Assembly (NCBI GenBank): GCA_001574975.1
Contig: KQ965731.1
Coordinates: 434,001-498,000, forward strand
Reading direction: 5' to 3'
Source of the DNA: Gonapodya prolifera JEL478
Taxonomy: Eukaryota > Monoblepharomycota > Monoblepharidomycetes > Monoblepharidales > Gonapodyaceae
DNA: 64,000 bases
Within the stretch, counting starts at the first letter, position 1. Each line of letters opens with the position of its first letter. Made by a program: the position numbers and the translations under genes. This document shows, one piece after another, positions 1 to 64,000 of the stretch. The notes under the pieces are model-generated. The model saw only the letters and a list, made by a program, of their open reading frames with translations, did not search any database and was not told the DNA's origin.

Positions 1-2920
1 ACTTCTGGTCCAAGCTCGCCCTTTGCTGCGCCAGCCAACTGGTTCCGGGACTTCCGGGTGCCTTGGCACCCGCGCTCTGGGCAGCCTGGCCTGACAACCC
101 CATCCCCCTGCGTTGGAGCTGCATGCCCACATCGTACCAAGCAGACATAACCAGGCGCTGCTCTCGCCGCGCCGAGCTGCGCACTTCTTCGAGGGTATCT
201 TTTGTTTCCTCAAGAGTCTGTCGGAGCCTGGCAATTTCAGCATCTTTGGATTCAAGTTGAGATCTGAGCGAGGACACGGCTTCGGAGAAGGTGGATTCGT
301 CCTTCGATGGGATAAAACAAAACAAAATCGAATCGATGGTCTAAACACAACGGGGACTTCGAATAGCTCACCGTTCCACTTCCGTTCACAACTCCAGCTC
401 TCAATTCTTTGATACTCGCGTCTTGGGTCACGATATAGTCTTTGGCTTTCTTGAGGGCCTTCTCCAACGTGCTGTTTCGAAACTCTAGCTGCTTGCTCTT
501 CTCAACCTCGGCCGCCAGTTTGGTGAGTGATTCGGCGAGGTCTGAGCTGCGAATACTGTTCCGGTCGCAATGCGCGCCAGGGCAGCGTCCAGTGGGGAAG
601 GAGAGTGGGAAAGGGGTTGTCATACCAAGTGTGAATGCGAAGTTTGGACAACGAACCCGTGGAAGTAAAGATCTCACCTATTGGTCTTGACATCCGCGAG
701 CTCAGCTCGGGTAGATTCTAATGCTGCCTTTGCGAGCTCCAGTTCCTTTGCAGTATGGATTTGCCGCGTCTCTTCTCGTAGCGCCCGTGATCTCGTATCG
801 GCCAATTCGCGCTCCAAGTGAGACACGCGATCAACACTTGAAATGCAAAAGGAAAGAGAGTGACACCAATATTGAGACCTTTAAGCAAAGCGCAGCGGTC
901 TTACAGGTGAGCTCGGTCATCTTCGTCTTCGCGAGCATCTCTCGTTGCTGCTCGTGCCGCAATTCCTGTGCGTGAATAGCTCTCAACAGGCGGCACTTCC
1001 AACGGTGTTTTGTCACACGACATACCCGAAACGTCTGCTTCTGCGAGTCTCTCCTCGAGTTCTTGCATCCGCACCTCCGCCTCTCGTCGAGAGCCCTCTT
1101 CTTTCTCCGCATTGTCTCGCCATCGTTTCGCGTCTGCGTCGGCCAACTCCTTCTCCCTTGTCAGCATCCTCAACTGCGACTCAAGTTGCTCCAGTTGGTA
1201 TCGATCGCCCGCTCCATTCGCCCGCGCTTCGATCAGCTGAGTGTACTCTCTTCGAACGTGTTCCAACTCTGTGCGGAACGCGTCGCTCTCGTCGCGAGCC
1301 GTGGTTAGCAGACGGCGAAGTTCGCCTGCTTCTTCAGCCCGTTTGCGATACCGCTCCAGTGCCGCCTCCGCTTTCGCGCACTTTTCAGAAATGAGGCGAA
1401 GGGAGGATAGTTCGTCGCGGAGTTGGGGCACCTCGGCGGCATCTCGAGCAAGAGAATCGACCTACACAAGTCGTAAAACACTCGTATGAGTATGGAGGGG
1501 CGCTGGCTATCTTTTTCTCTCAACATACTTTGCGTTGTAGTTCCAGTAGAAGTTCCCGCTCCTTTTCGTATCGTATTTCAGTTTCGTGGCGCCGAGCCTC
1601 ACTCACTTCGCTGCATTATCGGATACCGAATAAAGGACAAGGGGAGTTGGAATTAAGTTGTGAAGGGGAGGTTGGGCGGNCGGGGGCCGGGGGCGGAAGT
1701 AAAAATTGAGGTTTTCATCTGGGATAGTGCCCACTTCCTCCTCCCAGCTCCACAACCTCACATCTCTTTTTTCAAGCCATCGATTTCACTTTTTAATAGA
1801 AAGTCGGTCTTTCCATCTCTTTGTGCCTGCTTTAGCTGACTCAATTGATGTTCGAGATCCATCACACGTGCGTTAAGCTGCTCAGCATCAACGATGGCTT
1901 GATCCTGATTAAATCGAGACGAACAGAAAGTTGAATACCACCACAAACAAACAGGCAATAGCCGAAAAGAATGCTCTTCCCTCCAGTTTCCGAATCAGCT
2001 CGAAACCGCATCACGTTTGACACATTGTTTCGACTCGAACGATTTATTCCCCATACATGAAGGACCCACCAGTTGCTCCCGATAATCTGCCACCTGATCA
2101 AACAAAACAGCGTTCTCCTCGGCGAGCCGTCGTTCACGCTCAGATGCTGTAACATCAGGAAGACCATCTATCTTGGAGTGAGCAGAAATGTCGAGCTCCG
2201 ATTCGGGTTCGGCCTCGCCTGGTGCATCAACTTCCTCATCCCTATCCATAAAGGATTGATTCATCACATATTCTTGGAGCACAAGAGTATCGAGCGATAA
2301 CTCACTCATCAGGGACATCTCCTTGCAATCGCTGAATGACGTTCTCAATTACCACCATGAGTGCATGTTGTGAGGTTTGGTCCAGGGATTGAATCAGCTG
2401 GATGTATCGTTGGTTGTCCTCACACTGTACTGCGGCAGCCACTACAAGTGCCGCTAGTTTGAGAATCTCCTGGGTATCCCCATCACGGGCAACGGCATTT
2501 AGGTTGGGTTGTTCCAGGAGCTGAACTGACAATCCCAAGACTTCCTCGAAATATCCGTTGATAAGCTGAGAGAGGCGCTTCAGATTATTGTACTTAACGA
2601 CCCAATTAGGATCGCTTTCCAACGTTTTAAGGGAGGCAAACCAGGTGGAATCGCTGAAATGCAAAGGGAAACCTGTTGACAACGCGACTTGAAGAAACCA
2701 CGAGACAGTCCCCCATTTTTCGCCGATGATCCACCTCTATCATCTAAATTTTCGAATTGGATCAGTGCTGAACTTACATATCAGTCAGGATCGCTGCAAA
2801 CGCCCGCCCATCGCCCAGGTCGGCAACACCAGACGAAGTGAGACCCGCAGGCGACGGTGCGAGTACCGCGTTTACCCACGATACCACGCCTTTGGTAAGA
2901 TTGGGCGAATTAGTGACCAT
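1..2920 (-). CDS. HOOK: HOOK family microtubule/dynein adaptor (3' end cut by window edge)
   Basis: HOOK proteins link cargo such as endosomes to dynein or kinesin on microtubules. The first exon (about 2920-2778) starts with MVTNSPNLTKGVVSWVNAVL and splices in frame to 2653-2306, which carries DSTWFASLKTLESDPNWVVK and the rest of the calponin-like HOOK domain (roughly residues 1-160). Later exons (about 2348-1995, 1958-1758, 1431-901, 677-430) are heptad-rich coiled coil. The last visible stretch (about 240-1) reads like the conserved C-terminal part, with an SAWYDVGMQLQRRG-like motif followed by a WLAQQR-like end. The stop codon is not in view, so the gene is incomplete at the left edge. 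It is divergent from the bromodomain gene, with fewer than 200 bases between starts. An earlier in-frame ATG at 2983 is possible, but the 2920 start fits the family N-terminus better. One undetermined base (1680) lies in an intron. Confidence 0.88.
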
Positions 2921-3105
2921 CGTCGAAGATTTGTATGTGCCAATAAGTGTGTCGAAGGTTTTTCCAAACCGCCCGATTCGCATTCTTTATGTACTAGTAA
3001 GAGCGGTTGAATAACATGCAAATATTTGGAACAACCAGCGTGAATGCAACATCAGAATACATTGTGGAACAAATTCATTCCAACAGGCGCTGCCCTGGCG
3101 CACAA

Positions 3106-4535
3106 ATGAAGGTGGCATCTCAAATGAATCTCGCATCGATGAAAAGGATTGATCATTTGCGCGCTGAAATAGCAGAAGTAGATTCGAACATAAGGTGGGT
3201 TCCTTTCGCCTTTTTTTGATATGGTTGACAGCCAGAGCTGCAGTGCATGGAAGCTCTAGATTCATTCTTGACCCCGCAGGTCGATCTACAGCGAGTTGGA
3301 TGCAATTGAATCATGGGACAGGGATCAACTGACTGTGTTCCTACAATCTTATGTGGCTCCATCGAATCCAGCGCTCCCAGATGGCAGTCTTCATCTACTG
3401 ACGGCATCTTTCGAGGGTTCTCGCCTTGTTTCAAGTTCCCTGTCTGCGCAACAACATCAGCCTGTAGCACAGTCCTCCCATCAAGACTCACGGAAACCCC
3501 CAATCCCACCCTCTGCCGCACTGCCACCGCCATCGTTGTCATTCGCTCAAGTCGACTCCATGGACATTGTCTCTCCTCGCGACGCTGAAAATCAGGCCTC
3601 TCCGGCATCTGCTGTTCCCCCTGGAACTTCTCCATCTCATCGACAATTCTACATTCGTCGCCCAGGTGCTCCCGGCTCATCATTTCCCGCTCCTGACGAT
3701 GAGCCGGGTGAAACTTCAGGTGCCGAGACATCAGATTCGGGGATTTCCGATAGACGGACGGCTAGTGGGCGTAACACTGACGAGGAGAGGATGAAAACAT
3801 GGCGCAAACTGATACTTCGAGTCCATGATGACATTTCCAACTTGCGATGTGGTCCAAAGTATAAAAATCTCCACAGACAAGAGGATCAGGAGATGAATAA
3901 ATGTGTAAGGGAGCGTGTGGACTTGGACTCCATAAAGAAAGGTGTGAGGAACGGGGTGAGTTCCCACTATGTTTTATTCCAGGACAGTGCCATTGGAGCG
4001 TTGACTGAGGATACCGGAGCTCTGTTTGCGCTCCCACCGTAACTTTGACACCGAAGTTTAACCTTTGTCTGTTGACCCAGACAATAACCACCACCGCCCA
4101 GTTTCATCGTCATGTTCTACTTATGACACTGAACCCGCTCATGTTTTATCGAGAGGGAACACCAAAGTACTCTGAAGCTGCCGAGCTTCGTGCACAGGCG
4201 GAGGAGATCGTGCGGAACTGTCGAATGAATTTGGAGCGTGCCCAGGGACGGAGAAAGGAGAGCTTCGGTGGTTCCGAGTGGCCTCCGCCTAGAGGGGATA
4301 GCATGAGTAGTGTTGTTTCGATGGGCAGCTGTGAGTTCATTGGTGAAAAAAATTGAGGGGTACCGTCGCGCTGACACCTGCTGTTGAACCAGACCATTCT
4401 GATATGGACCGCTCCTCGCCGATTCCGCCTGAAATACCTCAAGTACATCAACCTCAACCTATCGCTTCGATCATTCCAAAAGACAAAGACATGAAAGTGG
4501 AAGGGCCCCCAATAAAGAGGCAGAAGGGGAAGTAA
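3106..4535 (+). CDS. BRD8-like bromodomain protein (NuA4/TIP60 subunit candidate)
   Basis: Four exons can be read in frame: about 3106-3194, 3280-3955, 4081-4330 and 4393-4535. The N-terminus is a short coiled helix (MNLASMKRIDHLRAEIAEVD, then SIYSELDAIESWDRDQLTVF), followed by a long Pro/Ser-rich linker. The bromodomain is in the last third: KTWRKLILRVHDDISNLR (helix Z), VDLDSIKKGVRNG (end of the ZA loop and helix A), FHRHVLLMTLNPLMFYREG (helices B-C) and YSEAAELRAQAEEIVRNCR (helix C). The classical acetyl-lysine Asn position reads NPLMFYREG. The bromodomain near the C-terminal end and the DLDSIKK motif resemble animal BRD8 and fission-yeast Bdc1, both NuA4-type acetyltransferase subunits. 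A basic tail (IKRQKGK) ends the protein. The start is uncertain: an in-frame ATG at 3016 is possible. It sits just upstream of EAF6 on the same strand. Confidence 0.8.
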
Positions 4536-4710
4536 TCGACATTGTTTAGTACACTACAATCTTTTGTATATACACTCGTTTGCCTTTTCTCGAATGTATC
4601 GATTTTGAATCAGTGACCGTGACTGTCGAGTGCCAGCATTGATGTGTTCGGGCACGAATCACGACAATACAGTCAATTGTCCACTCGCCCCGCTTCTCTT
4701 TCTTCGTCGT

Positions 4711-5676
4711 ATGACTGAAAATCCCACTTCTGAACCACCACCGGTCGCAATACCGGCTGCCCCTGATTCAGGAGCCAACGCAGAAGCGTCGGTGGACGAA
4801 GGGGTGAAATTGGAGCCCAACGGAGAATCTGCGCCACCAGCAACAGATGCCAAGGACAAGGGCAAAGAACCCGCTGATCAGGTCATGGACGAAGTTTCTG
4901 GAGGAGATGGGGACGTGAGTGGCGACGGCAAGGTCCCATTGGCCCGCATTATTCAAATCGTCCGCTTTCCTTCATCCAAACCTTTACATGCATTTAAACT
5001 CTGTACGGCGTCAAATGGCTTCGAAATTTACGTCTCTGGTTGGTGGCTACATTGCTTCATCGCCCATGTATTATAGAACCCTACCACCGAAACATTGCGA
5101 GAGGCGGAAGCCCACTTGCAGGAGCTCATGCAACGGAAAAGACAGACGGAAAGAAGTCTTGTGAGTTAGATCAAGCATACGTGCTGCAGTGAAGCTCATC
5201 TGGTGAGCTCGCGGTGGTTACATAGGCCAGCCTTGAGAACCAAATCTACAAGTTCGAGACGTCTTACTTGGAGGACACTGGTGCAATTGGAAACATTGTC
5301 AAGGGCTTTGATGGATACGTGAATATGCAACGGGGCGCCACGAAGCAGAAGCAGAAGGTTGCGGAATCTGACAGGGTATTCTCGAGGAGCTCGACCACAT
5401 ACGAGCAGGTGAATATCAATGCTCAACGTCTCTTTGTTTCTTTTGACATATTCGTTCGCCTCTGCTCAACTGCAGTCAATCGCACACATTCGTGAGAAGG
5501 AGGCTCGACAAGAACAAATGAAAAAACACCGTCTGTCCTCTGAAGGCCCCCTGATGAGTGTCAACGTTGCTGCTGCCCAGTCTACGTTGTCCAGTATGCA
5601 ACAACAGCAGATGCTTTCTCCAAACCAGAAGAAGAAGAAAAAGAGATGGAGTGGGGCGGACGAGGACTATCGATAA
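4711..5676 (+). CDS. EAF6: EAF6, NuA4 histone acetyltransferase subunit
   Basis: Four exons (4711-4914, 5077-5160, 5226-5408, 5476-5676) give an uninterrupted protein of about 220 residues. The acidic, Pro-rich N-terminus is followed by the family core: a helix (TLREAEAHLQELMQRKRQTE) and the signature LENQIYKFETSYLEDT, then GNIVKGFDGYVN, which is the most conserved segment of EAF6/MEAF6. The C-terminus is Gln-rich and then strongly basic (QKKKKKRWSGADEDYR), as in other fungal EAF6 proteins. EAF6 is a small scaffold subunit of NuA4/TIP60 and related acetyltransferase complexes. The gene follows the BRD8-like gene by 175 bases on the same strand and converges on the MAPKKK gene. Confidence 0.93.
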
Positions 5677-5960
5677 TTCCGCTTGCGCTTTGGAGACTTG
5701 TAGATATTTCACGTCGATACATTGCATTTTTTTGTTTCCCCGTCGAATCACATACATTTATCACAGCCGATTCCGTACCCTGCTTCCATGGTCGAGAGAT
5801 ATTACGCCGAAGAGTAATGATATAAGCTCTCCCGTGTAGCGTCACAAAATGGGGGAGGCGAGACGGAGAAGATGCTTTCATGCCGGTATCAAATTCAATT
5901 GAATAAATACTCATAATGATAACAAGAAGCATATCTACAGTTACAAAATCGAGATCAAAA
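5677..5960. other. Convergent 3' intergenic region
   Basis: This is the 284-base gap between the stop codons of EAF6 (+) and the MAPKKK (-). It is AT-richer than its flanks and holds the 3' UTRs. No gene is recognised in it. Confidence 0.6.
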
Positions 5961-8900
5961 TCAATCATCACTGGAGCTAGAATCATTCCAACGTTGAAAA
6001 TACTCTTGCGGCTCTGTATCTTCGATGACGTCTTCTTCTGCTCTTGTTGAACCAGTTGTCGCCATGTGAACAACGCCGGTGGGAGCCCCCGTTGGCGACG
6101 GTGCAGTTTCATTCAGAGTCAGGGCGAAATCAAAAACATCCGTTTCGGCAAGGTACGGATGGTCGAGCAGCTGTTCCGCGGTCGGGCGAGTTTTATCATC
6201 GCGAGTTAAGCAAAGGTCGAGGAACGACCGGGACTCCATTGAAATGTCATCAGGTATGTATGGACGTGCTGAACGGTCAGAAAAAAGCTGGAATACGTAT
6301 TCGCAATGTTACTTTGTGCTTGAGGCGTTTGGGTCTGAAACACCACTGAGCTCACTCGATACATCAATTGAGCGGAGCGGTCTCGGCCGTTCCCAGGTTG
6401 AAACTCGCTCCACGGTTTCCTTCCGGTGATCATTTCCAGTACAACAGATCCGAAACTCCATATATCTGCTTTCGCTGAATAACCATGCGAGTATAATGGA
6501 GATCGAGGAGATCCTGCAACTGGTGGTCGTTCTGGAGAGAGCATTACCTCTAAAATCGTAAAAGGTTGGAGGCAAGGAGGTCATGCAAACGGGAAACGGG
6601 AAACGGAATTACCTGGCGCCTGAAAGAAGTGGGGTTCAATTAGTGCAACGCAAGGGAATTGTTTTACGCACCATGTAAAGCGGTGTACCCGCCATCAGCA
6701 AACCTTCCACAAATTCATACGGATCAGCTGGATGTTCCGCGCTTTGACTCCACACGATAAAGCGAGAATCTGAATTTACAAAATTTGAACTTGGCAAACG
6801 TCCTCTGCAACCAGAACATTGAGATAGACTCCACATACCCCACAAGGCAATAGAACATCCAAAGTCCGAAACCTTCACTTCACCATCCATTGTGAGGAGC
6901 AAGTTGCCGGGTTTAATGTCGCGATGTAAAATACCCTGTCTGTGGATGTAGGCGAGACCTTGTGCGATCTGTCTCGCCAGAAACCTAACCATCGAATCAG
7001 GCAGCCCACAAGGTGGCTTCCTGGTGGCATATCGCTCAATGAGTGCAGTAAGAGACCCTCCCGGAACATATTCCAGAATGATTTTCAGAGAGCCGTCGGG
7101 AGCCATCTGAAAGCCGTAGTGTCTGGTGTGCAAACGCAGAGGCCAGTGGTGCGATCAAAACTGCGTTCACAGTGTTTCCTTTGAAATTGAACAAGCCCTC
7201 ACCTGACGACGTTCCTATGTTCCAGCCCCTCCAGAACGTCATTCTCATATTGCAATGCCTTTGCAACCCATTCACTCCCATGGCGGACCTCCTTTATAGC
7301 GAGAAGCTGACCAGTGGTCGAGTCGAACCCAATATACACATTGCCAAATGCACCGTGAGCTATCATCTTGCCCTGAACTAATTCAAGTTGACCGGCGCTG
7401 GTGCTCGGGTTTGAATTGGACAAGTAGGTGTCCGCTCTAGGAGACTAAAGAATGGTTACGAGTGCGTGTGCTGAGTGAGCCAAGTATACGTGCACCCACT
7501 TTCGAAAAGAGTGAGAATCCGTTAGCTTCTACGGGAGAGTAAAATAAGTAGTCGGGAGTGCGAGTCCGGGACTTTCGTCCAGGGATTTGATTTTGGTTTC
7601 CATTGATGGGCGATTCTTCAGTCGTACGCCCGCGATCTTCTGAGGAGTCTAGAAGAAAATAGTGTGCAAGAACTTTCTCTTTTAAAACCGACATCTATAG
7701 CACAAGTGGTGGGTAGGCTCAATGCTGGGGCGAGCACATAATGCGCACAACAATTTCTCACCTCGGTCGAGGATCCTGTAATGCCAATAGTTCCAGACGA
7801 CCGAGGGCGGAGGCTGGATCGTCGAGGCTGCCAGTTATTCGCATGGCCGTCCTTGAGTGGCACGATTCCAATGAGACGGGGAGGATCCCGGTAAGATCCA
7901 ATCGACTTTGTGAGATCCAGGGTGCGAAACGATTCAGCTGAGATTTCCGTGCTGCTCGGCTCAATGGCATCCACTGGAACTGATGCTTTTGGTAACGTTG
8001 CCGTCTTCGACGCGAATTGGAGTCCATTCGCTCCATTACTCTTAAAATCGTCCACGTCATCCTCCGCAGATGTCAGCACGGGGAAAAACTCGTCCAGCTT
8101 GTTGGCCACCTCTTCAATCGTCGGCCGCTCAAAAAGCTTTTGTTTGTTCTTGCGAGCACGGAACCAGAAACGTGAGCTCGCCGCGCTTGAATCCAGACCG
8201 TTGTTATTTTGGTCCCCTTTCCTACCCTTGTCTCGAGGACGCTCTTTCCGCCGCTGCTTGCGAGCTTTTCCAGGCGAATCAGGGGCAGCAGGTTTGTCCT
8301 TCGAGGCAGGTGAATCAGGTCTCTCGCTTGCAACAGTTTTGTCCTTCGAGGCATTGTTTCGTCCACCTGGTGGGAGTGGGTATTTTGGTGAGCTGTTGGA
8401 CTCTTTGCTACCACTTAATGGGAGTGGGTATTTCGGTGAGTTGTTAGACTCTTTGCTACCAGATGTGGTGCGGCTCGAGGTTGACTTTGTTTCGGTACAA
8501 GGGTCATGTTTGACGAATACGGGCGAGGAGAGTACGAGCAGAAAACTCACTGGAGACCACCTCTCTTCGCGTTGGTCGACTGGAACAATGGATAAATGGA
8601 CTACTTGTCGCTTTGGACTGGAGGGTGGGTTCGACTTCTGCTGACATCAAATGAGGTGAACGAATCACTCTTCACGATTCAAAAATCACCAACTTTGTCC
8701 TTATTCGCGCGCTTTGACGTTGTTTTCTTCACTCTAGGGAATGTATCTTCCGATTCAGCGAGAGTGGTGCGGGTTTCGGGAACTTGTGGATCAACTGCCG
8801 GGTCCGATTCGTTCCGACTGCTGTTCGAGATTTGAGATTGCGGTGACGGGGCTTGTGAGCTTCCCATCCTTCGCAGCCGTGATGCAGCCATCGTTCTTGA

Positions 8901-9002
8901 CTGTTGCGCAGGAGTTTCCCCCAAGCTCGCACCATCTCGATGCAAAACGGCGGCTTCACAATCACTAGTGGCAGTAGATTGTCGATTTTCCTGCTGATTC
9001 AT
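5961..9002 (-). CDS. MAP kinase kinase kinase (Bck1/Ste11 type)
   Basis: A C-terminal protein kinase follows a long Ser-rich regulatory region. Kinase motifs appear in order across exons: the Gly loop [11 protein letters not shown], the VAIK equivalent LLAIKEV, catalytic loop [18 protein letters not shown] (DFG), MAGTPLYM continuing into APEVM in the next exon, and [23 protein letters not shown]. This is the activation-segment pattern of STE11/MAPKKK enzymes. Upstream, [20 protein letters not shown] matches the fungal MAPKKK segment that reads like FGERPPSELISxxLxEYFP, followed by [20 protein letters not shown]. The N-terminal exon begins at about 9002 with [14 protein letters not shown]. The region around 8380-8465 encodes two near-identical copies of [14 protein letters not shown]. 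The protein should act in a cell-wall-integrity or mating/stress MAPK cascade; which one cannot be told from sequence. It is divergent from AK7, with about 100 bases between starts. Confidence 0.88.
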
Positions 9003-9101
9003 TACAAAAGGCGACTTGATATGGGACTCTGGTCCCTCTATCGCGGCCACGGGAAACGGGCGGCAGAATCACACACAATTCTGAGAAACACTGCTTTCCA
9101 C

Positions 9102-12054
9102 ATGTCTGCGCCCCAGACAGGCGCGCGGGTGTTCATCTCCGGGCTGGACACGCCCCTCGGACACAACATATCGCGCCTTCTCTCTCGCACCGTGATGGGG
9201 TCGCGTCGACCGCCGTCAGAGGACAACGCCGACCAGGATAAGGATGAAGCCGCAGAGGATGAGGCGGAAAAGCCACACGTCCAAAAGCCCACGTATCGGA
9301 TCTCTGGCACGCTCACCGTTCCGCGAATGACCATCGCGGAGGCGCTCGAGTATTCCGCGGGAAACGTCCCAGGAGGAATGTCCGAAACCGGGGATCGTGC
9401 ACGCGATTTCAAAAGGAGGGAAGCGATAGAGAAGTTTGCACTGCCTGGAATCTGCCAATCTTGGGTTGAAAATGTGGTCGAGGTGTGTATCATCCAGTGA
9501 CTCTTGGTTTGACGATTTCATCCACATACTTTGCCAGTCGAGTGATAGAGAAAAGCTCAAAGAGGAACTCATGGCTTCCGATATCATTATCTATGACACA
9601 TTGAGGTACATGGATGAGGCGGTCTGGGCTGCGGAAAGTTGGTGAAGTGCACGGGGGAATGGTCCAATCGGTACAAACTCTCATTGTTGCTCCATACAGC
9701 ACTATCTGCTGCCGCTGAAACATACCCGGACAAGCCTAAACTATTTGTTGCTCTGTCAACCGTTCTTACATGGGGTCGAACCAAACCAGAAGAAGTGAGA
9801 CACCACTTTTTCCAATGCCGATTGGCTTTGTATTCACAACGGTCACGGTCACGCCGACACAGGATGATCCGGATGGCGTGCTTCATGACTATGAATTTCG
9901 CCGGCGGCGAGCACATCCGAACTTCAAGGCCAATCTTGCAGCCGAAAAGTCCATTAGCAAAGCGGGCAAGAAATCATCGTTTCACACGTAAGCGAATGAT
10001 TTGATGTATTTGTGTGAAAGCTTTGAAGCAATTGTTCTTCATGTCGAAGATACATTGTCAATGTTGGGCTTCTATGGCATTCCGGAGAGTCAATATTTCA
10101 CTACCTGCTCAAAGTGAGTCTCGAAACTTTCCATTGTTTAATTTTTTTGCTCTGAGCGATCGATTTTGTGTTGGTAGAACGCGTGGCACAATTCGGAGTC
10201 ACTCACGGTGTACGGGGACGGCAGCAATATTGTCCCCACAATTCACATCGACGACCTGACCAACATCGTGGTCGATGTTGTGGATAATCCACCGGGCGAG
10301 CAAAAGTATATTCTTGCGGTCGATGATTCCAAGAGTACGATGGGGGACATCGCCAAGGTGAGAGGACCACATTTTACCCCTTGGAGAAGCGAGCTTCATC
10401 TCCTTTTTGTAAGGCGATTTCAAGTGCATTAACGACCGGCAAGGTCGACTTTGTCCCAAAAGAGCAGGCGCTACTTCAAAAGTACTTCACGCAGTACGAG
10501 TACGATACAATCACGATGAACCTTAAAATGGACCCAGGAAAGGCCAAGGAAATGTCTTTTGAGTGGAAATACGAGGTAACGGACGATATTTTAACTCCGC
10601 GTTCCACGTCGGTCTCGTGTTCATTCCACATCAAAGTCTGGTATAGTCGAGAACATGCCCCTGCTCGTTCAGGAGTACAAGGATGCGCGAGGATTGTGGC
10701 CGCTCAAGATTGTCGTTCATGGTCCGCCTGCATCTGGGAAGACAACGGTTGCGAAAGCTCTTGCGGAGCATTACAGGATTCATTACGTTAGTGTCGAAGA
10801 CGTGATGAAGAGTGTTATCGAAAAGCTTGTGGGTGCTTCCTCTTGAAAACAGTATTCTTGGAAGCTTGAGACACCTCCACACCAGGAAAGTCGTGTCGCA
10901 GCTGTTGGTACCGAGGGCGAACCATCTGATGACGATCCAGAGGCTGCGAAAGAGCTTCTCGATGAACTGCAGAATGCAGTGAAATCAAACGGAGTGTATC
11001 CCGAAGAGAAGGTTGCTGGTTTTGTTCGTGAACGGTTAAACAGCATGCCTTGCAAGAATCAAGGCTATGTTTTGGATGCCTATCCGTTGACTATGGAAGA
11101 TGCTGGTATGGTTTTCAAAGGTGAGCGTATTACATGAAACTACATGATTCGGACATGACAACACTAACATGAATGACAGCGTCAGAGGACGACGATTCTG
11201 GTGACGATAAGAAAATGAAATATGACGAGCACTTAATGCCCGAGTTTGTGATCGCCCTCGAAGCATCGGATGAAGTCTTGAAAGACCGCGTAATGAAACT
11301 TCCAGAAACCGATGATCACAAATCAAAATATGCGGAAGAAAGTGGGTGGTGTGACACAAGGGAATCGTACTGCATCCTTCCACAAACCGCCCTTTCTTCG
11401 TCATCAAAGACTTTTTGAAATCGCTCGAAAATTTCTCCAAGATCAACACACCCGACAATACGGTCTTGAACTACTTTGACGAGAACGAAGTCCATCCAAT
11501 GGCTTTGAGTGCAGAGACCACCGACGTTTCCAAGCTGCAACACGACATTATGGACAAGATCGGGAAACCGAGAAACTACGGTGCAACCAGAGAAGAAATT
11601 TCCGAACGAAACAGAATCCGTGATGAAGAAAAGGTTTGCGAACTGCAAAATTCTTCCATATATATTTAACGAGCTGATCGACTGACTTCAGGCCAGAGAA
11701 GCTGCTATTGCCGCGGAGCGTCAACTTCTCCGAGAAAAGGAAGAAGCAGAGCGCCAAGCAAAAGCACTTGTAGACTGGAATCTCCGCTTGGAAGAGGTTA
11801 AGAAGCAAGAGCGGGAGGTCCTCGAAGCACAGAGTGTCCCACTTCGGAACTACCTCATGAAGTACGTCATGCCAACCGTAACACAGGGCTTAATTGAGGT
11901 TGTGAAAGTAAGGCCAGAGGACCCGATCGATTACCTCGTGAGTGTGCATTGGGTTATAGGCGGCATTTGCGGGGACTCGAGTAATCACATGCACATTTCG
12001 CAGGCAGAGTATCTTTTCAAACATGCAAATGCATCCCCTCCATCTTCTACGTAA
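9102..12054 (+). CDS. AK7: Adenylate kinase 7-like protein (ciliary/flagellar), Rossmann + ADK + Dpy-30
   Basis: The start at 9102 gives [20 protein letters not shown], a nucleotide-binding Rossmann-like N-terminus. The middle continues it ([57 protein letters not shown]). An adenylate kinase domain begins near 10650 with the P-loop [19 protein letters not shown], then [13 protein letters not shown] and [20 protein letters not shown], and FDENEVHPM near 11475, a segment typical of AK7. A charged coiled coil ([20 protein letters not shown]) leads to a C-terminal Dpy-30 helix pair: [20 protein letters not shown], then DYL joined across an intron to [10 protein letters not shown], stop at 12054. 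This architecture (Rossmann, ADK, Dpy-30) is that of AK7, an axoneme protein found in ciliated eukaryotes. It converges tail-to-tail with SAS-6, 112 bases away. Confidence 0.9.
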
Positions 12055-12166
12055 TTATCGTTACATATTACACGGTTATCATGTATCAATTGGCAAAATA
12101 GCAAAATTTGAAGGCACGATAACCCTCTTCGACAATGTCCCTGCCGTCTTCTACAACTCCCACTCG

Positions 12167-14847
12167 TCAAAAATAGCTCGATTTCCCCGCGTGTCCTGTG
12201 CTCACGCCCGTTCCACCCAAGAGTCCCGTCCTCGGTGGACTGCTGCGCTTTCCTGCAGTACCACGGAAGGACACTTGGGGAATGGTAGCACCAGGTGGTG
12301 GTATCGGTGAAGACACACGAGACGCAGGTCGCAAGGGTTCGTAGGTAGATGTTGCTCGCGACTACGGTGATATGGAGAAGTGTGAATATTGTACTTGTGG
12401 CACTACGTTACCAACACGCACCCTGAAGTCTCTTCCCAAGGGAGCATACTTATCGAAATCCAGTTCACCAACTCCACCAAGGCCACCCGCTCCGACTGCT
12501 CTGGAATATCCACCAGCACCGAGCGCTGCAGCGGTACTAATGCCACCTATTGGGCGATGCAGAGCATCCTCATTGAGCTGTTTGTGAAGCCATTCGATAA
12601 CTGATTAAACCGATTGCTTGTCAGACACACTGATCCCAACTGAGGCGGGGTGGAGGGGCGGAAAAGTACTCACCATTATTGTTATCCTCAATTGTTTTCC
12701 TCCCTTCCTCCACCTGTTTCTCGAGCTCCTTTATCCTCTCCTCGACCTTTCCCCCTTCGCCATCCTTCCTCTTAACCTCTTCTCTCAGCTGCTGGACCTC
12801 CCTGGTGAGTGTATCGACCGCTTGCTGTCGCTCCTCCAGGAGCTTTTCCTGCTGAAGGGTCACGACGTTCTTGAGCTTGATTTTCGATTTGACCGCACGT
12901 AGGTCGGACTGGAGTCGACGAATGATGTCGTTGCCCTTGGCAATTTCCTCAGAAGATTGCTTCAGTGAGTCTTCGAGGCGAGCGGTTTGTGATCGGTATA
13001 GGGAAAGTGATTCTTCGAGTTTCGCCTGCGTCACATACATGCGCTCCAATGGTGAGAAAACAATCATTCCACATTGCAAACTCAACAACGCACCTTCTGT
13101 CCATTCAAAGACTCCACTACACCCTCCAACCTTCTGACCTCCCCTTCCCGTTCCGTTGCCCTCCCCTCTGCCTCTCTCGCTCTTTCTCTCGCCGCATCTC
13201 TCTCCCTCTCAGCTTCGTCCTTTTCTCTCTGGAGCTTCTGAGCCCTCGCCTGTGCGCGATCGTGCTCCGACTGCAGGCGGGACGAGGACGTCTGGGTCGA
13301 CGCGAGTCCCGTTTGTGCGGCGGAAAGCTGGGATTCCAGAGACTGAGTGTGCGAGAGCAAGTGAGCATTTGTGGAAGATAAATGGTCCGCTTTCGACTGG
13401 AGCGTTTTGATCTGAGAAAGAACACTCTTCTATGTCACACGGTTTGACCAACACAGAAAGCGGTCGAGCGCTGACCTGTTCCTCCATCCTCCCGACCTCT
13501 TCCTTCCTTTCCCTTTCCTTTGCACGCCTCTCTTCCTCCCTCTCCTTTTCCCATCTAGCCCGCTCGCCTGCCATCTCTTCAGCCCGCTCCGCCCTCCATC
13601 GTTCCCTTTCTTCCCGTCTCAGTGACTCCACCCTCTCCAGTTCTGTTCGAGCCCTTGAGAGCGCCTCCTCAGCAGCGCTGGCGCGAGCAGCCAAACGGGC
13701 ACCCGAGGATTCCGCAGAGGAGGTGGCAGAGGAGAGCGCGGCGGTCAATGTGGCCACACGGGAGGCGAGATGGCGCTTCAGCGCCGAGTCGGGAGCGGGA
13801 GTGAGAGGAAGGTGTAGGTGTACTACATGTCTGAAAGGAGTGGTTTCGAGGAGGGTGAGGTGGGAGGGGCGCGAGGAGTGCGCTGGAGGTGGCAAGGTAA
13901 GAAGTACCATGAACCTGAAAGCAAAATGAGGCACGTTTGAGTGATTGGTTGCGGTTTCATCACCACGCCGCCTGATCTTCATCCAGTTTCACCCATAGAA
14001 CTCGCCCTCGCAAACTCCAAACGTACCTTCCGCCACCTCCACTTCCGAATCCACCCGCCAGGGTTTCTCCCAGTCCTCCACCTCCTGTCGCGGCTCCCGC
14101 CGCCCGTTCAAGCATCTCCCCGACCATGGGGCCGAATTCACTCCACTCGACGACGAGCTGCTGTTCGCGAGCTAGTTGAGGATACTCTGACTCGTCGACT
14201 CGGAGGGCGTGGAGGAAGAGCGGGTCGGAATCGTCGAGAAGGTGAAGGAGGAGGGACTTAAGAGTGACGTTATTTTCGTTAGAGGGAAGATTGGTCCCCA
14301 AACGACATACTCGGTTGGGCATATCACAATGACCCACCTTCCCACCGGCAGCCCCGCCCGCAGGGGACGCTTGATTTCTGACCATCTCCATCCTGAACGT
14401 GATTCCAGGGTGTCTTTTCTCCTGGAACGGAAGCCCCGCAGAAACGTTTGGGACAGCAGATGGATTTAATTGATTCGCAGCAGCAGCAGATGACAGCGCC
14501 GGTCCGGGTAGGGGCAGAGCAAGAGGAACGGCTGATGGCTGCAGTGGCGCCATTTGCGGTACAGGGGAGAAGGGGAGAGGGGAAGAAGCGTTGTGTGGTA
14601 TATTGTGTTGCTGTTGTTGATTTACAGAGGCGTAGGGTGCCGCGTAAAGGCTCGGAGAGTCCGCAAGCTGCCTGACAGTGACAGGCACGCGTTTGTCAAA
14701 AAGGAGGGTGGCATGGAGGGGAGGCGTTTGGGATAACGGTATAGCGGGAGAGGGTGCTGGTGAATGTGGCAGTCCGTGTGGTGGGACAATCGATGGCATC
14801 GCAGGTAGAGGTAGTGCAGGAAGGGGGAATGAAGTCGTAGACGCCAT
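12167..14847 (-). CDS. SAS6: SAS-6, centriole cartwheel protein
   Basis: SAS-6 forms the nine-fold cartwheel that seeds centrioles and basal bodies. The start at 14847 gives MASTTSFPLPALPLPAMP, a Pro-rich extension, then the N-terminal globular domain: LFDKRVPVTVRQ near the start, HPGITFRMEMVRNQ, and SLLLHLLDDSDPLFLHALRV followed by a QLVVEWSEFGPMVGEML-like segment (compare RLTDDTDPFFLY and LLVDFLAFP in animals). The long rod is coiled coil (exons about 13929-13432, 13410-13082, 13060-12675). Its end has the conserved signature GNDIIRRLQSDLRAVKSKIK and LKNVVTLQQEKLLEERQQ, matching KLKLKNTVTIQQEKLL in human SASS6. The tail (IEWLHKQLNED, a Gly-rich stretch, then IPPPGATIPQVSFRGTAG) ends at 12167. 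The N-terminus carries a long low-complexity insertion (about 14650-14470) compared with animals. Confidence 0.9.
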
Positions 14848-15278
14848 CTTCAAGGCGCTATAGTTTCCGTTGTCGTCCTCAAGGTTTGGGTATTGTCACG
14901 CGTCAAACTCTTCTTGTCCTGTTTCCTGAACACACAGCCTCGCGATTCCAAAGATCCCCGTATTCTATTGCCCAGAATTGCAAGAATCAAGAGGCACTTT
15001 GTCCAGCGAAGCTACTGTACGTCACATAAGTTGTGCGCAAAGTCCTTAGGCGTCCTTTGGTGCGGACGCAATAAAGTCAATCCAATGAAACAGCTATAAT
15101 CTCCACACATTTTTTCTTGAGTCGATTAAGGTCTATAGATCCTTTAACATTAAGTTCTGTCAGGTGGTGGCTGGCCGACACAGTCCGACGTGAGTCAAAG
15201 TTGCCGAGAACACCGACAGCACCCTCAACCCTAAGGTGCGACAGGAAAAGCCTCGCATTCCCGCTCTCTCCTGCAAGA
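14848..15278. promoter_or_regulatory. Divergent intergenic region, SAS-6 / beta-galactosidase
   Basis: These 431 bases separate the SAS-6 start (-) from the beta-galactosidase start (+). They must hold both promoters and 5' UTRs. I see no gene, no clear TATA element and no repeat. Confidence 0.5.
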
Positions 15279-18200
15279 ATGGCACCTTCACTTACTGAGG
15301 CGGACCCGGCGCCGCATCCCCTGCGAAGATTCATCGAAGATGTCAACGCTCCTTCGGTTGGGGTGCTTCCCCACGTCTTTGGGACTACATCGGCCTTCCA
15401 CCCGTTTCCGACGAGCGTCGAAGCAGCAGCTGGCGTGGAAGAATGGTACTCAAACATGGTGAAGGAGTCGGAGGCGACTCACTTTCCACCATCCTGCAAA
15501 TGGGTCCATTCTCTGAATACCTTCGGAAACGTTCGTGGGGAACCGCGTCAGAACGATCCTTCCGGCAAAGTCAATCGTTGGATGTTCTCCCATGCCGCTT
15601 CTATCGAGGAAGCTCCAATCGAATTCGCGTTTGACAAGAGCTATGTTGTTCCATCAGACGGAAGCCCTGCAACGTCAGATGGGCGTCAGTGGAGAGAGAT
15701 TCAAGTGCCTAGTAACTGGCAGATGCCCGTAAACTCGGCGATTGGGGACGGCGGGAAGTATTTGTACGGTAAACCGGCTTATACAAAGTTGGTCACCGCA
15801 ATCGCCCAATCTTTTTCGTTCGACCAGAACGCTTAATGTCTTTTCCTCATTACTGGTAACTCTGCAGCATTATATATCCGTTCCCCATCGACCCACCGCA
15901 TGTTCTGACGGAAAATCCGACAGGATCATACCTGCTCGATTTCAAACTCCCGGCCCAATTTGAATTGTCCAGCGGATCGAACGTCACTCTCAATGGAGGG
16001 CGCCTGCACTTAACATTCTCAGGAGTGGACTCTTGCTACCTTGCTTACTTGAACGGCAAGCTTGTCGGAGGGTCCAAAGGCAGTCGGCTTACTGCCACTT
16101 TCGACATTACACACCACATCGCACCAGGAACCGACGCTGCGCAGCGCTTGTGCGTCGTCGTGTGTCAGTGGAGTGATGCCAGCTATCTTGAGGACCAGGA
16201 CATGTGAGTCCACCGCTCTGCTGCTGCTAGCTAGATTCGTTGTCACCGACCATCGTTTGCCGCGTATCGGCACGCACTCAAATTTTTCTGTACCCCACGA
16301 AGGTGGTGGCTCTCAGGCATCTTCCGCGACGTTCACCTCACTTACTTGCCTCGTTCCCAAGTGCACCTTCACGACATTGCACTCCGGCCCACTTACGACC
16401 ACCAGAGTAAAAGCGCTTCTCTTTCGGCTCGAGTTTCGCTCCGTGGGACCGCGTCCCAGGCGGAGTTGGCTCGGTACTCCGTCAACATATCTGTCCTCAA
16501 GACTTCCGATTCAAACGAATCACTTCTGAGTGTGACGCGTCCCGCCCCTGCCGAGGGTGCTTGTGCAGTTTTGGAGGACAGGACTATTTCCAGTAACGCT
16601 GTGCAGCCTTGGACCGCTGAGACGCCAGCACTTTACGTGGCCACCATTGCGCTCCTAAAGGACGGAAACGAAATTGAGGCGTGCGCTTTCAAGATTGGTT
16701 TTCGGACAATTGAAATAGTGGGGCCAACCCTCCTGGTCAACGGAGTGCCAATCATGATTCGGGGTGTGGTCAGTGTTCAGAAAGGGTGTTGCCAGGCTTC
16801 GTCCATAATGTTAACAACACTCGTTCCGTTCTTCAGAACCGCCACGAATGGCATCCAGAGTTCGGTCGCGCAGTCCCGCCATCATTCGCTGTAAAGGATC
16901 TCTTGCTCATCAAGCACAACTCCTGTAACGCTGTTCGGACGTCTCACTACCCCCCGTCGTCCCTCTTGCCGCACATCGCCTCTCTTATTGGTCTCTACGT
17001 CATTCTCGAGAACGATTTAGAGACGCATGGATTCGAGCTGGGTGGGCCTGCTACGAGGCTCGGTGAGCCCGGTGAACGGCTCATTGCCGCAACCCAGCCC
17101 AGCGCGGATCCAATGTGGTGGCCCCAGTATCGCGATCGAATGCGCCGTACGCTCGCAAGGGACAAAAACTCGCCCTCCATTTTGATGTGGTCGCTGGGGA
17201 ATGAGTGCGGCTTCGGAGACAATCTCGTTCGCCTTGCCAGATTTATTCAGAGAGGGGGTTACTCGCACGGAGAGACGACATGGCAAGACGTCAAGAAGAC
17301 AGATTCGGATGGTTGGTGTGGTCTCGGTGCTGGGGAGGGACTCCCAGTTCACTATGAAGGCGATTACGAATGCGAAGCTGCGGACGTGTACAGCCAGATG
17401 TAGTGAGTTTGCTTGTTGTGAAAGGCGACGTCGCTTATGGGATCGCGAAAATGACACATTGTTGTCTTTGTTTTGAGCCCTCACCACGACCGCGTCGACA
17501 AGGTCGGAAAAGGGGAACTTGGATTTGGCAAGCCATACATCCTTTGCGAATTTGCGCACACCATGGGTATGTGCGGGTGCAAACACTTGTTTTGACTGTG
17601 GCGCTGGTACTGACGGTTCGATCAAAAAGGAACTGGACCAGGTGCATTGGAGGAGTACTTCGAACTATTCCGAGAGCACTTCCCAAAGCCGAGATCAATC
17701 AAGCAAGCGAACGCGACAACAGGAGGCTCAGTTCAGGGAGGTTTCCTTTGGGAGCTTCTCGAGCATGGAATAACACAACGAGACAAGGTGACCGGCACAG
17801 AATACTATGCGTACGGTGGTGACTTCGGGGAGCAGGTTCACGATGGTAATTTCGTGGTGGACGGGCTTGTCCGAGGGTCGAGAGAACCCAATCTTGGGCT
17901 CCACGAAATGAGACGCGTGCTGGCTCCTGTTCGGATTTCAGTCAAGACGGCAGGATTGTCGAACACAGTGGAGGCCACCATCATCAACGAGTACGACTTC
18001 ATCAACCTCGCGCATCTGGACGTCACGTGGACTCTTGCACTTGACGGCAAGGCGGTGGAGTCGGGTAAAGTCTCCAAGAGAGACTACGCTGGTGTGCAAC
18101 CTTGGTCTCAAAAGTCCATTTACATTACCCTGCCCACTTCAGTCTCCTCGGGCGATAATGTTGAATGGGTAGTTACTGTTGTGGCTGCTCTCTCGGAGGC

Positions 18201-19270
18201 ATCTAATGCTCTTCCCAGTGGATATGAGATTGCATGGGGTCAAGGAGTTGTGCGACCGCGAATAGTTCCGTCGACCCCAGTCCCGTCAACACCGCCGTCG
18301 TTAAGTGTGATTAAGAGCCGCACTACACTGGAAGCCAGCAGCTCGTCATTCCGTGTTGTTTTTGATCGGATCCGCGGGCGATTGCTACAATGGAGCGTGG
18401 AAGGAACGACCTTAATGGAAACCGGACCGCAGTTCAACATCTGGCGTGCACCGACTGATAACGACATGCACCATGCAAAACCGTGGAGCGAAAAGGGTTT
18501 GGATAAGCTGCTTCATCGGACATTGTCGTGTGATATGGACGACTCTGCTTCCGGTGTGGTAACTGTGCGGGTAGTGACACAAGCGAGTCCTCCTGTATGG
18601 GACTGGGGGGTCCGAGTGACCTACTTATGGAGCATTTTCTCATCTGGTACAATTGAGCTGTCTATGAATGCGGAGTGGAACAGTAACGCATTGGATTTGA
18701 TGGTTCCACGGTGAGGGACCCTTTGAGCTCGAAAGTACATAAGACGACCGTCGGAGTTGACTCCGTTTGCCTTTTCCTAGTGTCGGCCTCACTAGCAGCG
18801 TTCCTGCAGCTTTCCAGTCCGTCTCATGGTACGGCCTCGGACCCGAAGCGGCTTACCCTGATGTGTCACGGTCTGCCAGATTGGGCCAATACTCTTACCC
18901 CTCCGTTACATCCTTTGACGATTCGTCCAAGAGGAGCAAACCTCAGGAAGCCGGCAACCGGCATCAAACACGGTGGGCAACGTTCGTCGATCCAAAGTCA
19001 AAGCGAGGGTTCTTGGTAGAGGGTGTTTCCGATGTCTTTGACTTCTCAGCTTCTTGGTTTACCGACAAGGAGATATGGGACGCAAAGCACCCGAAGGATC
19101 TGTTGGCGCTTGCGCCTGAAACGAGGAGTACATTCGTCCTCCACTTGGACCACAAGCATAATGGTATTGGCACGAACAGTTGTGGTGAGGACGTAATGCC
19201 TCAGTATCAGTTACACCCAGGAAAATTCGAGTGGAAGATGCGTTTCACGCCGGTGAATGGGGGGCAGTAA
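15279..19270 (+). CDS. Beta-galactosidase, glycoside hydrolase family 2 (LacZ type)
   Basis: This is a large multi-exon gene (exons about 15279-15800, 15868-16202, 16303-16766, 16840-17402, 17470-17566, 17631-18712, 18775-19270) encoding roughly 1,100 residues, close to the usual 1,000-1,050 of LacZ-type enzymes. It has the sugar-binding N-terminal domain (QVPSNWQMPV), the core barrel with RGVNRHEWHPEFGR-like and NSCNAVRTSHYPPS motifs, and acid/base Glu in ILMWSLGNECGFGDN. The nucleophile Glu is in CEFAHTMG (about 17548-17570, with an intron directly after it). The C-terminal small-chain domain has FNIWRAPTDND, a VSWYGLGPEAAYPDVSRSA-like segment and a final HPGKFEWKMRFTPV. No signal peptide is evident, so it is probably cytosolic lactose/beta-galactoside hydrolysis. 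Confidence 0.93.
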
Positions 19271-19374
19271 TTTCTCTGTGGTAAAGAAAAACTATGTAAT
19301 AAATTAAGAGCATGCTCACTTATTTCGCCGCATACACACGTCATCCACCGAGTTAAACAACACACCAGTTCTCA

Positions 19375-20617
19375 ATGGAAAACCAATCTGTCACGTCTCC
19401 GGTTTTCGTCCCATCAGCCCCAGCGACAAAGGAATTCCCTCCTCCAGTAGGGCTTGATGACAAGCTTCGAAATGCAGGCCAGCCGAGAGCGGTTGAAGCA
19501 GCAACACAGGAGCACACTACGGGCTCGACGGACAGCGACAAGCATTTATCTGTCCTGCAGCAGCACGTGGCGTTCTTCGACAGGTGGGGTCAGATTGTTG
19601 GGATGGAGTGAGAGGCGCCAACGTGATCTCTTCTTTGCAGGGACCGTGATGGCATCGTCAGCATGCGCGACACCTTTTTAGTGAGTTCTTGATGGTCCAA
19701 TTCTTTGATATCATCCCTGACGTTGCAATTTAAGGGGTTTTGCGCTCTTGGATTCAAGTGAGATCATCGTCTTTTCCCCGCCTCTCCTCCTTTACGCTTT
19801 GCGCTCTGCAGCATCTTCTTCAGTATTCTGGCTGTTTTCATCATCAATGTCAACTTCTCATACCCGACAAGCAATTCCTGGCTCCCCGTGGGTACTTTAC
19901 AACGATGTATAGCTCTGAGAGCACGACCACTATGAAGCCCCTCTTTTGTTTTAGGATCCAACGTTTGGCGTACGTGTCAAAAACATCCACCGGGTAGGTT
20001 CGCTGTGACGTCCGCTCTGAGGTGTCAATCGTGACGTGTACTCCCTCAGGCCAAACACGGGTCCGACTCGGAAGCGTACGACAACGAAGGAAGATTCGTG
20101 CCTCAGAAGTTCGAGGAGATTTTCTCCAAGTATGACAGGTAAATGCTGTCCCAAGTGGGGAATGCAGGCAAGAGCGTTAACCTGGCACCTTGAAACAGGG
20201 AGCGAAAGGGTGCTCTCACGTTCCGCGAGCTTATGACCATGATACGCGCACAGAGAAACTGGGTCGATCCCTTTGGGTGGTACGAATCGATCCGATGCCT
20301 TCTTCTGCTACCCGTGTGACACCATGTCTCCCGCCAGGTTCGCCGCCTTCTTTGAATGGGGCACCCTGTACCTTCTTTGTGCGAAAGACGGGATGATGCC
20401 CAAGGAGGCTGTTCGGCGTCAATTCGATGGGTGAGTGTTGCTGCCCCCAACCACAATACGTGATGTCGCTCAAATGACTTTGGGTTTCAGGACACTCTTC
20501 TACTACATCGAGCAACAGATAGTCGAGGCAAAGAAGAGCGGCAAACCTACACCTCACAATGTGTGGTTTGCTGAAAACTGGGATCAGTACAAAGTGAAAG
20601 CGAAGAAGACGGAGTGA
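19375..20617 (+). CDS. Caleosin (lipid-droplet peroxygenase family)
   Basis: Caleosins are heme peroxygenases on lipid droplets or ER with one Ca2+-binding EF-hand. The start at 19375 gives [20 protein letters not shown]. The conserved HVAFFDR (proximal heme-ligand His) splices to [12 protein letters not shown], an intact EF-hand loop. The next exons hold a hydrophobic hairpin ([20 protein letters not shown]) expected to insert in the lipid monolayer. They are followed by [50 protein letters not shown], and [20 protein letters not shown], then [13 protein letters not shown]. The tail is short and basic. All diagnostic family blocks are present in order, so the gene looks intact. At least six short introns interrupt it. 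It lies 104 bases downstream of the beta-galactosidase on the same strand. Confidence 0.92.
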
Positions 20618-20863
20618 CCGCCAGGATGTGCAAGGGAGAGAATGGAGAAGGGCATAGGGATCAAGAAGAAAATTGTTTTTCGCATTGAGATAATAAATGG
20701 GAGAAGATAAAAGCCCCCTGGATGAAAGAGAAGAGTGGGAGGGAAGCGGTGCATCAAAGGTCCGAGGTTATTGAGAAATTCATTCCAAAACAAACTACAA
20801 AATGTAAGAAGAAATTGACGACTAACGTGGCAAAGAAAGCACACCGGAAGTGACACTGAAACT

Positions 20864-21639
20864 TCAAGCGACTTTGACAAGTTCGCCCGTCTCAACCTTG
20901 TAGATGAAGCCAGAAATAGCTGTCTCCTTCAAAATAAGAGGGTGCTCCTTGAGGAAGCCAACATCGTCCTTGACACTCTTTTCCAAATCGGAGAACTCCA
21001 GGAAGGCAAAACTGTCAACGGCGGCGTGCTGGCCAGGCGTGATGGACGGGCGCGCTTTCAGCTTTTGGTGCAGCTGCGGTGTGTTGAATGTCAACATTCC
21101 ACAGTCACTAAGGCAGTGAAGGCTCAGCGACGTTAGAGTGGAAGCGAACGAGAAGACAGGATGGGCATTATGACTCACGTGTGATGAATGATGATTATTT
21201 CCCGGGTCCCGAGAAGTTCTTGCGAGATCACAAGCGAGCGGACTGCGTCTGGCGACACACGCCCTCCAGCGTTGCGGATGTGATGGGCGTCACCCTCGTG
21301 AAGGCCAGTAGCGGCATGGGTGTTGCTGAGCCGAATTAAAAATGGAACAGGCGGGGGAGATCGGAGAGAAAACGACATCGACATGAGGGACAGAGAGGAT
21401 CGTTTTGATCAGAGGAAACATCAAGATGAGGGAGACAGGACGAACGAATTGATCAGAGAACATATCAAGACGATATCGGAGCGAGGCACACACAGTCTGG
21501 CGTCCATGCATCCTACGATGGCAACTTTCTTGCCCGGTGGGAGTGGCAAGCTGGCCTTGTCCCCAAAGCTGGCGACATATGTTGCGTTGGCTTCAGGAAG
21601 TGACTCGAGCGCGTACGGTCCCGTGGATGTGATGGTCAT
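20864..21639 (-). CDS. Beta-carbonic anhydrase (class D-like)
   Basis: This enzyme catalyses reversible CO2 hydration. The start at 21639 gives [20 protein letters not shown]. The first zinc-ligand block is [12 protein letters not shown] (Cys plus the Asp-Arg dyad). It splices to [20 protein letters not shown] and [20 protein letters not shown], then HTDCGMLTF, which supplies the His and second Cys ligands. The C-terminal segment [20 protein letters not shown] and [13 protein letters not shown] is typical of the short class-D beta enzymes (about 170-180 residues). Three exons (about 21639-21494, 21324-21179, 21080-20864) account for it. It converges on caleosin, 247 bases from its stop. Confidence 0.92.
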
Positions 21640-21988
21640 GGTAGGCAATTGTTGAATCAGATTTCGATTGTTTCAAGCGCTTTAAATTCTAGTCTGCGCC
21701 TTTCTCGCGCCATTGAGAATGGGGAATTCCCATCGGAACAACGGCAAAAACTGCGGTCGATCGAAAAAAAAAGGACTGAGGAGCAACTCTCATCTGCCCT
21801 TCGCGTTTCGCAGAGAAATATTGCGGAATGACATTTTTTCAGTGATGACCGGACGACTTGTGGCACATGTACATCAAACAGACTGCCGAATAGCGATACG
21901 TAGTAATTGCACTCCTTGTAGCGGTGAAACTTCACAACATTTGAAACCTTGCGACGCGAATGCTTCGCCCGACCATCTCTCCTCTTGT

Positions 21989-24471
21989 TTAGCGGAAAAG
22001 CAATCCTTCCGAAACAACCATTCCGTCCTCGTCAATAAGGTGAGGGTCATACATCCTGTTGGTAATGTGGACGAGCAGCTTTTCCTCTTGCCCTCGAGCA
22101 ACCATATCGTTGATCACACGAGATCGGGACAATCCACTAAGCACGGCTTCACGGGCGACATCACGGGCCACCAGGGCGCTGATCTCGCGGATGCGATCCA
22201 CACGAGGGTACAGGAGGTCGGCAGACAGTTCAGACGGGGTAAGGTGTGTAGCGAGACTGTTCGCTGCGGTGTAGATCTGAAACAAGGGTCATCAGACCGC
22301 GAATGGGCGGGTAAGATCGGCATAAGCTTACAATATCGTCGGTTATGTGTGCACTCTTAGATAACACAGCTCCGAGGCCAAGACCCGGGAAAATGAACAC
22401 TAAAACGGACAGATTTAGAGTTGAGGGACCATCGAAGTGCGTTCTATTTACTCACTGTTGTTTCCTTGCCCAGGCGATGTTTTCTTTCCCGTTACGGGAT
22501 CCGTGTAATCCGGGAATGCCGTCCCAGAAGCAAAGAGTACCCTGCCATCTGAGTGCTCCATTGCATCCGCAAACGTGCACTCGCAGCTAGATATTGGATT
22601 CGACAGCGGCATGATGATGGGTCGATGATTTATCGTGGCCATTTTGCGGATGATTTCGGGCGTGAAAAGACCATTGATCGTGGACAGTCCAATGAGCACC
22701 GTCGGTTTGGCCCAGTCGATGACTTCATCCAGCGTCTTGAACTGCCTTCCGTTGTTGTCCACACGTGCAAGCTCCTGCGCTCGCTCGCCGATCCGGTGGA
22801 AGTCGGGCCGATCTTGTGTCAGAAGCCCGTGAACGTCCATCATGTAGAAGTGGTCGCTGGCTTCCTCGATGCTGATTCGAAGGTTGCGCTGGAAGTGCAT
22901 CCGCAAAGTGCTGGCGACACCGACTCCGGCAGCGCCAGCCCCGACGAACAACAGCCGATGCTCTTCCAACGGTACACCGGAAATTTGAATCGCTCGGATG
23001 ACGCCCGCCATTACGACGGCGCCCGTACCCTGGATGTCATCGTTAAAGTGAAGGCTAAAGGTGAAATTGCGACACGCATAAAGTTATTGACTTGAAAGTT
23101 TGAAAGGTGCAGATGCGATCTCACAATTTATGACGGTAGCGGTTGAGACACCCCCAAGCCCTGTCAGACCGGAAATCCTCGAACTGAATGAGACACGTTG
23201 GCCACTTGTCGTTCAACTCCTCCATGAACTCATCCATGAACGAGTACCAGTCTACATCGTCCGGCCTCCGCTGCTTCAGCCCGACATAATGCGGGGCATT
23301 TCTCACGGCTTCGTTGTCACACCCAAGATCGATCAAAATCGGAAGAGTATTCTCGGGGAAGAATCCTCCGGCTCCGACGTACAGAGCACACTTTCCCACG
23401 GGGATAGGCATGCCATTTGCTCCTAGATCCCCGAGTCCAAGTACACGCGATCCGTCTGTGACGACCACCAGGTCTGGGTTCGGCATCGGCTTTCAAAAGC
23501 AAGGACGATCACATTATGAGAACATGATGTGACCTCAAAGACAACAATAAACTTACCCAGTTGTCCAGAACTTTGCGGATTCGTCCTCGGTCTTCCTGCA
23601 ACACAATAAGCTTGTGAATTTAAGTTTGAGGAGAGGTGGGGAGAGGTCGGCGCACCCAGCTGATAAACAGACCCTCAACATGGCCCGGTCGATAAGTCCT
23701 TGAGTAGTGCAGGCAGGCCTCCCCTACCGTCGGGGTGTAAATAAGAGGAACAATCTCCTTCCCGTGTTTTACCAAGCACCGATAGAACAGTGATGAGTCG
23801 GCATATCTGTCAAGAGATGGGATTCTGGCACCCGACATCAGACCGAACACGATTTAAATCTCACTTCATGTGCCGAAGGAACAGGTTTTTCTCCCACGCG
23901 GACTCGGTTGCCCGCAGCTCTGCCATGAATCGGTCCTCCTGCTCGCGCTGATCTTCAACAATGGGTGGAATAAGACCGCGCAAGTTCATTCTGTCACGGG
24001 CGTCCTTCGTGAACAATGTTCCGCGGTTTTGGTGCGGGTCTCGAATAGTGGTGTAGTTTTCTGATTTCGGGGAGAGCGGGGATATGTGGGCCGGGGATGT
24101 TGGATGTCGATGTCGACAAGGTCAGCAAAACATTGAAGGATATCATTCGTCTTTTATCGATGTCGACGCACCAGGGAGATGCCGGTCCACGAAGTGGTGG
24201 CGCGATACTGCCGTTTCGAAACCATTGCTCAGGGTGTGGGTGTTCCACGGGCGGGCGACATTGCTCTTCCTCGACGTGTAGGGTGTGATCTGATGATCCG
24301 TGAAGTGATGTGCTCTCTCTCCAAATCGTCTCTTCTGGACTCTGGAAAAGAGAAAATTGAAGATTGAGAGTGAAAAGAAATACGTGGGGTAGCTCACCGA
24401 CTGATTTGCACGATCGCACCATCAAATAGCGGGACAGCTCCCTTGCTGCTCGAATGCAACACCCGGATCAT
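21989..24471 (-). CDS. Malic enzyme (NAD-dependent, probably mitochondrial)
   Basis: This enzyme decarboxylates malate to pyruvate. The first exon (24471) encodes MIRVLHSSSKGAVPLFDGAI. The next is rich in Arg/His/Ser and poor in acidic residues, consistent with a mitochondrial presequence. The mature part shows GTLFTKDARDRMNLRGLIPP, YRCLVKHGKEIVPLIYTPTV plus GEAC (catalytic Tyr region), VVVTDGSRVLGLGDLGANGM with PIPVGK (NAD-binding/active site), and LFVGAGAAGVGVASTLRM (dinucleotide-binding Gly motif). Next come SNPISSCECTFADAM and a C-terminal YTAANSLATHLTPSELSADL, followed by the final helix ending at 21989. The order and spacing match the roughly 550-600-residue eukaryotic/fungal enzyme. 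NAD rather than NADP use is inferred from fungal mitochondrial relatives. Confidence 0.92.
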
Positions 24472-24870
24472 CTTGATTGGTGTGATTCGCGACCTGGCGT
24501 GGAGGATTTGGATCAACGGTGAATTTTAAGGCCCTCACAGGACGACTCAGGGAGCGACCCTCGGATGCTTAGCTGTCCCGCCTGGTGAAATCTCCCCGAT
24601 GTGTGAGGGACTGCAACAGGCGTCTTGGATGAGCTAATATATGGATGAACAGAGCTCCTTTGGGATACACAATTCCTTTCAATTGACATGAACATCCAAA
24701 TGTAATTGATGAGCCACCTGTATCACATTTCGAGTCCACGGCCATCTGCAGAAAAGTGACTAATGGCGTTTTCATCTAGCTTTCACAGTGCCACTAGAGA
24801 GAGACAAAAAAAGCAGAAGGGGGCGGGTTGGTGCAGAAAAGGGAATTGGAAACCCGATGAGTCGTGACCA
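24472..24870. promoter_or_regulatory. Divergent intergenic region upstream of malic enzyme
   Basis: About 400 bases lie between the malic-enzyme start (-) and the start of the next + gene. No gene or repeat is seen; it presumably holds both promoters. Confidence 0.45.
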
Positions 24871-26097
24871 ATGTGTGACCAAAGCTCGCACACACTTTGT
24901 CAGTTAGACTTCCCTCCAGCCCTCGCTTGCGGTTGCGCGGACATGCCGGACCTTGACATCGAGAGTCTTGAATCTTTTTTGATCGCTGTTGACGCGGACA
25001 AACGGGGCATGGTTGCGGTACCGACACCAGTACCAACCCTGCCCACTCCTGCGTCGAGCGCTGCAAATCCAAGTGTTGATTCGGAAGCAGCATCTGTAGT
25101 GGCAACGACGAAGGCCTTCAGCGGAGGCGGGCTGGGACTTTTTTCAGGTCAAACCTTTGTATTAGTCGAAACGACCATCAAAGGGGAACCAGTCCAAATT
25201 GAGAACACGGTAAACAGCAGCGCACCTGCAGATACAGCCATGCGGGATGCGCAACCTCCAGTCTCTGCAGCCCTGGTCGATCCCGTACCGCAAGTGGTTC
25301 CACCTTTGCAACCCCAGCAACCTGCCGTGGCACCAAAGCCTTTGAAAAGTTCTGCGCAGTATAAACTCACGGCATTCTTCCTTTTATGTCGCCCGGAAAG
25401 CTCCCCTCCAGAAATCACTGCCACTCAAAAGTCTGACGGCACCCACAAAGCCCTTTGTGAACCAGAGGAGGGTGTCATATTATCTTCTGTTTCCCACCCG
25501 GACGCGCTATCTGCCAAGGAAGAGGTTGCTGGAAAGGCTCTCAAATATCTTGTCGGGCAGGCTATTGCTGAAGGCATTCTCACTCCGGAAGAGTCCCGGG
25601 TCTTTCAGCTTCAGCAAGCCCGACCTGGTACTTCCCAGCCTACTGCTTCACCGCCACTTGGTGCTCCCCAGAACGCAGCGTCACCTCCCACCGTCTACCC
25701 CACCACCCCAGCCGCTTCTCCACCAAACGTCTCCACGCCCCCTCATGGTATCTCTGTCCCCCCTCGCCCAGCCCACGCTGGCGGCGGGTCAGCGGACCTT
25801 GCGAGTGCGAATCACATTCCTGGATCGCACGGTGCGGAATCTTCGGAGCAAGCAGCGACGTACCGCATCGGAACAAAACGACCTGCGGAGTCCGAATCGC
25901 ACCCACACGGCCACGCAAAAATGGCAAGAATGGACACTCCACCCTTCGCCACCCCCCAGACCGCTTCTGTACTTGTTCCAACACAACCTGTGTTGAGCTC
26001 TGGCGGCTCTGTTGGACAAAAAGCATCCCCGACCATTCCGGCCCTATCTTCAGGATCGCTTGCGGAGGGCGGATCTGGGGGCAGTTCGAGTGGGTAG
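24871..26097 (+). CDS. Hypothetical Pro/Ser/Ala-rich protein
   Basis: A single 408-codon open frame with no recognised domain. An alternative start at 24943 (MPDLDIESLESFLIAVDADK) may be the true one, because that segment looks more like an ordered helix than the preceding codons. One other segment may be folded: SAKEEVAGKALKYLVGQAIA followed by EGILTPEESRVFQL (about residues 215-250). The remainder is low-complexity, with runs of Pro, Ser, Thr and Ala. It could be a nuclear disordered protein, but I do not assign a function. It may be joined by splicing to sequence farther downstream, because its stop is followed by about 600 bases before the dsRBD-like gene on the same strand. Confidence 0.55.
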   Translation: MCDQSSHTLCQLDFPPALACGCADMPDLDIESLESFLIAVDADKRGMVAVPTPVPTLPTPASSAANPSVDSEAASVVATTKAFSGGGLGLFSGQTFVLVETTIKGEPVQIENTVNSSAPADTAMRDAQPPVSAALVDPVPQVVPPLQPQQPAVAPKPLKSSAQYKLTAFFLLCRPESSPPEITATQKSDGTHKALCEPEEGVILSSVSHPDALSAKEEVAGKALKYLVGQAIAEGILTPEESRVFQLQQARPGTSQPTASPPLGAPQNAASPPTVYPTTPAASPPNVSTPPHGISVPPRPAHAGGGSADLASANHIPGSHGAESSEQAATYRIGTKRPAESESHPHGHAKMARMDTPPFATPQTASVLVPTQPVLSSGGSVGQKASPTIPALSSGSLAEGGSGGSSSG

Positions 26098-26700
26098 CAG
26101 TCTGGATGTTTTTCTTGCTTTTTGGTGTGCTCTTTGTCGTGGGGTTGTCCGTGCGAGTTGCACATTGTTTTCGCGTGGTTATTTTGAGCGAGTGTTTGTC
26201 TTACTCTCAGATTTTTGAGAAATGCGTTTTTGCTCGGTATCTCGCATCGATTAGAATAGTTCTATCATGGAGAGTTTGATTTCGATGGGACAGTCTCGGT
26301 CGTGCTGATACACATCACGCGGTCGAGACCTGCCCCGGACTTTTCCGGCTTTTCTGGGAGGATCTTGCGACGCAAATCTCGATGTGGAAATTGTGATCGC
26401 TCTTTTTGGGGATATTGCTGTGAACTTGACGCGTCATGATTGCTGGGACTGTGTGCTTGTGCCAACACAGAAGGATGTTACCCCTGACCATCTCAAAGTG
26501 GCGTCCTCTCGTATTTTCGTTATTCTTTCTACTTTGTGGAGTTGCTCTCATCATTTTTTGATCCATACTTTTGTCACCTTTAAGCCCCTTCACCGTCTCC
26601 CGCACACACCGAGGCCGCCGCTGCCGTTGCCTTCCTGACCACGATTTCTTCACCAACCCTCCGGGGTGTAGTACCAACCTATACTCCCGCGCAGCAGGCC
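26098..26700 (+). other. Gap between two + genes; possible extra exon
   Basis: An open stretch at about 26340-26515 reads DANLDVEIVIALFGDIAVNL and onward on the + strand. Another at about 26580-26700 runs in frame into the next gene (TYTPAQQAMMANAPTF). These could be 5' exons of the dsRBD-like gene, or exons linking it to the upstream open frame. Transcript data would be needed to choose. Confidence 0.3.
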
Positions 26701-29596
26701 ATGATGGCAAACGCCCCGACCTTCATCCAGGGTCCTTTCACCCCCAGCGCTCCAACACTTCCGAACGGTCGAACACCTGTGTCATCGGCAAACAGCCCCA
26801 TCAGCCGGGTTATGGAGACCTGCGCAAGGATGGGGTTGGGACTGCGTCCCCCCTTGGAGTGCTCCCAATTGCCTCACTCGGGTTGGCTATGCAGGGACAA
26901 CTTCCTCGGAAAGAATTACGAAAGCCGACACTGCTATGGGAGAAAACAAGACGCCAGGGAGGACGTGGGAGAACAGATATGGTGGGACCTGGAGTTGGCG
27001 AGAATGGGTGGAGGTCCATTGGCCGAGCCTATTCGTGCACGGGGAATCAAAATTCCTCCTGGACCTCTCGACGCGCCGCCAACAGTGGCCCTGGCCCTCA
27101 GTGCTAGTCCTTCACCGAGCGTGGACGTTGGATCGAGCCTACCTGCAGCCCACATGCATCCAGTGTCGCGTCTCAAGGAGTACAGTGAGCGGCGCCGCAT
27201 GACGCATTCCTTCATCCTGGAAGAGCTTCGAGAAGGCGGCACGGGCAGGTACAGACAGAGGGCAAAAGTTGGCGACACGAATATGCCGTGGAGCGGGTGG
27301 CACGGATCAAAGAAGGCCGCCAAGGAAGAGGCGGCGAGGCTTGCGCTAATGGCATTTGGCATGGTTGGTGATGCTGACAAGACCCAGCCTGCCCTAGCTG
27401 CAAAGGGGTGGGATGCAATGTCGATTGATGGCGTTCAGGAATGGAGTAAAGCGTTGAATTCGTTGGTAAGAACGGTTGGACGAGAGGGAGTGATTCGGAA
27501 GATTGTGGAAGAGAAGGTCAAGGGCGTTGAGGAGAATTTGAGGAAGGAGGTGGAGAGGACAGACAACAGGGTCAAGGTGGTGGCGTCAAACGCCTGGGGC
27601 AGGTGGGTTCTCATATTTGGGACAATGACTTCACACTCGTCTAACGGGTTGCTCAACCTTTGGTGGAAACAGCTACTGTAGGCACACTACCATCCTTAAC
27701 CACCGCATCAAACTGGTGCTGTACCTTCAAAGCCCACCCCAGCCGCGTCTTGACGCACTTCGTCCCACAAATCACCTCCTTCAAGTCCTCCACACAGCTG
27801 CGGAAAAGTTTGCCACTTCGCGCAGTCGCCCCGACGCCGTGCAGAACGTGTGCGTGACGCAAAACGGAGTAAGCTTCTTCTACTACGGTCAACCCTTTGA
27901 CGTGGTCCTCTGTGCGGAAGTCAGGAGACTGGACTTGGAGAAGTACCTCGGGGAAGTTTTGCACTCGGGAACGATTCCAGAGTGGGAGAAGAAGGCCGCG
28001 GTGTGGGACTGGAGTGCATGGTACGCAAGGGAGGGCTCGAGGTGGGCCGTGAGCGAACGCACGAGAGAGCGGGAGAGGAGCCGGTTCGCGGGCGGGAGCG
28101 GAGGCAAGGACAGCAGGAACAACCGGTTCCCGGACGACGATGAAAGTTGGCGGCCTGGCGCCAAAATGCTCAAGTTTATGGTGCTGTCGCACGTCTGGCC
28201 CGCAGATAAAGCGGTGAAGGATGCAGAGGAGCTGTTCGATTGGGTGGGGAGAGGAGCGTGGGACGAGGTGTGTTGTTTTGCTTTCGCTTTTGCGTGTGTG
28301 AGGTCCGGGACTGAGCAGGTTGAACCTCACATCTGGGGACGTGTATGCAGCTCACCCGAAACAACGAGCGGATCCCGATCCTCATCCACCATGTGATGCA
28401 CTGCCTGCTCTTGCTCACGCGTCCGTCGCAACTGAATCTCTCGCCGCCCAACCCGCTGTACGACCACTCTGCGACGCCCGCCATCGTGTCGGAACGACGC
28501 CCGTTTGTGGGAGACGGAGCCAACCCGTTTGCCAACTGGGCCGACGGCAACGACGTCCAAGGGTGGACTGCGGTCGCAAGCTGGGCCAAGGGGTGGCTTT
28601 TGAGGCTGGGCCAGGTGATGGGCGTGGAAGTTGCGCTTGGGCCCGACGAGAAGGCCGCTGGAGGAGCAGGAGCAGGAGCGGGAGCGGGAGTAGGACTGCC
28701 TGCGAGTGCGAGTACGATGCAGGTGGATGTGAAAGAGGCGTTAAGTGGCGATTGGATGTTGCAGCAGTTCAAGAAGGACGAGTTTGAGGTTAAGCCGGAC
28801 GAGAGCGAGGTGGACGGAGGCGACCGAGACCTGTGGGGTGTGATGAAGGTTGGCGGGGTGGGGATGCCGCCGGTGAGTGACACTTCTCCTGCTTGCAAGG
28901 GGACTGAGTAGGTTTTTGGTGACGCTGTGGATTGATTGTGGCTTGCGACAGAGCGACACCAATGTGCTCCGGTTGCTCACGCCGACGTGTACGGATCCGG
29001 TGAGGTTACGGTTTGCGAGGTTTAATATCCGTGAGTTGCGTTTGGCGCACCTTTCCTCGGGAGCTGCTGACCAAAGGGTACTGAAATATTCTCTCTCCCC
29101 CCCACCCCCACCCCCACCAACTCCCTTCTCAATCAAGGCTACAACCTCGACCGAAACGCCGGCGAACTGTTCCCTGTGTACATTCTCCCGGCCACGCCAT
29201 CCCCGGTACTGGAAGAGGTCGTGCGGCGCGGAGTGCACGAGAGCGTTCTTGCGGCAATTGCGCTGTACTGCCACTGCGAGGTGGACCGCAAGTCGGTGAA
29301 GGGCGACGTGTTGGTCAGGTGAGTACTCGGCTGCTGGTGATCACGCCATGACTTGATTCTGAATGGCGACCTTTCACCTGATCCATTCTTGACTCTGATT
29401 GCGAATGCACAACGTTTCTGTTGGCAGGGGCTCCGCGACGTTCCTCAACGGGCTCAAACCCATTTACTTCGCAGAGGCCGAGCCGGGCAACAACCAGGCG
29501 GCCGCGTCGCTGTCTGCACTGACTGCGGGGCAGATCAAGTTCGAGGTTGCTGCGGGGATGGGGAGGACGCTGGCGGTGACCTTGTATGTGGAGTGA
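26701..29596 (+). CDS. dsRNA-binding-motif-like protein of unknown function
   Basis: The best-supported domain is dsRBM-like (about 27165-27365): SRLKEYSERRRMTHSFILEE, then GTGRYRQRAKVGDTNMPW and GWHGSKKAAKEEAARLALMA. This has the (S)KK-x-AK-x-xAA-x-xAL helix of double-stranded-RNA-binding motifs. An N-terminal segment (about 26800-26990; RVMETCARMGLGLRPPLECS, GWLCRDNFLGK, ...KQDAREDVGEQIWWDLE) may be a degenerate second copy. An exon junction at about 27602/27673 leads to a longer C-terminal region (LEKYLGEVLHSGTIPEW; NNERIPILIHHVMHCLLLLT; an Ala/Gly run at 28660-28700; LNGLKPIYFAEAEPG; AAGMGRTLAVTLYVE) that I do not recognise. Treating all exons as one gene rests on frame continuity and the absence of a terminator-like gap. 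Splitting into two genes near 27660 remains possible. Confidence 0.55.
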
Positions 29597-30110
29597 GAGG
29601 GAGTGGTTGGTGCGATAAAGGGATGTTGGAGTGTCATGCCAGGGTGGTGCTACAACTTTTCTTTCTTTTCTTGAAATTTTGGTCTCTCTTTTCTGAAACA
29701 AACTGTAACGTTCTTCAAATGATTTTATCCTGTGGCCTCACCACAGCTGTCCGTGGTGGCAACTGACGATGGCGTCGCATCGAGCGCAGTCGTCGCTGCC
29801 GCTGTCCATCACTACGATGACTGGTCCGTGTACTGGGAGGGGTGCGCAGCGGGGGATTGGGAGGCGGCGGTGAAGGGGAGGTCGCATGCAACGGATGCAA
29901 TGTGACTCGGGTGGGAGCAGCTGTGGGAATTGCGGGAATCGAGGGACGGTGTTCAAGGATCTGCATTGCGGGAGATGCCGGGGATCGATCGTGAGAATGC
30001 AGTGGGAGCGAAATGCGAACAAGGATTGGACGTTGGAGCGGTCCGACACCGGCACGGAACGCCCCACCGGGAGTAGCTGTCACCAACAACAATCCACCAA
30101 GGATGGAAAT
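29597..30110. other. Intergenic region upstream of the UBL/AN1 gene
   Basis: About 500 bases with GC-rich stretches. No protein family is recognised on either strand. It holds the 3' UTR of the dsRBM-like gene and the promoter, and possibly a first small exon (MEIEIR at about 30100), of the following gene. Confidence 0.35.
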
Positions 30111-32869
30111 TGAGATCCGTGCCGCTGTGAAGCTACGTTGATGCTCTTGGACGAATACCAACCACGGACCTTCCCACCTCCAACCCAGGTCTCACCTTCA
30201 CTCTTCGCGCCGACCCGAACGACACCATTGCCGATCTCAAAGAGCGTCTGTGCAACGCCCAGGGCCTTCCCGTCCACGCCCAGAGGCTGCTGTATAGGGA
30301 CACAGAGCTGTCGGACGAGTTCAAGAGCCTCGCCGATTGTGGCATCAGGTCCGGCGCGAACCTCAATTTGGTGCTTAATTTGGTCTCGGGTGAGTGCTGG
30401 TGCCGCGAGCGCAGCGAGCACCGAGGCCTAAGCGCCACTAGGCGCTGACCGAGGACATGGGCGCAGGGAGTGTGTCCACCGGAGGCGAATGACCCTGCAC
30501 GAAGCGCGTAGTACTCCCGCCGGAGGCGAATGATCTGCGCGGAGCGCGAATGACTCAACGCGGAGCGGAATACAGCGGAGCGTCATCGAGGCCAAAGTCC
30601 AGAGCGCTGACCGAGGCTGGTTGGGTTGTTGGGTTGCTCCGCGCTGGAGTGTCGTGCCGTGCATATGGTTCCTCGTCTCAGAGGACAATGCCGTTGAGGG
30701 CGCACATACCATATCCTCAGGATGGGGGCAGAGTGTGCTGTATCTGTGCCAATCGGATGACTCTTTCCGAATCGCATACACTCTGGAGGTACTTTCATGG
30801 TGGCGCAAGTACGATTCTGCGAGTCGCCAATGTGTCAAGAGGGCGAATGCATCCACAAAATCCCCCTAACTCTTCCCCCACGTGTATTCTCATCTCGCCC
30901 AAACCTCTCAAACATTTGCACCGACACCGACACCCCACTAGGAAACGCCCCTCAACTCCGCACGCTGCCCAAACCCCAAACACCCTCTGGCCTGTACCTC
31001 CTCTTCCTTAAATCCGACGACGACGACATCTACCTCGAACTGCGCAACGGCGCACGCGCACCGCTCCGACACCGCATCAACCTCTCGGGCGTGGGCGCGC
31101 TCTCACAAGATGGGACACGCGCCGCAGGTAGGATCGACCCGCTGTCGGGGTTCGGGCTGGAACTCCTCCACGCGGCGCAGATGGACTCTGCGGGGAGCAC
31201 GCCGCGACAGCTCTCGGCCGCCGGGTGTGGGCCTGGGTCCGGGTCCGGGTTGCACACCGAAGCGGAGACGGAGACGGACTCACCCCCCACGTCAGCACCG
31301 GGAAGTGCCGACTCGAGCATGTCAGACGGCGAGGACGGTGCGGGCCTGGTCCGCCCATTGTCCGGGGACTCGCTTGCCTCATCGCTCTCGGCGTCCTCCA
31401 CGTCGCTGTCGTCCCCGCCCCGCTCGTCGCCGCCGTCGGCCAGGTCGTCGCACTGCGCCAAACTCAGGTGTGTGCCCACGTCGGCGTCTACAACCACCAC
31501 CTCCACGTCCGAGGAGGACTGCGAAAGGCCGCAGTCGTGCACGCCCTCGCTCCGCTCCCCGGCGTCAAGCCATTTTCCATCCTGCTCTTCATCTCGAGAA
31601 GACCTCCCTTTGCATCCAAGCCCGCTCGCCCAGTTCCGGTCCCTCATGACGCCCCTGCCACCGCTCCCTGTCTCTGTCTCGACAGGGTCTGGGCCGCAAC
31701 AGCGCGCCCGCCGCAAAACCCGCCCTGCGACGTCGCTCTGTCTCAAGCGCGTCCCAGGCGCGCAAATCAACATTGTCGTGCCGGACACGAGACCTGCCAG
31801 TGCTGAAGTGTCCCGCGGGGGCAGAACGGGACTCCCCGCCGCTGCCGTGACTGCACCCCATGCGCACGCACCCGCAACCCGCACGCACCCTCCACCGCAC
31901 GGCGCTGACTCGAACGTATCAGATGCCACCGTGGACAGCGCCCTCGCCGCGCTGGCTGAGCGGGTGGCGGCGGCAGCCACGGACGGACGCAGGGTGGGCG
32001 CAGGTGCTGGAATGGTTGGTGACGATTCTGGAAAGAGCCGTTGTCGGGCCACACCGCCCCCGTCCGCAATGCTGGTGCCCCGCCCGGGCCACCCGTCACC
32101 GCCTTCGTCGGCGTCGGCCAGGGTAGGGCGGACAACAACGTCGACTCCCCTGAGTCTGGCGTCCTCTAGTGTCGGCACCGACGCGCGCACGCCTAGCCCA
32201 CTGACCCCGTCGTCGTTCGGGCTTCCGCTTGATCTGGACGCGGATCTTCCACTTCCCCTCCCAGCCCTGTCCCAGCGGCACTCCTACTCGCCGCACACTG
32301 CACTTGCCGTCGCCGACGTGGTGTTTTTGGGACCCATGGAAGAACCATCGTCGCAAGGCGGAGCACAGACAATGGTGGCGGCGATCAGAGTGAAACCGGC
32401 GGGAAAGGCCGTGCAGATGCAGCATGGGCGCGGGCGGGGGGTGAAGGGAGTTGGGTCGGCAGGGTCTGTGGGTTCCGTAGGGTCCCAGGGGCAGAGAGGC
32501 ACCTTGCGGCGGACGGACAAGACGGGTGTCAGCGCTGCACGGCCCGCTAGTCGGGGCCAGCATGGTGGCAAGCCTGGCTCGTCATGCACGACCACGCCGG
32601 GAAGGCACGCGACACCCGCCCCCGCGCCACCAACGCCGCCGCCACCTACCCCTCCCGCGACGCACTGCGTTTTGTGCCGCGCCCGGCTGCGCCCCGCCGG
32701 GTCGTTCCCATGCAAGTTCTGTCCTCGCTCGACGCGTTTCTGCGCCGCGCACCGGTTGCCCGAGCGGCACGCGTGCGTGGGATACAAGGACGGTTACAAG
32801 AAGGAGGGAAGGGAGCGGTTGGGGAAGGAGTTGGTGAAGGTTGCGGGGGAGAAGGTGGGGAAGGTGTAG
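30100..32869 (+). CDS. Ubiquitin-like domain + AN1 zinc-finger protein (ZFAND4-like)
   Basis: The N-terminal exon (about 30130-30389) encodes a ubiquitin-like domain: VDALGRIPTTDLPTSNPGLT, DTIADLKERLCNAQGLPVHA, QRLLYRDTELSDEFKSLADC, and SGANLNLVLNLVS. After a repeat-rich intron the main exon (about 30800-32869) starts near YLLFLKSDDDDIYLELRNGA and continues as a long Ser/Pro/Thr-rich linker. It ends in an AN1-type zinc finger, THCVLCRARLRPAGSFPCKF then RSTRFCAAHRLPERHACVGY, with the C-x2-C...C...C...H...H/C ligand pattern. UBL at the N-terminus plus a C-terminal AN1 finger is the ZFAND4 architecture. The role is presumed to be in ubiquitin/proteasome or AAA-ATPase-linked quality control. The exact first exon and the 3' boundary of the intron (anywhere from about 30680 to 30845) are unclear. 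Confidence 0.75.
30390..30680 (+). repeat. GC-rich short-repeat block inside the ZFAND4-like intron
   Basis: Directly after the splice donor (gtgagt at 30390) come repeated motifs. ccggaggcgaatga occurs at about 30479 and 30520, gcgctgaccgagg at about 30445 and 30606, variants of gcggagcg follow, and agcgcc-acta-ggcgct at about 30432 is a perfect 6-bp hairpin. It looks like a compact non-autonomous or slipped-repeat insert, not coding sequence. Confidence 0.5.
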
Positions 32870-33081
32870 GAGTGTGGTGGGTCACTGCAAATTAGCCTTT
32901 TAAAACGTTTTTTTTAACGGTATCATACCGAAATTGAATATGTAATCTACACATGCTTTGCCCGTCTCCTGCCTCATTCAGCTTAATACAAACTGAGAGC
33001 GAGACACCGTAGTGGTGCCTGCCCGTGCATTGAAAGCACCCTTTTGTCGGGTGCATCTAAGGCTACCACCCCCCCGTCCCT

Positions 33082-34447
33082 CTACGACTCCTCCACCGGA
33101 GCTTGCACGTTCCTCAACGACTCGGTATACCTCATCGCTTCGGCACTGCCAGCGGGCATCACAAAGCCGAACGGGCGCCGTCCGAGAGCTATCATTGCAT
33201 TGATGGCGAGGTAGGCGATGATCGAGGCTCCAGACGAGTCACGGTTCAGCACGAGGTGGCAGCACGAGCAGCCTTTTCAAAACGTTCAACTGGTTAGCAT
33301 TCAAACGGGAGACCAAATGATGAAGGGCAAACTCACGCTTGATCGTCCAAGCTACTTTCCCGTCCTCCCCCTTGAGCCCGAAGAGCTTACCTATCTTGCA
33401 GTGACCACATCTCTGAGACGTGTAATATTCCTTGATGAGGACGAGGAGAATTTTGCGAGCTTGGTGGATGAGATGGAGGAACCGCAACAGCTGAAACAAT
33501 GTATAACAATCAGAATATCTTTTCAACGCCAGAGAATAAAGGGCAAGGCAACTCACCTTGCGGTTTTGGAGACGACGCCGACACCCGGGAACTCGTCCTG
33601 AAGTTGGCGTTTCCAAAGGTAACAACAGGACGGACATCTGGGGTGGGAAACTGAACCGGTTCCACAACGGCAGAGGATTTCGCAAAAAAAATGACGCGTT
33701 TTGAGGCGAATAGGTCGTTTGCGATTCTCGACATCGCGGCCTGCGACCTCCCGTACGAGTGCATCCTGAGATGTCTGAAGCGCAATCGATAACATGAGAA
33801 AAATGGTTACACATTGTGTGTAAACATGAGACTCACCTTTCCCGTTTGCTCCCAAAATGTTCTGATGATAGACAAAAGAGTTTTATCACTGAGCGTGCAA
33901 AAGCCTCGCCTTCGAGACTTTTACTCACTCGAGAGAGGCTTGAGGTTAGCGAGGATGGTAGCAGTATACGCCTCAAATTTGGCGACATTGCTTGTTTTGG
34001 GTGTCGGGAGGCGAGAAAGGAGTACTTCGACGCTTAAAGTTCCAACGTCGGTCAAGGTATTTGAAGTCGAGTCAAACACCTTCGCATTCTATTGTTGCAC
34101 CCAGTCAATCTGCCGAAAACATTGAAACTGCAAGTGCGATACTCACTGGGATCATACTCTTTGTTCTCCACGTCTCGCGCAGCTTCTGAGCTTTCACATA
34201 TCGCGCGCCTCTGCCAGTCATCGTTCCCAAGAGGACGAATCACGACCGAATCCCACACTCCTGTCCCACTCTCAGGGTACATTTCCTCGATGTAGGCATC
34301 GAAGTCAGTCTCCAACGTCTCCTGTCGCAACTTCTCCTCATTCAGCGTGACCACATGTCGGTCGAATTCAGCGCTGTGGCCTGCCGTACCTCCGCTTGCA
34401 AACCTGGTCAGGAGAGAGATAAAAGGTGCAGTTTCATTTCTATTCAT
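33082..34447 (-). CDS. Fanzor (eukaryotic TnpB-like OMEGA) nuclease, C-terminal RuvC half
   Basis: Six exons read on the minus strand: 34447-34147, 34024-33929, 33861-33837, 33774-33557, 33490-33337 (or from 33459) and 33272-33082. Fanzor1-like blocks appear in order: WQRRAICESSEAARD; FEAYTATILANL; HFGSKRERHLRMHSYGRSQA and AMSRIANDLFASKRVIFFAK; VVTFGNANF (the G[D/N]A-x-F block); IKEYYTSQRCGHC (relocated Glu and first Cys pair of the zinc ribbon); then KRCSCCHLVLNRDSSGASII (second Cys pair and the RuvC-III NRD). The protein ends GRRPFGFVMPAGSAEAMRYT and on to PVEES. Fanzors are RNA-guided DNA nucleases carried by eukaryotic mobile elements and related to TnpB/Cas12. At about 320 residues this one is half the usual length: the N-terminal WED/REC region and a clear RuvC-I D-x-G are not visible. 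The exon 4/5 junction keeps frame only with the 33459 acceptor, which drops ten plausible residues. It is probably a decayed or domesticated copy. Confidence 0.78.
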
Positions 34448-34460
34448 CGTCTCAATCACA

Positions 34461-35740
34461 ATGGAAACAACGGAAACCAATCGCGCCGTGTAAGTCCATT
34501 GTATCAGCCAACAATCGCTGCTCTTGCTCAACACATCAATCTTCCAACGCAGTCTCGTTTTCGGTGCCACGGGTCGCATCGGATCTGCTATCATCCGCGC
34601 CCTTACGGCGGCACTCTCATCTTCTTCCCTCGAGATTCACGCAGCGACAAGGGACGTTTCATCTCCTCGCGCCGCGCTGTGGAAGGACACCCCCAATGTC
34701 CACCTGGTCCACGCCGACTTTGACAACCCGACCTCCCTCGACGAGGCTCTCAAGGGCGTATGGGGCGTTGTGCTCGTTACGGTTTGGGGCAAGGGGGACA
34801 CTGAGAAGAGACAGGTAATTTTCCGCGACTGAGGTTCGACGGTGGCTCCTTCGACCATGAACTGACTCTTGATCTTTCATTGCAAGGGCATTGCCGTCGT
34901 TGACGCAGCATCCAAGGCTGGCGTGTCAGCCCTTGTATACATTTCCGACCCAACCCTGGCGAATGGGACGGCTGTGCTGTATGTCCACCGTTCAAGACCT
35001 CCTCCACCTTCCAAGCTCTTCTGACATCACCACGCACCTGTTTTTCACGCAGGAACCCAAACAAACTACCTATCGAGGAGCACGTCCTGAGCGCCCAGAT
35101 CCCGCACAAATGCGTCCTCCGCCCCGCCTTCTACTACGAAACCTTTCTGCGTCCCTCAGGCCGCCTCACTCGGGGGAGTCTCTCGTTTCTCACACCGACA
35201 GACGCAGTCGTCACGTGGTGCGCACTGGACGACGTGGGAAAAGCCGTACGTGCGTACCTCCAGAATCCGGTTAATGCCAGCGGCACGACGGTTGATCTGG
35301 TGGGGGAGGTGATGTCGGTGGCCAACATGGCCAAGGTGCGTTATATCTGCAACGTCGCACATGAAAGGGGCGCTCTAGTGGTCACACGTCCTTCCTCCAT
35401 AATCCCACGATGCACACAGCACCTTTCGGACCTTACAGGCGCTCCATGGACGGCTTCCCAGTCCCCCCCTCTGTTCCTCATTCGCCTTGTTAGTTCCCGC
35501 CTGTACCAAGCAATACTCGCCGTGGCAACGACACCTGCGGTATCTGTGGTGAGGCGCATTGTTCTCACAACTGCCACACTAGCTTACATCCTTGAATTCA
35601 ACCGTGCGCAGCCACCACACCCGGACCTCCTCCCCGAACCGCAGACCTTTCAAGGGTGGTGCACGGTTAAGGGCGTCGGATCGGGAGATTATGTGTGGGA
35701 CCGCACGTGTTTAGAGTGGGCGATGGGGAGGGAACCGTGA
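34461..35740 (+). CDS. NmrA-like / SDR-family NAD(P)-binding protein
   Basis: The start at 34461 (METTETNRAV) splices to LVFGATGRIGSAIIRALTAA, a GxxGxxG Rossmann motif. The following text is typical of atypical SDRs of the NmrA group: SLEIHAATRDVSSPRAALWK, NVHLVHADFDNPTSLDEALK, GVWGVVLVTVWGKGDTEKRQ, then GIAVVDAASKAGVSALVYIS, and CVLRPAFYYETFLRPSGRLT. These correspond to the regulatory NAD(P)-sensing fold, with no clear YxxxK catalytic pair. The C-terminus (exon from about 35440) runs to 35740. Introns lie at about 34490-34552, 34816-34887, 34980-35052 and 35337-35439. It may be a redox sensor or reductase acting in the cytosol. It is divergent from the Fanzor-like gene, with start codons separated by only 13 bases. 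Confidence 0.82.
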
Positions 35741-35846
35741 ACAGTGTTGCAATTGCCGATACATTCCTTTCAAATTTATGTACACTGTGCGACACGCACC
35801 AACGATATAGAAAGTACAAGAATCAAATGCAGTAATGAAAAAGAGT

Positions 35847-38800
35847 TCAGGCACCAGATGACAACAAGCACGCGCATCCGCACCCTGTAGGACACGCCTG
35901 CTCCGCACTTTCGGCAAACCACGCCGCCATGCATTCGGTGTGGCCCCCGTGGCGACACACGGGGCAGTACACGCTCAGTCCGCGTACTGCGGTCTCACAG
36001 ACTTTACACGTAGCGCGGGCCGCAGCGGTGTTGCAATTGGAGCACAACGCCGGGCGGGAGAGCGTGGGCGTGGGTCGGGTCCGAGATGGGGTGCCATCGA
36101 GATCCAGCTCGTGTCCGCAGTTGGAGCAGAGATGGACAACCTTGGGGCTGTCGTTGCGGCGGTCGGAGGGCTCGACAGTGGAGGACGGATGTGCACGGAT
36201 AAACTTGAGGACTTCGCTGCGTTGCTGGAGGAGGCCCCATTGGTGGAGGAGAGAGGCATATCCGTACAGGTATTCATTGTAAATGTGGGCTCGGGCGGGA
36301 TCTAAAATGGTGTGTGATCGGATGTCCTCATTCGGCTTTCGATTTTGGAACTCCACGGGGCAAAACCTAAGTGTCGCGTGAAAACACGTTTGGAACATGT
36401 CAAAAAGAATGTGAGGTCCACTTAATACAATCACCTACCCGATTTCGTCGTCAGGGAACTCCCCATACTCCGCCACTCGCTGAACAGTAAATGACGATGT
36501 AGTCTGCCGTATTTTCTCTTTCGGGCGAGCCCCATCACGTTTCTTTGCGGCAACAACCTCGTCAACGACCCTGGACAGAGCCGGTGATCGTCCAAGCTCC
36601 ACTGCCGCTCCCGTTCTTTGAGCAACAGCTCCTGTCGTCACAGGCTCAGAGCTCGTTGGTTTCGAGAGCTGTGCTGTCGTCCCATAGCGAAACAGACTGG
36701 AAAGTCCGAGTCCTGACTGAGATGGTTGAGGGGTCGTTCCGGATTGGTGTGGAGCGGTTTTGTCACCTGCTGAGGACTTCTCGTTTCCCGAAACAAGAAA
36801 AGTGTGCGGAGAGCTTGCGAGTCGACCGTCTGTGATATTCTGAAATCGATGGTGGGAAGGCGTGGGGTCAACCGGAAGAATCGGGGGAACTTTTTCTTGT
36901 TGGCTTTGGCTGCTGGATTTCTGTCCAAGCCCGAAAAACGCTGCAAAATAGCTCATTTCTCCGGGCGCGGGGGACGGCGTGGCGGCACGTGCTGCTATAA
37001 TTGGTGCTCGATGGGTCGACTTTGAGTGATGCTCCAGGGTGGAGAACGCATCCGACTGTCGAAACAGGGAACAAAGGGCTCAGAGTAGGTTGGATCGTTT
37101 ACCGTTAACCTTGTACTCACGATATTGAACGTCCGCCGTACCGCACTTCGGGGTAGAAGGTCAGGAGTCCTGTTCTCCAACAAGACGCAAGTGAGTAGAG
37201 CTAAGGTTTGCACATCCTTGAGCACTTCCAGACGAGAAAATCTGGTCAAAGATCAATGACAGTTTTGTGAACCCATTGCGCCGAGAAAGAGGTGTGGACT
37301 CACATCTTATCAATAAGCTTTCGACCCAAAGGGTGATTCCGCCAGTCCACACGTCCCCAAAACATGGCCGAAGGGGGTGCGGTGTCAACAGCGAGCTTTC
37401 CATTTTGAAGGAACCGAATGCGCTGACCAAAAGCAGCCCTGCCTCTGCCGACAACATCCGAGGATGTTCCACCAACAGGGGAAGGGATGCATCGAGTGAG
37501 GATAATCGCGACGCTGCTCCAGAGTTTAGCGAGGTCTGGGCGATGATTCTTCCTTGCAACAGCCTCGTTTGAGATGCACACATCAAGCGGATCTGTTCCT
37601 GACAAGGTGTATTTCGATGCAAGAGATCGACTGAAGGGGAGCAAGTGCTCGAAGTTTGCGACTTTGACGACAGTTCCCAAAGTCACTCGTGGCAATACAT
37701 CCGTGGATGATTGAGAGCCTCGCTGGGAGTTCGAGTGTTGGGAAGGTGGAGCCACCATTCCTGCGTTTTCAAAATATGATGAGCATGATGTTCCCCTGAT
37801 GTTCTAGGCTTACGGCTCACCTGCCTGAATAATTGTGCCTTTCGATTCACCATTCTCCGGAGATTCGTAGAACAAACGAGTGGCTGGACCGGCCACAATG
37901 TTCATCCGAGACAAATCTTCCACTGCCTTTATCCCAGCGCCAACGCCAGACTTGCCTGGGGTCGGCACGGTTCCAAAAGGAATGTTGTCGGTCCCGGAAA
38001 TCAGTTCGTCATCCGAACCAGTTTTTCTCGGTCTTGGTGGATCTCGCGGATCAGTTTGGGGAATCGCAACCGGGTTTGTCTGTCCGAAAGTTGCTCTCGG
38101 AGTCGTTGGTGAGCCTGTAGAGCCGGGTGACGTCGATAGTCCACTCGATTTCCTTTCTGTGGCGATTCGAAGTGATTGTCTTTGCATCTGGGGCGATGCC
38201 ACGCTGTCTCCAGATTTCAATGCAACGCTATCTCCAGATTTCACCGAAGTCCACGAATGTTCCTTGTGTGCGAGCTGAACTGACACAACTCCTGATTGTT
38301 CAAAGATTACGCGGGGTTCATGATAGGAACTACTCTCCACTTTATCCACCACTTTCGGTTGCGATCCAACATGATCCTCTGCCGCCGGAATGTTGACGGT
38401 GCTGGGCCTTCGAGAAGGCTGCTTGAGTGCTTGAACGAGTCTCACTTTCTCCAGCATGCCCGACCAGATCGTTGTTCGCTGTTTGCCTGTTGTTGCCTTT
38501 TCTGGAAACAAACCACGCATCCAAGAAGGCTCTGCGGCTTTCTGACGGGAATCGTCGAGTGCTCTTTGCAGAACAACCTCACCCGTAATCTCATCACATT
38601 TCACAGCGTCATCTTCCCCAATCCCCATACCGGATAGCGTTGCGACAGCATCTTGAAGTAGGAAGTCTCGATACTCTTCGTATATTGGATAGTTGCGAGG
38701 CATGGAAACATCCTTATTTCCTTTACGATCGGCCTCCTCTTCCGAGCCACTTGATAAGAAACCTGTATCGCGCGGGTGAGGGATTGGTGACTTGAAATAG

Positions 38801-41800
38801 TAGAGCTGGCCGGTTCCGGCAACGAACGCAACTCCACACAAACTAGGGAACGGAACGTTGTGAGCAAGAGGCATGGTTTTGACTTGTGATGAAGCGTCCG
38901 CAGGAGCTGTCGCGTCAAGGGTTTTGAGTGAAGTGCTTCTGGGCAATTTTGTGCTACCGTCTGTTGAAGAGGTCGCTTGCACTTCCTTCGACGCAGGGGC
39001 CAGAGACTCCCTGTCGTTGCTTTCCGCTTCATCGAGAAGTGGATCTTCGACGGCGCTGGAAAGAACATTATCCCAGTCAATGGAAGCTCCAGGAAGAAAG
39101 CCGAAAGCGAAGTCTCCAATTCGGTTGGGGTGGTTCCGTAAGTCCAAACCAAGGTTATTAAATTCGTCGCGCGAGAACAGTTCACGTCTTCGAGCCAGAT
39201 TTCGCACCAGGTCTGGTGGTGAGTCGAGAACAGCGGACGGATACGCCGTGCTAAAAATAAGTGGGGCGCTGGCGAAAATATAGCGCAGACAAGGCTCGAT
39301 AGCGGGAATACGTCGATAGGCAGAAACATAAGCGATCTGGTTCAAGCGCTACTCGCATCGGTTCAGCAAGCAGCCGAAAAAATTTTTTAGAGTGAAAAGA
39401 CTCACGTTTGCTAGTTCCTCTCTCCCAACGAGGGAGAGCAGAGTGCTGCGTCCAACTTGAATCGAAAGAGGATCTCTCGGGTACTCTGGGGGAAATTGGA
39501 CGTGCAGTGTAATGACCACCGCAAGCGTTCCTCGCCGTTCTGTGGACCGCTCAGACGTTCCACCTGTCGTCTCAACGGTCCACGATGGCGGTCGGATGCA
39601 ATCGCGCACCACCATTTGGATTTGGCATGATCTGGACCCTCCTTTTGGTTCATCATCGCGATCTTGCACCGATTCCTTCACATCAGCCTTATCAGAATCC
39701 TCAACTTTGAGAGCGCTCTTTCGTTTGGTCATCCGCGAGCTCGGCGAACCAAGGGGAGTCCACCCTTCGACGACCACTCCGGGCACACGCTTGCACCAAG
39801 CGACCTCGTCGTCCACATTAGTCGATTTGAAACTCGGAAACACAGGAGTGGAATTCTGGTCCCCTCTTCTGTCAGAGCTTGGCGATCGGAGGAGACGACT
39901 GGCGTTAGAATTTACTCGCCGCATCGCGCCTTCTTCCTCCGGCGATGGCCCGAAAAACACTGAGACACGGTCTTCTACCTTGCTGTCGTGCGTGTGGTCC
40001 GGGTGCTGGGGCCCATGGGACAGTTTGCGATTGGAGCTCGATGGAGGTCTGTCGCCGCTGCTCCCAATGCTGAGCCTGTTCCCAATCGGAGCAGCATTCG
40101 AGCGCATCCGCCGATGAAGCACATGTGACGACGATCCCATGGAGTTGGAAGCGTCTTCGCCCAGCGAGAGCGAAAAAGATAGAGGGGGGTGTGATCCCAG
40201 AACGGCGGGCTCTTTGGGGTTATGCGAGGATTGCAGTGACTCGTCGTCGCCCGCCGTACTGAAATCTGCGAGGTCGTCCCCGAATCCTCGCCGCAAGGCC
40301 CACTTCTCTCCCCGGATGTACCCAACCTTGGCCATGGCTTCTTCCGACACGGGCCACAAGCGGAGCGTCTTGTCCATACTCCACGTGACGAGCTGGTAGT
40401 ACTCCGGGCACGACGGTTCCGACTCGCCGTCTTCATCGAACGTGGTCTGCACGCGGTTGCTGTCCTCTGAAATCATGAAATCCTTGAGACTGAACGCATT
40501 GATCGAGGTCGGTGCGCGCATGACAAACTCCCGCACGGCGTCCCTGTGTCCCGCAAAGGACTGGACTGGGGCGGGCGCTGCCGGTAACGACGCTGCCGAG
40601 CCGGCCGAGTCCGACTTTCGCGCGCCTTCCTTCATCGTATGCGACCGCACGATATCTTCGCGATTCCACAGCTGCACGGTCGTGTCGCGGCTTCCGTGCG
40701 GGGAAGTGAGCAGGCCGTTTCCAAACGGGCTGAACCGGGCCCTCCACGTCGGCTGCGGGAGGGTCAAGGACCCAACCAAGGTAGCTGCTGGTGCGGCAGC
40801 CACGCGGCGCTGCTGCGTCGTTGAGATAGAGGACGTGTCGCTGCGACTCGGGGACGCCGCCTTGGATGTCGTGGGGCTCTTTGCGGGGACGGAGGAGTTA
40901 TTGGCGACGTTCCACAGGCGGACGGCGCGGTCTTGCCCGCACGTGACGAGGTCGTACGCGGAGTGGTAGCACCAGTCGAGGTAGAATATGCGGTTCGTGT
41001 GGGCGGCGGGTGTTAGAGAGATAGGAAGGGATCCTTTCTGCACGTTACATCATTGGTCAACTCCGGAAGAAATAGAAGTTAAGACAGGGGTGACTCACTC
41101 GAATGTCCCAAATGCGAAAGTCTTTGTCGTGTGATGACGCAAAGATGTGCTCGTTGACGCGGTTCCACCGCACTTGGCTCGCTCCAGCTAAAATGCAAAC
41201 GGACGGCGTGTAACTATCGTGTGACTCGGACTTTCAGTGGGCAGTACAACGTACCTGTCCACGAACACCAATTCCCAACCGGCTTGGTAATTCCAGCGCC
41301 CGAATGGTTCGCGACGGTGCCGGCGCCGCTTCCCGCCGTAGTTCCGCCTCCCTGCGTCCGGAGGTCCCACAGGTATACCCAAGCATCCATGGCGCAAGTA
41401 AGAATAAGGTCCGGGTGGAAGGGCGACCAATTGAGGTCGGATATGGCGCGGGTGTGCGCCGAAAGCACACTGTGGACGTATGGCGACGGAGCAGACTTGA
41501 GCGCGGCTAGGGGGGAGGGGGCGAGTGATGTCGAAGTCGGGATCTCGACGAGGGACGGGGATGTGTTCCAGATCAGACACGTTTGGTTCGACTTGACGGA
41601 AGATTTGGGTGAGACTCGTTTGCAGGGTGGGGGAGGTGCGATCCACTTACGGTGGAAGCGATGATGGATTCGCGACCAGGGTGCGGGTTCCATTGGCAGT
41701 CTGTTACATCCCACTTGGAGATGTGAGGTAGGAAGCGCGCGTTGCTAACAGGGTTGTCGAGGTCGATGATGTACAGCCCCTTCTTGCTACAATGGGGCGT

Positions 41801-42074
41801 GGGTATGGGCTCAGAAACGTTCGTATCAGCAGCCAAAAGCACAAGAAGCTCACCTAGCGAGCACAACATCTCTGCCGTACGACGACATGGATATGTTTGT
41901 CACTGGTTGGTCCAGCTGGATGGTGAGCGGCTGTTGTCGCGAGGTTCCTTCTGAGAAGGGAGCTTGGCTCCCAGGCAGGCCTCGCACAACATGGACCCCG
42001 TAGGCGCCAGTTGACGTGAGCGAGGTCCTGTCGGCAGAGCCCGAGGACGCGCGTGAACGTGATCGGCGATCCAT
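35847..42074 (-). CDS. WDR59: WDR59 homologue (GATOR2/SEA complex, TORC1 pathway)
   Basis: The start at 42074 gives MDRRSRSRASSGSADRTSLT. An N-terminal WD40 propeller follows: KGLYIIDLDNPVSNARFLPH, SKWDVTDCQWNPHPGRESII, HTRAISDLNWSPFHPDLILT, DAWVYLWDLRTQG, RIFYLDWCYHSAYDLVTCGQ, RAVRLWNVANNS, YYQLVTWSMDKTLRLWPVSE. The middle has an RWD-like domain (LAVVITLHVQFPPEYPRDPL, about 39510). Long Ser/Pro-rich linkers (39345-37810) lead to a helical segment (IYNEYLYGYASLLHQWGLLQ) and a C-terminal zinc/RING-like module with paired Cys: CSNCNTAAARATCKVCETAV, LSVYCPVCRHGGHTECMAAW and CPTGCGC, ending at 35847. WD40 + RWD + C-terminal RING is the WDR59 arrangement; this subunit controls amino-acid signalling to TORC1 at the vacuole. 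At about 1,700 residues it is longer than animal WDR59 because of the linkers. Confidence 0.87.
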
Positions 42075-42402
42075 GGCGAGGGAATGCGCGATGTGTCAGA
42101 GCGTTAGAGCATCGCCGTGGTGACCATAGATCCCTTCAAGATGGAAATGGTGGCACCTAGGGGTCCTGCAGGTGATATTCAAGTTGAGGTTCCACGAAAA
42201 CGTGAAGTTGTGATATCAAGGTGAGAGGTTGGCTGTCGACACGATTTCGCAGGCACTACAGCGCGGGGGTGGCGGGGGCGAGGCTGTAGTCGAGAAAATG
42301 CCACGAGGGAAGTGCGATTGCGGGCAGGAGAGCAAATGCGATTGGTGAGCTGTTCGCCGGCTGCCGTGGTCACATACGTGAAGATTACATTTAATTACAT
42401 CC
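42075..42402. promoter_or_regulatory. Divergent promoter region, WDR59 / SAP30BP-like
   Basis: 328 bases between two start codons facing away from each other. No gene is seen; it should contain both promoters. Confidence 0.5.
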
Positions 42403-43378
42403 ATGGCGGCACTGGGATTGGTGGACTATGGCGACGACGATGCGAGCGACGATGAAAAAACTCTGGGGCAGAGTGATCCACGGCCCCCATCGGCCTCGGG
42501 CCCTGTTGGGAACGGCCATGCAGCAGAGCCAGTCTCCCCACCATACATACCCGCGGAAGTGCCACCGCACCAACCCCACAACCATGGAGCGGATCTGAGC
42601 GCCCTGTCTGCTCTGGCTCGCGTGGACTCACCGGCACCGAGCGGGTGGTCCACTCCCGGTGACGCGATTGGGCGTAAATCCCCGGCCCCTGCCCCTCTCC
42701 TGCCCGAAGAGGAGACCGAGCCGCTGGACCTTGACGCGTATGAAGTGCTTGCCGCGAAGCGAAGAAGGCTTATGCGACCCAAGGAGACACCGGACGTGGA
42801 CAACTGGGGGTTTGCCCAGCCCCCAGCCCAGAAATGTGACGAGGCGCTCGAGGTACGATTGTCTTCTCACTCATTTTTGCCGTGGGGATTATCACCTTTG
42901 TAATGCGTTTACTTTGCTGACAGGCCAAGTTCGGCCACTGGCACGCACTATTACTGCGCGGAACCTCGTTCACGCAGCGTCTGCAGTCATCGCGCGCATT
43001 TCGCAACCCCTCGCTCTTTGCAAAGACGGGCGTCTTGGACGACATGGGAATCGCCGAGTACGGCACCAACTGGGACCCCGCAGAGTGGGACCCCTCCAAG
43101 TGGGAAAACTCACCCGGAACGTACCTGGCGCTCAGTAAGTTGCCCCCTACTGCGCTGTGCCTGCTCACATTATTGATCGCGTCTCAAATCACGCATTGAT
43201 TCACCTCGCACCTTCCCCTCCCCCTTCGCACTCGACAGACAAGGCCCAGGCCGAGCGCGCCAAAGCGCGCCAACTCGCCGCCTCGGCCGTCGCGCCCGGC
43301 GCCCAATCTACAGCTGCGCTCGTCTCGCGATTCGCCGCCGCGTCCAATATCTCTGCGAGCAAAGGGTTCGGAACGTGA
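42403..43378 (+). CDS. SAP30-binding protein / HCNGP-like
   Basis: Three exons (about 42403-42852, 42925-43132, 43239-43378). The N-terminus MAALGLVDYGDDDASDDEKT is the acidic LVxYGDDxxS opening typical of the family, followed by a Pro-rich segment. The conserved HCNGP core is AKFGHWHALLLRGTSFTQRL, FRNPSLFAKTGVLDDMGIAE, and YGTNWDPAEWDPSKWENSPG, then TYLALNKAQAERAKARQ. In animals SAP30BP binds the SIN3 corepressor subunit SAP30 and also RBM17 during splicing of short introns; the latter is notable in a genome full of short introns. The tail is Ala/Ser-rich. About 265 residues, close to the family norm. Confidence 0.88.
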
Positions 43379-43716
43379 AACCCGTGTTGGGACCCCACCT
43401 CCTCCCCACGTTCTGTTTGATGGATATTACACATTCATCTCCTCCCTTGTCACCCAGAATGGGGTTCGTTGTGGACCGCGAGTGCCCAGCGATTCTGAAA
43501 TCCGTCGAATCATTCTATAGCTCACCATCTCGACCTGAGCCCCTGAAAGGCAATTCGTGGGAGGGGCTCGTACAATACCCTCGAATACTCGTTGTGAATA
43601 ATCATGTGTATTTTTGTACTTCGGCATTCACAGCAGCATTGTGCAACAAAGAAATAGTCCAAAGGTCTTGCACTTTCCGCTGCACTCTCAGTAGCGAACT
43701 TACTCACCAACCATTC
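43379..43716. other. 3' flank of the SAP30BP-like gene
   Basis: No gene seen; presumed 3' UTR and spacer. Confidence 0.4.
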
Positions 43717-44135
43717 ATGTTCCGCCGCTTCACCACCACTACGGCCCACGCCTCGCCGCCTTGTCCCTCCTTTCGATCCCCTTCTTCCTCCACGGATCCT
43801 ACACCTGGTCGACCGACTGCCCATGCCTCTCGACAGCGCCTCCTGATCGCGCCGCAGCGCAAACGGCTCTGCTCGAATACATGAACCAGAAACGACGGGA
43901 CGTCGCGCGGTGGGCCGACGATGCCGTCAGGCTGAAGGGAAGAGATCGCGTTATGGCACGAGGTGTGTTCGAGGGCGGGTTGGGCGCCATGCGGAAGGGG
44001 GTCGAGAAGGAGAGTGAGGTGCGTGTGTGTGTGCGTGGTTTGGAGGTTGTGAGTGGTGGGTTTGGGATAGAGGGTGGTGCGTTGATGCAGAATCGTATGG
44101 GGGTACTTGAACAACACTTGAACAGCAAAGGATGA
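43717..44135 (+). CDS. Uncertain small open reading region
   Basis: An ATG at 43717 starts MFRRFTTTTAHASPP, which could be a mitochondrial presequence. The better coding signal downstream is in another frame: LAALSLLSIPFFLHGSYTWS (a possible membrane segment), then a charged helix, YMNQKRRDVARWADDAVRLK and GRDRVMARGVFEGGLGAMRK. Joining the two needs a frame change or a small unseen intron. No family is recognised. It may be a small mitochondrial membrane protein, a decayed gene, or chance. Confidence 0.25.
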
Positions 44136-44339
44136 CATGGATAGCACCAATTTGTTGTTATTCAGTCATTGACTGGTCGCGGACGGCGGTGGGAAGGAAG
44201 ATGGAGCTGGTTCTGCAGTAATAGTCCTAGGTACAAGGATACTTGAGCAACAAATAACGTAGCCAGTTAACAGCTGATATAAGTTTCACTGACTGGACAT
44301 GGACTTTGTTGATTCCTGAAATGACGCTCTTGCGGCGAC

Positions 44340-44800
44340 TCGCCCCCTCTTCAACTTTTGACCACCGTACCTCAATGCCCACCAAATCAGCGCATCCTGT
44401 ACGGCCCCACGGCGCAATCACGTCGGGCCTACCTGTCCTCGTACGGGTGCACCAAACCGACTACCGACGCCGTCTCTGCCATCGCGGCACTTGGCCAGCC
44501 GATTGTCGAGATGGGCGCCGGAGTGGGTCACTGGGAGAAGGCACTGCGGACCGCGGGTGTCGATGTGGTCGCGTACGATGATTGGAGCGCCGTGCCGGGC
44601 GCTGACGATGAGCCCGTCGCAAAAGGCAGGGCGACGGAGCATTCGCCTGGCCCCTGTGAGAACGAATCCGCGGCGTTGGTTGGCAAGGTCTTGCACGGGA
44701 CCTCCGGACGTGACTCTTCCCCACAACCCGGGACGAGCGCTCTTGCTTGTGCCGTTCTCTGGCGGGTGTGAGCGCATGTGGATTTTGAAACGCACATAGA
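44340..44800 (+). pseudogene. Broken SAM-dependent methyltransferase-like fragment
   Basis: The + strand at about 44370-44700 reads YLSSYGCTKPTTDAVSAIAA, then PIVEMGAGVGHWEKALRTAG and VDVVAYDDWSAVPG. This is motif I of a class I methyltransferase (E-x-GAGxGxW) followed by the motif II acidic position. There is no ATG in frame at the start, and the apparent continuation (HNPGRALLLV, resembling the usual next strand) is in a different frame at about 44720. The protein then stops early. I read it as the N-terminal half of a decayed gene. Proteins with this opening occur as stand-alone methyltransferases of unknown substrate in fungi and protists. Confidence 0.45.
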
Positions 44801-45460
44801 GTTGAGAGGACCACCTCTCCGCACGCGGATGTAGATTATTGAGAGCTGGAGGTCTTACTAGGGCCTGCAGCAAGATATTTCAGTGCGCGGCCCGAAGCTG
44901 AGCGAGAAAACACAACCGCAGCCATTCTGATCACAATTGTTGGTAGCGTGTAAGCATGTCACCCGTAAGCAACTGTTCATACCATGAGTAATGTACACAC
45001 GCACACTATATACATATACGCTATCGCACTACTCTCATAGTGTCATAGGAAGCGTTCTGGCAAACTGGCAAGCGCGCGTGCATCGGGCTGTTTTGCTGAT
45101 TCGATTTGCTCAAAGCATGAATTCGTTCNTTGCGCTCACACGAATATAAGCACCCATAAATGTGCAAATACATTCACGTAATTATGTTATCGCGACTACA
45201 TACACCGTAAACATGTTCACTTTATCATGTTTCGAACATCTTCTTCGCCCACAACAGACATCAACATCCAAAGCTTCTTCCGTGGCGTTAATCTAATTCC
45301 ATTTTGCACATCAGAGCAAAATGTTCGAACGTGGGCGGGCAGAAAGTCACGGTCCACATTTGAAAGAAGATGCCTTTCTTTCAAACCTCCCCAAAACTCG
45401 GATGGATAGGTAATTGATTTTCACATTCACATTGGATTACATCTCGCGTCTTCTTCTTTA

Positions 45461-45697
45461 GTGCGCTCAAAGTGTCCGACCACGAGGACACAAGCATCAA
45501 AAATACTACATGAGTGCGCGAATCACAGCCTCCGCGAAGCACTGCTCCAACTTGGTGTCGGACGCAGTGCGTGCCAGCGTGCGCCCAAAGTGTCCGACGA
45601 CGTGGACACAGGCATCAAAGATACTAGATGAGTGCGCGACCCACTCAGCCTCCGCGAGCACTGCTCCAACTTGTTGTCAGACGCAGTGCGGCCAGCA
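45461..45697 (+). repeat. Two tandem copies of a 118-base repeat
   Basis: Copies at about 45461-45578 and 45579-45697 differ at a modest number of positions and small indels. Each contains gtgtcc...ggacac, a 6-bp inverted repeat, near its start, and ends with a gacgcagtgc-type block. Confidence 0.7.
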
Positions 45698-45998
45698 TGC
45701 CTCTGTAAGAGAACCACGTATTAGACTCCGTTTTAAGTCGGCGTGGATGCAAATTGAATACACACCGACAGGCACGACCGTGAGCATGAAACGAGAGTGC
45801 CCGCCCTCCCGTGATCGTGGATGCGACGGGGTGGAGTCGCAGTTGATGTTCACCCCCCCCCCCCCCCCCCTCGCGTGCGCCGGTAGAGGTTCGATGGAGT
45901 GGNATTATGGTGGGCCAACCTTCGGTTCATCCTGCTGAGGCAACAACGTCAGCAGTGCTCTCCAAAAGCCGATCAAGTCTCGGCTTACCATTGAGAAA

Positions 45999-46020
45999 NN
46001 NNNNNNNNNNNNNNNNNNNN
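45999..46020. other. Assembly gap (run of N)
   Basis: 22 unresolved bases beside a long C run and simple repeats, so contiguity across this point is not assured. Confidence 0.99.
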
Positions 46021-46415
46021 ATGGGCAGGGTGGAGTCATTTACTGTTTTGGGACTCCACCCCGCCTGATAGTGCGTCAAAAAATGAAGCCAAAAGAGTTC
46101 TTCTTGCGATGGGGTGGAGGTTAGTGGTTGCCCAACCCATCAAGGTCTCCTACGAATTCAAACTATGTTAAACGAATACTTAAAGCATTCACCTCCACTT
46201 ACCATGAGAGACAAGGGCAAAAGTAATTTTTTTTTTTGCATGATGGTTCTTGGATGTTGAAGTCGTTATTCCAGCCCATCACGATGCTGGCGAACAAAAA
46301 TATAGAAGACGTTCACAAGCGCGATGCGGTGGAGTACAGATTTTTCTCCACCACTAGAGAAATGGAATCACTCGGTTGCACTCCAAACAGAACCGAAAGC
46401 ATGACTTACAGCCCT

Positions 46416-47109
46416 CTAATCGGAGAGAGCTTGAACCCTCTCCGGAAGTGAGTAGAACCAATCTCGCACGGCCGAGATTTGACCGGAGTTAGCGAGGCGG
46501 ACCATGTCCGCGACGCTGTGGTGGGAAAGCTGCGATATGAAGGCATTAATCAGATGCGATACTTGAGAAGTAAGTGCGAAGAAACTCACGTCGCTGAGAT
46601 CCCAGTAACCAAGCATGTAGATGAAGTCCTTCAAGTATTCCACGTCGAATTCTCGGGACAACTGCAGCCTGGTTAATCGAAGCACCAGACGTTCACGCGC
46701 GTCCGGAGCATGGATGCTCCCGAGACGGTTGACCTCCTCGAGTGGCCCGAAGGAGGACGACGCCCTTGCAGGGCCAACACGGACGGAAGCCTTGCCCTTG
46801 GAGCGGGACTTGGTGGAAGAAGACGAGCGGGTCGAGGATTGCACAGACATAGGGAGGGCGGGAAAGACAGGTAGCGTCGATGGAGCGGTGGGTGGTGGGC
46901 CAGTGAACGGCGCAGATAACGGAGCTGGAGGGCCGACACTGTTGTGGGCAAACCCTGGAGGGACCACCATTCCCCCAGAAGGAGGCAGACTTGGACCGAC
47001 GAGGGGAACGAGACGAGGGGGTTAGATGAGCCTTACGGCCTCTCTTCTTAAGTGACACCGGACCCGAGTGACGTAGCAAACCGTCATTGCCGCGCCAAGA
47101 ACAGGGCAT
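46416..47109 (-). CDS. Hypothetical lineage-specific protein
   Basis: A minus-strand open stretch ends at 46416. It has a basic Ser/Pro-rich N-terminal part (SSSSTKSRSKGKASVRVGP) and a helical C-terminal part (LVLRLTRLQLSREFDVEYLK, DFIYMLGYWDLSDVSFFALT, INAFISQLSHHSVADMVRLA). An ATG at 47109 (MPCSWRGNDGLLRHSGPVSL) lies upstream but in another frame, so either an intron or a frame change separates them. I do not recognise a family. The position between repeats and gaps suggests a dispensable or mobile-element-derived gene, but there is no direct evidence. Confidence 0.4.
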
Positions 47110-47413
47110 GTGCGGTCACGACGGTCGAGACCAGGCAAATTAATCTGAAATGCAGTGAAATCGCTGCCATCGATGTGCTCTAAAGGGTTTCGAAAACTTC
47201 TGCACTTGCACCCACAATTCCACAACGTTTTCGGTAGAGAAGGGACAGGTCTCCGCACTTGCCGCTGCGAATTGTTTACGCTGACCAAATGTGTGACCAT
47301 TTATGGTCCTATGTAATGACTTTCACAACTCAACCGTTCGCACGTCAACAAGCAGAAGTGCACATTCCAATCTATCTATCTTGGAAAATATTTATTCTTC
47401 ATGGAAAGGAGAC
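47110..47413. other. Spacer with an unassigned minus-strand open stretch
   Basis: The minus strand at about 47290-47022 is open and reads CKCRSFRNPLEHIDGSDFTA and onward, with several Cys/Arg. No family is recognised. It may be an upstream exon of the hypothetical gene below it. Confidence 0.25.
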
Positions 47414-47711
47414 AAATTTTTGATCATCTGCAACGTCTATTGGAATATGCGATATTTCTTAAATCAATGCAAGTGCTTCACGACTGCCCTCCCATATCTC
47501 AATGCTTGGCACCCAACACCCCCTGCACAACTTTCCCGGCCATATACTTTGTCAAGAACCACAAAATTTTGATCATCTGCAACGTCTATTGGAATATGCG
47601 ATATTTCTTTAATCAATGCAAGTACTTCACGTCTGCCCTCCCATATCTCAATGCTTAGCACCAAACACCCCCTGCACAACTTTCCCGGCCATATACTTTG
47701 TCAAGAACCAC
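47414..47711. repeat. 149-base tandem duplication covering the 3' end of the monooxygenase gene
   Basis: Unit 1 (47414-47562) and unit 2 (47563-47711) align over their full length with about five mismatches. Unit 2 contains the last codons and stop of the FAD monooxygenase plus 3' flank. Unit 1 is an extra copy in which the same C-terminal codons and stop are still readable. Confidence 0.85.
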
Positions 47712-49300
47712 CACGACTCGTACTGCTTCATCATGTTCACCAACGACCTAGGAGTATCCTCTGTCAAAAAGAACATGACCAAATTGTCACTCGTCTCCCG
47801 CGCAATCGGTTCCACACGCTGAAACATTGCGCGCTCAAACTCCACCACGGCACGTTCCAGCTGTCCGTCGTATTTGGCCCACGAGAGATGGTCCGCGAGG
47901 CTCATGGAGTCCGCCATGGCCTGGTTGACCCCCTCGCCGGCAAAAGGCGACATCACGTGCGCAGCGTCGCCCACGAGCGTGATCATGGCAGCGCGAGGAG
48001 CGGAGCCAGGTTGAGTCGGTGGGCGCGACCAGGAGTGGCCGACGGGGAGGGCGTAGATCTTGCGGGGTGTGACGGGGTTGGTGTTCGCCGCGATGAGCTC
48101 GAGCAGCGTGGGGCTCCAGTCGGGGAACAGCGACGCAATGTGTGCGTTCACGGCCTTGATATCACTTTTGCCCTCGAGCGAGTTCTCTGGCATGTCCAAG
48201 AACTCGGCGGGCACTGCAAAATTGGCGTAGATCCTCACGCGCCCTCCGGAATTCCGTTGAGCAAACATGCCCCTGCCGTGTTCGAGCGATATGAGCATGC
48301 CGCGACCGACGAGGGCGCCAACGGTGGGGTAGTCGGGGGACGAGGTGAGCGGCGTGGTGTCGGCGTTGTCGATGGTGATGTCGTAGAAGGAGATTCCGGA
48401 GTAGGTGGGTTTCACGGGAGTGAGCAAGGATCGTGTGCGAGACCATGCGCCGTCTGTGCCGACAATCAAGTCGGCGTAAAGGTGTTCGAGGCCTGAATTG
48501 TCCTGAGGGAGGGCTAGACCATCGCGCCCATCGCTCGCCCTTGCTGTAGCACCAGAGTCCCCAGAGGCCACCTTGGGCCTGACGCGCACCACGTACGGAC
48601 CCGCACTGGCACCCTGGGGATCTTCCATGATATCGACGACCTCGGTGCCCCAACGAATTGTGCCCGGCTCAAGCGAGTCAATGAGCAAGTCGCGCAGCTG
48701 GGTGCGGTCGATCTCGGGGCGGGTGAACATGGTGCCAAAGATGGGGCTGGGACCCGGGGGAGTTGTGGACACTTCCGAATGGAGGATGGAAAAGTGCTTG
48801 TCGGTGATTTTCATGTCTGCGGTGTGAAGGTATGGGGGTATGGGGGTATGGGGGTATGAAGGTATGGAAGGAGGGTACGAGGGGCGAAGACGAAAGAGAG
48901 GTTCAGTCAGATGATTTGATATATAATCCGGCATGGTATCACTTCGCACTCTGCGCAGTAGCCGCTTTGAGGCTGTCTCGCTTAGGCCTCGATATTGCTC
49001 CGGGATGAGCCTTACGGCCTCCTCCGCTCGACTTTACTCACCTTCACCCTCCGGCCTTGCCAACTTCATAAACTCTGCATGCAGACCCGCAGCCCTCAAT
49101 GCGGCCTGTCCCGACTCGTTGTGCAAGTCGAGGGACCCGCCTTGAGGTCGGTGGTAGCGATCAACGTCCCGTTCGATGACTGTGACATTCTCGGCGCCGC
49201 GAGTCTGGAGAATGCGGGCAAGCGTGAGTCCAGCGGGACCTGCGCCAATGATGATGACGCGGAGTGAGAGGAGGGAAGAGTGTTTGGAGTGGAAGAACAT
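47648..49300 (-). CDS. FAD-dependent aromatic-ring-type monooxygenase (TetX/PHBH-like)
   Basis: Two exons (about 49300-49036 and 48817-47648) separated by an intron of about 220 bases. Exon 1 begins MFFHSKHSSLLSLRVIIIGA and contains the FAD-binding GxGxxG in IIIGAGPAGLTLARIL, then VIERDVDRYHRPQGGSLDLH. Exon 2 has the second FAD motif YADLIVGTDGAWSRTRSLL (DG motif) and the late GD motif in ITLVGDAAHVMSPFAGEGVN. It continues through ALADHL-type helices and ends YMAGKVVQGVFGAKH. The set is that of group A flavoprotein hydroxylases. The substrate is unknown; close relatives act on aromatic or polycyclic compounds, including tetracycline-like ones. Total about 475 residues, normal for the family. 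The short intron contains an 18-base motif shared with 47026. Confidence 0.9.
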
Positions 49301-49722
49301 GGTGGTTTGATGGTTAATGGAGTTGAGAATTGCGCGGGTTGGGGATGGCGATGAGTTACCAATAGAAGGACTTCAAACCAGCGTGCTTTTATAGGCGGGC
49401 GACGCAAGGCGGCGAGGCGTAAGAAGCAGAAGGTTGCGGCGGGTAATCAGGAATATACTTGTGGCGCAGGTGTGGCCACAGACCGCCACAGCTGTCGCAG
49501 GAAGAACGGTTTCACAAGCCCGGTGTTGCCTGACGTGTTCAGTTTGCAGTAGTCTGGGTGCCATACGCGTCTGCTTCTCATTTTCTGTCCATCTCAGGAC
49601 CTGCACGGGTGGAGTGTTGCAAGATTGGCATGTCGTGCCGCGGGTGATTCCAACCAGTGATGGGTGAATATTCGGAAGTTTTCAGCGAAGAAAATATGAG
49701 TGGGATTGGAATTGGCTGACCA
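49301..49722. other. Intergenic spacer upstream of the monooxygenase
   Basis: About 420 bases with no recognised gene, RNA or repeat; it contains the promoter of the monooxygenase. Confidence 0.4.
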
Positions 49723-51010
49723 ATGAAAGGTGAAGAGGGGGGGCGGAACCTGTCATGTGGCCTTTCCCCCAAGGACACCTGCGCAGTTTTTCAACTGCAG
49801 CTTCTCCGACAAGTGGCAGACCGGGATATGATCCACGGGGACATTCACGTTGCCCTGTTTGAGGCCACGCTTGGAAGACACCGAGGATACCTCGAATGCG
49901 CCCACCTCTTGCTATCGTCGGGAGCAAACGTCGACGGACATTCATCCATAAGGACGACGCTGTGGAACGCCTCCAGCATTGGCCACACAGAACTGGTGTC
50001 TCTGCTTCTCGACCACGGTGCCAGCATCATCGGTCATCCTAAACGGCGACTCGGCACTCTGCCAAGCGGCCTTTTTGAAAAAACACGAAATCGTGGAGCT
50101 TATGCTCGACTGGGACGCCCTCTCCCATGACCCCAATGACACCAACCTCCTCACTGTGGCCGACAAGAACGCCGCCGTCGTCTCCGCGTGCAAACGGGGC
50201 CTCATCCGCATAATTGAACTGCTCCTCTCCCGCGGGGCCGACATGCGCACCCCCCAGGCACCGACTTTGTGTTCACCGCAGCGACATATCTCCAATTCGA
50301 CACCGCGCTCTTCTTGCTGCATCGTGGGGCCGACGTGCATGGGTCTCATGATGACGTCCTCTTGACAGCCATCGGGAAGACGCCCGCGTCGTACGTGAAG
50401 CAGCTCATCGCGTTCGGCGCAGACGTGCATGCGCAGAACGGATCCGCGCTCATAAACGCCATCACCAAGGGCGATGCGGAAACAACGCGCGTGGCTCCTC
50501 GACGCCGGCGCCGACTTCAATGCTTCCGATGTGTCCGCGCTGATTGCGGCGTCCAGACTGGGGAAGCTGGACATTGTGAAGACCCTCATGATGACACGCG
50601 GCGCCAACGTCCACGTCACCGACGACGAGCCCTTCGTCGCTGCCTGCGATACGGTCATATTAGTGTTGCAAAGCACCTTGTTGCCCACCGTGCCGACCCG
50701 CCCGGGCAGGGCGATGCAGCGCTTGCGTGAGCCTCGGCGAACGGGCACAGCGGGATTGTGAAGTACTTGCTTTCCCTGCACGCCGACGTGCACGCCCAAG
50801 ACGATGAACCACTCGTGAAGGCGTGCAAAAACGAACGCGTGCATGTCGTGGAGCTTCTGCTGCCCGAGGCGTGCGGGCCAGTGCTATGGTAACCACCCCC
50901 TAGAGCACGCCGTGGCGAACGTGGGGTTGGAGGTGGTGCGGCTCCTGCTGGACTTTGGCGCGGACGTTCACGCAAGGGAGGACGAGGCGCTCCTGAAAAG
51001 CTGCGACGCT
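49723..51010 (+). pseudogene. Decayed ankyrin-repeat protein gene
   Basis: Ankyrin repeats can be followed along the whole stretch but jump between the three + frames at least four times. Examples: LECAHLLLSSGANVDGHSS, HTELVSLLLDHGAS, IIELLLSRGADM, TALFLLHRGADVHG, VKQLIAFGADVHAQN, WLLDAGADFNASD, LDIVKTLMMTRGANVHVTD, HISVAKHLVAHRADPP, IVKYLLSLHADVHAQDDEP and VVRLLLDFGADVHARED. Each matches the LLxxGAD(V/I) consensus. An intact version would have a dozen or more repeats, as is common in large chytrid ankyrin families. There is no long frame and no plausible set of introns that restores one, so I call it a pseudogene; sequencing error near the gap-rich zone could contribute. Confidence 0.7.
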
Positions 51011-51803
51011 GAGAAAGGCAAACTTTGTCAAGTTGCTCCTGGTGCATTGGGCGGACGTGAGTGCCCAGGATGGGGAGGTGGTGAGAAACGCCCATCAAAA
51101 CGCTGTGGGGCTGGTGTTGGATGGGGGAAGCAGATGGGCGAGAAGGTCAAGGAAGTGAAAGGGACATGTCGAGTGGATCGGCAACCAAGATTTGATGAAC
51201 CAGCAGATGAACCAGAGAGGGCGAAGGGCGGACCGCAACACCGACAGTTGGATAGCAATGTTTCTCACACCACTATACCAATAGGGCATTCATCCAAGCG
51301 AGTATGTTCATACTCACGAAATATATGTACGTTTATGAATCGAGTCTCGGAGTGCAATATGAATGGGCTTCGATTGGGTGTGGTACTGGTTATTGATGTG
51401 CGAATTCACTCCGATGTATTGTTTTTTATTGCCTCCGATGTAGTGAACACAGTGATTCAATCCATTCCAAAATATGAGCTAGATACTCTTTTTGGACGAT
51501 TGAACAAATGAGACACGTGTTGTGGTCCAACCGATCGACGTTTGTGAAACTAGCGCAGAGTGTCAGTAGACAACATTGAGCGTGGGAAAGCCAAACGTAT
51601 AAATGAGACAAAAGGTGAGCAAAAGCAGTGATGAGATAGGGTGGAATATATCAATTCTCTGCAAAATGTGCACCCATGTAACTGCAGGAGGGACAATATT
51701 CAAATCTAAATCTCATATCACGTCATAATTTTTTGGGCCCCTGGACGGTCATGTTCAGGGTACCATTCCAGTAATGTCTTTATCGGTATCCTCGACCGAA
51801 TAA
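51011..51803. other. Intergenic region
   Basis: AT-rich from about 51260 on. Only short unsupported open frames; no gene recognised. Confidence 0.4.
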
Positions 51804-54696
51804 TTACGACCACCGGCTCTTCACATCGACGCCCTCCCGCACAAACTCGTCCGCCTCCCATCGCTCAACCGAGTCCAGCCGCTTCACCATCATCCTTGCC
51901 GCCCGCTTCACAACTTTCCACGCGTCCGTCCGCCTCTTCATGGCATCAACCTGCTTCTGAAAGTCCTCCAAGGCACCCTTATGTACAGGGGACAGTGCAG
52001 ACCGGGCCACCTTCTCCGACTGGTCTTCCGTGGCCGCTCGCCGCTCCTTGGCGCTTGCCGCGGTGTCGAGCATCGCACCACGAGAGATCCGCAACGCCAC
52101 GTTCGTATCCAGGGCTTGCCACCGCTCTCCTCGAAGCGCGCCAAGCTCGGCCTCCAAGGTGGCAATTTGGACATCGAGTGATCTGTTCAGACCGATCAAC
52201 TCGATTTCTTTTGCGATGAGTGAGTCCCGCTTGGTCGTCAGCTGCTCCGCCTGAGCGGCGGTTTCTTTCCGAGAAGAGGCTCCAGTACGCACTGTGGTGT
52301 CGAGTGTTGCGAGAAGGTCTGAGAGGCGGGCAGAGATGCCTCGGTATAGGGTGTCAGTCGTTTCATGTGATGCTGTGAGTTCAGTATGCCGAGCTGTCAG
52401 GTCTTGCTCCCGAGCTTGCGTGTCTAGAACGAAAGCTGCATTTCTCTCGAACTTTTCGTAAAGGTTTGCATGCTTTGCAAGGAGCACTGCTCGGCGGTCC
52501 CGAAATTCCGATACTTGAAGAGCCTTTCGTTCCCTGGATTCACGAATCCCCTCTTGACGCTCTCGCAACATCTGTGCCTGGGCTTTCGCCCTCCCAATGT
52601 CTCCGCGTAAAACGTCCTTCCGTGCTTCGGATTTCTTCTTGTCGTCTTCCATTTTCATTTTGACCTTCTGTTCCTCGGCCTCCGTCGCCCGAAGAGTCTC
52701 CCTCGTCTTCGCAATCGCCTCCACAATTCTTCTCTTTTCCTCTATCTCCTCAGCTTTTCGTTTGACAGCCGCGTCCCGTTTCGCGCGCATCTCAGAGATC
52801 CGGGCCTCTGATTCCTCCCTCGTGACACGCATTTCTTCCGTGAGCTCCTCAACTCGTGCACGTTCACGTTCCAATGTGGTCTCGTATTCCTGCCGTCTTA
52901 CGAGAGCCGCTTCCTTATTCTCCTGTGCTGCTTTCTGAGCCGCTTGAGCAGTCTCCAGCTCCGCGGCAAGCTTCTTATTCCGTTCCTCAAGCTCGGCGAC
53001 TTCTTTGGCGTGCTTCACCTTGCTGGACTCAAGTTTCACGGTGCCTTCCTTGAGGTGCTTCGATGCGTCCCTTTCTTCAACCTTGAGCTTTTGTCCCTGT
53101 ATCAACCCTTCCTCGACCCTCTTCCTCACCGCAGTCGCTTCCATTCGCATGGTTTCCGATTTTTTGGTGACCTCCGCGAGCGTTGCCTTCAATTGTGCAG
53201 TCGCCTGCTCATAATCTTTGTGAGCCTTTTCGTTGTCGTTTTTAGCTATCGTGTTTGCGGCTCGCTCCACTCCCAGTGCTGCCATGACTAGCTGCAGCTC
53301 TGCAAACGCCGCGTTATTATCCTTCTCAAGTTGTACAGTGATAGGTTCCAACTCCCGAACTTCCCGCTCCAGCGCCAACATCTGGATTTCCACGTGCTTT
53401 CGTTCGAACTCAAGGGCGTTGACTTCGTCGGTGCGCTCGCGCAGCTCTGTCCGTACACGGTCCACGCTGCGTGCGACGTTTGAGGCAGAGGTTTGGAGGG
53501 CCGCGTGGAGCTCACGAAGGTCGGAGGATCCAGATGCCGATTCTTGTTGGAGGCGAGCAGACAGCCGGGACAGGTTTTCGGTGTCTTCTGCTGTCTGCTT
53601 GAGTTTGGTGTCAAGAGACGAGAGATTATCTCGATGTTCTGCAATCTTGGTTGAGAGTGCAGCGGATGATTCGAGTAATTCTGAAATAGTTGATTCGACC
53701 TACACAAATAACGTCCTAGTGCCTAAAAACTATCCATAAAAGAACAACACTTACTAAATTTCTCTCCTCCCCGCTGAGCCAACCCCATACTGCAACCTGA
53801 CCGCACAGTATCTTGAGATATCTCAACTCTTGTTGCAGCTTCTCTAAGCTGCTGTTGGTCCATCTTTTCGATGCCTCCTCGTATACGGACGCCTCTTTGA
53901 CTGCGTATTCTAGGTGCCTGATTGTGTCGAGGTTGCTCGCCAAGGACAAGTTTGTCGAAAACAGAAGCGACTGCATTTCTGACAGTCGGTGGCGTGCAGC
54001 AGAAAAGTACCACGGGAACAAATGAGGTGTGACATGAGGCTCTCTGTCGAGCCCGATATTCTCTGTAGTGTTGGTTTTTGACAGGTCTTGGAGAGTCGCT
54101 ACCGACGACGCGTCCTTACGAAAGATCTTTTTCTTTGTTGGGAAGTCAAACGGATGGCGATGGGCTTCCTCTGAAAAGACTCGGTGAGGTTGGGGAAGGA
54201 CATATCCTCCAGGTAGGGAGGATGCCCTCTTCTTGCCTTTCGGCGAGGCATCCATATCTCCAACGCCTGGGGATCCTGCGAGTCGTTCAAGCTCAGACCT
54301 TTTTCGAATGCTTTCCTCTGGTTTCTCCTTCGAAAAGGTTGCTTGCTTTGCTCCAACATCAGGAGCAGAAGGACTCGGGTCTTTTATCGTTGAGCTGACC
54401 TTCAAGTCCAGTTCGCCACTATGCACAATCCTTCGTCCCACAGATTCATTGGCCGAGGTAAAGTCGTATGTGACATGTTTCTCGAAGCAATGCTCGAACG
54501 CTTCGATAAGCTGTTCTTCGCACTTCAAGCACGGGTTCGTCGGAGCCGAGGCCGTATCTTCGCGAGTCTCTTCGGCTAGTGTCGTACTCGAGTCATCCGT
54601 CTCCAAATTAGAATGAATTTGAGTCTTCTTAGGTGTTTCCCGCCACTGATGCTTCGATTGGGAAGTCGGAGACGACGATAACTGCATACGCTGCAT
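51804..54696 (-). CDS. Large coiled-coil protein of unknown function
   Basis: The main exon (about 53699-51804) is almost entirely heptad-rich coiled coil: KHVEIQMLALEREVRELEPI, AKEVAELEERNKKLAAELET, RVEELTEEMRVTREESEARI, KRKAEEIEEKRRIVEAIAKT. It closes with a short ordered tail (DAWKVVKRAARMMVKRLDSV, VDVKSRWS). An upstream exon (to about 53760) carries a Ser-rich region with a CxxC pair (NPCLKCEEQLIEAFEHCFEK) and a helix (LQQELRYLKILCGQVAVWGW). The ATG at 54696 (MQRMQLSSSPTSQS) is a reasonable start; the open frame continues upstream without ATG to about 54861. Total about 930 residues. Length and periodicity resemble centrosomal or intraflagellar structural proteins, but no family signature is seen and I do not assign one. 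Confidence 0.65.
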
Positions 54697-54964
54697 CGGA
54701 AAACCAACGATTTGGTGGCTGCGGGGACGTTCTCCGGTGTTGTGTGAATGGCGGACGTCCCCGGTTGAACTTGCTGAATTTCTGCCGCGATGGTTCTGTC
54801 TGCTGTCTGCGATGATATCCACGAGGTCCCAAGTCAATGTTATTTGGAGTCCAAGAATCAAAACTTTGCGCGTATTACTACGTTATGGTACAACTTCACT
54901 TCACTGCTTTTGTTGAAAAGTCCTCTGCAACCATGTCGTTTACGAGTCCGATTTTCGGCAGCTT

Positions 54965-57900
54965 TTATTCACACGTTCTTCGACGGTGTTCCCCAAAGGC
55001 GTCGATTGCCGACACCAAATCAACAAGCTCCAGTGGTTTGCTCAAATGCCCATCCATTCCATGTTCAATACTACGCTTTTTGTCACCGTTTTGGGCGTTG
55101 GCAGTGAGGGCAAGAATCCTGACAACGCCTGTTCAGATTAACCTGACGAACGTCAACAGAAAGCTTCATACCAGGGTTGAACAGTAAGGTCCATTTTGCG
55201 GATCAATTTGGTCGCTTCATATCCACTCATCAATGGCATTTGTATATCTACAAATGTGTCAACATCACCACCGCCAGCGTCGATTCCGAAGAACTAATAC
55301 TCACCCTTCACATCCCAAGACGGCCGTATCGTCCAGCAAAGCAACCAATCAACAGTTAGAAGTACTACCGTCGAGGAGAGACGCTCACCATCAGAATTAA
55401 ATCGATCGGAATTCCATTTTTCCCACGCTCGGAGACCGTTTTTACAGCTTCGGCCCCGTTTAGACACATCTCGACATTGCGAAACCCAGACTTCTCGAGC
55501 AATCTCGCGACAAGAGTTTGGTTCACAAGCTTTAAGGAGAGCAACAGTCATTCTTGTCACAAGGACATTTACGTGAGTTTGGAAGCTCACGTTGTCTTCC
55601 GCGAGAAGCAATTGCAAGTCTGGATTCCGAGTTTTGGGAAGAGGCCGAATTGGTAACTTGGTTCTTCTGGTGCGTGTTGTTGGGTTGACACTGTCATCAC
55701 GGGCAGATTTTATGACCCCTTCGAACACGTTCGGGGCCGTAGATGGTGCCACCATAGGGGCAACACTCCCCACGATATTCTCTGTGTCGCGGCTGATCGG
55801 AAGCGTCAGGCCCAGATCAGGTCCGCTCTCGCCATGCTCCTCCAGCCACTTTAAGTCCTCGTCCGGAGTGGGTCTTGCGAATGCGACTGTGAATGAAAAG
55901 GTACTCCCAATTCCTAAAGGCCACACAGAGCAGTAAGTATCGTATGTTTCCGTCCCAATATAACGTTGAAAACGACCACTGACCTTCCTCGCTATCCACC
56001 CAGATTCTTCCCCCCAGGAGCTCAACCAGACCTCGGCTTATCGAAAGGCCCAAGCCAGTTCCTCCATAGTTTCGACTCGTAGAACTGTCCACCTACAGTT
56101 TCATATCCCTTTGAGCTCGTGTGTAAAGACCACTGAGGTGATGTTAGCCTCACCTGAGAGAACGGTTTGAAGAGTCGATCAAACCTAATGCGCGGTTCGG
56201 AAAACAAGAGAGTTGTAAAGGGCATGCAGAACTAAACTACGTTCTATTTTTACCTGGAGACGGGAATTCCAATTCCATGATCCTTGATTTCGAACAACAT
56301 TTTGAATGCGGAAGTGATTCGCGCATCTTGGTGGGTTGGATCCATGCGTAATGCTATGGACACTGTCGTCCCACTACCGCTGAATTTAATGGCATTCCCA
56401 ACCTGGTGCGCAATTTGGTGGTTTCATCAGGACAACATGGCCCAATGCTTCCAAATCAAACCTCACCAAATTTAGCAAAACCTGCCGAATGCGACCTAGT
56501 GTGAGCAAAAGGTCAACCAACAAACATTGCATACGAACCATGCGGGCGAAAGCTCTCGAGCATCCTCACCGGGATCCGCCTTTGCGATCTTGGGTACATT
56601 CTCAGCCACCTGTGAAACCAAAAATATCCCTCTTTCTGTCGCTGTACTTGATAGCAGAGACGTGACTGAGTTCAATAGATCTCTAACATTGAAGCATGCA
56701 GCATCAAGCTGGGTTTTGCCCCTAACCATGAATCAGCCTATCAGAGGAAGGAAATACAGATTCTTTTTTTAAATAATAGACTCACGCTTGCAACTTCGAA
56801 AAGTCTAATAAATCGTCAATGACTCTTGTCAGATCGTCGGTACTGCAACGATGGATCTTATTGTCACTTCGCTCAGGGATCATGGGACTAAAGTTTGTTC
56901 ACTCACCAAGTTCGAATCATGTGAAGGTACTCTTCCTGCTCCTTTGAGAATGTACTCGAAACAGGAGACAGAGGACTATTTGCTCTCCGAAAAGGCAACA
57001 CGGACGAAGCACTTGAAACGTCAGAGTCCGACGGAGAGCTGGCTTGAACCCCTTCAGAGTTGCTTCGGAGGGACGTTTCTTGCAACAACCGTGTCATTCC
57101 TGTCGTGATTGCATTGAAAAGAAACGTTGTTGATTGAATAACCACCTTCCGGTAAACATCATTACCTTTCAGACCATGCAAAGGTGTACGGAGCTCTGTA
57201 GGAATGTTTGCCAGTGTGGTTAACGTTTGAATGACAGCTACACACGTACCATGGCTAACATTGGCGATGAAAAGCTCTCTGACAAAAGTGGGCGAGAATG
57301 GTTAAGTCATTCCAACATTATGGCACAATCGGTCACACGAACTTCGAGCTCAGAGCGTCTTGAAGATCAGAATTCTTAAGATGAAGTTGGTATTCAAGCT
57401 CGGCGTCCGTCTGAGAAACGATAAAAGAGGGATCTCATTCGTGCCAAACTGTTCAACACTTCGACTCCGGGAGAAAATTACCCACGATCACAAGCACCAG
57501 AAACTCCTGACCTTGCTCGTTCATAAGAGCACTACGTGCTTTTACGTGTACCACATTCCCGGCATCCACCTCCGTGGGATTCGGATCTTTGGATGGTTTT
57601 GTAACCCGGAAGGATACCGAATCACCAGTTCCTCCCTGTAGTTTCAGCACATCCAGACTGAACGCTTTCTTTGCGTGCTCTCTGTCGTCTGGGTGCACGA
57701 TCGAGAAAAACGTTGGGTTGTACTTGGAATGTTGGAGTAGAAGATGCCCAGGGTCCATTCCTAACAGCTGGTCTCGGACGTAGGAATTTGCGTTCCATAT
57801 TATGGGTTTTGAATCCGCTTTGAGACCAAAAAACCAATATTGACGTTGAGAACTTAGAATAAAACCTAAGGCAGAGATGCATACCTTCAACGTCACACAC

Positions 57901-59018
57901 CACGACGAAAGCCGGAACAAGGTCCATGATCCTTTTATATCGAGACTCAACCAGCTGGAGAAGGGGTTCTTCGTGGGGGTCGATAGCAGACACAGCAATC
58001 CGCTTTGCTCCGGTAGGCGTGGTCTCTACGAACGTCACGAGCTCCCGCATACGCTTGACCCTCGTAATGGTACTTGACCCAGGATATACACCACCAGACT
58101 TTCCCTCAGCTCCCAGAGCGGTCAGAGTAGTGAAGGACGCAGAAACAGGATAGTTGTCCCCCGTTGCTCGACTGTACTCGAGCGTTCCGAACCCCGCCGA
58201 CTCCACAGTCGCGTCAGAGGCAGCCGAGCACTCGGACGGCGATCGGGGAGGGTGGTCATCAACTTCCGTAACCGGAACTTCAATGTCAAATTCGAGAGTT
58301 GAGTTCGGGGAGGCCGCCGCTTCGAGGCACTTTCCAACGAAGTAAGACGCGACGGAATGCCACGATTGTTGCAGTTCCTTTTTGAGAGAAAGTCCGGCAG
58401 GATCTCGACCACCATACTAGCAGGAGGCATTATTGCGAGAGAAGGATACTGCGCCTCGTCACCACTCACTCGATATTGGATCATTCGATTCGAAGCCCAC
58501 ACGATAATGGCATCATTTGTTCCGTCGGGATTCTCAACCACGTCCATTACGCACCGTAGAAACGCGGGAGTCTGCCATGGGACCCAACGTGTCCCTGAAA
58601 ATGCTGTGAACTGGTGACACTGTGCAAGACTCACCTGGTCACAGAACGCCTCCATCCACCGCGCCCTTTCCTCAGCCTTCCTCCTTTGCTCCCGCTCGGA
58701 CTGCAGCTCCTTCATTAATCGCTCGAACTCGGTGGGACTTCGGTTTCCCTCGCCGCCACTCCCAGGCGCTGCATCCGGCCGGTCAAAGCTTCTCCGCTCA
58801 TGGAGTCTCGAATAGCGCTGAACGGGGTTCACGAACGTTACTACACGAGACGCGGGGTAGGGGTTCCGTTGTTCGTGGGGCGGCGCGCTGCGGAGTGAGG
58901 CAGGTGACCCTGGGCACGCTCTCCTCCCTGCGTACTGGTGCGGTGGGGACGTATTGATTCTTCGTAGCAAATTGGGTCGACCAGAGTCTTGAGTATTGGA
59001 CATTTGGGGGGAAACCAT
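54965..59018 (-). CDS. Hybrid sensor histidine kinase (PAS, HisKA, HATPase, receiver)
   Basis: Domains in order: a disordered N-terminus with a short coiled coil ([20 protein letters not shown]), a PAS-like sensor ([20 protein letters not shown]), and a second PAS segment ([37 protein letters not shown]). The H-box is split by an intron: LFIANVSH then [11 protein letters not shown], His being the phosphorylation site. The ATPase core follows, with the N-box [12 protein letters not shown]...[16 protein letters not shown], and [20 protein letters not shown]. The C-terminal receiver has LQLLLAEDN, the phospho-acceptor Asp in [40 protein letters not shown], and the conserved Lys in [11 protein letters not shown]. 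It ends at 54965 (HRRRTCE). All catalytic positions are present, so it should be active in an osmotic, redox or light two-component pathway through a phosphotransfer protein. No membrane segment was seen. The start at 59018 has a downstream in-frame alternative at 59003. Confidence 0.9.
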
Positions 59019-59269
59019 TGGTGAGCGGGGGACTTGGCCGGACTTGGCCGCCGGAGTTTGCGTGCTTGGGAGTTTTCAGGTTTTTAGGTTCACGGGTGCA
59101 GGGAAGAATGCATCCTTGGTAACGAAACCACCGTGACGTAATTGTAACCCATTTAGCACTATGCACTGTGAGCTAGAGCGTGTGGAGAGCACAAAATGAC
59201 CCCTTCCGGCACAATCCGGTGTTTCGCTTGGCGTCTCAACATAATTTTAACTACACCTCCAAGGTCCAA

Positions 59270-60637
59270 CTAACACTGCAGGTATCGCTCATTATTAATC
59301 CACAGCACTTCCACGTCACGTTCATTCTTCCACGCGTCCCACTCCGCCCCGTGCTCTCCAAACCAAGCAAACGATGGGAGCGCACTGTGGTGGTCTACCT
59401 CATCCGAAAAGTCGAAACCAAGCTCTTCGCAAGCTGTGCGCAACCCCTGCATTAAACCAGGCTTCCATATCGATTCTGGGTCAAGTGCCATAACAGAATG
59501 AAGGCCATAGCGATCAGCAAGCGACACAGCTGCAAGGAAAAGGTCCCTGGAGAGTTGTACAGCTATGTTGGGATCCTCCGAGTTGGGCTCATTGCGCACT
59601 CGAGCGAGATGGAGCGTACCACCTGAGGGCGCTTTTGAGATAAAAACTACCGCAAACGCGTATGGTAGATGATCCAAAGGGGGGTACGGAGGGTCTGGCA
59701 GTGTGCCAACGACCAAGCCAAAGGGGAGAGCACTAACAGCATCGTCATCCAGCTTGGCAACGTCCTTGGCATGGCTGACTGTTCTTTCCGTGATCCATTC
59801 AAAAGCATCTCTGGAAACACCAACAGCGACGGCGTGAAACGATGACCGTTCACTGCGCTGATGGGGGGCGAGGTGGTGTGCAGCAAGAAGGTCTCGAGGT
59901 AGCAAAGCAGTATCGAGATCGAGAAGAGGGTACGACTCATCGCGTGTGAGCGTTTTCGCGGAGAACTTGTGAAGGGGCAGCGCGGTCGGAAGGGGGTTAT
60001 TGAGTTTGATTTTGAGAGTGCGAGGAGCCATAGCTCGCCAGCCAAGTTTTCCGTAGAATGTCGGTCCAATGCCACTCCAAAGAGTCGACGCGACCTGCGG
60101 ATTCGGTTATGTAATCACCAGCGAATGAATGCAATGTCGTGAGCTCACCAATCCCTTTTGCCTTTCCTTCTCGACCACGATCCTCATCATCGTACTCGCG
60201 TAGCCCTTTCCACGATTGGGACCAGGCGTCATCACAGCAATGACGCTTCCCCCATCGCCGTTATGGACGGACACGGATCCATCAGGCCCTTCCTCCGTGT
60301 AATAAAGCGGACGTACTATTGTCGCGCAGGAGCAGAGGTACGATCCGCTCGCATCGCGGAGTATGTACGACGTTGTCTTGCGGGAACCGAAAGCGGTGGC
60401 ATTGGTCTTGCGGCGACGTGCGGACCAGGAATCGAGGGTGTATCCTTCAGCCCAGTCCGTCCATTCAACTCAAGATTCAGTCTTTTTTTCTACCGCTTTT
60501 CATGGACAATGCAATTGCATGCGCTCACATGATGCGCGCACAAGGTGAGCCACGTCCTGGTCGGCTGTCACGGTTTCAAGGGTGAGAGTGGGTCCGCCTT
60601 CTGGCGCGGAGGGAAGAGAGGACTGAGAAAGAGTCAT
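59270..60637 (-). CDS. GNAT-family N-acetyltransferase (LYC1-like)
   Basis: The start at 60637 gives MTLSQSSLPSAPEGGPTLTL. The N-terminal exons contain YILRDASGSYLCSCATIVRP and the acetyl-CoA loop VIAVMTPGPNRGKGYATSMM followed by RIVVEKERQKG (Q/R-x-x-G-x-G/A pattern: NRGKGYA). Next comes TLWSGIGPTFYGKLGW, the fungal LYC1-type motif (a GKxFYxKLGW-like segment). The long C-terminal exon (60031-59270) has ILVGTLPDPPYPPLDHL-like text and ends WINNERYLQC. LYC1 of yeasts acetylates lysine in its catabolism; whether this copy does so is inference. Two introns at about 60540-60470 and 60150-60090. About 400 residues, the usual size. Confidence 0.78.
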
Positions 60638-61093
60638 GTCGACACCCGATGACAGCATGCGAGAGGGGGAAGGGGGGCCAGCGCGCTACGAAGCGTCACC
60701 GCCTTGGTCGCCACGATGTCTCCCTTCTGATCTGGTTCCGAGGTCCGGGTCATTGACCAAAGCCGTGGACTGCGCCACAACCCGTGGCGTGGACGAGTGG
60801 AAAATGCAAAAAGGAGTGATGTAGCAAGTAAAACGCTTGGGTTGCCTGCATCAGTTTGACCGTAGCGTCTACCCGTGATACATTTCGTCCCTTTTATTCG
60901 GCTTATTGTAATAAATAGTACTACTTTGGGTTCTCTACGCGTACAGACGTCAAAATTATCTCAAAATCTGCTACCACATGCTGCGCACTGCCAATAAATA
61001 AGTACATGATGCCGATTACAGAGTGTTACGATTGCGTGAAAGTTGTACCGCTTTCCATAAAGGCAATAAATAAAACCTCCAATGCAAAGTCCA
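60638..61093. other. Intergenic region
   Basis: 456 bases, AT-rich after 60850, with tandem-like aataaa motifs at about 60910, 60995 and 61065 that suit polyadenylation of the minus-strand gene ending at 61094. No gene seen. Confidence 0.45.
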
Positions 61094-64000
61094 TTATCGC
61101 GTCTTGGAAGTTGACCGATCCGGCGGGGTTATGTCAGTCGGAGGGTCGTCAAAGCAAACAAGCGGGAAGAATCCAAAGTGTGCCGTACTAATGTTCACCC
61201 CCTACAGACACGAAACAGACATTCAGAATCTCGCATGTTTGATCGACGAGCAGTCAAGATCTTACCCATGCCCATCCATCAGAGTAGTCCGCTTTAATGG
61301 ACACCGAGTCCCCATACCGGAGTTCCACTTCGTCAGGTGATCTTGGCACAAATCCAGAAACAACATAATTAGGTGGCTCGGCGGACTGTGAGTCGAGCTT
61401 GACCACAAGGCCTTGCAAGTACCGCTCTTGATAGTTTATTCGACGTTCCAGTTCTGCGTTGATTGCTTGAAGTTTCACAACCTCCGCTTGGTCTTTCTCA
61501 AGTTTTTGAATCAAAGCGGAATGCCGTTTGAGCTCCTCTCTCAGTGCATCGCGCTGACTGATAAGCGCCGCGTGCCGAACTTGAAACGGAGCAATCATCT
61601 TCTGAATGTCTGGGTCAGTCAATTGAGGATCTTCAATCGCATAAGTCTTGTGGAGCGCAGCGTTTCAAACTTCAGCTTACCAAACGATGAGCAACCGCAC
61701 TTACCCAAGACGACTCCTGACTGCCATCCGAGTTTGAAACTTTCGAGAGTCCCGGTTCCTGACGTTCGCCCTGAGTCACATTACCCGAGACCCCCGACGA
61801 TGAAACCACCACTCGACTCGAACTAGTTGAGGTAGATTTGCTCTCGAGATGTGTTGCCGATTGTCGCATAGTTTCCGCTGCATTGTCAACTCCGGATTTA
61901 CTGTTTGCAATGTGTAATCCGGCTGCACGAGCTCTCTCCTGTTCAAGCTGATCCATTAGGGCTTTCTCACGATCAAGCTCCTGCCTCAGAAGTTCGAGTT
62001 GCGTTTGTAGCTTCGCAGTTCGAGCGCGGACTTGAGGAAGTAGAGTCCCGACTTCGTCCTCTGATGCAACAAAAGTGTCACCAGGCGCTTCCGAAAGCAA
62101 GAGAAAATAAGACAAAGCAGGGAGAAGCTCTGTACTTTGTACTCACAGGGGTTCGCAGTGTTACTTCCGTTGCCCAGAGCTGTTCCCAAGGTGCCAGTCA
62201 TGGATTCCGACACACCCCGGACATTCGACATCTCCGTTACGACGGTTCTTTCGCTACTGGCGAACACAGACTTGGAATTCCACCCGCTTGCAGTTGAGCT
62301 CACTCGGGTCATGTCTACACTTGTGCCAGTGGGGAGCGGCGATATGTTCTTCGTGACAAGAGGTGTCGTCGTGGCTTGTGATGAAAATCCGTCAGGTTGG
62401 AATGGCATCCAGTTCTCTCAAATATATATGTCAAACTCACCGCCACTACGATCTCGATCTTCCCTGTCCCAGGGAAGGTCCCATCGAGGAGGGCTCCCAG
62501 AATGCACGGAAGATGTGACTCCGCTCTGAGAAAAGTCGCGCCACTCGGTGTGGTTTGTGACTGAATGGCATATACAAATCATAAGAATTTAGCGTCAGGG
62601 GTTGATTCAACATGAAATAGCATCATACCAGTCGTGCCAGCCGCATCCATGTTGTATCCACCCTCTCTGACAATTCTCCGCGCAATCATTCGAGCCGACG
62701 CACTTGTGGATTGGCTCTCACCACCGTAAACGGTTTCTTCATGTGATATGCCGCTATGAGCCGAACGCCTAATCACTCTGCGCACTGTGGTCGTAGTTGT
62801 GGTGACTTCTGGCTCTTCTTCTTCAAGAACTTCTTCCTCGACGGGCTCCTCTTCGTGAACAATGCGTCGGACTTCCACCTTTTTGACGGTCTGCGCGTTC
62901 ACTATTGGGTACTCAGTCGCAACATCGTCAACTTCAAACTCCTCCACAATTGCTGGACCTGGTGCCTTCGCAGCTTGCCCCGCGTCGGTTGGTATACTTG
63001 GTAACGCTCGGAATCGCGCTGCCGCGACAGGACCGCTACGCACATTCTGGAAGACACGCGAAGTAGCGACCGAAACCTGGGAGCTAGTTTTGAATGCTCC
63101 TTGGCTTTCCGTGCGATATGCGCTTGTCTGCGTCCTTTCCCGAGAGTATCCACTACTTTCTTCTGAGATCTCTCGGGACTCGGACACAGCGTGCACTTGT
63201 CGCAGAGTGGAAGAGGACGTCACCGTCGTGGTTTTCGTCTCTTCACGTTGCTCAATAGACTCCTGCTCTTGCACAGCGCTATGACCGGTACGTTTGATGA
63301 GGCGGACCGTCACTGTTGTCGTTTCCTCTTCGGGTTCTTCATCCTCGAGCTCCTCTTCTATCTCAGCCTCTTTTGTACGGACAATATGTCGTTCAACCCT
63401 TGTTGTCGCGCTCTGAGAAAGAAGTTCTTCTTCGACCTCCTCGACCTCCTCGACCTCCAACTCTTCAGGAACAACCACTTCAACTTCGTCGACCTCGTCG
63501 GCGTAGACTTCCTTTTCCTCGAGATACTCAACTTCGACAGACTTTGCAACCTCTTTCACCGCAGCCTTCACCTCCTTTCGCACGATCACTTGCTCCACCG
63601 TGACAATCTCAGGATCCTCGAGCTCTTCGACTTCGAGTTCGAGCTCTTCGTCCACTTCGAGCTCCTCCTCTACACTGCCGAGATTGACTTCCTCGACTTC
63701 TTCCAGTTCGTACTCTGACTCATCCTCTTCAACAACCAGCTCCCGAGGCCCTAAAATGATGACCCTTACTTCACCCACATCTTCCTTCTCTTCCACTTCT
63801 TGCTCAACCAATACCACGGTTTCGACGCTTTGTTGTGCTTCCTCCAGTTCAAACTCTTCCACTTCCACTTCATCCTCCACACTTATCACTGAAAGACTCC
63901 TTTCAACAATAACGGGAACGTCTTCTTCCGGCTCAGGTACTTCCCCTTCCGCGGGTGGGCTGGGCTCGGGATCAGGAGGTATGTCTTTCATGACCAGCGG
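61094..64000 (-). CDS. Glu/Val-rich coiled-coil protein with C-terminal SH3 domain (5' end off window)
   Basis: The first visible exon (about 64000-62625) is acidic and unusually Val/Glu-alternating (ESEYELEEVEEVNLGSVEEE), then Thr/Ser-rich. An internal repeat is visible: RRIVHEEEPVEEEVLEEEEP with TTTTTVRRVIRRSAHSG, against RHIVRTKEAEIEEELEDEEP with TTTVTVRLIKRTGHSA. Middle exons (62420-62150, 62110-61690) are Ser-rich with a coiled coil (RARTAKLQTQLELLRQELDR). A second coiled coil (about 61622-61430) precedes an SH3 domain: NYVVSGFVPRSPDEVELRYG, DSVSIKADYSDGWAW joined by an intron to GVNISTAHFGFFPLVCFDD. The ALYDY-like, DGWA and FFPLVC positions are present. The protein ends at 61094. The open frame continues to the right edge; MKDIPPDPEPS (63991) may or may not be the true start. 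Probably a cortical or cytoskeletal scaffold, by the SH3 plus coiled coil; partners unknown. Confidence 0.7.

Follow-up and report, generated by a model that had tools for sequence, protein, structure and literature searches.

A minus-strand interval (34447-33082) of the window, by which we mean the whole 64-kb stretch of DNA analysed, carries blocks that resemble the C-terminal core of Fanzor1 proteins, and the question it raises is whether these belong to a working nuclease gene, to a dying copy or to a half gene retained by the host. The answer we consider probable is a Fanzor1 copy that has lost its 5' part, is catalytically dead and is probably in decay; it is flanked on one side by an NmrA-family gene and on the other by an ORF that encodes an AN1-like zinc finger. 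Going by its family, the ancestor of this copy would have encoded a DNA nuclease guided by RNA. The remnant would encode, over five GTGAGT introns, the linker from RuvC-I to RuvC-II, RuvC-II with its relocated Glu, the TNB zinc ribbon and RuvC-III; its truncation may be tied to the neighbouring NmrA gene, and presumably no functional protein is made from it.

The blocks GNANF, EYYTSQRCGHC, KRCSCCHLVLNRD and GRRPFGF lie collinearly on the minus strand in the order given by the initial annotation, and the second zinc-ribbon block, between EYYTSQRCGHC and GRRPFGF, can also be read as (K)RCSCCHLVLNRD on this strand. KRCSCC is formed only through the splice 33337|33272. Each of the five introns begins with the donor GTGAGT (at 34146, 33928, 33836, 33556 and 33336, minus strand). 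Counted on the minus strand, this hexamer is present five times in the ~1.4-kb interval and 33 times in the entire 64 kb; the plus strand of the interval has none. Because all five donors are on the minus strand and none is on the plus strand, the exon structure is hardly a product of chance and the gene structure is very probably real. The DNA is thus shown to come from a eukaryote with introns, and its placement in a zoosporic fungus is a proposal of the initial annotation.

In the direction of the minus strand, to which all coordinates in this paragraph refer, the first exon holds two frames of interest. Open frame 1 (MNRNETAPFISLL...VVIRPLGNDD..., 34147-34447) is coding-like and without detectable homology, and its first ~68 codons form a unique start. 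The Fanzor-homologous frame FVLLGTMTGRGARYVKAQKLRETWRTKSMIP (34147-34239) holds a conserved segment, here called the GARY block (GRGARYVKAQKLRETWR), and is preceded by an in-frame TGA (34240-34242) that immediately follows the segment ECGIRS. An intron of 58 nt (34089-34146, GTGAGT...TAG) leads to exon x2 (33929-34088, NAKVFDSTSNTLTDVGTLSVEVLLSRLPTPKTSNVAKFEAYTATILANLKPLS), which resembles the linker from RuvC-I to RuvC-II of SpuFz1 (ESRIPSHKTMNLMDFTRYL). An intron of 67 nt (33862-33928, GTGAGT...CAG) is followed by the 25-nt exon x3 (33837-33861, HFGSKRE, read from the sequence) and an intron of 62 nt (33775-33836, GTGAGT...CAG) by exon x4 (33557-33774, HLRMHSYGRSQAAMSRIANDLF... VVTFGNANF ... 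SSPKPQ). By the strongest sites, the x4/x5 intron spans 66 nt (33491-33556, GTGAGT...TTTCAG). Exon x5 (33337-33490, LLRFLHLIHQARKILLVLIKEYYTSQRCGHC...) carries the relocated RuvC-II Glu and the first CxxC. The last intron, of 64 nt (33273-33336, GTGAGT...AAG), has a phase that agrees with the zinc-ribbon homology, and the last exon, x6 (33082-33272), supplies the second half of the zinc ribbon (CSCC), the RuvC-III motif NRD, the Fanzor1-like C terminus GRRPFGF and the stop codon at 33084-33082.

The relocated Glu stands six residues ahead of the first CxxC (E-YYTSQR-CGHC), a position that marks Fanzors according to the available text of PMC10711439. Both CxxC pairs of the zinc ribbon between RuvC-II and RuvC-III are kept (CGHC and CSCC), and the RuvC-III Asp follows soon after the ribbon (CSCC-HLVLNR-D). 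The presence of both acidic residues, as first annotated, was thus confirmed. A profile search of the spliced exons, which the initial annotation had proposed as a check on the Fanzor1 core, matched exons x5 and x6 to the Pfam TNB family (PF07282) at E 1e-7, with 32.4 bits against a gathering score of 26.3. The outcome set against the annotation, no match to any Fanzor or TnpB profile, was not what was seen in Pfam; in NCBIfam, the matches to TnpB (E 0.002) and Cas12f2 (E 0.0099) fell far short of the family cut-offs. Two transposase families were matched in PHROGs (E 2.2e-4 and 3.6e-4), and the PHROGs and NCBIfam matches only agree on an apparently TnpB-like C end. The middle piece was assigned to no Pfam family.

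Closer placement came from a Fanzor1 profile built on the C-terminal halves of five proteins: SpuFz1, GtFz1, PpFz1 and two viral-contig relatives, L043 and L045. The C piece (x5 and x6) scored 19.4 bits and x5 by itself 17.3 bits, each with no shuffle of 1000 scoring as well; for x6 by itself the score was -1.3 bits, which 35 of 1000 shuffles also reached, and for the middle piece it was 2.8 bits, reached by 3 of 1000. The middle and C pieces are collinear in the profile and scored 23.3 bits when joined. Across the 1541 stop-to-stop ORFs of at least 25 residues in the six frames of the 64-kb window, the exon-5 ORF ranked first (E 0.00095) and was the only one below E 1, the runner-up reaching E 2. 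The GARY block (GRGARYVKAQ...) aligned with GTTFRYTANQRAVETGS of SpuFz1 at 12.2 bits, a score attained by a fraction of 0.0006 of 5000 shuffles when the best among nine offsets was taken for the observed block and each shuffle alike; SpuFz1 itself, a member of the profile, scored 28.1 bits there. In tblastn, SpuFz1 matched part of exon 2 (34034-33966) with 39% identity at E 0.48, against E 0.45 for an unrelated place in the window, so the match is only suggestive of kinship. Our own spliced, frameshift-tolerant profile alignment, run without controls, recovered the exon-5 core alone (RKILLVLIKEYYTSQRCGHCK, 33.1 bits) with no upstream extension, and when limited to the upstream part its optimum, likewise without controls, lay at 16.2 bits in another, unrelated exon-4 frame. 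These runs add little in either direction and show upstream kinship to be weak in every separate part. The best Fanzor1 tblastn match elsewhere in the window, GtFz1 residues 69-143 at 11012-10794 on the minus strand (E 0.029, 25% identity), is probably due to chance.

Pieces of the window searched directly against PDB reached no Fanzor chain at E values up to 10, and kinship was therefore established through the intermediate L043. This is a complete Fanzor1-type ORF of 671 residues with a DPG motif (L043:1648-3663, IMG/VR contig 3300042562_001070); its C-terminal half matched the PDB chains of SpuFz1 at E 1.1e-17 and GtFz1 at E 1.5e-6, and a shorter piece matched PpFz1 at E 4e-7. A BLASTP comparison of a window piece with one Fanzor1 relative aligned only a 15-residue stretch, with 24.6 bits and an E of 0.001 that holds for this single comparison. 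The intermediate was reached by a looser motif pattern, which found a Fanzor1-type gene (L042) at the same place with less flank, and two profile scans of viral contigs yielded L044, on the contig of L043, and L045, a second Fanzor1 relative, and nothing else. Judged by these sequence comparisons, the locus is a derivative of Fanzor1.

The direct PDB search had also returned a PPR/cPPR identity (E 0.00012 to 0.11), which we rejected as no single stretch passes alone, and we set aside its other matches, to Cas12f/TnpB-type chains (E 0.2-2) and three odd ones. A tighter Fanzor motif pattern had no match in the viral contigs; other looser patterns gave 39 stretches, by eye mostly TnpB/Fanzor2-like, and two more that look unrelated. 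Nine ORFs of TnpB/Fanzor2 type on IMG/VR contigs (L003, L016, L024, L028, L029, L031, L035, L037 and L038) have the relocated Glu, and their RuvC-I motif is DPG in eight and DCG in L037, the latter being found also in L023, outside the nine. At another locus on the contig of L043 (L005), a separate stretch of 33 residues contains EEYTSKTC, a TnpB-like motif. Profile A1, made from nine Fanzor2-type proteins, had no Fanzor1 chain among its 36 PDB matches. Scanning the viral contigs with the window protein gave 33 stretches and no confirmed relative, none of 68 candidates from a profile scan of prokaryote genome contigs was a relative, and phage records held no relative; across the viral, prokaryote and phage collections there was no orthologue.

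The initial annotation had described the N-terminal WED/REC part and the RuvC-I motif as missing, and our searches agree with it. The best 11-residue match to RuvC-I in 34310-34200 scored 3.2 bits (p 0.27 from 3000 shuffles of the stretch), against 20.6-25.0 bits for five reference Fanzor1s, whose scores are flattered by their being profile members, and the three frames of 34310-34200 contain no DPG. The TGA at 34242-34240 sits nine codons before the first G of the GARY block in the same frame, and ECGIRS, which directly precedes it, falls within ~1 residue of the expected DPG spacing. Two candidate RuvC-I remnants were rejected: ECGIRS (frame 2, then stop), with p 0.013, and VVIRPLGND (frame 1), with p 0.004, each p holding for a single chosen place where the whole stretch gives p 0.27. 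REC and WED domains were not found, the upstream DNA being an NmrA gene on the opposite strand, and tblastn in the window with the Fanzor1 relatives gave best values of E 1.1 for L043 (all 671 residues) and E 1.3 for L045, a weak test given that N-terminal halves are variable. As neither REC, WED nor the RuvC-I Asp could be located, an active site of three acids cannot be assembled, and since the search for RuvC-I and the N-terminal domains came back empty, the locus was not filed as a working Fanzor. With a C-terminal half only and RuvC-I undetected, it would not act as an autonomous nuclease, as had been proposed.

The unique start of some 65 residues described earlier (68 in our reconstruction, from 34447 in frame 1) stood in that it has coding-like codon usage and no detectable homology, though its splice removes the GARY block. 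The Fanzor1 profile gave it -1.4 bits, a score that 91 of 1000 shuffles also reached, and its sole Pfam match lay below the family cut-off. Its codon usage was equalled by a fraction of 0.0175 of 513 out-of-frame null segments, in a test trained on 14 long window ORFs that were chosen by size and are not proven genes, 62582-63998 being left out. The corresponding fractions were 0.0097 for exon 2, 0.044 for exon 6 and 0.051 for exon 4; exon 5, the best Fanzor match, and the GARY frame were not coding-like (0.23 and 0.26). If the unique start corresponds to the variable stretch ahead of RuvC-I, as it may, a frame break would separate it from the GARY block.

Immediately beyond this start lies the NmrA-family gene, on the plus strand. 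Its first exon (METTETNRAV..., 34461-34489, 29 nt, its end read from the sequence) opens with an ATG at 34461, and the first two exons joined (METTETNRAVLVFGATGRIG...) matched NmrA (PF05368) at E 2.7e-14. This ATG and the divergent ATG proposed for the Fanzor remnant are 13 bp apart, so the NmrA promoter should overlap the Fanzor sequence. The gene, NAD(P)-binding by family, spans 34461-35737 with exons partly outlined; a later ORF (34904-35737) has an NmrA match that stays below the cut-off (E 1e-4). Beyond it, an ORF at 35850-36434 on the minus strand encodes a zinc-binding domain of the RING type (zf-RING_16, E 3.6e-15). On the other side of the locus, a 702-residue plus-strand ORF (30761-32866) is Ser/Pro-rich by eye and ends in an AN1-like zinc finger (E 9.9e-5, below the Pfam cut-off).

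The proposal that the exons are joined by GT-AG introns stood in so far as a fully open model exists, whereas the strongest sites between x4 and x5 (GTGAGT at 33556, TTTCAG before 33490) join these exons out of frame. With the donor fixed at 33556, only the weaker AAG acceptor ending at 33460, which gives an alternative intron of 97 nt, keeps the frame among the enumerated pairs 40-220 nt apart. The open model of 319 residues (MNRNE...EES) has seven exons and six GT-AG introns of 58-97 nt, uses this acceptor together with an intron at 34243-34186 (GTGATT...CAG), and seems to be the model of the initial annotation. It splices the 68-residue start to KLRETW..., removing the GARY block, and also loses LLRFLHLIHQ. 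Followed through the junction, the homologous frames score 23.8 bits against the Fanzor1 profile, as opposed to 18.5 bits for the 319-residue model. Stop-free, frame-keeping GT-AG pairs 40-220 nt apart number 25 at the x4/x5 junction and 28 inside exon 1, with 9 more joining exon 1 directly to exon 2. Since the open model lowers the profile score and frame-keeping pairs are common, a decaying copy is favoured, while the open model keeps some credibility, as the last intron also requires an AAG acceptor. In the homologous frame each of the exons x2-x6 is open, and the five introns have well-formed donors (GTGAGT) and acceptors, so that decay would be recent, or selection possible. The end of exon 4 can also be read in another frame (RVPGCRRRLQNRK), which was rejected for a poor codon score and a long gap ahead of RuvC-II; that score came from 15 training ORFs, including 62582-63998 in the wrong frame.

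Between the two fates that had been offered, a dying copy or a co-opted half, the dying copy fits better. For decay we count the stop at 34242-34240, which lies near the place of RuvC-I, the break between x4 and x5 by the strongest sites and the undetected RuvC-I, to which the nearby NmrA start may be added. Against decay stand the well-formed splice sites and open exons x2-x6, unusual for an old pseudogene; the coding-like codon usage of x1 frame 1 and x2, less clearly of x4 and x6; and the open 319-residue model, AAG acceptors being perhaps normal here. These features lend slight weight to a spliced 319-residue gene retained by the host, encoding the RuvC/TNB half of Fanzor1 without a catalytic centre as a DNA- or RNA-binding protein, and RuvC and NUC residues of SpuFz1 do contact the guide RNA in the available text of PMC10432273. 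We nevertheless regard such a gene as unlikely: its model splices out two stretches that score with Fanzor1 and skips a stronger CAG acceptor, its start codon and that of the divergent NmrA gene would be 13 bp apart, open models are cheap given the many frame-keeping pairs at the two problem places, and no orthologue appeared in the collections searched. More specifically, the RuvC-II/TNB/RuvC-III half might persist as this host gene with the former RuvC-I region turned into intron, a nuclease-dead and possibly guide-RNA-binding eukaryotic counterpart of bacterial nuclease-dead TnpB regulators, which we hold to be very improbable.

If the truncation and frame breaks were instead assembly or sequencing errors, the locus would be an active Fanzor1 gene, as its intact splice sites and most of its motifs would allow. 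The DNA upstream, however, is a plausible NmrA gene and not Fanzor, and DPG is lacking in all three frames of 34310-34200, which makes this reading highly unlikely. A chance resemblance, in a non-Fanzor TnpB/Cas12-like or an unrelated zinc-ribbon sequence, would account for the failure of window pieces to reach a PDB Fanzor chain and for the shortness of the BLASTP alignment; yet the Glu spacing, linker and GARY block are collinear with SpuFz1 and its relatives, and the introns and RP..F C terminus are present, so that we think chance quite improbable. A truncated, decaying Fanzor1 copy remains our preferred reading.

One Fanzor1 copy was seen in the 64-kb window. No convincing terminal inverted repeats and no target-site duplication were seen at the locus, and the two flanks examined share no common word of 8-12 bases; terminal repeats are not universal among Fanzor elements (PMC3627910). 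The fold of the 3' stretch 32870-33110 had a z of -1.70, with 11 of 200 shuffles equally stable, and no part of the window matched Rfam at the gathering score. The locus extends the known eukaryotic distribution of Fanzor1 by a single degraded copy, which is ordinary for the field, and would carry greater weight only if the truncated gene were expressed and under selection. Among the matches listed in the literature records consulted, none described a catalytically dead Fanzor kept by its host; none of the pseudogene-related papers mentioning Fanzor was on Fanzor by title, and no record listed for domestication or exaptation of Fanzor contained the word Fanzor.

TldR, which occurs in bacteria and phages, is a nuclease-dead relative of TnpB whose RuvC centre does not work. 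The window copy is like it in being a family member without a working RuvC centre and differs in that any expression or function would be hypothetical. In the accessible text of PMC13418256, TldR is a phage-encoded RNA-guided transcription factor.

One of the closest likenesses is to SpuFz1, the Fanzor1 of Spizellomyces punctatus (PDB 8GKH), which shares with the window copy the linker SRxPxxKTxN...F..Y, the block GxxxRY...Q...ET, the relocated Glu before TS..C..C, the NRD motif and the RP..F end. SpuFz1 carries REC, WED and the RuvC-I residue D383 (available text of PMC10432273 and PMC11423790), whereas no REC, WED or RuvC-I Asp was found in the window copy. S. punctatus has full-length Fanzor1 copies (PMC3627910), and its prototype SPu-1 element is a single ORF, in contrast to the five or six introns here (PMC3627910). 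GtFz1, the Fanzor1 of Guillardia theta (PDB 9CER), has in common with the window copy extra residues ahead of the GNxx strand, and its EHYTSQxC motif resembles EYYTSQRC; unlike the window copy, it is full length, with DPG present and Asn at the third catalytic place (available text of PMC11423790). Fanzor1 copies with a 5' truncation have already been described, in CRe-1 of Chlamydomonas (PMC3627910, available text). As presented there, CRe-1 occurs in many copies inside Helitrons, in contrast to the one copy, with no recognised terminal repeats, seen in 64 kb here, and it shares with the window copy the loss of the 5' half and the keeping of the 3' half.
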